IMG/VR virus record: IMGVR_UViG_3300028045_000068
Coordinates: 1-29,225 of that record
From: a virus
Length of the DNA stretch: 29,225 bases
Reading direction: 5' to 3' (one strand)
This document shows, one piece after another, positions 1-29,225 of this stretch. The notes beneath the pieces are model-generated. The model was given only the letters and a program-made list of their open reading frames with translations. It did no database searches and was not told the origin of the DNA. How positions within the stretch are numbered: the first letter of the stretch is position 1; every line of letters begins with the position of its first letter. Position numbers and translations under genes: made by a program.

Positions 1-34
1 TCCGGTGAGCCCACCGGGCCCCTCGCCCGCCCCG

Positions 35-40
35 TACCCT
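35..40 (+). promoter_or_regulatory. possible -10 box upstream of the first gene
   Basis: TACCCT fits the TANNNT pattern and equals the -10 boxes proposed at 20621-20626 (minus strand) and 29055-29060. No convincing -35 hexamer lies 17-18 bases upstream, so this is weak. Transcription from it would give a leader of about 50 bases containing the hairpin at 63-78. Confidence 0.25.
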
Positions 41-62
41 CCAGGGTCGGGGCTTCACGGGT

Positions 63-78
63 GCGGGCTGGAGCCCGC
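63..78. other. leader hairpin
   Basis: GCGGGC and GCCCGC pair perfectly around a TGGA loop, 20 bases before the first start codon. There is no T-run after it, so it is not a classical intrinsic terminator. It could be an mRNA leader structure or the end of an upstream transcription unit. Confidence 0.35.
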
Positions 79-97
79 TACGGACTACGGAGAGACG

Positions 98-400
98 ATG
101 GACACCCCCGACATCCCGCCCGGCTACCGCCTCGTCTCCGGCCCGCACACCGCAGCGGAAGTCCAGAACGGATGGACCATCACGGCAGACTGGACCGCCA
201 CCCGAAGCAGCGACCCGTGGAGCGCCCGGCCCAAGTGCCGGCACATCGCGGGCGTGCTGGCGAGCAAGAGAGGGGCGGGGCTGCACGTCATGTGCGAGTC
301 GGACGACCCGGAGCGGTGCATCTACCGGATTGCGGAGACGGAGGTAGCTGGGGGCGAGGGCAAGACGGACGACCCCAAACACGGGAAGGGGCAGCCGTGA
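98..400 (+). CDS. hypothetical protein, 100 residues
   Basis: I do not recognise a family. The ATG at 98 is preferred because GGAGAG lies 4 bases upstream; the reading frame is open further upstream, but that part is Pro/Gly-rich and looks non-coding. The protein has a Trp-containing N-terminal half, then a segment with two cysteines (KCRHIAG and, further on, MCESDD and ERCIYRI), so a small cysteine-rich or metal-binding fold is possible. The C-terminal tail is charged. The stop overlaps the GTG of the next ORF in a GTGA arrangement, which suggests translational coupling. Function is unknown. Confidence 0.6.
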   Translation: MDTPDIPPGYRLVSGPHTAAEVQNGWTITADWTATRSSDPWSARPKCRHIAGVLASKRGAGLHVMCESDDPERCIYRIAETEVAGGEGKTDDPKHGKGQP

Positions 401-687
401 GCGGAACCCCAGCAGGGCGCAACCTCAGCGGCAAGACGCCGGCCGGTGCCTCGCTGCTGGCTGGCGCTGTGCTCCGCATTCGCGCCTTTGACGCCGCCGC
501 TCGTGCCGACCGGGACGGGAACGCTACCAAGGGGCGCCAAATGGGACGGGCTAAGTGCGCGGGATCGTTTGCGGCCGTGGTGACTGCGGCGCGGGGCGGG
601 CGTGGCCATGCGTTGCGAGGTCTGCGCGGGGCGTGCTACGGTCACCGGGATGGCCCTTCCGACGTTCCCGCCCCTGCCGCCACCTGA
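397..687 (+). CDS. hypothetical protein, 96 residues
   Basis: The GTG start overlaps the preceding stop by 4 bases (GTGA) and has a GGGAAGGGG purine stretch upstream, an arrangement used repeatedly in this window. The protein is Ala/Gly/Arg-rich with no recognisable domain. Its last 38 bases overlap the next gene, and the proposed promoter of that gene lies inside it. The composition is also what an out-of-frame reading of GC-rich DNA looks like, so this could be a spurious ORF. The main support is the coupled start and the absence of a better ORF in this interval. Confidence 0.4.
   Translation: MSGTPAGRNLSGKTPAGASLLAGAVLRIRAFDAAARADRDGNATKGRQMGRAKCAGSFAAVVTAARGGRGHALRGLRGACYGHRDGPSDVPAPAAT
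613..642 (+). promoter_or_regulatory. predicted promoter, leaderless gene
   Basis: TTGCGA (613-618), an 18-base spacer and TACGGT (637-642) lie 7 bases before the ATG at 650. Transcription would therefore begin at or within a base or two of the start codon, and no good ribosome binding site precedes that ATG. The same layout recurs at 20646-20674. Confidence 0.45.
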
Positions 688-898
688 CGAGCGCCCCACG
701 ATTGGGCGCCGGGCGTACCTCGTCCGCGCTGCTGGCGGGACCTGGCGGGAGTGTGCCGAGCGGGCCGGGGCAGCCTCCGAGGTCGCGGCACGCGCGACTG
801 CTTGGGGGTGGGCCAACACGCACAGCAAGACGTGGCCTCCCGAGGTCGACGCCGCCGGCAATCCCGCTGCACGTCAGCAAGTAACAGGTGACGCATGA
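650..898 (+). CDS. small helix-turn-helix protein
   Basis: This 82-residue protein contains a region around residues 28-55 (TWRECAERAG followed by SEVAARATAWGWA) that has the spacing of a helix-turn-helix as in sigma-region-4-like or small phage DNA-binding proteins. I infer a DNA-binding regulator or packaging accessory, but no partner is visible. The ATG at 650 is chosen because a TANNNT box ends 7 bases upstream, giving a leaderless mRNA. In-frame alternatives are the ATG at 608 and the GTG at 602, which would add an N-terminal RCEVC motif but would place the promoter inside the gene. The end overlaps the next start (ATGA). Confidence 0.55.
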   Translation: MALPTFPPLPPPDERPTIGRRAYLVRAAGGTWRECAERAGAASEVAARATAWGWANTHSKTWPPEVDAAGNPAARQQVTGDA

Positions 899-1776
899 CG
901 ACCCCGGACGCAACGCCCCCCGCCGCTGAGTGGGTCGCACTCGACGGGCTCGCCCCGTGGGACCGCAACGCTCGGCAGCACAGCGACGACAGCACCCGGA
1001 AGCTCGCCGCGGGTATCCGCCGGTTCGGCTTCCTGGTGCCGCTCACCGCGTGGCGGTCGGAGTCGCGCATCGCCGCGGGGCACGGGCGCCGGCTGGCGAT
1101 GCAGGCGCTGCTCCGTGAGGACCCCAGCTTCGTGCCGCGCAACGCGCCCCCCGGGGTCGGGCCTGACATGGTCCCTGTCATGTTCGAGGAGTTCGCGTCA
1201 GAGGCGCAGTTCAAGGCCTACGCGCTCTCGGACAACCGGCAGGCGAAGAACGCCGAGGACGACGACGAGGCGGTCGCCCGTCTGCTCCACGAACTGGACA
1301 TGGAGGGGATGGACTTCGACGGGATGGGGTTCGGCGACGACGAGGTGTCCACGCTGCTCGAGGACCTCGCATCCGGCGACGGCGAGGGGGCCGGGGACGG
1401 TGACGGGTCAGGCGACGACCTCTACACGAAGAAGATCAAGGCGCCCATCTACGAGCCCAAGATGGACCACCCGCCGCCGCTCTCGGATCTGATCGACAGC
1501 ACCAAGACGGCGGAGCTCCAGGCGCAGATCGACGAGGCCGACATCCCGGCGGACGTCGCGGCGTTCCTTCGCCGGGCGGCCGACCGCCACACGTCGTTCC
1601 ACTTCCGCAACATCGCCGAGTTCTACTGCCATGCCTCCCCGGAGGTCCAGGACCTGATGGAGCGGTCGGGGCTCGTCATTATCGACTTCGACAAGGCGGT
1701 GGAGTACGGATTCGTCCGCATGTCCAAGCGGCTGGCAGAACTGGCAGGGATGGAGCAAGATCATGCCGGTGCCTGA
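895..1776 (+). CDS. ParB-like nuclease-fold protein, DNA-modification associated
   Basis: This is a 293-residue protein with a ParB/Srx-type N-terminal domain (about residues 12-125): IRRFGFLVPL at 41-50, the GHGRR motif at 63-67, and LSDNRQAKN at 111-119. An acidic Gly/Asp linker follows (160-175). The conserved-looking C-terminal domain (about 176-285) begins YTKKIKAPIYEPK and includes HTSFHFRNIAEFY and VIIDFDKAVEYG; I recall it as a recurring phage module next to DNA-modifying glycosyltransferases. ParB-like domains in such neighbourhoods are thought to bind or target DNA for modification. The next gene, a glycosyltransferase, overlaps by 14 bases, so the two are probably co-translated. 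A chromosome-partition role is unlikely, since no ParA is present. Confidence 0.8.
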   Translation: MTTPDATPPAAEWVALDGLAPWDRNARQHSDDSTRKLAAGIRRFGFLVPLTAWRSESRIAAGHGRRLAMQALLREDPSFVPRNAPPGVGPDMVPVMFEEFASEAQFKAYALSDNRQAKNAEDDDEAVARLLHELDMEGMDFDGMGFGDDEVSTLLEDLASGDGEGAGDGDGSGDDLYTKKIKAPIYEPKMDHPPPLSDLIDSTKTAELQAQIDEADIPADVAAFLRRAADRHTSFHFRNIAEFYCHASPEVQDLMERSGLVIIDFDKAVEYGFVRMSKRLAELAGMEQDHAGA

Positions 1777-2641
1777 CGATTTCTGCATCTTCATCCTGAC
1801 CCACGGGCGCCCCGACCGGGTCCACACATACCGCACGCTGATGGACTCGGGGTACACCGGCAAGGTGTTCATCGTCATCGACGACGAGGACAAGACCGAG
1901 CCGTTGTATCGAGAGAGGTACGGCGACCTGGTGCTCCAGTTTAGCAAGGTGGAGATAGCCAAGACGTTCGACGAGGCCGACAACTTCGACGACAGGCGGA
2001 CGATCGTGTACGCGCGGAATGCGTGTTTCACGCTCGCGGAGCGCGTCGGCTGTCGCAGGTTCGTGCAGTTTGATGACGACTACATGGCCTTCGAGTTCAC
2101 TGTAGACCGCCGGTTCGAGTGGGCGACCATCGCGGTGCGGACGACCATGGATGAGGTGGTGGGGGCGCTGCTCGACTTCCACGAGGTCACCCCTGCGCTG
2201 ACGGTCGCGATGGCACAGGGGGGCGACTTCATCGGGGGATCAGGCAACGTCGACAGGGGCGTGAGCCTCCGGCGGAAGGCCATGAACTCGTTCGTGTGCT
2301 CGCTCGACCGCCCTTTCCAGTTCGTCGGGCGAGTGAATGAGGACGTGAACACCTACACGACCCGCAGCCGGCTTGGGGATCTGTTCCTCACGGTGATGCA
2401 GCTCAAACTCGTGCAGAAACAGACCCAGAGCAACGCTGGAGGCATGACGGACGTGTACCTGGATGCGGGAACCTACCTAAAAACAGCGTATACCCCGATG
2501 TTCTGCCCTTCCGGCGTGTCGATTGGCGAAATGGGCGACCACAGGTCCGATAACTACCGGATCCACCACGCGGTCAACTGGCACCGCATCGCGCCGAAGA
2601 TCCTGCGGGAGTCGCACAAGCGGGGGCACGGTGGCGAATGA
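1763..2641 (+). CDS. TET-associated-type DNA glycosyltransferase (TAGT family)
   Basis: This 292-residue GT-A-like glycosyltransferase is predicted to add a sugar to modified bases in phage DNA. The N-terminal nucleotide-binding strand carries FILTHGRPDR (10-19), followed by VFIVIDDED (35-43) and VYARNACF (82-89). FVQFDDDYM (100-108) supplies the acidic DxD-type metal and nucleotide-sugar motif. GRVNEDVNTYT (189-199) supplies the acidic residues expected for catalysis. The C-terminal GVSIGEMG and HHAVNWHRIAPKIL segments fit the family. The family is known from phages in which TET/JBP dioxygenases produce 5-hydroxymethylpyrimidines; no dioxygenase or methyltransferase is visible here. The gene has more A/T-rich codons than its neighbours, for example near 1935-1960 and 2475-2500. 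It overlaps the ParB-like gene by 14 bases. Confidence 0.8.
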   Translation: MPVPDDFCIFILTHGRPDRVHTYRTLMDSGYTGKVFIVIDDEDKTEPLYRERYGDLVLQFSKVEIAKTFDEADNFDDRRTIVYARNACFTLAERVGCRRFVQFDDDYMAFEFTVDRRFEWATIAVRTTMDEVVGALLDFHEVTPALTVAMAQGGDFIGGSGNVDRGVSLRRKAMNSFVCSLDRPFQFVGRVNEDVNTYTTRSRLGDLFLTVMQLKLVQKQTQSNAGGMTDVYLDAGTYLKTAYTPMFCPSGVSIGEMGDHRSDNYRIHHAVNWHRIAPKILRESHKRGHGGE

Positions 2642-2855
2642 GCGCACCTACCTGCTCTGCTCGCCCCCCGGGGAGGCCCCGGTGTGCGCGCCCCTCGGGT
2701 GGCTTGTGACGTTCGAGGCCGATGCGGTCGTCCTGTCTCGAGTCGGGGAGCAGGTAGTGGTTAGCCGCGCTGGTGTTTCGCATCCGGCCGGCGTGGGGCA
2801 CGCTGTAGAAGCGTTCGCGCGCAGCCTCCACCGACTCCTGAACGGACCCCGCTGA
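2631..2855 (+). CDS. hypothetical protein, 74 residues
   Basis: The GTG start overlaps the glycosyltransferase end and has GGGGG a few bases upstream. I recognise no family. The sequence opens with a short hydrophobic stretch (TYLLCSPPGE) and contains alternating hydrophobic residues (WLVTFEADAVVLSRVGEQVVVSR) that suggest a small beta-sheet fold. Its stop overlaps the small terminase start (TGATG), so it is part of the same operon. Its position between the modification genes and the terminase gives no clear function. Confidence 0.6.
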   Translation: MANERTYLLCSPPGEAPVCAPLGWLVTFEADAVVLSRVGEQVVVSRAGVSHPAGVGHAVEAFARSLHRLLNGPR

Positions 2856-3466
2856 TGCCCCGCAAGCCCCGCCGAGAGCAGTACGCCGGCCAGCCCCTCG
2901 CCAGGCTCGCCGACGCCATCGACCGCGCCATCACCAAGGGCGCGCTGTCGGGTGACGCGCAGATGCTCGCCGCGCTCCAGCGCGAGGTCCGCGCGGTGTC
3001 GCTCGGGGTCTGCGAGCCGCCGCCGCCGCCGCGGGTGTTCCGGGGCAAGAAACAGACGGTGTTCGAGTTGGTGCTCCAGGGGCTCATGCCGCAGGAGATC
3101 GTCGAGCGGACCAAGTACAGCCGGGCCACCGTCTACCGCCTGCGCAAGGCCGAGGACTTCCAGACGGCGCTCGACCAGGCGCGGGCCCACCGGGTCGTCG
3201 CGTCCCAGGAGGCCGCGGCCGACCTGCTCCCGCTCGCCATCCAGCGCCTCCGGGGCATCCTGCTGGACCCGGCGGCGTCGCATCGTGACGTGCTGTCCGC
3301 GTTCCGCGAGGTCGCTGACCGCGCCGGGCTGCCGAAGACCACGCGGGCGGAGGTGGTCGTCGAGGGCGCCGTCGGCGACGAGAAGCGGACCGACGACGAA
3401 CTGCTCGCGGAGCTCGAGGCGCTGGGTCCGCAGCTTGAGGTGCTCGAGGGCGGAAAAGCCGGGTGA
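2855..3466 (+). CDS. terminase small subunit-like protein
   Basis: This 203-residue protein directly precedes the large terminase and overlaps it by 4 bases (GTGA). The N-terminal portion has a basic start and helices. Around residues 66-100 there is a helix-turn-helix-like segment (TVFELVLQGLMPQEIVERT then YSRATVYRLRKAEDF) of the kind used by small terminases for recognising the packaging site. The C-terminal half is helical and charged, ending in an acidic tail typical of oligomerising small subunits. The helix-turn-helix and the gene position are observed; the packaging role is inferred, and a general DNA-binding regulator is the alternative. Confidence 0.7.
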   Translation: MPRKPRREQYAGQPLARLADAIDRAITKGALSGDAQMLAALQREVRAVSLGVCEPPPPPRVFRGKKQTVFELVLQGLMPQEIVERTKYSRATVYRLRKAEDFQTALDQARAHRVVASQEAAADLLPLAIQRLRGILLDPAASHRDVLSAFREVADRAGLPKTTRAEVVVEGAVGDEKRTDDELLAELEALGPQLEVLEGGKAG

Positions 3467-5082
3467 GCGCAGCCAAGCGAGCCCCCGACGAGGCGGACGC
3501 AGCGGTCGCCCGTGCTCGCGCGCTGCGTGGCGAGCTCGTGCGGCGAGCCCGAGTCAAGGAGTGCCGACTCCTTCGGGAGCTCTCCCTGCGGCGCCACGTC
3601 CGCGGGGCCTTCGCGGCGTTCGTGCGTCTGATGTGGGAAGCGGTCGAGCCGGGGACCCCGCTCGTCTGGACCTGGCACCTGGACGTCCTGTGCTGGGAGC
3701 TCCAACAGCAGATGAACGGGAGCGAGGCTCACCGGCGCCTGCTCATCATGATCCCGCCCGGGATGATGAAGTCGCTCCTCACGTCCGTCTTCGCCCCAGC
3801 GTGGGAGTGGCTGTTCACGCCCGAGCGGCGCAAGCTGTTCCTGGCCAACGACGACGACCTCGTGGTCCGCGACAGCCGGCGCACCCGCGAGGTGATGACC
3901 TCCCCCGAGTACCAGGGCCTGTCGGATGAGGCCTCCCGCCGCCGCGGTGACCCGGCGTGGCGCCTGACCCACGACCAGAACGAGAAGACCAACTTCGAGA
4001 ACACCCGGCGCGGGTTCCGGCAGTGCCGGAGCATCCGGTCGAAGATCACGGGCAAGCGCGCCGACGACATCAACATGGACGACCTCCTCGACGTGAAGGA
4101 GGTGATCATGGGGTCGTCGGAGACCATCGCCCGGCGCTGCGCCGAGGTCGGGCGCATCGTGGACCAGGTGCTCCCCACCCGCGTCAACGACCTGGCGACC
4201 GCCCGGTGGACGCTCATCATGCAGCGGTTGCACGTCAACGACCCCGCGGGCCGCGCGCTCGCCGAGGGCGGCTGGCGCGTCGTCTGCCTGCCGATGGCCT
4301 ACGACCCGGAGCACGAGCAAGCCTATGAGCACGACCCCCGCACCGAGCCCGGGGAACTGCTGTTCCCGGTGAAGTTCCCGGCCAAGGAGGTCGCGATCCT
4401 GCGCAAGAAACTGGGGCTGGCGCAGTCGGCCGCGCAGCTCGACCAGACGCCGGGGCAGACGAGCGGGGGCCGCATCCGGCGCGAGTGGTTCCGCGAGCGG
4501 TACACCTGCCGCCCCGAGGACATCGCGGCGACGGCAGACGAGGTCTGGGTGTCGGCGGACGCAGCCAAGAAGGGTCGCGAGACGAACGACTTCCACGCCA
4601 TCCACGTCTGGGCCCGCAAGGGCGCCAAGCGGTACGTCCTGGGCCGCGCGACCGAGCGCATGGGCTACCCCGAGTTCGAGCAGTGCATGGACGGCCTCAT
4701 CGAGCGGTGGAAGCCGTTCATCACCCGCGGCGGCGGGGTCTACATCGAGGACACCGCGAACGGCTCGACCTACCTGCAGGTGCGCCGGCCGCGGTTCCCG
4801 TTCCTGGTCGACTTCTCGCCGACGCGCGACACGCCGGGCAAGGACAAGTCCAAGGGGGCTCGCGCCGTGTACCTCGAGCGGGCCGCCGAGTCCCAGGCCA
4901 TCGTGCTGCCCGATCCGAGCATCGCCCCGTGGGTCGAGGAGTTGCTGGCGTGCTGGTGCGCCTTCCCCGAGGGGGCGCACGACGACGACGTGGACGCGGC
5001 GTCGCAGATCGTGATGCGGTGGGCCGTCGCGGACGGCGCCGCCGGGGGTTCCGGCCTCGACTTCTTCGGCTCGCTGTTCTGA
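3463..5082 (+). CDS. terL: terminase large subunit (packaging ATPase/nuclease)
   Basis: This 539-residue motor protein translocates DNA into the prohead and cuts it. The ATPase half carries the Walker A-like LIMIPPGMMKS (94-104; lysine at 103), a Walker B-like DDINMDDLLD (201-210) and the coupling motif MQRLHVNDPAG (253-263). The nuclease half has an RNase H-like fold with acidic motifs VWVSADAAKKG (Asp366), VYIEDTANG (Glu429, Asp430) and HDDDVDAAS (506-514). QLDQTPGQTSGG before the nuclease domain is characteristic of the family. The GTG start overlaps the preceding stop. The Walker A lacks the usual GKS/GKT glycine, a variation I associate with PPGxxKS-type terminases. Assignment is secure. 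Confidence 0.95.
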   Translation: MSAAKRAPDEADAAVARARALRGELVRRARVKECRLLRELSLRRHVRGAFAAFVRLMWEAVEPGTPLVWTWHLDVLCWELQQQMNGSEAHRRLLIMIPPGMMKSLLTSVFAPAWEWLFTPERRKLFLANDDDLVVRDSRRTREVMTSPEYQGLSDEASRRRGDPAWRLTHDQNEKTNFENTRRGFRQCRSIRSKITGKRADDINMDDLLDVKEVIMGSSETIARRCAEVGRIVDQVLPTRVNDLATARWTLIMQRLHVNDPAGRALAEGGWRVVCLPMAYDPEHEQAYEHDPRTEPGELLFPVKFPAKEVAILRKKLGLAQSAAQLDQTPGQTSGGRIRREWFRERYTCRPEDIAATADEVWVSADAAKKGRETNDFHAIHVWARKGAKRYVLGRATERMGYPEFEQCMDGLIERWKPFITRGGGVYIEDTANGSTYLQVRRPRFPFLVDFSPTRDTPGKDKSKGARAVYLERAAESQAIVLPDPSIAPWVEELLACWCAFPEGAHDDDVDAASQIVMRWAVADGAAGGSGLDFFGSLF

Positions 5083-5089
5083 GCCCCCC

Positions 5090-5118
5090 ATGCGCCGCCC
5101 CGGCCCGGCGGCTATGAT
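5090..5118 (+). promoter_or_regulatory. predicted promoter for the head operon
   Basis: ATGCGC (5090-5095), a 17-base spacer and a good -10, TATGAT (5113-5118), occur in the short gap before the portal gene. The spacer is largely an inverted repeat, GCCGCC (5094-5099) and GGCGGC (5107-5112), that abuts the -10 box. This repeat could end upstream transcription or act as an operator. The portal start follows 26 bases later with GAGG as ribosome binding site. Confidence 0.45.
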
Positions 5119-5144
5119 CGCGTCACCGCGCACCCCGAGGACCC

Positions 5145-6695
5145 ATGCCCAGCCCGATGAACCTCCGCTCCCGGCTGGCGACGGCGCTGGCGCTCCGCGT
5201 GGACTCTTCCCAGCCCGCGCCCGGCCCGACGGCCCCCGCTGCCCCCATGGCGCGGGAGGACGCGACGCCCAACGCGCTGGGCGCGTCCCGCTCGGGCGCT
5301 GCGTTCAGCAACCCGCTCAGCGGCATGGGCCTGCCCTCCGACAGCGGGTCCACGGCGCGGCCGAACGTGGAGCGGTCGTACCTCGCTGACGAGGAACTGC
5401 TGGCGCTGCTCCGGGGCACCATCTACCGCCGCATCGTGGAGATCTACCCCCGGGAGGCGACCCGCGCGGGCTGGTCCGTCCTGGATGACAGCGACGACCC
5501 CCGCCCGCTGCACGGCATCCAGCGGGACCTCAACGTCGCCGGAGCCTTCCGGGCCGCGGACACCTGGGCGCGCACCTTCGGCGAGTCGCGGATCTGGATG
5601 GTCACCGACGACCCGGGCGAGTTCGACGAGCCGCTGGACCCGGCCGCGGTCACCGCGCTGCACGCGCTCCAGGTCTTCGACAAGCGGGAGCTGAGCCCGG
5701 CCAGCTACACGACGGACCTCGAGAGCCCCAACTACGGGCGCCCCGAGACGTTCTGGATCACCCCGCGGCGCGTCGGTGTGGCGATGGCGGGCGGCAAGCC
5801 GGTCCACTACACGCGGCTGCTCCGGTTCTACGGCGAGTCGCTGCCGCCGTCGTCGTCGGGCCTCGCCGGGCAGACGTGGGGCGACGCCGACGCGATCGGT
5901 CAGGCCTTGTGGGACGCCATCCGATACATGGGCAACATCAGCGGGGGCGGCGCCAAACTCGCCCAGGAGTTGACCATGGCGGTCTTCCACTTCGGGAACG
6001 CCGCCGGGGCCTCCGCGGGGTCCGACCGCTCCGCGTGGTTGAGCAAACTGTCGACCATCAACCAGATGAAATCGGCGTGGCAGGCGGTGTTCCTCGGCGG
6101 CCAGGACCGGTTCGAGCGCATGGGCGCGAACGCCTCCGGGTTCAAAGACCTCTCCGAGCACGCCAAGGCCGAGCTGGCGATGCTCACGGAGATCCCGGTG
6201 GAGTTGCTGTACGGGCAGGCCCCGGGCGGCATGTCGACGGACGGCGGGAGCTGGCAGGCGAACTGGTACGCCCGCGTGGGCGCCTACCAGGAGGAGCACA
6301 TCAAGCCGGCGCTGGAGCAGCTGGTGCCCGTGCTGTACGCCGCGGCGGGAGCGCAGGTCCCCGAGGGCTGGTCGGTCGAGTTCGCCCCGCTGGCGAAGCC
6401 GTCGCCGCTGGAGCTCGCCGAACTGCGCCTCAAGCACACGCAGGCGGACCAGATCGCGATGCTCGACGGCGTGCTGACCCCTGAGCGGGTGGCGCGCAGC
6501 CGGTACAGCGGCGGCACGTTCGCGCTCGAGATCCAGCCGCTCACCCCCGAGGAGCAGGCCGAGCAGGACCGAGAGCGCGCCGAGGAGACCGACCCGGACC
6601 TGCTCGCGCAGGCTGAGGCCGCGCTGCTCGCTGCCCAGGGCGAGGAATCCCCCGGGGCGGCCGGAACTGTGGAGGGCGACGATGGACCGGGCTGA
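5145..6695 (+). CDS. portal protein, DUF1073-type
   Basis: The 516-residue product matches the DUF1073 class of portals, the dodecameric channel at the head vertex that binds the terminase and the neck. Supporting segments are YLADEELLALLRGTIYRRIVEIYP near residues 79-102, PREATRAGW just after, the VHYTRLLRFYGESLP strand around 220-235, and a C-terminal half with ELLYGQAPGGMSTDGG followed by helices. It sits between the large terminase and an SPP1 gp7-like gene, the standard portal position. The ATG at 5145 has GAGG 7 bases upstream; the N-terminal 55 residues are Pro/Ala-rich and probably disordered. The C-terminal tail is acidic. This family is sometimes labelled Acb1-like, but the paired HxT motifs of an anti-CBASS nuclease are absent. 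Confidence 0.9.
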   Translation: MPSPMNLRSRLATALALRVDSSQPAPGPTAPAAPMAREDATPNALGASRSGAAFSNPLSGMGLPSDSGSTARPNVERSYLADEELLALLRGTIYRRIVEIYPREATRAGWSVLDDSDDPRPLHGIQRDLNVAGAFRAADTWARTFGESRIWMVTDDPGEFDEPLDPAAVTALHALQVFDKRELSPASYTTDLESPNYGRPETFWITPRRVGVAMAGGKPVHYTRLLRFYGESLPPSSSGLAGQTWGDADAIGQALWDAIRYMGNISGGGAKLAQELTMAVFHFGNAAGASAGSDRSAWLSKLSTINQMKSAWQAVFLGGQDRFERMGANASGFKDLSEHAKAELAMLTEIPVELLYGQAPGGMSTDGGSWQANWYARVGAYQEEHIKPALEQLVPVLYAAAGAQVPEGWSVEFAPLAKPSPLELAELRLKHTQADQIAMLDGVLTPERVARSRYSGGTFALEIQPLTPEEQAEQDRERAEETDPDLLAQAEAALLAAQGEESPGAAGTVEGDDGPG

Positions 6696-6924
6696 TCGCG
6701 ACGCGATGGCCGCCGCCGGCCTGCCCCTCGGCGACGTCGAGCCTGTGGCGTCCGCAGACGACTCCCGCGTGCTCACCCGGCTACGGGGTGTCCTGCGTGG
6801 CCTGTCCGCGCTCGAGGACGAATGGCGGGCCGCCCCGGCCCCGCTCCGCGCCCGGCTGGAGCGCGTCGTCCACCTGAAGCCCGACGGCACCGTCGCCGTC
6901 TACCGCCTGGAGCGAGACCCATGA
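6682..6924 (+). CDS. hypothetical protein, 80 residues
   Basis: This small, mostly helical protein overlaps the portal end by 14 bases and the next gene by 4 (ATGA). An acidic N-terminus (residues 1-25) is followed by a probable helical pair (SRVLTRLRGVLRGLSALEDEW, then APLRARLERVVHL) and a short strand (GTVAVYRLE). I recognise no family. The tight overlap with the portal suggests co-translation and a head-assembly accessory role, but this rests on position alone. Confidence 0.6.
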   Translation: MDRADRDAMAAAGLPLGDVEPVASADDSRVLTRLRGVLRGLSALEDEWRAAPAPLRARLERVVHLKPDGTVAVYRLERDP

Positions 6925-7085
6925 CCCGCCGTCGCACCCTCTCCGCGTCCTTCGTCCTCGGCTGCCTGCTGTGCGTGCTCATCCCGCGCCAGTGTCGGAC
7001 CGCCAAGACCGCCGACCCGCTGGAGCCCACGCGGCTCCCGGTGGCCACCATCGTCGTCCGCCCGATGCCGAGCCGGGGTCGCTGA
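6921..7085 (+). CDS. small membrane or exported protein, 54 residues
   Basis: The start is ATGA-coupled to the previous gene, and the stop is TGATG-coupled to the minor head gene. The N-terminus is basic (MTRRR), followed by a hydrophobic stretch of about 15 residues (SASFVLGCLLCVLIP, 8-22), as in a signal anchor. VLGC at 12-15 loosely resembles a lipobox but the hydrophobic core before it is too short for a typical lipoprotein. The remainder is short, Pro-rich and polar. A membrane protein between portal and minor head genes is unusual; it may be a moron-type function such as superinfection exclusion, but that is inference only. Confidence 0.55.
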   Translation: MTRRRTLSASFVLGCLLCVLIPRQCRTAKTADPLEPTRLPVATIVVRPMPSRGR

Positions 7086-7975
7086 TGGCCCGCCGCGCCG
7101 TCGCCGGGCAGGTCCGCCAGCCCAAGACGCTGGAGAAGCGATACCGCCGGGCCCTGCTCCGCCGTGCGCGCCTCGCCCGGGACCTGGTGCGCGCGCGCAT
7201 GGCCCCCGTGCTCCGGAAGGCCCGCGCCACCGAGCGGACCGACGCGCTCGACGAGTTCGTCGGCGAGCTGTCGCTGGACATCGGGTCGATCGCTGCCGCC
7301 ATCGACGCCGTCGCGCCCATCGACGAGGGGGAACTTCTCGAACTCGCCATGGCGGTCGAGCAGTTCACCACCCGCCAGGTCCAGCGGTCGCTCGCGCAGG
7401 TCGTGCCGACCATCCAGGTGTTCACGGAGGAGACGGCGCTGATCTATGAGGCGTTCATCGCGGAGAACGTCGCGCTCATCAAGTCCCTTGACGCGCGCTA
7501 CTTCGAGGACTTGGAGGCGCTGGTCCAGAAGGCGTTCCGCGAGGGCACGACCACCGACCAGTTCGCCAAGGAGCTCACCCGCCGCTTCGAGGTCTCCGAG
7601 AGCCGGGCGCGTCTCATCGGGCGGGACCAGATCGCCAAGCTCAACGGGCAGGTGACCCAGCACCGGCAGACGCAGCTTGGGATCGACGAGTACCAGTGGC
7701 AGACCGCGGGCGACGAGCGGGTCACGGGCGCGCCGGGCGGGCTGTACCCGGACGCGCGACCGAGCCACTACGCGCTGGACGGCAAGTTCTACCGGTGGTC
7801 GGAGCCGCCCGTCGCCGGCCGCAGCGGCGAGCCCGCCCACCCGGGTGAGGCCATCAACTGCCGATGCGTGGCCCGTGCCGTCGTGAGCCCCAAGCAGCGC
7901 GAGCGGCTGGCCCGCGAGCAGGCGGCGCGCGAGGCAAATGAGGCAGCGATCGGCGCGTCCCAGATCGGAACGTAG
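7085..7975 (+). CDS. minor head protein, SPP1 gp7 / Mu gpF family
   Basis: This 296-residue protein has a basic helical N-terminus and the characteristic C-terminal gp7 module: SRARLIGRDQIAKLNGQ around residues 178-194, then YQWQTAGDERV, HYALDGKFYRW and the terminal HPGEAINCRC motif (residues about 256-265) with its paired cysteines. Such proteins are minor capsid or ejection-linked components that bind the portal. The gene lies directly after the portal region as in many related phages. The ATG overlaps the previous stop (TGATG). The ORF is open further upstream, but those starts lie within the two preceding genes. Assignment is secure to family level. Confidence 0.9.
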   Translation: MARRAVAGQVRQPKTLEKRYRRALLRRARLARDLVRARMAPVLRKARATERTDALDEFVGELSLDIGSIAAAIDAVAPIDEGELLELAMAVEQFTTRQVQRSLAQVVPTIQVFTEETALIYEAFIAENVALIKSLDARYFEDLEALVQKAFREGTTTDQFAKELTRRFEVSESRARLIGRDQIAKLNGQVTQHRQTQLGIDEYQWQTAGDERVTGAPGGLYPDARPSHYALDGKFYRWSEPPVAGRSGEPAHPGEAINCRCVARAVVSPKQRERLAREQAAREANEAAIGASQIGT

Positions 7976-7984
7976 TTGGCCGGG

Positions 7985-8014
7985 TTGACACACCCGCCCC
8001 CGGCACGGTATCCC
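7985..8014 (+). promoter_or_regulatory. predicted sigma70-type promoter before protease/capsid genes
   Basis: A perfect TTGACA (7985-7990) is followed after 18 bases by TATCCC (8009-8014), in a 70-base non-coding gap. Transcription would start near 8021, leaving a leader of about 25 bases before the ATG at 8046. The position suggests extra transcription of scaffold, decoration and capsid genes. Confidence 0.5.
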
Positions 8015-8045
8015 CAGAGGGTAGCCCCCTCCTCTCGGATGGCAG

Positions 8046-9278
8046 ATGGACCCGGCCGCCACGCCCGCGAACCCCAAGACCCCCGCGGGTCTCGTCGAGG
8101 TTCGGCGGTACGACTTCGCCGGGGCCATCCTCGCCGCGCCCCACCCGCGCGCTGACGGCTCGCTGCTCTGCGAGGCCATCGTCTGCCGGGAGGGCATCCT
8201 CGAGTACCGGCAGGCCGACGGCAGCATCCGGCGCGAGCTCGTGACCCGGGAGGCGGTCGACAGCACCGCCAAGTCGATCGGCCGCGCCGCGGTGACCGAC
8301 GAGCACCCGCCCGAGTTCGTGACCCCCGACAATGTCGGCGAGTACGGCGTGGGCGACGTGGACGGCGAGGTCTACGTCGAGGAGGACACGCAGGGCGGCT
8401 ACTGCAAGGTCCGCACCGCGGTCCGCCGCCGGGACGCGATCGACGGGCTCCGTTCCAAGCGGCTGCGGGACGTGTCCCCGGGCTACACCGTCCGGCTCGA
8501 CATGACCCCGGGCGAGCACCCGAAGTGGGGCGCCTACGACGCCCGCCAGATGGAGCGCACGGTCAACCACCTCGCGCTGACGGCGCGCGGGCGAGGCACC
8601 GACGTGCCGATCCGCGCCGACTCGCTGGACGCTGTCCAGGTCCCCGCCCCCTCCCGGGGCACCACCACCGACCCTGGAGCAGGGATGAACCCGAAGCTCG
8701 CGACGCTCGCCGGCCGACTCGGCCTCGACGTCCGTACCGACATGGCCGACGGAGACGTGATCGACATGATCGCCTCCGCCGTGATGGCCAAGATCAAGGA
8801 GGGCGACGACGCCGTCGCCGCCAACGAGGACATGGTCGCCAAGGCGGACATGGACAAGATGATGGCGGAGCGCGACGCGGCCATCGCCGAGCGCGACGAG
8901 CTCAAGGGCAAGGCCGACGAGGCCGCTGCCGCCGAGCAGGTCAAGCAGGACGCCGCCGACAAGGCCGACCTGACCGCGACCGCCGAGAAGCTGGGCATCA
9001 AGCTCGACGCCGCGGCCGACCTCCCGGCCATCCGTCGGGCCCTCGCCGCCACGGTCGTCCCCGAGCTGCGCGCCGACGCCTCCGACGACTACGTCGCTGG
9101 CCTCGTCGCCGCTGCCAAGGTCAAGGCCGCCAAGGTCACCCCGGCCGGGCGTCACGACGCCTGGGGCAAGACGCCCGCCGCCACCCCGAAGCGCGATGAC
9201 GCCGCCGACGTGCCCTACGTTGACGGCTGGTCGCACCTCGACTCCGCCAACACCACGAACAACGGAGGCCGCCTGTGA
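8046..9278 (+). CDS. DUF2213-type prohead protease with C-terminal scaffold domain
   Basis: The 410-residue product has an N-terminal DUF2213-like domain (about 15-185) and a helical C-terminal scaffold-like domain (214-400). In the first, TDEHPPE (His87) and RDVSPGYTV (Ser144) match the His and Ser positions expected of prohead-protease-like folds; I infer protease activity from this and from gene order. The second is Ala/Lys/Asp/Glu-rich coiled coil, for example ERDAAIAERDELKGK. It precedes the decoration and capsid genes, the standard position. The ATG at 8046 has only a weak ribosome site. A strong internal site before Met214 predicts a separately made scaffold (see 8685-9278). The stop overlaps the next GTG (GTGA). 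Confidence 0.85.
   Translation: MDPAATPANPKTPAGLVEVRRYDFAGAILAAPHPRADGSLLCEAIVCREGILEYRQADGSIRRELVTREAVDSTAKSIGRAAVTDEHPPEFVTPDNVGEYGVGDVDGEVYVEEDTQGGYCKVRTAVRRRDAIDGLRSKRLRDVSPGYTVRLDMTPGEHPKWGAYDARQMERTVNHLALTARGRGTDVPIRADSLDAVQVPAPSRGTTTDPGAGMNPKLATLAGRLGLDVRTDMADGDVIDMIASAVMAKIKEGDDAVAANEDMVAKADMDKMMAERDAAIAERDELKGKADEAAAAEQVKQDAADKADLTATAEKLGIKLDAAADLPAIRRALAATVVPELRADASDDYVAGLVAAAKVKAAKVTPAGRHDAWGKTPAATPKRDDAADVPYVDGWSHLDSANTTNNGGRL
8685..9278 (+). CDS. nested scaffold protein from internal in-frame start
   Basis: Met214 of the protease ORF is preceded by GGAGCAGGG, with GGAG 5 bases upstream of the ATG, a better ribosome site than that of the full-length gene. It falls exactly at the boundary between the DUF2213-like domain and the coiled-coil region, after a Pro/Thr-rich linker. 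Independent initiation would give a 197-residue free scaffold in excess over the fusion. This is known for lambda C/Nu3 and Mu I/Z, where the protease and scaffold share a C-terminus. The start and domain boundary are observed; expression is inferred. Confidence 0.6.
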   Translation: MNPKLATLAGRLGLDVRTDMADGDVIDMIASAVMAKIKEGDDAVAANEDMVAKADMDKMMAERDAAIAERDELKGKADEAAAAEQVKQDAADKADLTATAEKLGIKLDAAADLPAIRRALAATVVPELRADASDDYVAGLVAAAKVKAAKVTPAGRHDAWGKTPAATPKRDDAADVPYVDGWSHLDSANTTNNGGRL

Positions 9279-10453
9279 GCGCCGCCAACTTCCACGTCCG
9301 CGCGGGCGACGTCCAGTCGCAGCACGCCCAGGGCTTCATCGGCCAGATCATCGGCTCCTTTGAGTCGCTGCTCCTGACGAATAAGAACCCGCAGGCCAAG
9401 CAGGTCTCAACCATCACGGTCGGCGGCGCCACGAACGACACCGACTACTCGGTGACGATCGGCGGCAGCGCCTCCGAGTTCACGTCGGACGCCTCGGCCA
9501 CCGTCGCGGAGATCCACGCCGGTCTCGTCGCTGCCATCAACGCCAACCCGGTCGCCCGCGGCCAGATGGTCGCCAGCGGCGCCAGCCCGAGCATCGTGCT
9601 CACCGCGGTCTACCCCGGCCAGGCCATCACGGTCACCGTCGCCGACGCCGGCTCGGGCGACCTCGGCAGCGTCGCCGCCACCACCGCCGCGGCCACCGCG
9701 TCCTCGGTCGGCTTCGGCAAGGCCATGGTCAACAACGGCTACACCGCGGACCGCCCCGACATGATCGGGCACGTCGCCTCCACCGCCGACTTCTCGGCGC
9801 AGGTCGAGACGTTCACCTACGGCTCGGTCGGTTCTGGAGACGAGGTCACCCTCGAGGTCCTGTTCGAGGGGCGCCGGTACGCCGAGACGGTGACCTACGC
9901 CACCTCGCAGACCGCGACGCTCGCCGCGCTCGTCACCGCGATGGACGTGATCCTCGACGCCGCCTTCGGTGCTGGGCTCTCCATCCTGCTGGCCTCCGAC
10001 GCGACGACCATCACGCTCACCTCCGACGTGGCCGGCTCCGAGTTCGACGCCACCTCCATGGTGGACGGCGCGGGCACGGTCGTGAAGGCCTACACCACGG
10101 GCCCCAGCGTCGCCACGAGCTTCCAGCGTCTGTTCGCTGGCTTCGCGAAGCGCCGCATGGACATCGAGGACGCCACCCTCGCGGGTGACGACCCGGCCTA
10201 CCCCGCCAACATCGGCGTGGAGACGGTCACCCGTGGCCTCGGCTACGTCGAGAACTCGCAGGGCGTCAGCTTCGGCGACGCCGTCTACGTCGACCTCGGG
10301 GCCGCCAGCGGCACCAAGGGCGATTTCTTCAACTCGGCCGCCACCGGTCGCGTCTACCTCCCCCGGGAGAAGGCGCTCTGGGAACGTGACGAGTACAGCA
10401 CCAGCAGCAACGACGTCGCGGTCCTCCGCGTCGAGTCTGGGAGGATCGGCTGA
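9275..10453 (+). CDS. head decoration / structural cement-type protein with two inserted beta domains
   Basis: The 392-residue protein lies between scaffold and major capsid genes, the place of decoration or cement proteins. The GTG at 9275 overlaps the preceding stop and has GGAGG about 10 bases upstream. The N-terminus (1-40) and C-terminus (about 275-392, with AYPANIGVETVTRGLGYVEN and KALWERDEYS) look like the core. Between them lie two beta-rich modules of about 90 residues: 43-140 (STITVGGATNDTDYSVTIGG) and 176-272 (VETFTYGSVGSGDEVTLEVL). Each follows the pattern of strand pair, central helix (VAEIHAGLVAAINA; LAALVTAMDVILDA) and an I-x-L-T strand. These may project from the capsid. Family name is uncertain. 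Confidence 0.75.
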   Translation: MSAANFHVRAGDVQSQHAQGFIGQIIGSFESLLLTNKNPQAKQVSTITVGGATNDTDYSVTIGGSASEFTSDASATVAEIHAGLVAAINANPVARGQMVASGASPSIVLTAVYPGQAITVTVADAGSGDLGSVAATTAAATASSVGFGKAMVNNGYTADRPDMIGHVASTADFSAQVETFTYGSVGSGDEVTLEVLFEGRRYAETVTYATSQTATLAALVTAMDVILDAAFGAGLSILLASDATTITLTSDVAGSEFDATSMVDGAGTVVKAYTTGPSVATSFQRLFAGFAKRRMDIEDATLAGDDPAYPANIGVETVTRGLGYVENSQGVSFGDAVYVDLGAASGTKGDFFNSAATGRVYLPREKALWERDEYSTSSNDVAVLRVESGRIG

Positions 10454-11571
10454 TGTCCGCCACCGTCTTCAACCTCGGCCTCAACGGCCGCCTCTCCCCC
10501 ATGTCCGCCGGCTCCGCGCTGGTGGGCATGATCGCGCGCGCGCGCTCCACCGCGCCGGTCCGCATGGACTCGGCCGGGATGCCGCACTCCGATCTCCAGG
10601 GGCAGTTCCTCACCCAGACGGTCGCGGGCTTCAAGGCCCACCTCCGCAGCGTGGACCCCAACCGGGCCGATGCCTTCTCCGCCGGTCTCGGCGGTGTCGG
10701 TGCGCAGGACCTCACCCAGACGCTTCGCCGCGTGCTCACCGAGCCGCTGGCGCAGCCCACGGGCCTGACCCTGTTCAGCCGCAACACCGAGGTCCAGCCC
10801 GGCGCCATCCAGTACAAGTCCCGGCGCACCTACGCCGCGGGCGAGGCTGCTCTGGTCCGCTCGGGCTCGGCCGGCAACATCCCCAAGGTGGAGCTGGGTC
10901 AGACCGAAATGGTCCGCCCCGTGCGCTACCTCGCGATCGGCATCGACACGGACCTGTTCCAGCAGATGGCCGACAACTTCATGGGCATCAACTCGACCGC
11001 CCAGAAGATCAAGGCCGGGCGGAGCATCATCGACCGCACCATCAACCGCTTCCTCTGGAGCGGCAACCAGGACGCGGACCTCTGGGGCATCCTCGACTAC
11101 CCGTACCTGGACAAGCAGGTCCCGGGCGTCGCGATCTCGTCCTCGAGCACCGCGGCCCAGATCATCGCGGCCGTCACGGACATCGCCTACCACGCCTTCA
11201 ACCAGTCGGACGCCGTCTTCGAGAGCAACGCCATCGCGCTGTCTCCGCGGATCATGTCCTACCTGGCGAAGACCCCGCGGTCGACGACCACCGACACCTC
11301 CATCCTCTCGTGGCTCAAGGACAACTTGACCCACATCAAGAAGTGGACGGTGGCGCCCGAGCTCAAGGACGCCAACGGCACCGGCGTGGACGGCATCCTT
11401 GCCTACCGCGACGACTCCGAAGGCGTTGAGTGGATGTCGGTCATGGCGCCGACGCTGCTCCCGCCCGTCCGCGAGGGCCTCGGTGAGGTGTCCTACCTCG
11501 TCGCCGGCTTCGGTGGCGTGCAGATGCCCAACGTCGGCAACAACGTGCTGTCCTTCCACTCCATCAGCTGA
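10453..11571 (+). CDS. major capsid protein, DUF2184-type
   Basis: The 372-residue protein matches the DUF2184 class of HK97-fold capsid proteins. Recognisable pieces are the mid-region RRTYAAGEAALVRSGSAGNIP and VRYLAIGIDTDLFQQM, the helix segment INRFLWSGNQDADLWGILDYP, a P-domain-like stretch (LSPRIMSYL, TTDTSILSWLK) and the C-terminal MAPTLLPPVREGLGEVSYLV. The combination of DUF1073 portal, DUF2213 protease/scaffold and DUF2184 capsid is a known head module. The ATG at 10453 overlaps the preceding stop (TGATG) with GGGAGG just upstream. The N-terminal 60 residues may be removed by the protease. Icosahedral shell assembly is inferred from family membership. Confidence 0.92.
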   Translation: MSATVFNLGLNGRLSPMSAGSALVGMIARARSTAPVRMDSAGMPHSDLQGQFLTQTVAGFKAHLRSVDPNRADAFSAGLGGVGAQDLTQTLRRVLTEPLAQPTGLTLFSRNTEVQPGAIQYKSRRTYAAGEAALVRSGSAGNIPKVELGQTEMVRPVRYLAIGIDTDLFQQMADNFMGINSTAQKIKAGRSIIDRTINRFLWSGNQDADLWGILDYPYLDKQVPGVAISSSSTAAQIIAAVTDIAYHAFNQSDAVFESNAIALSPRIMSYLAKTPRSTTTDTSILSWLKDNLTHIKKWTVAPELKDANGTGVDGILAYRDDSEGVEWMSVMAPTLLPPVREGLGEVSYLVAGFGGVQMPNVGNNVLSFHSIS

Positions 11572-11582
11572 GAGGCTCCCTC

Positions 11583-11834
11583 ATGCCTGCACCCGCCAAG
11601 CAGTTCCGCCTGATCAACCTGGGGACCGACCGCAAGGTCTTCGGCCCCTGGTACGACAAGGGAGGGCAGGAGGAGCACTCCGCCCTGCACCTCGCCTCCA
11701 CGGACCCGGTCGACCCGGGCCGGGAGGCGGGGTCCTCCCTCGTCATCGACGCCGCGACCAAGGCCCGTCTGGAGGCGCTCCCCGCCTTCAAGGCGATGAC
11801 CGAGCGCCGCCGCGTCGAGATCCGGTCTGTCTGA
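11583..11834 (+). CDS. hypothetical protein after capsid gene, 83 residues
   Basis: This small protein follows the capsid gene by 11 bases. It starts with FRLINLGTDRKVFGPWYDKGGQ, a possible beta strand pair, and ends with a charged helix (TKARLEALPAFKAMTERRRV). Small genes in this slot often encode head accessory or connector proteins, but I do not recognise this one. The ATG at 11583 is preceded by GAGG. It is clearly coding by position, spacing and codon use. Confidence 0.65.
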   Translation: MPAPAKQFRLINLGTDRKVFGPWYDKGGQEEHSALHLASTDPVDPGREAGSSLVIDAATKARLEALPAFKAMTERRRVEIRSV

Positions 11835-11837
11835 CCC

Positions 11838-12218
11838 ATGAGTGCCGCCCTCACGGTCTTCCGTCTCTACGCGCCCGAGTTCGCCACCACGGCGGACGCG
11901 GACGTGGAGACGATGATCGTGCAGGTGGCCACCCGCATCGACACGCCGTCCTTCACGGGCGTCGTAGACGCTGCCAAGGCCCGGCTCGCGGCGCATGAGT
12001 TCACGCTCATCGCCCGGGCCGCGGCCTCGTCCGGGGGCGCTGCCGGCGTCGGCCCCGTGGCGTCCCTCCGCGCCGGCGACCTGGCTGTCGCCTACGGTGC
12101 GCTCGCTGGTGCTGTCGCCTCCGCGGGCGACGACTACTACCGCAGCACCCACCACGGTCTCGCCTACCTCCAGCTCCGCAGCACGCGGGCCGCGGTCGGG
12201 TTCGGCGTCATCACCTGA
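11838..12218 (+). CDS. head-tail adaptor, DUF4054-like
   Basis: The 126-residue helical protein has the opening typical of DUF4054-type adaptors: VFRLYAPEFATTADADVETMIVQVATRI, followed by a long helix (DAAKARLAAHEFTLIARAA) and a C-terminal YYRSTHHGLAYLQL segment. Such proteins form the first connector ring below the portal. The gene lies between capsid and the virion-morphogenesis gene, as expected. I am confident of the adaptor role from sequence pattern and position; the exact family name is from memory. Confidence 0.75.
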   Translation: MSAALTVFRLYAPEFATTADADVETMIVQVATRIDTPSFTGVVDAAKARLAAHEFTLIARAAASSGGAAGVGPVASLRAGDLAVAYGALAGAVASAGDDYYRSTHHGLAYLQLRSTRAAVGFGVIT

Positions 12219-12230
12219 GCGGGGCCGCCC

Positions 12231-12824
12231 ATGAGCAGGGGCAAGATCACACTCGTCCGACCGCCCGACGCCGAGGGCGTGTCTGAGGCGGTCGTCGTCG
12301 TGATCGACCGCGGGCTGGACGCGCTCAAGGCCGAGGTGATGGGCTGGGCCCAGATGGGCGTCGTGGTCGGCATCCGGCAGGACAAGGGCAGCGTGCGCGA
12401 CGAGGACGGCGGCATCACGGTGGCGGGCTACGCCGCCGTCAATGAGTTCGGCAGCAGCGACGGCCGAGTGCCGGAGCGGTCGTTCATCCGGTCGACCCTC
12501 GACACGAACCGCGACGACTACGTCGAGCGCCTCGACGAGGTGCTGAACGACGCGATCGACGCCACGCTGGCCGCCCAGGTGGCAGGCCCGGGAACGCTCG
12601 CGCTCGAGCATGGTCTGGGGCTGCTCGGCATGGAGGCGGCCGGCGACGTGCAGGCCACGATCCGCGACCTCCGCGACCCGCCCAACTCGCCCCGCACGCT
12701 GCACCCATCGGTCGGCGGCACGAACCCCAACGGCAAGAAGTCCACGAACCCGCTGATCGACACGGGCCGGATGCGCGCGTCCATCGACTCCGAGGTCCGC
12801 CGCGGGACCGGGGGGCGGTCGTGA
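12231..12824 (+). CDS. neck / virion morphogenesis protein (HK97 gp10 or Mu gpG-like)
   Basis: The 197-residue protein has the signature of the gp10/gpG-like neck family: VVVGIRQDKG and VAGYAAVNEFG in the centre (about residues 43-75), PERSFIRSTLD next, a long helical region, and the C-terminal NPLIDTGRMRASIDSEVR. These proteins act in head-tail joining or tail completion. The stop overlaps the next GTG (GTGA), indicating coupling to the following connector gene. The ATG at 12231 follows a GGGG stretch. Family placement is good, although which neck layer it forms cannot be told from sequence. Confidence 0.75.
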   Translation: MSRGKITLVRPPDAEGVSEAVVVVIDRGLDALKAEVMGWAQMGVVVGIRQDKGSVRDEDGGITVAGYAAVNEFGSSDGRVPERSFIRSTLDTNRDDYVERLDEVLNDAIDATLAAQVAGPGTLALEHGLGLLGMEAAGDVQATIRDLRDPPNSPRTLHPSVGGTNPNGKKSTNPLIDTGRMRASIDSEVRRGTGGRS

Positions 12825-13171
12825 GCTACATCCTGAGCACCGAGCCTGTGACCCTGCGCCGCCGCACGACGGCGACGACCTACGGCGCCGACGGGCGGGC
12901 CGACACGCCCACGACGGTGGACTCGACCATCCAGGCATCCGTGCAGCCGCTCGGGGAGCAGGCGCTCCAGAACCTCAGCCTGGGCGAGCGGCAGCGGTCG
13001 CCGCGCCGCATCTACACCACGACGGCGCTCCAGACCGCGGACCCCGACACCGACCTCGCCCCCGACGAGATCATCATCGACGGCGAGACGTACCAACTCC
13101 AGAGCATCACGAGGCACCGGACCATCCTCCCCCACTACCGCGGGCTGCTGCTCCGCGTGCAGGAGGCGTAG
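12821..13171 (+). CDS. head closure / stopper-like connector protein
   Basis: The 116-residue protein opens with VTLRRRTTATTYGADGRADTP and continues with ASVQPLGEQALQNLSLGER, IYTTTALQTAD and the C-terminal DGETYQLQSITRHRTILPHYRGLL, a beta-barrel pattern typical of small head-closure proteins. It lies between the gp10-like and tail terminator genes, where such a ring is expected. The GTG start overlaps the previous stop. The gene after it starts immediately at the stop codon with GGAGG in the overlap region. Confidence 0.7.
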   Translation: MSYILSTEPVTLRRRTTATTYGADGRADTPTTVDSTIQASVQPLGEQALQNLSLGERQRSPRRIYTTTALQTADPDTDLAPDEIIIDGETYQLQSITRHRTILPHYRGLLLRVQEA

Positions 13172-13741
13172 GTGGCTGCCTCCGAGACCGTGCTCCAGGC
13201 CGTGCGCGACTGGCTCCAGGCCAACGCCGACAGCGGCGGGGCCCTCACCGACGCGCAGGTCATCGTGGCCGAGCCCGACGCCCCGCGCCCCGCCAAGCCC
13301 TACCTCACGGTCAAGGTGACGACGCCCGGGGCGGTGGTCGGGGTGGACGAGACCATCAGCGACCTCGACGGCAGCAGCGACCCCCGCCGGCGCGCCAACG
13401 GCATCCGGCGGGCGACCGTCTCCGTGCAGGGCTTCGGCGCCGGCACAGAGGCGTGGCTCGAGCGCGCTCTGCTGCGGCTGGCCTTCGCCAGCGTCACCGA
13501 GGCCTTCGACACGGCCGGCGTGAACGCGCCGACCACGACGGGGGGCGTCCGCGACATCAGCGAACTCCTCGGCACCGCGTGGGAACCTCGGTACGCGCTC
13601 GACATCGACGTGGGCTATGGTCTGCGCACCGCATCGGACGACGCCGAGTCCCCGATCGCCCTCTCCACGGTCGACAGCGACACCACGCTGGCGGGCACCA
13701 CGCCCACCGACCTCACCATCGACCAGACGATCACCCTGTAG
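13172..13741 (+). CDS. tail terminator / neck terminator protein
   Basis: This 189-residue protein carries the pattern of myovirus neck terminators: an N-terminal helix (TVLQAVRDWLQAN), KPYLTVKVTTPG around residue 43-54, RRATVSVQGFGAGTEAW around 80-96, a helix (LERALLRLAFASVTEAF), then WEPRYALDIDVGYGLR near residue 137-152. It sits directly before the sheath gene. The terminator ring stops tube growth and docks the tail to the neck. The GTG start has AGGAGG 5 bases upstream. The C-terminal 35 residues are Thr/Asp-rich and may be an extension. Confidence 0.75.
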   Translation: MAASETVLQAVRDWLQANADSGGALTDAQVIVAEPDAPRPAKPYLTVKVTTPGAVVGVDETISDLDGSSDPRRRANGIRRATVSVQGFGAGTEAWLERALLRLAFASVTEAFDTAGVNAPTTTGGVRDISELLGTAWEPRYALDIDVGYGLRTASDDAESPIALSTVDSDTTLAGTTPTDLTIDQTITL

Positions 13742-13750
13742 GAGCCCTCC

Positions 13751-14842
13751 ATGCCTTCGTTCGGCCCCGGCTCGCTGTTCCCCGAGCTCGCCACCGTCAC
13801 GATCAACTTCGCCGCGGCCTCGGTCGGGCGCGCCTCGTTCGGCACCTGCATGGTCGTCGTCAAGGACTACCCGGCGAGCACGCGCACGGCGACGTACCTC
13901 AACGCCCAGGAGGTCGAGGCGGCCCTGGCGGCGTCCGAGATCACGTCGGCGCTCTCCACCAAGCTCAAGGCGATGTTTGCGCAGACCCCCAGCCCGGACA
14001 AGGTCAAGGTCGGCAAGATCGACGACGCGGGCGGCGAGTCCGTCGCGCAGGGCATCCAGGCGATCATCGCCGACGACGCCGACTTCTACGGGCTGGTCAT
14101 GAACAGCCGCACCGACGCGGACATCATCGCGGCGATCGCCGAGGTGACCACGCAGGAGGCCGGCGGGAACTTCTACCTGTGCATCGGCCAGAGCAGCTCC
14201 GCCGACTGGCTCACGAGCGGAAAGCCCACGGGCTACCTCTCGCAGGAGCGCGGCATCGTGCTCTACCACTCGTCGGACACCGAGCCGGGCGCCGAGTGCT
14301 GGGCGGCCAAGGTGCTGGCCTTCGACGCCGACGAGACCTCGGCCCCGTGGGTCTACCAGTCGCTCTCCAGCGTGGCCGCCTACGCCACCGCGCTCACGGC
14401 TGCGCAGGCCGCGTTCCTGGATGCCAACTTCGGCAACCGGATCGGCAACTTCGGCACGAACTACGCCGCCGTCACGTTCAAGGGGCTCAACCTGAACGGG
14501 CGCCCCATCGACCACGTCCTGACCGCGGACCTCATCCGGTTCCGCTCCTCCGAGCGGGTGGCCGACATGGTCGTCTCGCTCTCCGCCAAGGGCCTCAAGC
14601 TCACGGTGGACACCGAGGGCCAGGGCGCCATCGAGGGCGAACTCCAGGCGCTCGGCGAGGTGCTCATCGGCGCAGGCCACATCGACGCCGGCCAGTGGGA
14701 GATCGGCGCGCAGGCCATCACGGCCGCCGACCGCACCGCCCAGCGCCTCCGGTTCGTGAACGGCGCGACCGTCGAGAACCCGCTGATCACGGCCGCGATG
14801 ACCTTCAACCTCTCGACCTCGCCCATCACCGGCGCAGCGTAG
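13751..14842 (+). CDS. tail sheath protein, DUF3383-type
   Basis: The 363-residue protein resembles the DUF3383 class of contractile sheath proteins. Recognisable segments are the N-terminal TVTINFAAASVGRASFGTCMVV, the YLNAQEVEAAL strand-helix, DADFYGLVMNSRTDADI, a central domain with KVLAFDADETSAPWVYQSL, and the C-terminal FKGLNLNGRPIDHVLTADLIRF followed by QRLRFVNGATVENPL. It precedes the tube gene by 9 bases, the usual sheath-tube pair. GGAG precedes the ATG. A contractile tail, hence myovirus morphology, follows from this gene. Confidence 0.88.
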   Translation: MPSFGPGSLFPELATVTINFAAASVGRASFGTCMVVVKDYPASTRTATYLNAQEVEAALAASEITSALSTKLKAMFAQTPSPDKVKVGKIDDAGGESVAQGIQAIIADDADFYGLVMNSRTDADIIAAIAEVTTQEAGGNFYLCIGQSSSADWLTSGKPTGYLSQERGIVLYHSSDTEPGAECWAAKVLAFDADETSAPWVYQSLSSVAAYATALTAAQAAFLDANFGNRIGNFGTNYAAVTFKGLNLNGRPIDHVLTADLIRFRSSERVADMVVSLSAKGLKLTVDTEGQGAIEGELQALGEVLIGAGHIDAGQWEIGAQAITAADRTAQRLRFVNGATVENPLITAAMTFNLSTSPITGAA

Positions 14843-14851
14843 GAGCCCCCC

Positions 14852-15310
14852 ATGAGCCAGTCCCTCGGCATCCACGACCTCGCGTCCATCGTCTGCACCC
14901 TCGGCGGTGTCCGCATCAAGGGCACCACCGACGACGGCATCGAGATCGGGCCCGTCACGGCGGAGACCATCGCCAACGGCATCAGCGCGGACGGCGCGCA
15001 CCCGTTCGTGGAGATCACGAACGACAACCGCTTCGTGATGACGTTCTCGGTCTACCAGACCTCGGCGGCCTACGCGCGTCTCGCGCAGCTCCAGGCCGAG
15101 CAGGCGGCGGACGTCTTCAACAACGTCACCGACCCGTTCGCCCGGCGCGCGTACTTCAACAACCCGCGGACGGGCGACAAGTGCGTGAGCAACCGCCTCG
15201 TCTTCACGAACCGCCCGCCGCTGATGGGCAAGAAGGCCAACCAGCCTGTGCAGTTCCTGGTCTTCTTGCCGAACCCGACCATCACCCGGGGCGCGTCCAT
15301 CCTGGGCTGA
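14852..15310 (+). CDS. tail tube protein, DUF3277-like
   Basis: The 152-residue protein follows the sheath gene and has the DUF3277-type tube pattern: DLASIVCTLGGVRIKGTTDDG at the start, PVTAETIANGISADG, FVEITNDNRFVMTFSVYQTS and the C-terminal PPLMGKKANQPVQFLVFL. It builds the inner tube of the contractile tail. GGAG lies 7 bases before the ATG. It is followed by the hairpin at 15321-15340, which may separate these highly expressed genes from the chaperone and tape measure. Confidence 0.85.
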   Translation: MSQSLGIHDLASIVCTLGGVRIKGTTDDGIEIGPVTAETIANGISADGAHPFVEITNDNRFVMTFSVYQTSAAYARLAQLQAEQAADVFNNVTDPFARRAYFNNPRTGDKCVSNRLVFTNRPPLMGKKANQPVQFLVFLPNPTITRGASILG

Positions 15311-15320
15311 CCCCACCCCT

Positions 15321-15340
15321 GCCGGGGGCCTTTCCCCGGC
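15321..15340 (+). terminator. hairpin after the tail tube gene
   Basis: GCCGGGG (15321-15327) and CCCCGGC (15334-15340) form a perfect 7-bp stem around GCCTTT. The hairpin sits 10 bases after the tube stop and 26 bases before the chaperone gene. It lacks a downstream T-run, so it is either a weak terminator that lowers expression of downstream genes or an mRNA-stabilising structure. Confidence 0.5.
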
Positions 15341-15366
15341 GCTGACCCTTCAACGGAGCACCCGCC

Positions 15367-15975
15367 ATGTCCTCCCTATTCGCAGACAGCGACGGCGCCT
15401 ACGCCTTCGAGATCGACGGCCACCGCTACACCGGCCACCTCCTCGAGGCGGACCAAGGCTTCGCGCTCGCCATTCGCCTCTCCTCCGCGCTCGTCGATCC
15501 GATCTGCGCCATCGTCGGCCCCCCGCTGCTCAAGGCGCTGGGCTCCCCGGAGCTCATCGCGTCGTTCCAGGCCGCCGCCGCGGGCGGGGACGAGGACTTC
15601 GTCGGGGCCTTCCTCGGGGCGGACGCTGGCGCGCTCGCTCAGGCTGCCGAGGCCATCGACCCGGGGCAGGTCGCCGGGGGCATCCGGCAGGTCCTGGAGG
15701 CCCTGGACCTCCCGACGGTGCGGGCCATCCTCGGCGAGACCTACCGCGACGGCCAGCCCCTCTCGGAGCTGCGCAGCTTCAACGCGGCCTTCCGCGGCAA
15801 CTACTCCGAGGCCTTCCGCGCCGCGGCCAAGGTGGCCCGGGGAAACGGCTTCCTGCCGGATCTCGCTACCATCGTCAGCTCCATCACCGCCGCGACGGGG
15901 AAGGGGAAGGCGGGGGCGGGCTCCGGGAGCGGCGTATCCGCCGCATCCTCGACCTCTCGGCGCGCTCCGGCGTGA
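15367..15975 (+). CDS. tail assembly chaperone (short product)
   Basis: This 202-residue protein lies between tube and tape measure, the constant position of tail assembly chaperones. It begins YAFEIDGHRYTGHLLEADQGF, a small beta domain, followed by Ala-rich helices and LSELRSFNAAFRGNYSEAFRAA, as in other chaperones of this group. The C-terminus (from about residue 176) is a low-complexity Gly/Ser/Ala tail, which is the frame-0 readout of the slippery region. A -1 shift there would replace the tail and fuse the protein to the downstream ORF. Such a pair coats the tape measure before tube assembly. The ATG has GGAG upstream. Confidence 0.8.
   Translation: MSSLFADSDGAYAFEIDGHRYTGHLLEADQGFALAIRLSSALVDPICAIVGPPLLKALGSPELIASFQAAAAGGDEDFVGAFLGADAGALAQAAEAIDPGQVAGGIRQVLEALDLPTVRAILGETYRDGQPLSELRSFNAAFRGNYSEAFRAAAKVARGNGFLPDLATIVSSITAATGKGKAGAGSGSGVSAASSTSRRAPA
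15897..15920 (+). promoter_or_regulatory. candidate -1 ribosomal frameshift site
   Basis: This purine-rich stretch contains GGGGAAG twice (15897-15903 and 15903-15909) and GGGGGCG (15912-15918), all with the GGG codon in the frame of the chaperone. On a one-base slip, GGG re-pairs perfectly. The -1 frame continues without a stop from here to 16145 and encodes the second chaperone part. A tight GCTCC/GGAGC hairpin follows. No ideal X XXY YYZ heptamer is present, so the precise slip position is uncertain. Confidence 0.5.
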
Positions 15976-15986
15976 ACTGGTGGACT

Positions 15987-16145
15987 ATGCGTCTCGCGAC
16001 CGTCCAGGGGCCTCACGGGGCCCGCGTTGACCCCGCCCTGCTGACCGCGGCTCGGCGGATGCCGTTCGCGTGGGCGCTGGAGGCGCACATCGCACAGGAC
16101 GCGCTCGACGAGGTCGCCGACATCCACCGCGAGGGGGCGTCGTGA
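15987..16145 (+). CDS. tail assembly chaperone second ORF (frameshift extension)
   Basis: The -1 frame relative to the chaperone is open across the slippery region and reads RRIRRILDLSARSGVNWWTM before the ATG at 15987, then a 52-residue segment with AARRMPFAWALEAHIAQDALDEVADI. Conserved-looking tryptophans and a helical acidic C-terminus are typical of the second part of frameshifted tail chaperones. I give the ATG-bounded segment; the biological product is more likely a fusion that starts at 15367 and changes frame near 15897-15920. Independent initiation at 15987 is less likely, since only a weak GGTGG lies upstream. The stop overlaps the tape measure start (GTGA). Confidence 0.6.
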   Translation: MRLATVQGPHGARVDPALLTAARRMPFAWALEAHIAQDALDEVADIHREGAS

Positions 16146-17758
16146 TCATCAAGGAGCTGCTCGCCCGGCTGGGCTTCGAGGTCGACGACCAGGGGTTGAA
16201 GGAGTTCAACCAGATCCTCGGCGAGGCCGCCAAGGGCATGGCCGCCGTCGTGGGCGCTGGCGTCGCCGCGGCCGGCGCGCTCGGCGCTGTGGCTGTGGCC
16301 ACCGCCAACGCGGGCGACCAGGCCGCCAAGGGTGCGCAGCGCACCGGCACGACGGTCGAGGAGTACCAGCGCCTGTCGTTCGCCGCCGAGAAGGCGGGCG
16401 TGAGCCAGCAGCAGCTCGAGGCCTCGCTCAAACTGGCGAACACCGCCATGCAGAAGGCCGCCCAGAACGGCGACGACTACATCACGACCACCAACGGCGT
16501 GCAGATCGCGATCAAGAACGCCGACGGGTCGCTGAAGAACCAGACCGAGCTCATGGAGGAGACCGCCGAAGCGGTGCAGAACGCCGAGAGCGCCACCGAG
16601 AAGCTCGCGATCGCCACGTCCATCTACGGGCAGGAGGTCGGCGCCCGGATGGTCCCGCTGCTCGACCTGGGCGCGGAGGGCATGGCCCGGCTCGGCGACG
16701 AGGCCGAGGCGCTGGGCATCGTGATGTCGGAGGAGTCCGCCAAGCAGGCGGAGACGTTCCTCGACTCGCTCACCGACCTCAAGGCCATCGCGACGGGCCT
16801 GCGCAACATCATCGGCGAGGCGCTGATCCCCGTGCTGCTCGACGTGGCATCGACGATCCGCGACTGGTTCCTCGCCAACTCCGACCTCATCAGGCAGGGC
16901 CTGGAACGCTGGGCGCGCGTCGTCGCCGAAGCGGTCGACGCCCTCGCCAACGGTGTGGTCGCTCTCATCGGGCTTTTCGATGAGTTCCGCGTCGTGGGCG
17001 CGGCCACCTTTGCGGCTCTCCTGGCGGGTGCGGTCGTGCTGGTGGGCGTGCTCACGGCGTCTGGCATCATCCCTCTGTGGGCGGCGTTCGCCATCGTCAT
17101 CGCGCAGGTCGTGGCGATCTGGACGGCGCTGGGCCTCATCGTCGAGGACGTGGTCGTCTACTTCCAGGGCGGCACGTCGGCCATCGGGGCGTTCTTCGAC
17201 AAGTTCCGCGAGTCCGACGGCATCCTGGGCAGCGTGGCCCGCGCCTTCGAGGCCCTGTTCGCGGTCGGCGGCGAGGTGCTCACCATGCTGGGCATCATCG
17301 GCGAGGCCTTCGGGGCGACCGGGGCGGACGGCTCTGGCGCGCTGGATCTGCTCGCGAACGTCGCGATCTTCCTCGTCGAGACCGCGCTCAAGCCGCTGGC
17401 GTTCGCGCTCGACGTCATCGCGCTCGGTCTGCAGGGCATGGCCGCGGTGATGAACGCGCTCGAGCCCATCGCCCGGCGGGTGTGGGCGGCCATCGCGCCG
17501 ATCGTCGCGGGCGCCGGCGCGCTGGCGGGCACGGTCGCGGGCTTCATCCCCGGCGCGGGCCCGGCCCCAGCGGCGGCGGCCCTCGCCCCGGCGGGCGCAG
17601 CAGCCCCGGCCGGCGGTGGCGGGGCAGGGGGCGGGACGTCCAACGTCACGAACAACTACCACGGGGCCACGCGCGAGGACATCGACGACGCGGTCTCCGG
17701 CAACGGCACGCAGCGCAACCGGGCGGCGATGTCCGAGTTCGCCAACGCGGAGGTCTGA
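16142..17758 (+). CDS. tape measure protein
   Basis: The 538-residue protein is Ala-rich and helical with several hydrophobic stretches, as expected for the tape measure that sets tail length and fills the tube. It begins ELLARLGFEVDDQGLKEFN, then a hydrophobic segment (AAVVGAGVAAAGALGAVAVA). The middle (about 285-345) has membrane-like segments such as FAALLAGAVVLVGVLTASGI. The C-terminus is Pro/Ala/Gly-rich. At about 0.15 nm per residue, a rule of thumb for tape measures, it predicts a tail near 80 nm. The GTG overlaps the chaperone stop; earlier in-frame starts would lie within the chaperone ORF. Confidence 0.9.
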   Translation: MIIKELLARLGFEVDDQGLKEFNQILGEAAKGMAAVVGAGVAAAGALGAVAVATANAGDQAAKGAQRTGTTVEEYQRLSFAAEKAGVSQQQLEASLKLANTAMQKAAQNGDDYITTTNGVQIAIKNADGSLKNQTELMEETAEAVQNAESATEKLAIATSIYGQEVGARMVPLLDLGAEGMARLGDEAEALGIVMSEESAKQAETFLDSLTDLKAIATGLRNIIGEALIPVLLDVASTIRDWFLANSDLIRQGLERWARVVAEAVDALANGVVALIGLFDEFRVVGAATFAALLAGAVVLVGVLTASGIIPLWAAFAIVIAQVVAIWTALGLIVEDVVVYFQGGTSAIGAFFDKFRESDGILGSVARAFEALFAVGGEVLTMLGIIGEAFGATGADGSGALDLLANVAIFLVETALKPLAFALDVIALGLQGMAAVMNALEPIARRVWAAIAPIVAGAGALAGTVAGFIPGAGPAPAAAALAPAGAAAPAGGGGAGGGTSNVTNNYHGATREDIDDAVSGNGTQRNRAAMSEFANAEV

Positions 17759-17761
17759 CCG

Positions 17762-18328
17762 ATGGGTGCTCCCCTCCGAATCGTGCGCGCGGACGGCGCC
17801 GTCTGGACCTTCGACGGCTTCCTCCGACCGCAGTACCAGCCCCGAGCCCGCTCCACCGACCACCCGGTCGAGGGCGGCGGCATGGTCACCGACAACATCG
17901 TCGTGCAGGCCCAGCGCGTGACGGTCGAAGGGGTCGTGACGGAGACGCCGTTCGAGGCCTACGGCCAGCCCACCGGGGTCGCGCGCCTCGACGCCGCGCG
18001 GGCGTTCCTCCACGGCGCCCAGGGCAACCTCGTGGACGTCCAGCTCCCGCTCGGCACGCTCTCGAGCTACTCGCTCAACGGCTGGACGCACGAGCAGAAC
18101 GGCCGCCGGTCGCTGCGGTTCCGGCTGGACCTGCGGGAGATCCAGGTCGTGCAGGCGGCGACGGTCGAGATCCCCGCCGACGCCCCGCGCCCGGACGTGG
18201 CCGCGGACGTGGCCGACGAGGTCGACGTGGGCGGCCAGCCCACCGAGGACGTGGATACCGAGGTCGAGGCCGACCAGGCGGAAGAGAACACCTCGACGCT
18301 CGCCGCCGTCTTCGGCGCCACGGAGTAG
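17762..18328 (+). CDS. Dit-like baseplate protein
   Basis: The 188-residue protein follows the tape measure by 3 bases. VWTFDGFLRPQYQPRARSTD, HPVEGGGMVTDNIVVQAQRVTVEGVVTETP form the pattern of Dit-like N-terminal domains in simple contractile tails, where the HPVE motif and alternating strands form the ring at the tail-baseplate junction. A helix follows (VARLDAARAFLHGA), then more strands. The last 45 residues are strongly acidic (DVAADVADEVDVGG and onward), probably a flexible tail. GAGGT precedes the ATG. Role is inferred from family and position. Confidence 0.8.
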   Translation: MGAPLRIVRADGAVWTFDGFLRPQYQPRARSTDHPVEGGGMVTDNIVVQAQRVTVEGVVTETPFEAYGQPTGVARLDAARAFLHGAQGNLVDVQLPLGTLSSYSLNGWTHEQNGRRSLRFRLDLREIQVVQAATVEIPADAPRPDVAADVADEVDVGGQPTEDVDTEVEADQAEENTSTLAAVFGATE

Positions 18329-18330
18329 CC

Positions 18331-18687
18331 ATGCCCGTCGAGATCCAGACCTACCCCGACGAGCCGAGCAGCGTGCAGACGGTCACCCTCGGGGGCACGC
18401 AGTACCGGCTCACGCTCACCTGGCGCGAGCGGACGCAGTCCTGGTACATGGACCTGCACACGGTCGACGACGTGGCCATCGCGCTCGGGCGCCGCCTCTC
18501 CCCCGGGCTCACGGTGCTGTACGCGCTCCAGCCGGCCGCGTGGGACGGCGGGGATATCCTCCCGTTCGGCCCCGACCCCTACGTCCAGAGCGACCTCGGC
18601 GGCGCGCTGCGCCTCTGGTTCTACACGGCCGCGGAGTTGGCGGCCATCACGACCCCGGCGGCGTCTGGGCTGCGCGTGACCCTGTGA
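18331..18687 (+). CDS. baseplate plug protein (Pam3 gp18-like / DUF6983-like)
   Basis: The 118-residue beta-rich protein begins IQTYPDEPSSVQTVTLGGTQYRL, followed by TWRERTQSWYMDLHTVDDV. This N-terminal pattern is characteristic of the small plug or hub-associated baseplate protein found between Dit-like and hub genes in simple myovirus baseplates. GGAG lies just before the ATG. Its stop overlaps the hub GTG (GTGA). The name is from memory of the family; position gives strong support. Confidence 0.72.
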   Translation: MPVEIQTYPDEPSSVQTVTLGGTQYRLTLTWRERTQSWYMDLHTVDDVAIALGRRLSPGLTVLYALQPAAWDGGDILPFGPDPYVQSDLGGALRLWFYTAAELAAITTPAASGLRVTL

Positions 18688-19496
18688 GCAGGTTCCTCCG
18701 CGAGGTCTACCTGGACATCGGGTCGCCCGGCACGACGGGCAAGCGGTACCGCGGGCTGCGCATCCGGGCCACGGTCAAGATGAGCAGCACGAGCACGCCG
18801 AACGAGGCGCAGGTCGAGCTCTACAACCCGTCGCCCGACACCATCACGCTCGCCCAGCGCACCGGGATCCGGTTCCGCCTGTGGGCCGGCTACGGGTCGT
18901 CGGCTGCGCTCGTGTTCCAGGGCGACGCGGTGCCGGGGGGCATCAAGATCACGCCCCCGGGCCGGGACCCCACCCGCGTGCTCCGCGCCGAGCTCCAGGA
19001 CGGCGGGCGGGCCTACCGCACGTCGCAGGTCGCGCTCAGCTTCGCCAAGGGCGTCGCCATGTCCACCGTCTACGGGCAGGTCGCCACGGCGATGGGCCTC
19101 GACGCGGGCCAGGTGCAGCTCGCCGACGCGCTCACCCTTCCCACGGGGCTCACGTTCGCCGGGCCCGCCCGGGAGCTGCTCGGGCGCCTGGCGGCCATCA
19201 GCGGGGCCGGGGCCTCCATCCGCGACGGGGCGCTCTACGTCGTGACCCAGGGCGGCGCCACGAAGGAGCGCGCGCCGCTGCTCACGCCGGCCACGGGCCT
19301 CATCGGCTCGCCCTCGCAGAAGGACGACGGCCGCGTCGAGGTCAAGGCCCTGCTGGACCCCGCGATCCGCCCGCTCCGCCCGTTCCGCGTCGAGTCGGCC
19401 CGGGTCACCGGGGAGTTCGTGGCCGAGGACGTGACCTACCGCATCGACAGCCGGGGGCAGGAGTTCTATGCGGTGGCGACGGGACGGCCGCGGTAG
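18684..19496 (+). CDS. baseplate hub protein (gp27-like)
   Basis: The 270-residue protein starts with REVYLDIGSPGTTGKRYRG and LRIRATVKMSSTSTPNEAQVE, typical of hub proteins in which strands form a tail-tube-like barrel. FRLWAGYGSSAALVFQGDAV and LQDGGRAYRTSQV follow. The C-terminal half contains LGRLAAISGAGASIRDGALYV and a final EDVTYRIDSRGQEFYAV. The hub connects the tube to the spike. The next gene, the spike, is on the opposite strand, which is unusual. The stop codon TAG is embedded in an inverted repeat shared with the stop of that minus-strand gene. Confidence 0.78.
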   Translation: MSRFLREVYLDIGSPGTTGKRYRGLRIRATVKMSSTSTPNEAQVELYNPSPDTITLAQRTGIRFRLWAGYGSSAALVFQGDAVPGGIKITPPGRDPTRVLRAELQDGGRAYRTSQVALSFAKGVAMSTVYGQVATAMGLDAGQVQLADALTLPTGLTFAGPARELLGRLAAISGAGASIRDGALYVVTQGGATKERAPLLTPATGLIGSPSQKDDGRVEVKALLDPAIRPLRPFRVESARVTGEFVAEDVTYRIDSRGQEFYAVATGRPR

Positions 19497-19518
19497 GGCG
19501 AGCAATCCCCCGCCCTAC
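19493..19518. terminator. bidirectional stem-loop carrying both stop codons
   Basis: GTAGGGCG (19493-19500) and CGCCCTAC (19511-19518) are perfect inverted repeats of 8 bases with a 10-base loop. The left arm contains the plus-strand hub stop TAG (19494-19496). The right arm contains the complement of the minus-strand spike stop TAG (19515-19517). It therefore lies exactly at the convergent gene ends and may end transcription in both directions. No long T-runs flank it. Confidence 0.6.
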
Positions 19519-20213
19519 TCCGCCTGCACCTTCGCCGCCCCCGCCGCTGCCGGCCACGCCGTAAGCGCCGCCGAGAACGCGGCCGAGAACGCGGACCATT
19601 GCGCCACGTCCCCGATAGCCCCGGCTGCCGTCGACCCGGCGAGCACCGCGGCCTCCAGCGTCTCCAGGTCGGTCGTGACCTCGGGCTGCAACGCCACCGC
19701 CGAGGCCGCCGCCGCGCTGCCCAACTTGATCGACGAGGCGAACGCGACCAGCGCGGCCGGGTCGTGCATGTCTGCCGGCGCGGTCGCGGCGACGTGCAGA
19801 GCCCCGGGCAGGATGAAGGCGTCGGAGTAGTCGTGGCGCCGCGGGTCTGACGGCTCGGTGGCGTCGCCCCCGGTCTCCAGCCACTCGGCGATGCTCCGCT
19901 CCGCGACGAGCACGGCGACGGTGTCGCCTGCGGCGAGCGGCCAGGTGATGGCGATGCCCGCGCCCGCCCCGGGGAAGATCACCGGGCACCCGGTGAGCGG
20001 CGGCACCCGGAAGCACTCGTCCACGCCGCCCTCGCCCATCCGGCGGTTGCAGGGGATGAGGCGGACGGTGGCCCGCGGGGGGCTCGAGGTCGCGTCGTAG
20101 CTCACGACGGTGGCGACGGACATCGTGTGGATGCCGCCCGCGACGGCGCGCGCGAGCGCCCGGTAGACGTCGCCATCCCGCGGCTCGGTGGTCGGCAGGC
20201 TCCCGGCGCCCAT
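19515..20213 (-). CDS. baseplate spike protein, Gp138 N-terminal-like
   Basis: This minus-strand 232-residue protein matches the Gp138 N-terminal OB-fold-like spike family: SVATVVSYDATSSPPRATVRL (32-52), FRVPPLTGCPVIFPGAGAG (68-86), ITWPLAAGDTVAVLVAERSIAEWL (89-112), and DPRRHDYSDAFILPGAL (123-139). The spike sits at the tip of the hub and pierces the host envelope. The C-terminal 90 residues are Ala-rich and helical or low complexity, unlike the beta-helix seen in longer spikes. It is the second gene of a two-gene minus-strand unit, overlapping the wedge gene by 1 base (TGATG). Confidence 0.8.
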   Translation of the reverse strand: MGAGSLPTTEPRDGDVYRALARAVAGGIHTMSVATVVSYDATSSPPRATVRLIPCNRRMGEGGVDECFRVPPLTGCPVIFPGAGAGIAITWPLAAGDTVAVLVAERSIAEWLETGGDATEPSDPRRHDYSDAFILPGALHVAATAPADMHDPAALVAFASSIKLGSAAAASAVALQPEVTTDLETLEAAVLAGSTAAGAIGDVAQWSAFSAAFSAALTAWPAAAGAAKVQAE

Positions 20214-20614
20214 CAGCAGGTCGCCCCGATGACCCAGGGCGCCGCGACGAACGACTCGGGCACGCCCCCGCCGCCGACGGAGACGACGAGCGGCACCACG
20301 CCGGCCTCGGTGAGGATGTCCCCGGTGATGGTCGACGAGGTCCCGCTCCGCGTCATGGCGAGCGTCTGGACCTGGAGCACGCCGGGCACGCCTTCGATCT
20401 CCTGCCGGATGCGCGCGAGCGCCACGTCCGTCGGGAACGGCTTGGTGCCGAGCCAGTCGAGCCAGGGGAGGCCGTCCGACTGCCGGAGCACCCAGTCGCC
20501 GAGCACCTGCTGGAGGCGTAGCCGGATGCGCTGCCCGACCAGTTGGTCGCCGGAGACGAGCGCCGTGCGGGGCCGCAGGTCGAGGTCATCGGTGAGCAGA
20601 GCGTCGGCGGTCAT
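20213..20614 (-). CDS. gp25-like baseplate wedge / sheath initiator
   Basis: This minus-strand 133-residue protein has the gp25/DUF2634 pattern: TALVSGDQLVGQRIRLRLQQVLGDWVL (17-43), DGLPWLDWLGTKPF (47-60), ALARIRQEIEGVPGVLQVQTL (65-85), with a beta-rich C-terminus. In contractile tails gp25-like proteins join the hub and wedges and start sheath assembly. There is no ribosome site before the ATG; a -10 box (complement of 20621-20626) ends 6 bases upstream, indicating a leaderless mRNA. It is first in the minus-strand pair. Its orientation opposite to all neighbours is the main structural oddity of the window. Confidence 0.8.
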   Translation of the reverse strand: MTADALLTDDLDLRPRTALVSGDQLVGQRIRLRLQQVLGDWVLRQSDGLPWLDWLGTKPFPTDVALARIRQEIEGVPGVLQVQTLAMTRSGTSSTITGDILTEAGVVPLVVSVGGGGVPESFVAAPWVIGATC

Positions 20615-20620
20615 GGTCGC

Positions 20621-20651
20621 AGGGTATCACCCGCAGGACCCCGGCGTGCAA
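20621..20651 (-). promoter_or_regulatory. predicted minus-strand leaderless promoter for wedge-spike pair
   Basis: On the minus strand, TACCCT (complement of 20621-20626) lies 6 bases before the wedge ATG at 20614. Candidate -35 hexamers are TGCACG at an 18-base spacer (20645-20650) and TTGCAC at a 19-base spacer (20646-20651). The latter is the exact complement of the plus-strand -35 proposed for baseplate J, so the two promoters may overlap back to back. Confidence 0.5.
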
Positions 20652-20674
20652 CGGGCGCCCGCGCGCGCTACCAT
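20646..20674 (+). promoter_or_regulatory. predicted leaderless promoter for baseplate J operon
   Basis: GTGCAA (20646-20651), a 17-base spacer and TACCAT (20669-20674) end 6 bases before the ATG at 20681, which has no ribosome binding site. The spacer contains the palindrome CGGGCGCCCG (20652-20661) followed by alternating GC, a possible operator. The promoter would restart plus-strand transcription after the inverted spike-wedge pair. Confidence 0.55.
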
Positions 20675-20680
20675 AGCGCC

Positions 20681-21877
20681 ATGCCGACCACCGGGATCAC
20701 CGACGCGGGCTACACCGCCCCGCGCGCCGCCGACTACCTCGCGGACATCCGCGCGGCCATCAACAACCGGCTGGTCGCGCTCGGGCTCACCCCGCTGGCG
20801 ACGGCGGATTGGGATCGGGACGTGGTCTACGGGCTGCTCTCCGCGGTCCTCGCCACCGAGCTCGGTAGCCTCGCGCAGGCCACCCAGGGCCTCGTCGACG
20901 CCCGGTCCATCACGGCGGCCACGGGTTCGGCGCTGGACACCATCGGCGTGATCCGGGGCATCGCCCGCAACGGCGCGACCGCCTCGACGGCGACGGTGAC
21001 CATCACGGGCACCGTGGGCCGCGTCTTCCCGGCCGGCGGCCTGTTCCAGGGCGGCGGCACCGACGACCTCGCGCAGTGGATCACGTCGGCGGACGCCACG
21101 GTCGGGGCGGGCGGCACGGTCGACGTGGCCGTCGTCTGCACCGTCGAGGGCGCCACCGCGGCGGCCATCGGCGAGATCGACACGGTCGTGACCGCGGTGG
21201 ACGGCATCACGGCGGCCACGAACGCCGCCGCGGCGACGGTCGGCCGGGACGTGGAGACGGACGCCGACTACCGGGTCCGGCTCCAGACCACGCAGTCGGC
21301 GAGCGGGGCGGCCTCGGCCGGCTCCCTTCGGTCGGCGCTCCTCGCCCTCGACTACGTCACCGGCGCCGTCGTGGTCGAGAACGCCAGCGGCGCGAGCGTG
21401 ACCGGCCGGGGTATCACCACCCCGGCCCACGCGATCACCGTGGTCATCGCCCCCAGCACCGTCACGACCGCGCAGCAGACCGCGATCGCGGAGGTCATCT
21501 ACGGCAAGACCGCGGCCGGCATCCAGGCGAGCGGGGCCGACGTCTCCGCGACGGTGACCGGCGGCGACGGGCTGTCGAAGACCATCGCCTACGACCTCGC
21601 CGACGCCCTCGCGGTGACCGTGGCCTGCACCGTCACGCTGGACGCCGGCTATGTGCTCGGCGACGTGTCGGACCCCATCAACACCGCGGTCACGGCGCTG
21701 TTCGCCACGCTCAACGTCGGCGACAAGCTGGCGCTCCTCGACGTCTACGCCGCGATCGCCACGGTGGCCGGCGTCGAGGACGTCACCGCGCTCACGCTCA
21801 ACGGCGGGGTCGTGACCATCGTGCCCGACCTCGACGAGGTCGCGACCCTGTCGGGGACCGTGTCGGTGTCGACGTGA
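20681..21877 (+). CDS. baseplate J-like wedge protein
   Basis: The 398-residue protein belongs to the baseplate J (gp6/Mu gp47-like) family. The N-terminal helix bundle (YLADIRAAINNRL, VVYGLLSAVLATELGSLAQAT) is followed by the repeat-like beta domain with GTVGRVFPAGGLFQ and AIGEIDTVVTAVDGITAATN, then ETDADYRVRLQTTQSASGAAS, the family signature near residues 190-210. ALLALDYVTGAVVVENAS and the C-terminal LNVGDKLALLDVYAAIATVAGVEDV complete the match. It forms the outer wedge that holds fibres. The ATG at 20681 is set by the leaderless promoter. The stop overlaps the next GTG (GTGA). Confidence 0.88.
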   Translation: MPTTGITDAGYTAPRAADYLADIRAAINNRLVALGLTPLATADWDRDVVYGLLSAVLATELGSLAQATQGLVDARSITAATGSALDTIGVIRGIARNGATASTATVTITGTVGRVFPAGGLFQGGGTDDLAQWITSADATVGAGGTVDVAVVCTVEGATAAAIGEIDTVVTAVDGITAATNAAAATVGRDVETDADYRVRLQTTQSASGAASAGSLRSALLALDYVTGAVVVENASGASVTGRGITTPAHAITVVIAPSTVTTAQQTAIAEVIYGKTAAGIQASGADVSATVTGGDGLSKTIAYDLADALAVTVACTVTLDAGYVLGDVSDPINTAVTALFATLNVGDKLALLDVYAAIATVAGVEDVTALTLNGGVVTIVPDLDEVATLSGTVSVST

Positions 21878-22479
21878 CCGCGCTGGGCTCGACCTGGCAG
21901 CACGAGACCGACCGCGGCTACGTCGCGCTCCGGCAGCTCCCCGGGCTCCTGCAGTCGCTCCCCGGCTGGCAGGCGATGGTCAAGGGCCTGGCGGTCGGCA
22001 CGCAGGCGCTCGAGGACGACCTCTGGGCGCTGACCGACGAGACCATCGACACGGCCATGGGCGGGTTCCTCGACGAGTGGGGCGCGCTGGTGGGCGAGGC
22101 CCGCGGGGCGCTCAACGACAGCGACTACCGCCGCTTCATCAAGGCGCGGATCCTGGCGACCAACACGACCGGGGCGCGCGACGAACTGCTGGAGATCCTG
22201 CGGGTGGCGTCCAACGCCCTGCAGGTCATCCACCACGACCAGTACCCGGCGCACTTCACGCTGACCTATTTCCGTGCCTCGTGGCTCGCTACGCCGGTCA
22301 CCGATCGCCTCGTCCGCCTGATGCTCGACGCCAAGCCGGCCGGGGTCGGGCTTACGCTGGTCGAGGCGTTGGAGATCCCGCTGGGCATGTCGGGCGCCTC
22401 GGCCATCACCGTCGGCCCGCTGTCGGGTCCAGGCACCGGCGGCGGCGTGCTGTCGCGCCTCATCTACCGGACCCCGTAG
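21874..22479 (+). CDS. tail protein I / gp48-like baseplate protein (DUF2612- or DUF2313-like)
   Basis: The 201-residue protein follows baseplate J with a GTGA overlap, the constant place of tail protein I-type baseplate components. It has GLLQSLPGWQAMVKGLAVGTQALEDD at the start and FLDEWGALVGEARGALND, then DYRRFIKARILATNTTGARDELLEIL around residues 86-112, typical of the DUF2612-like group. A beta segment (HFTLTYFRASW) and a helix (VTDRLVRLMLDAKPAGV) close the domain. The C-terminus is Gly-rich. It probably links wedge and tail fibres. Confidence 0.78.
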   Translation: MTALGSTWQHETDRGYVALRQLPGLLQSLPGWQAMVKGLAVGTQALEDDLWALTDETIDTAMGGFLDEWGALVGEARGALNDSDYRRFIKARILATNTTGARDELLEILRVASNALQVIHHDQYPAHFTLTYFRASWLATPVTDRLVRLMLDAKPAGVGLTLVEALEIPLGMSGASAITVGPLSGPGTGGGVLSRLIYRTP

Positions 22480-22488
22480 GAGTTCCCC

Positions 22489-23073
22489 ATGGCATCCGCC
22501 AACGGCAACAAGGCCCTCCGCGCGGGCGCGGAACTCGGCGATCTGTCGCGCGTGCTCTACGCCGATTGGGTCACGTTCACCAAGCGGCACGACCTGCTGA
22601 CGGGCGGGCAGCCGATCACGCTGACCACCGGCGTGGCAGTGAACGATCTGGTCTTCGACGTCGCGCTGCACGCGGTCCACCCGGAGACCAACGCGGTCGC
22701 CATGGTCCGCTGGATCCCCATCCCGGTCCCGTTCAACGCGACAGACGGCGCGGCTGGCTCGCACATCGAGCGGGTCACGGAGCTGCGGGTCGGCTACTAC
22801 CGCGCGAACGGGTCGCAGGTCATCAGCGTGCGCCTCCGCAAATACGACAGCAGCGCGAACACCGTCTCCGACGTGCTCAGCTACAACACGGGCGCGGGCG
22901 ACTTCGCCACGACCGGCTCGTGGGCCACCGAGACGGTGACGGGCACGCCCCTGGCGACGCTCGACCGGGACGACTGCTACTGGTGGGAGGTCAACGTCAC
23001 GTCCGCGACCGCCAACACGAATGTCCGTATCCGCGAGTTCTCATACGACACGCAGAAGCGGGCGGTGGAGTAG
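22489..23073 (+). CDS. tail fibre-region structural protein
   Basis: The 194-residue protein follows the baseplate genes with AGGAG before its ATG. The N-terminal 40 residues are helical; the rest is beta-rich (LTTGVAVNDLVFDVALHAV, ERVTELRVGYYRANGSQVI, VRLRKYDSSANTV, WEVNVTSATANTNVRIREF), resembling a jelly-roll sandwich. I recognise no named family. The position before a propeller protein and other fibre candidates suggests a virion surface or fibre-connector role. Confidence 0.65.
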   Translation: MASANGNKALRAGAELGDLSRVLYADWVTFTKRHDLLTGGQPITLTTGVAVNDLVFDVALHAVHPETNAVAMVRWIPIPVPFNATDGAAGSHIERVTELRVGYYRANGSQVISVRLRKYDSSANTVSDVLSYNTGAGDFATTGSWATETVTGTPLATLDRDDCYWWEVNVTSATANTNVRIREFSYDTQKRAVE

Positions 23074-23076
23074 ACC

Positions 23077-24441
23077 ATGGCGACCTACGATCCCTTCGAC
23101 TACGCATCCAGCGCCACGGGCAGCGATGCCCCGGCGCGGCCCTCCGACTCGGAGATCGCGACCGGGCTCCAGGCCGGGCAGACGCTCACGTCGGCGCTCT
23201 GGAATTGGGCGCTGGCGTACCTCGGCCGGCTCTCCCGCGGGGCCCAGGCGTTCTCGACCCTGGAGGACGCGGTCGACGAGCTCGCGGCCGGCGAGTCGGG
23301 CATCGTCCACGAGGACGACGACGGCACGGCGCAGCCGGGCGGCATCAAGTCGCAGATCAAGCCCTTTGTGCTGTCCACCGAGCCCTCCCAGCACAACGTC
23401 GTGGCCATCGACACGGACGGCCGGAACGTCGCGTTTGCCACGGCGCGGCCCGGCTCCACGCCCAAGGTCTACCTGTACGCCCGGGGCGACCTGACGCTGG
23501 GCGGCACGGCGCTGCTCGCGCTCACGCCCTCGACCACCGATAGCGTCGGCGCGGTCCTGTACGACGGGACCTACCTCGTGGCCGCCTACGGCGCGGTCAT
23601 CCGGTGCTACGACGCCTCGGACGGGTCCGTGCTCTGGACCTACACGCACGCGGGCCCGGTCTTCGACCTCGCGATGGACGGCACCCACGTCTACTTCGCC
23701 GGGCAGGACGCGAGCAGCATCGCGGCCGGCGCCATCGCGCTCACCGACTCGGGCACCGCGTCGGCGGTCTGGACCTACAACCACGGGGCCGACCTCAACG
23801 CCGTCTGCACGGACGGCTCCCGGGTGTTCGTCGGCGGGGCCATCGGCACGGGGAACGTCACGCTGCGGTCGCTCGCGGCGGCGACGGGCGCGACGACCGG
23901 CCCCGGCACCTGGGCGCTCGGCACCGCGGGCAACCCGGTGGCGCAGGGCCTCCGCACCGACGGCAAGATCCTCATCCAGGGCAACAGCATGGCCGACGGC
24001 GTCGCTACGCTCGAGGTGCGCGGCTGCGACCGGGGGCAGGTCATCGCCTCCCGCCAGCACCTCACGCTCGACGCGGCGTCCGCCATCGACCCGACCAGTG
24101 TGGCCCTCGACGATCAGTATGTGTATGTGAGCCAGAGCAACGCGAGTTCCAGCAACACGGGCGGCGTGAACGTCTACCGCCGGGACCTCACGCCCGCGCT
24201 CGCCGCGGCTGCCTTCGACGACGGCGCGGGCGGCACGGGCAACACCATCGGGGCGATCCAGGTGGTGAGCGACGGCCAGTCGATGTTTGCCGCGCACAAC
24301 ATCGGCAGCGCGACCTCGACCGACGGCAAGGTCATCCTGACCCGCTTCTACCGCCCGGGCGCTGGGCGCCGCTTCCTGCGGGTCGCGGCGACCGCCGACT
24401 ACCTCCCCGCCCGTCAGCGCATCATCCCCGAGGGCTGGTAG
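23077..24441 (+). CDS. beta-propeller tail fibre / receptor-binding candidate
   Basis: The 454-residue protein has an N-terminal attachment-like region (residues 1-95; SALWNWALAYLGRLSRG then AFSTLEDAVDELAAGE) and a repeat region (about 98-430). Seven copies of a D-G-x-x-hydrophobic strand motif occur: DGRNVAFAT (114), DGTYLVAAY (163), DGTHVYFAG (201), DGSRVFVGG (246), DGKILIQGN (295), DDQYVYVSQ (345) and DGQSMFAAH (399), spaced 38-54 residues. YDASDGSVLWTYTHAG resembles PQQ-type propeller blades. Seven blades would close a propeller. In the fibre region, this suggests glycan or surface-protein binding, though no enzyme residues are recognised. GGTGGAG precedes the ATG. Confidence 0.72.
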   Translation: MATYDPFDYASSATGSDAPARPSDSEIATGLQAGQTLTSALWNWALAYLGRLSRGAQAFSTLEDAVDELAAGESGIVHEDDDGTAQPGGIKSQIKPFVLSTEPSQHNVVAIDTDGRNVAFATARPGSTPKVYLYARGDLTLGGTALLALTPSTTDSVGAVLYDGTYLVAAYGAVIRCYDASDGSVLWTYTHAGPVFDLAMDGTHVYFAGQDASSIAAGAIALTDSGTASAVWTYNHGADLNAVCTDGSRVFVGGAIGTGNVTLRSLAAATGATTGPGTWALGTAGNPVAQGLRTDGKILIQGNSMADGVATLEVRGCDRGQVIASRQHLTLDAASAIDPTSVALDDQYVYVSQSNASSSNTGGVNVYRRDLTPALAAAAFDDGAGGTGNTIGAIQVVSDGQSMFAAHNIGSATSTDGKVILTRFYRPGAGRRFLRVAATADYLPARQRIIPEGW

Positions 24442-24450
24442 CCCAGCCTC
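24430..24450 (+). other. imperfect hairpin at the end of the propeller gene
   Basis: GAG-G-GCTGG and CCAGC-CTC pair with a bulged G around TAGC, spanning the stop codon of the propeller gene. An alternative pairing is GGGCT with AGCCC. It could mark an mRNA end but has no T-run. Confidence 0.3.
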
Positions 24451-24465
24451 GTCCACGGAGACGCC

Positions 24466-25341
24466 ATGTCCTCCCCCTCCGCGACCGCCAACGCCCTCGC
24501 CATCCTGTCCGCCGCTCGCCTGCCCCTCTGGCAGCAGCAGACGGCCGGCGCGACCGCGTCCGAGTACGACCGCCCGCCCACCGAGTCCTCGGGCACGCCC
24601 ACCGCTGGCGTCTCGGCGTCGCTCATCGCGAGCGACAGCAAGGGCACGCTCAAGGCCCGGGTGGCCATCGACATGCGGCGCGAGGCCTACCGCCGTCGCA
24701 TCGACATCACGGTGACCCCGGACGCGGCGACGACCTACACGCTGACGGTCAACGGCACGGGCATCACGGGCGCGACCGGCGCCGACGCCGACGCCATCCT
24801 CGTGGACCTGGCCGCCAACGTGACCGCGGACGCGACGGTCGGCGGGGCGGCCGGGGCGGCGCAGAAGGTCGAGGCGGTGCTCCTGGACTCCGCGGGCGCG
24901 GTCACCGTGGGCACCGCCGGGGGCGGCAACGCTGCGGCGACGTGCGTGATCTACGGCGTGGTCAACAGCGCGAACCTGCTCGGCGACTTCTACTTCGACA
25001 TCGGGGAGGCCGGCGGCGCGGGCGAGGCGGTCGTCGTCGCGGACGCGGCGAGCGCCACCTATGTCGCCTGGCGGGCCACCCTCGCGGCCGTGGCCTCGGC
25101 GGGCACCGTCGTCACCCCGGGCGGTTGGCGTCGCTGGGGCGATGCGCTGGGCGCCGGGGTCGTCACCCTCCGGGGCTTCGACGCGCAATGGCCCGTGGCC
25201 GGCTGCTCGCGGCTCTACCTGGAGCTCCCCACCGTCGCGGGCCACGCCTCGGACGGCTCCGGCACCGGAAACGTCACGATCACCTACCGCATCGGTGGGA
25301 TCTGGGTCGGCCCGGCCATCCTCGAGACCGAGCAGTCCTGA
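24466..25341 (+). CDS. tail fibre-region protein with inserted beta module
   Basis: The 291-residue protein has an N-terminal helix (ALAILSAARLPLWQQQT), then a module at about 78-165 (IDITVTPDAATTYTLTVNGTG, ILVDLAANV, KVEAVLLDSAGAVTV) that resembles the two beta modules in the decoration protein at 9275-10453. The C-terminal part (170-291) is beta-rich: DFYFDIGEAGG, ATYVAWRATLAAV, WPVAGCSRLYLELP and VTITYRIGGIWVGP. I recognise no named family. GGAG precedes the ATG. It is a likely fibre or fibre-decoration component. Confidence 0.65.
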   Translation: MSSPSATANALAILSAARLPLWQQQTAGATASEYDRPPTESSGTPTAGVSASLIASDSKGTLKARVAIDMRREAYRRRIDITVTPDAATTYTLTVNGTGITGATGADADAILVDLAANVTADATVGGAAGAAQKVEAVLLDSAGAVTVGTAGGGNAAATCVIYGVVNSANLLGDFYFDIGEAGGAGEAVVVADAASATYVAWRATLAAVASAGTVVTPGGWRRWGDALGAGVVTLRGFDAQWPVAGCSRLYLELPTVAGHASDGSGTGNVTITYRIGGIWVGPAILETEQS

Positions 25342-25343
25342 CG

Positions 25344-25357
25344 CGCCCACATGGGCG
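25344..25357. other. hyphenated palindrome before a fibre-region promoter
   Basis: CGCCCA and TGGGCG are perfect inverted repeats separated by CA, 2 bases after the preceding stop codon and 5 bases before the -35 box at 25363. It could be a regulator-binding site or a short terminator hairpin. Confidence 0.35.
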
Positions 25358-25362
25358 GCAGT

Positions 25363-25391
25363 GTGCGACGAGAGACACAACGCGGTACGAT
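25363..25391 (+). promoter_or_regulatory. predicted promoter in the fibre region
   Basis: GTGCGA (25363-25368), a 17-base spacer and TACGAT (25386-25391) form a good match to the promoter pattern seen elsewhere in the window. Transcription would begin near 25398, giving a short leader of about 18 bases with GGAG before the ATG at 25416. Confidence 0.5.
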
Positions 25392-25415
25392 GGCCGCACA
25401 TGACCGGAGCGAGCG

Positions 25416-25811
25416 ATGGCATACGCAGGCAACCCCGCCCTCAAGAGCACGACCGCCGACGGCGTCCGGACGTGGGAGATCGCCGAGTCGGAGATCGGCA
25501 CGGCCGACCAGTGGGAGATCGCCGGTCTGCCCAGGGAGGTCACAATCTCGCTGTTCACCTCGCACCTCACGGTCGCCGGGTCGGCCTCGACCATCCAGCC
25601 GGCGCTCGGTTCGATGTCGGGCTGGACCATCGGCGCCAACGGAAGCGTGACCCAGGCGGCGGCGGCGGACGCGGACCACACCATCAACACCAAGGTACGC
25701 GCCTATCTTCCCGAGGGCGTGCTGTACGGCAAGTCCACGCCCGACACGGGCACCGGGGCCACGGGGCGTGTCGTGACCCGCATTTCCATCGAGCCCGGCC
25801 ACGCCGAGTAG
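25416..25811 (+). CDS. fibre-region structural protein, 131 residues
   Basis: The protein is beta-rich with no recognised family: VRTWEIAESEIGTADQWEI, LPREVTISLFTSHLTVAGS, STIQPALGSMSGWTIG, and a C-terminal RVVTRISIEP. The pattern fits a compact beta-sandwich of a virion surface protein. It has its own predicted promoter and a GGAG ribosome site. The gene ends 8 bases before the long adhesin-like gene, so the two are probably co-expressed. Function is inferred only from place. Confidence 0.6.
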   Translation: MAYAGNPALKSTTADGVRTWEIAESEIGTADQWEIAGLPREVTISLFTSHLTVAGSASTIQPALGSMSGWTIGANGSVTQAAAADADHTINTKVRAYLPEGVLYGKSTPDTGTGATGRVVTRISIEPGHAE

Positions 25812-25819
25812 GGGGCCGC

Positions 25820-27220
25820 GTGAACGAGACTTGGACCACGTTCAGCAGATGGACGACTGACCCCGCGGCCGGCGCCGCGTCCCAGCCCACCCTCTCCGTC
25901 TCGGGCCGCGCCGACGGCGGGGGCTACACCGTGACGGCTGGCGCTCGGGCGTTGACCATCACGGCCCAGGCCGGCGCCACCCTGCTCACGACGGTCACCG
26001 ACCAGGACGGCTCGTCGGTGTCGGTCACGGATTCGACCACTTCGACCCCGTCGTGGACGGCCCCCGCAGGTGGGACCACGGGCTCCGACGTATGCGTCAT
26101 GGTCACGGCCACGCTGGCTGGGCTCACCGAGCAGGTCGGTTGGTCCGAGTTGGTGGACGGCTCTGGAGGCGGCTCCTACACCGTGACCCCGCCCGCAGAC
26201 ACGACCGACCCGCAGCCCGCCGGCTCGCCGGTCGGCGCCAAGACGTTCGGCGCGTTCGGGGGCGCGGACGCGGGCAGCATCGACGGCTACACGGCGAGGA
26301 CGGTCAACGCAGTGGGCGCCACCTCGTGGTCCGGGTCGGGCCTCGGCGCGTACACCCCGAGCGGCGGCGCGGACGGAGACGCGGGCGTGCTCGCCCTCGA
26401 CGCCACGATCGGCGGGGTCGTGGTCGCCACGGCGCTGCACGACTACTCGCGGGCGGCTGCGGCTGGCGGTGAGACGGTCATCTACTCGCTCGACCTCACT
26501 ACCGGCGTCACTGACCACACCTTTACAAAGGGTGGTGGGGACGAGCAGGTCTACGAGGCTGACGGGACGACGCCCAAGTTTATTGGTGGCCTCGTCGAGC
26601 GGCTCGGCACGGCGACAGGTGGCGCTCGGGTGACCGCGGCGGCGGGCGGGCTGAACGTCGACTGTTCCGGCGCAACGCGCGCGCTGGACGCCTACATCAA
26701 GCTCACCGAGTCCGAGACCGGCGTGGACTGGTCGGATCGGTCGAAGACCTACGCCGTCGACTACCTGGTCATCGACGTCGATGTCTCGACGAACAACGAT
26801 GCCATCACCGTGCAGGCCAGCACCGTGACGTCCATCGCCGGCACAGGCTTCGGTGTCCAGTTCCGCCGCGTTGGTGGCTCGAACTACTGGGACCGCGGCC
26901 GGCGCTACGTCGGCTCGGGTCAGGTCGGCGCCAATCAGAACAACCAGACCACCCTGGTGACAACCCGCTCCGTGCGGATCATCATCGAGGGGGGCACCAA
27001 GTCCACGGTCTACTGGACCGAGGGCACGGCGTTCCTCTCCGGTGTCCCGACGCCCTCCGCGACCGTGTGGAAGTCCGCGACTGGATGCGAGGCGATCGGT
27101 ATGGAGGCGTCCCCCGAGGAGACCTTCGGGGACCCCTTCTACGTCAACTTCGAGGCGCTCTCCTTCGGTGCGGGCGTCACCCAGGGCACGCTCACCAAGA
27201 TGCAGATTTCGGAGATCTGA
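25820..27220 (+). CDS. tail fibre / adhesin-like protein
   Basis: The GTG at 25820 has GGGGG upstream. The 466-residue protein is Thr/Ser/Gly-rich and beta-structured. Residues about 20-115 look Ig-like (PTLSVSGRADGGGYTVT, GATLLTTVTDQDGSSVSVTD, CVMVTATLAG). Then comes a Pro/Thr linker (TVTPPADTTDPQPAG), a Gly-rich domain and, from about 215, a C-terminal domain with VIYSLDLTTGVTDHTF, a possible lectin-like jelly roll (YLVIDVDVSTNNDAITVQAS, VRIIIEGGTKSTVYW, YVNFEALSFGAG). This layout is typical of receptor-binding proteins. The segment near 26500-26960 is less GC-rich than its surroundings. The frame is open far upstream to 25061, but this is a shadow of other genes. Confidence 0.7.
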   Translation: MNETWTTFSRWTTDPAAGAASQPTLSVSGRADGGGYTVTAGARALTITAQAGATLLTTVTDQDGSSVSVTDSTTSTPSWTAPAGGTTGSDVCVMVTATLAGLTEQVGWSELVDGSGGGSYTVTPPADTTDPQPAGSPVGAKTFGAFGGADAGSIDGYTARTVNAVGATSWSGSGLGAYTPSGGADGDAGVLALDATIGGVVVATALHDYSRAAAAGGETVIYSLDLTTGVTDHTFTKGGGDEQVYEADGTTPKFIGGLVERLGTATGGARVTAAAGGLNVDCSGATRALDAYIKLTESETGVDWSDRSKTYAVDYLVIDVDVSTNNDAITVQASTVTSIAGTGFGVQFRRVGGSNYWDRGRRYVGSGQVGANQNNQTTLVTTRSVRIIIEGGTKSTVYWTEGTAFLSGVPTPSATVWKSATGCEAIGMEASPEETFGDPFYVNFEALSFGAGVTQGTLTKMQISEI

Positions 27221-27504
27221 TGCACATCTACAAGCCAGAGCCGTACACCGGAGAGGGGCACGATGCCCGAGACGAGGCGCGCGTCGCCGTGTCCGTGGAC
27301 CTCGGCCCAGGCGATGGGGCCGTGTCTCGCGCGCTCCCCGACGGCCGCGTGGTGACCGTCGTGGTGCAGTCAGCCGAGGACGCTCGGTCGCTGGCCGCAG
27401 CCAAGCGCGCCCGCGGCGAGTCCAGTCTTTACGCCGCCGACGCGAAGCCCCCCGCGGGTATGGTCGCCGATGCGCTGGTGGCCGCTGGCCTGGGGGGTTC
27501 CTGA
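27220..27504 (+). CDS. hypothetical protein, 94 residues
   Basis: The ATG overlaps the preceding stop (TGATG), with GGAG upstream. The N-terminus (MHIYKPEPYTGEGHDAR) and central strands (ARVAVSVDLG, DGRVVTVVVQSAED) suggest a small alpha/beta fold, with a C-terminal helix. I recognise no family. It lies between fibre and lysin genes and overlaps the lysin start (TGATG), so it may be a fibre accessory, chaperone or regulator of lysis. Confidence 0.6.
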   Translation: MHIYKPEPYTGEGHDARDEARVAVSVDLGPGDGAVSRALPDGRVVTVVVQSAEDARSLAAAKRARGESSLYAADAKPPAGMVADALVAAGLGGS

Positions 27505-28175
27505 TGCGCCCCCTCCTCATCATCGCCTACGCCCAGCACGGCCAGCGGTCCCGCGGCGACTACGACCCGGGCGCGTGGGCCGACATCGACGGCGACGGGA
27601 TGCGCGAGGCATGGGAGCAGGAGGCCAAACTGGCCGCCGCCTACGGTTCGCTCATCGCGGGCATGACCAACGCCCACGCGGCGCAGGGGCTTCCGGTGGA
27701 GGGCTGGTTCGTGGGCTGGGGCGACGAGATCGACGCCATGTCCTACGACCGGGGCCACGCCGCCATCAATGAGCGCGCGCGGGCCTGGCACGAGCAGAAC
27801 CCGGGCGGGCTGTCGGTGGTCCTGGCCTGCCACTGCAATGCCGGCGGCGGGTCCTACGGGCTCGTCGCCTGGGATGCGCGGAGCGCGCTCGGTCGCGTCG
27901 CGGCCTCGACGGTGGCGGCAGCCTGGGAGGCAGGCATCCCGCTGCTCGGGCGTGTCAAGCGGACGGCGGGCAGCTCGGACGGGCAGCCCTTCCAGCGGCG
28001 GCTCCACTACTGCCTGCGCGGCGCGTGGTCAGGCCCTGGGCAGCATTGCGGCCTGACCCTGGAGCCCGGGTTCCTGGACACGGTGGCGCACCGCGGGCTG
28101 TGGACGACGGGCGGGCTCGAAGCCATCGCGCGCGCGACGGTGGCGGGTCTGGTGGCTTGGGCGGACGACGAATGA
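27504..28175 (+). CDS. endolysin, N-acetylmuramoyl-L-alanine amidase (Amidase_3-like)
   Basis: The 223-residue protein is predicted to cleave the amide bond between muramic acid and L-alanine in peptidoglycan. Its motifs follow the Amidase_3 plan: IIAYAQHGQ with His12 as first zinc ligand, YDPGAW (20-25), a glutamate in EAWEQE (35-40) as probable second ligand, VLACHCNAGGG with His110 as third ligand, and LTLEPGFLD with Glu187 as catalytic residue. Between the first two, D27-I-D-G-D-G-M-R-E-A-W-E38 matches an EF-hand calcium loop. No separate wall-binding domain or signal peptide is present, so export would depend on a holin. Genes for membrane proteins follow directly. Confidence 0.82.
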   Translation: MRPLLIIAYAQHGQRSRGDYDPGAWADIDGDGMREAWEQEAKLAAAYGSLIAGMTNAHAAQGLPVEGWFVGWGDEIDAMSYDRGHAAINERARAWHEQNPGGLSVVLACHCNAGGGSYGLVAWDARSALGRVAASTVAAAWEAGIPLLGRVKRTAGSSDGQPFQRRLHYCLRGAWSGPGQHCGLTLEPGFLDTVAHRGLWTTGGLEAIARATVAGLVAWADDE

Positions 28176-28495
28176 TCGGCCGCCTCGCCAGCAGCCGGAC
28201 CGCGCTCGTCGGCGCCGGTGTCGGCGGGGCCGGGCTCGGCATCGCGGGCGGTGCGCTGTTCGCCTGGTTCGCAGCCAAGGGCGTCGAACTCGTGCTGGCC
28301 ATCTACCACCCCGAGGTCGTGTGGCTCCTCACGCCCGACGACCTCGACTTCCTCGGCCTCGTGGCGGGCTGCTCGTCGGTCGGAGGCACCATCGGGGGCG
28401 CCGGGGCCGCGGCTGCGGTCGGCGCGCGCCACGTCGGCGAGGGCTGGAAGCCGCCCACGTCCCCCGAATCCATCGCGCCGGGGCTGCCGGCATGA
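28172..28495 (+). CDS. holin candidate, two membrane segments
   Basis: The 107-residue protein overlaps the amidase end (ATGA). Two hydrophobic Gly/Ala-rich segments are visible: about residues 11-43 (TALVGAGVGGAGLGIAGGAL, then FAWFAAKGVELVLAIY) and about 60-82 (FLGLVAGCSSVGGTIGGAGA). They are separated by PDDLDF and followed by a short polar C-terminus. Size, topology and place behind the lysin suggest a holin, which would release the amidase across the membrane. Similarity to a named holin family is not recognised. Confidence 0.6.
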   Translation: MIGRLASSRTALVGAGVGGAGLGIAGGALFAWFAAKGVELVLAIYHPEVVWLLTPDDLDFLGLVAGCSSVGGTIGGAGAAAAVGARHVGEGWKPPTSPESIAPGLPA

Positions 28496-28983
28496 CCTCG
28501 GAGCGCACTATGCCCATCGGCACCACCATCGCCCTGTCCGCCGCGGGCGGGATCCTCGCCGCCGTGCTGGCGGAGCGGTTCCTCATGCACCGCGACGACG
28601 ACGACGCGACCAGCGCGGGGGTGGTCGCCGCGACCGCTGCCCCCATCGAGGCCGGCGGCAAGGCAGCGGCCGAGACGCTGGAGGCCGCGCAGAAGGTCGA
28701 GCAGACGAAGGCGGACGCCCAGCTCGCGCTCGCCACCATGCCCGCCTCCCGCGTGCTCTCCGAGGCGGTGGTCGACGAGAAGTGCGCGCCCCTCACCGGC
28801 GCGCTCGCCACCTACGCCATCGCCGTCTCCGGGTCGCAGGGCAAGGAGGGCAGCGCCAGCGTGAACGCCGAGGAAGCCCAGCAGGACGTGTCCAAGGTCC
28901 TGGCGGCGTTGGTCGAGGACCCGGCCCTCTGCGCGCAGGCCCCCGAGCCGGCCGAACCCGTGGCGGTCGAGCCCACCGAGTGA
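28492..28983 (+). CDS. single-pass membrane protein with coiled coil (spanin-like candidate)
   Basis: The 163-residue protein is ATGA-coupled to the holin candidate. A hydrophobic segment at about residues 9-31 (GTTIALSAAGGILAAVLAERF) is followed by an acidic patch (HRDDDDATS) and a long Ala/Glu/Lys helix (AAETLEAAQKVEQTKADAQL), then two cysteines (KCAPLTG, ALCAQAP) and a Pro/Glu-rich tail. An N-terminal anchor with a periplasmic coiled coil is the layout of inner-membrane spanins, or of some class II holins. Coding and membrane topology are well supported; the function is inferred from place. Confidence 0.55.
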   Translation: MTSERTMPIGTTIALSAAGGILAAVLAERFLMHRDDDDATSAGVVAATAAPIEAGGKAAAETLEAAQKVEQTKADAQLALATMPASRVLSEAVVDEKCAPLTGALATYAIAVSGSQGKEGSASVNAEEAQQDVSKVLAALVEDPALCAQAPEPAEPVAVEPTE

Positions 28984-29069
28984 GCCGCCCCAGCCTCCGG
29001 CGCTACCTGCGGGGTCTGCCCAGCACCCTCCGAGCGGGCTGGCGCGCTGTGCGATACCCTGGCGCATGA
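28980..29069 (+). CDS. small basic ORF, 29 residues
   Basis: The GTG overlaps the preceding stop (GTGA), and the ORF ends in ATGA, overlapping the next start. The peptide SRPSLRRYLRGL, STLRAGWRAVRY is strongly basic and amphipathic. Both junctions follow the coupling style used elsewhere in the window, so it may be translated, but its length makes it uncertain. The -10 box of the next gene lies inside it. Confidence 0.35.
   Translation: MSRPSLRRYLRGLPSTLRAGWRAVRYPGA
29055..29060 (+). promoter_or_regulatory. possible -10 box for leaderless gene
   Basis: TACCCT, within GATACCCT as on the minus strand at 20621-20628, ends 5 bases before the ATG at 29066, which has no ribosome site. No good -35 hexamer is seen. 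Confidence 0.35.
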
Positions 29070-29225
29070 CGATCGACCCCCGAGCCATGGTCAAGCGCCA
29101 CGCCGCGTGGCTCGTCCTCGGCGCCGTCGCCGTGCTCGCCATCGTGCTGGCCCTCTGCGGGGCTGTGGCGCACGCTCAGGGGCTCGAACATGTGCCCCCG
29201 CACGCGGTGGACGGGATCAGCGCGC
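29066..29225 (+). CDS. membrane or exported protein, truncated at window end
   Basis: The frame stays open from the ATG at 29066 to the last base, giving at least 53 residues. A short polar and basic N-terminus (MTIDPRAMVKRHA) is followed by a hydrophobic stretch of about 20 residues (WLVLGAVAVLAIVLALCGAV, 15-34), then AHAQGLE. AHAQ could be a signal peptidase site, or the stretch may be an anchor. In the lysis region this could be a second spanin component or a holin partner, but the rest of the gene is outside the window. The start is supported by the TANNNT box just upstream and the ATGA overlap with the 29-codon ORF. Confidence 0.55.
   Translation, partial: MTIDPRAMVKRHAAWLVLGAVAVLAIVLALCGAVAHAQGLEHVPPHAVDGISA

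Follow-up and report, generated by a model that had tools for sequence, protein, structure and literature searches.

Glycosylation of phage DNA alters sensitivity to restriction, CRISPR and type IV enzymes. One family of glycosyltransferases found in phages, TAGT (TET-associated glycosyltransferases), reportedly received its name in the work of Iyer et al. 2013. In phages T2 and T6, TAGT glucosylates DNA by extending 5-hydroxymethylcytosine that is already glucosylated (PMC13216743; PMC13390438). Solitary TAGTs, found without an alpha- or beta-glucosyltransferase, are present in 288 of 753 phages, and novel transferases have been proposed (PMC13216743). Two further groups of described loci resemble the one analysed here through a ParB-like domain. 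The ParB-methyltransferase fusions of phrog_498 carry such a domain at their N-terminus and in several phages occupy the same slot upstream of the terminase, but have a methyltransferase domain in place of a distinctive C-terminal module (hereafter the C-module) and a separate TAGT. Bclasvirinae mycobacteriophages such as Nigel and CRB2 (cf. Rosebush) share the order of ParB-like gene, base-modifying enzyme, TerS and TerL. Their cassettes differ by performing 7-deazaguanine base exchange rather than glycosylation, by a more distant ParB domain and by having no C-module. In Rosebush, which has DpdA and preQ0 genes like CRB2, about 28% of G is replaced by dPreQ0, and the DNA is resistant to a number of restriction enzymes (PMC6884629).

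The locus studied here is part of a complete IMG/VR entry of 29,225 bases with a GC content of 71.6%, the whole of which we refer to as the window. Short tests showed no identical ends, and the window is probably a fragment of the phage genome. On the plus strand, a gene for a ParB-like protein (895-1776) and a TAGT gene (1763-2641) share 14 nt and are followed by genes for TerS (2855-3466; phrog_2538, 3.1e-8), TerL (3463-5082; phrog_38, 2.3e-70; PF17289, 3.9e-11), portal, head protease, major capsid and tail sheath. This gene set indicates a contractile-tailed phage. An earlier note on this DNA had described a coupled, overlapping pair directly upstream of the terminase, and both points are confirmed. 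The note had also seen no methyltransferase or dioxygenase in the window, in agreement with our finding of neither in the family lists of the remaining window open reading frames (for PHROG, the best 25 of 52 families).

The window TAGT has Pfam family PF20691 and the GT-A fold in common with the beta-glucosyl-HMC-alpha-glucosyltransferase of T2/T6, and the T-even members act on DNA. Unlike the T2/T6 system, complete relatives have no detected TET/JBP or hydroxymethylcytosine pathway, and their TAGT is paired with a C-module protein. With a member of the present TAGT branch as query, tblastn found no T-even phage even at E<=1. The genes described here probably belong to the solitary TAGTs of PMC13216743, which does not mention ParB; the C-module pairing and the terminase context are additions to that picture. 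In the literature other than Iyer et al. 2013, we found no published report of the C-module or of its obligate pairing with TAGT. Searches for TAGT, ParB and phage together returned nothing relevant, and we found neither nucleoside data for any phage with the pair nor biochemistry for this TAGT branch.

We suggest, with reasonable though far from full confidence, that these two genes make up a self-contained cassette for DNA glycosylation. Its C-module and ParB-like loader would serve a TAGT whose acceptor does not depend on a phage-made 5-hydroxymethylpyrimidine. TAGT would transfer a sugar from a host nucleotide-sugar to a base in phage DNA. The helical C-module would bind TAGT as an obligate partner and tether it to the ParB-like domain, which might load the complex on phage DNA in the manner of a targeting or sliding clamp. 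Modification would occur late, before or during packaging, and the sugar could protect phage DNA from nucleases.

The glycosyltransferase and the ParB-like domain

The 292-residue product of 1763-2641 matches PF20691 at 5.9e-32 (111.7 bits against a cut-off of 27.5) across profile positions 3-205 of 205, and phrog_842 at 2.7e-67. The predicted model adopts a GT-A fold with Z up to 13.4. The profile search thus bears out the earlier assignment of the second gene to TAGT-type GT-A glycosyltransferases. Among 41 TAGT homologues, the DDDY motif (window residues 104-107; 2072-2083, plus strand) is invariant, as are GGD and HH...W residues, and NEDV is near-invariant. The window TAGT retains DDDY, NEDV and HH...W, is intact and is expected to be active. 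DDDY is the presumed metal/nucleotide-sugar site, a metal role that would follow from the GT-A fold.

The 293-residue product of 895-1776 matches the ParB-like PHROG 620 at 3.9e-37 over residues 14-279. The single sequence gave no Pfam match, and the profile of its family matches solved ParB/Noc structures at 2.6e-11. The predicted model superposes on KorB, ParB and Noc with Z of 10-13. The N-terminal CTPase/sulfiredoxin-like domain (residues ~12-119; 928-1251, plus strand) aligns with the CTP/CDP-bound ParB structures 7bnr/7bnk at an rmsd of 1.8 over 93 residues (VIA-align). The GxxR box of the ParB N-domain is present as AAGHGRR. Likeness to a CTPase clamp is suggested by this fold similarity, and clamp-like targeting would be in keeping with a CTP-binding ParB fold. 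The KorB structural alignment ends at residue 168, and the rest of the protein is the C-module (residues 177-283; 1423-1743, plus strand). The proposed combination of a ParB/Srx-fold domain with a distinct C-terminal module therefore stands, given the phrog_620 match, the fold match and the invariant residues described below. We rejected a function in partition: related loci can lack the ParB-like domain, no ParA is among the listed families of the window open reading frames, and the constant partner is a glycosyltransferase.

The C-module as the constant partner of TAGT

We surveyed 204 sequences by profile, drawn from TAGT searches, independent searches with the C-module alone, and annotated phage and E. 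coli records. A TAGT is encoded within 1.5 kb on the same strand for 212 of the 214 C-module occurrences. One of the two exceptions lies at a contig end and the other has its TAGT 3.2 kb downstream. A ParB domain directly upstream of the C-module was found in only 160 of the 214 occurrences. The remaining 54 comprise five at contig ends, one distance artefact and about 48 with no adjacent ParB domain. Around a quarter of C-modules are thus without one, a point that counts against the proposed cassette. Vibrio phage pv27 (191 kb) encodes the C-module as a separate gene of 139 residues, which precedes TAGT. Taken together, these observations identify the C-module as the constant partner of TAGT and the ParB domain as optional, a distinction that the earlier note had missed. 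The loci were picked by similarity, so the figures cover this TAGT branch rather than the whole family, and the counts refer to loci, of which many are related; a few contigs appear twice. The genes overlap in nearly all C-module/TAGT pairs. Even a very divergent Porphyromonas phage TAGT (26% identity) is paired, with its C-module detected at E=1.7e-14. Distances among TAGTs correlate more strongly with those of the C-module (rho 0.73) than with those of the ParB domain (rho 0.60). Standalone modules have examples adjoining replication genes (DUF1376 primosomal, DnaB-like, NinB). In a group with standalone C-modules, one locus (L024:8068-8835) has a SAM methyltransferase-like gene (Methyltransf_23, 9.8e-6) between C-module and TAGT, and similar gaps of 700-745 bp occur at L023, L031, L034, L038, L039 and L078.

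Across 40 aligned sequences, 22 residues are invariant, and all of them lie in the C-module, between residues 177 and 270. The AlphaFold model predicts an all-helical bundle after an extended PxYEP segment. Sequence comparison with solved structures gave chance-like matches alone (armadillo designs, RNase E), and a structure look-up, with the module predicted as part of the whole protein, gave Z of 3 or less for residues 190-262. The invariant polar residues R231, H232, Y244, Q252, E256, D264 and E270 could belong to an enzyme that creates the acceptor on the base, with TAGT then adding the sugar, so that two proteins would carry out two chemical steps. The lack of any other constant partner would fit such a role. 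However, the module is small (about 100 residues) and all-helical with no recognised enzyme fold, and its conservation is compatible with a binding interface too. We regard a catalytic C-module as very improbable and favour a tethering function.

Distribution among viruses and prophages

The pair is found in many unrelated phages, including bacterial and archaeal viruses, and in E. coli prophages. Complete relatives with the pair include Lactobacillus c5 and jlb1, haloarchaeal HHTV-2 and Nocardia NTR1. In E. coli, Rac-type prophages carry an intact ParB/C-module gene and TAGT ahead of the terminase at the ynaK locus, whereas the MG1655 Rac prophage retains only a ynaK remnant of the 88-residue class and has no TAGT match. 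Some of the pair is matched in 1,572 of 5,426 complete E. coli genomes, and at least 80% of it in 885. If the proposed function is correct, an undescribed DNA sugar modification may thus occur in common, laboratory-accessible material, with up to 885 of the 5,426 complete genomes carrying most of the pair. In E. coli PF9285, RefSeq lists ynaK (L090:6001-6792) as a C-terminally incomplete pseudogene of 258 nt. The locus actually holds an open frame of 263 residues with ParB domain and C-module, and its annotation as a pseudogene seems to derive from the truncated K-12 YnaK.

Phages of Lactobacillus delbrueckii differ in how much of the cassette they retain. Phage c5 has both genes, LL-Ku has neither the ParB gene nor the first 68 residues of TAGT, the copy in Ld17 is reduced, and Ld25A joins a ParB-annotated start to the last 83 TAGT residues. 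Such losses fit an accessory protective trait under host-dependent selection. The differing cassette deletions (L088:90-938 and Ld25A 285-512) also make these phages a natural series with intact and broken copies.

The search for acceptor-making enzymes

The earlier note had raised a TET/JBP dioxygenase or cytosine-modifying partner elsewhere in the genome, an expectation that our searches leave unsupported. The Tet_JBP profile had no match in the window or in two sets of related records (47 and a further 35), some of which are fragments; this search had no positive control. Cyanophage PSS2 and 289 alphaproteobacterial genomes were tried as controls, with no match over the cut-off. A divergent oxygenase could hence be missed, and the Tet_JBP negatives by themselves are weak evidence. 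Searches with working controls matched the thymidylate-synthase family in one of 30 records (the T4-like pv27), C5-methylases in two of 30 and N6/N4-methylases in three records. The complete genomes of c5, HHTV-2, jlb1 and NTR1 have no match to Tet_JBP, the thymidylate-synthase family including hydroxymethylases, C5-methylases or N6/N4-methylases.

These four genomes speak against a conventional TAGT system, in which phage genes outside the 29-kb record, either TET/JBP with a methylase or a hydroxymethylase, would make a 5-hydroxymethylpyrimidine acceptor. A conventional system would match the described family context of T2/T6 TAGT acting on glucosyl-hmC (PMC13216743; PMC13390438), and further points in its favour are the likely fragmentary window, the thymidylate-synthase-family gene of the pair-bearing pv27 and the room that the Tet_JBP search leaves for a hidden oxygenase. 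We nevertheless consider it quite unlikely. In the self-contained cassette, the acceptor would instead be a canonical base or a base already in the host. If this is true, TAGTs function in these phages without the TET enzyme for which the family is named. A stronger version can be put forward only tentatively, and we would sooner expect it to fail than to hold: that a C-module adaptor, usually ParB-linked, and TAGT glycosylate a canonical DNA base directly, with no hydroxymethyl precursor, across bacterial and archaeal viruses and E. coli prophages. No GT-A enzyme is known to us that glycosylates an unmodified base directly.

The terminase neighbourhood and the choice of acceptor

The position ahead of the terminase recurs across the survey. 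A sufficiently long flank was available at 91 non-redundant loci. There, the median start of the first large open reading frame 3' of TAGT is 533 bp downstream, and in 75 of the 91 this frame falls in clusters containing annotated terminases. Of the 75, 63 group with the TerLs of HHTV-2, NTR1, jlb1, phage005a and the window, five with the c5 TerL and seven with the SPF_0923 small subunit. A PHROG scan of the downstream frames likewise gave terminases as 22 of the best 25 families by matches. The pair is present in phages of unrelated terminase families.

Proximity to virion genes might indicate that TAGT glycosylates a virion or packaging protein such as terminase or capsid, with the ParB/C-module protein as acceptor or adaptor. 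The nearest solved structures of the TAGT model include many protein glycosyltransferases (GalNAc-T2, COLGALT1), and the RefSeq name of the E. coli homologue is 'GREB1-related', GREB1 itself having been reported to transfer O-GlcNAc to proteins. Yet no single protein acceptor is obvious across unrelated terminase families, the T-even TAGT acts on DNA, and the ParB domain of the partner is common to DNA-modifying enzymes in the same genomic slot. Protein glycosylation thus appears unlikely. Glycosylation of phage DNA, as the earlier note had predicted, is supported as the likeliest function, with DNA as the acceptor suggested by the company of the ParB domain and by the T-even TAGT.

The same ParB domain beside other DNA-modifying enzymes

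A ParB-domain profile built from the partners of TAGTs matches phage ParB-methyltransferase fusions at their N-terminus (1e-35 to 1e-41). It also matches ParB-like proteins preceding DpdA or PAPS-reductase genes (1e-10 to 1e-15). Profile search found no C-module in either group. The fusions lie just upstream of the terminase in P8625, Javan422 and ctOK67, and two kb before TerL in Gva_AB1. In CRB2, the ParB-like gene is followed by DpdA-QueC-QueD-QueE-FolE, TerS and TerL. In Nigel, it is followed by a DpdA-like gene before the terminase; this gene (gp2) is named from PHROGs, and Pfam TGT gave no match. In Devonte, it precedes a PAPS reductase, again in the slot ahead of the terminase. The recurrence of the same ParB domain and terminase slot with DNA-modifying enzymes favours DNA as the acceptor of TAGT, and the shared neighbourhoods suggest that the domain tends to mark such enzymes.

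More generally, the ParB-like gene may serve to flag DNA-modifying enzymes, and the layout of ParB domain, modifier and terminase would provide a simple guide to them among 'hypothetical' genes beside terminases. Four actinobacteriophage stretches (L205:1-4129, L213:1-4474, L214:1-4953 and L216:1-4959) begin with a ParB-like gene, after which come base-modification genes (DpdA-like, QueC/D/E, FolE, PAPS reductase), and three of the four include the terminase. In Microbacterium phage Nicole72 (L216:670-2751) and Gordonia phage NHagos (L215:630-2473), the ParB-like gene is separated from terminase or queuosine-type genes by hypothetical genes, whose products are candidate DNA-modifying enzymes.
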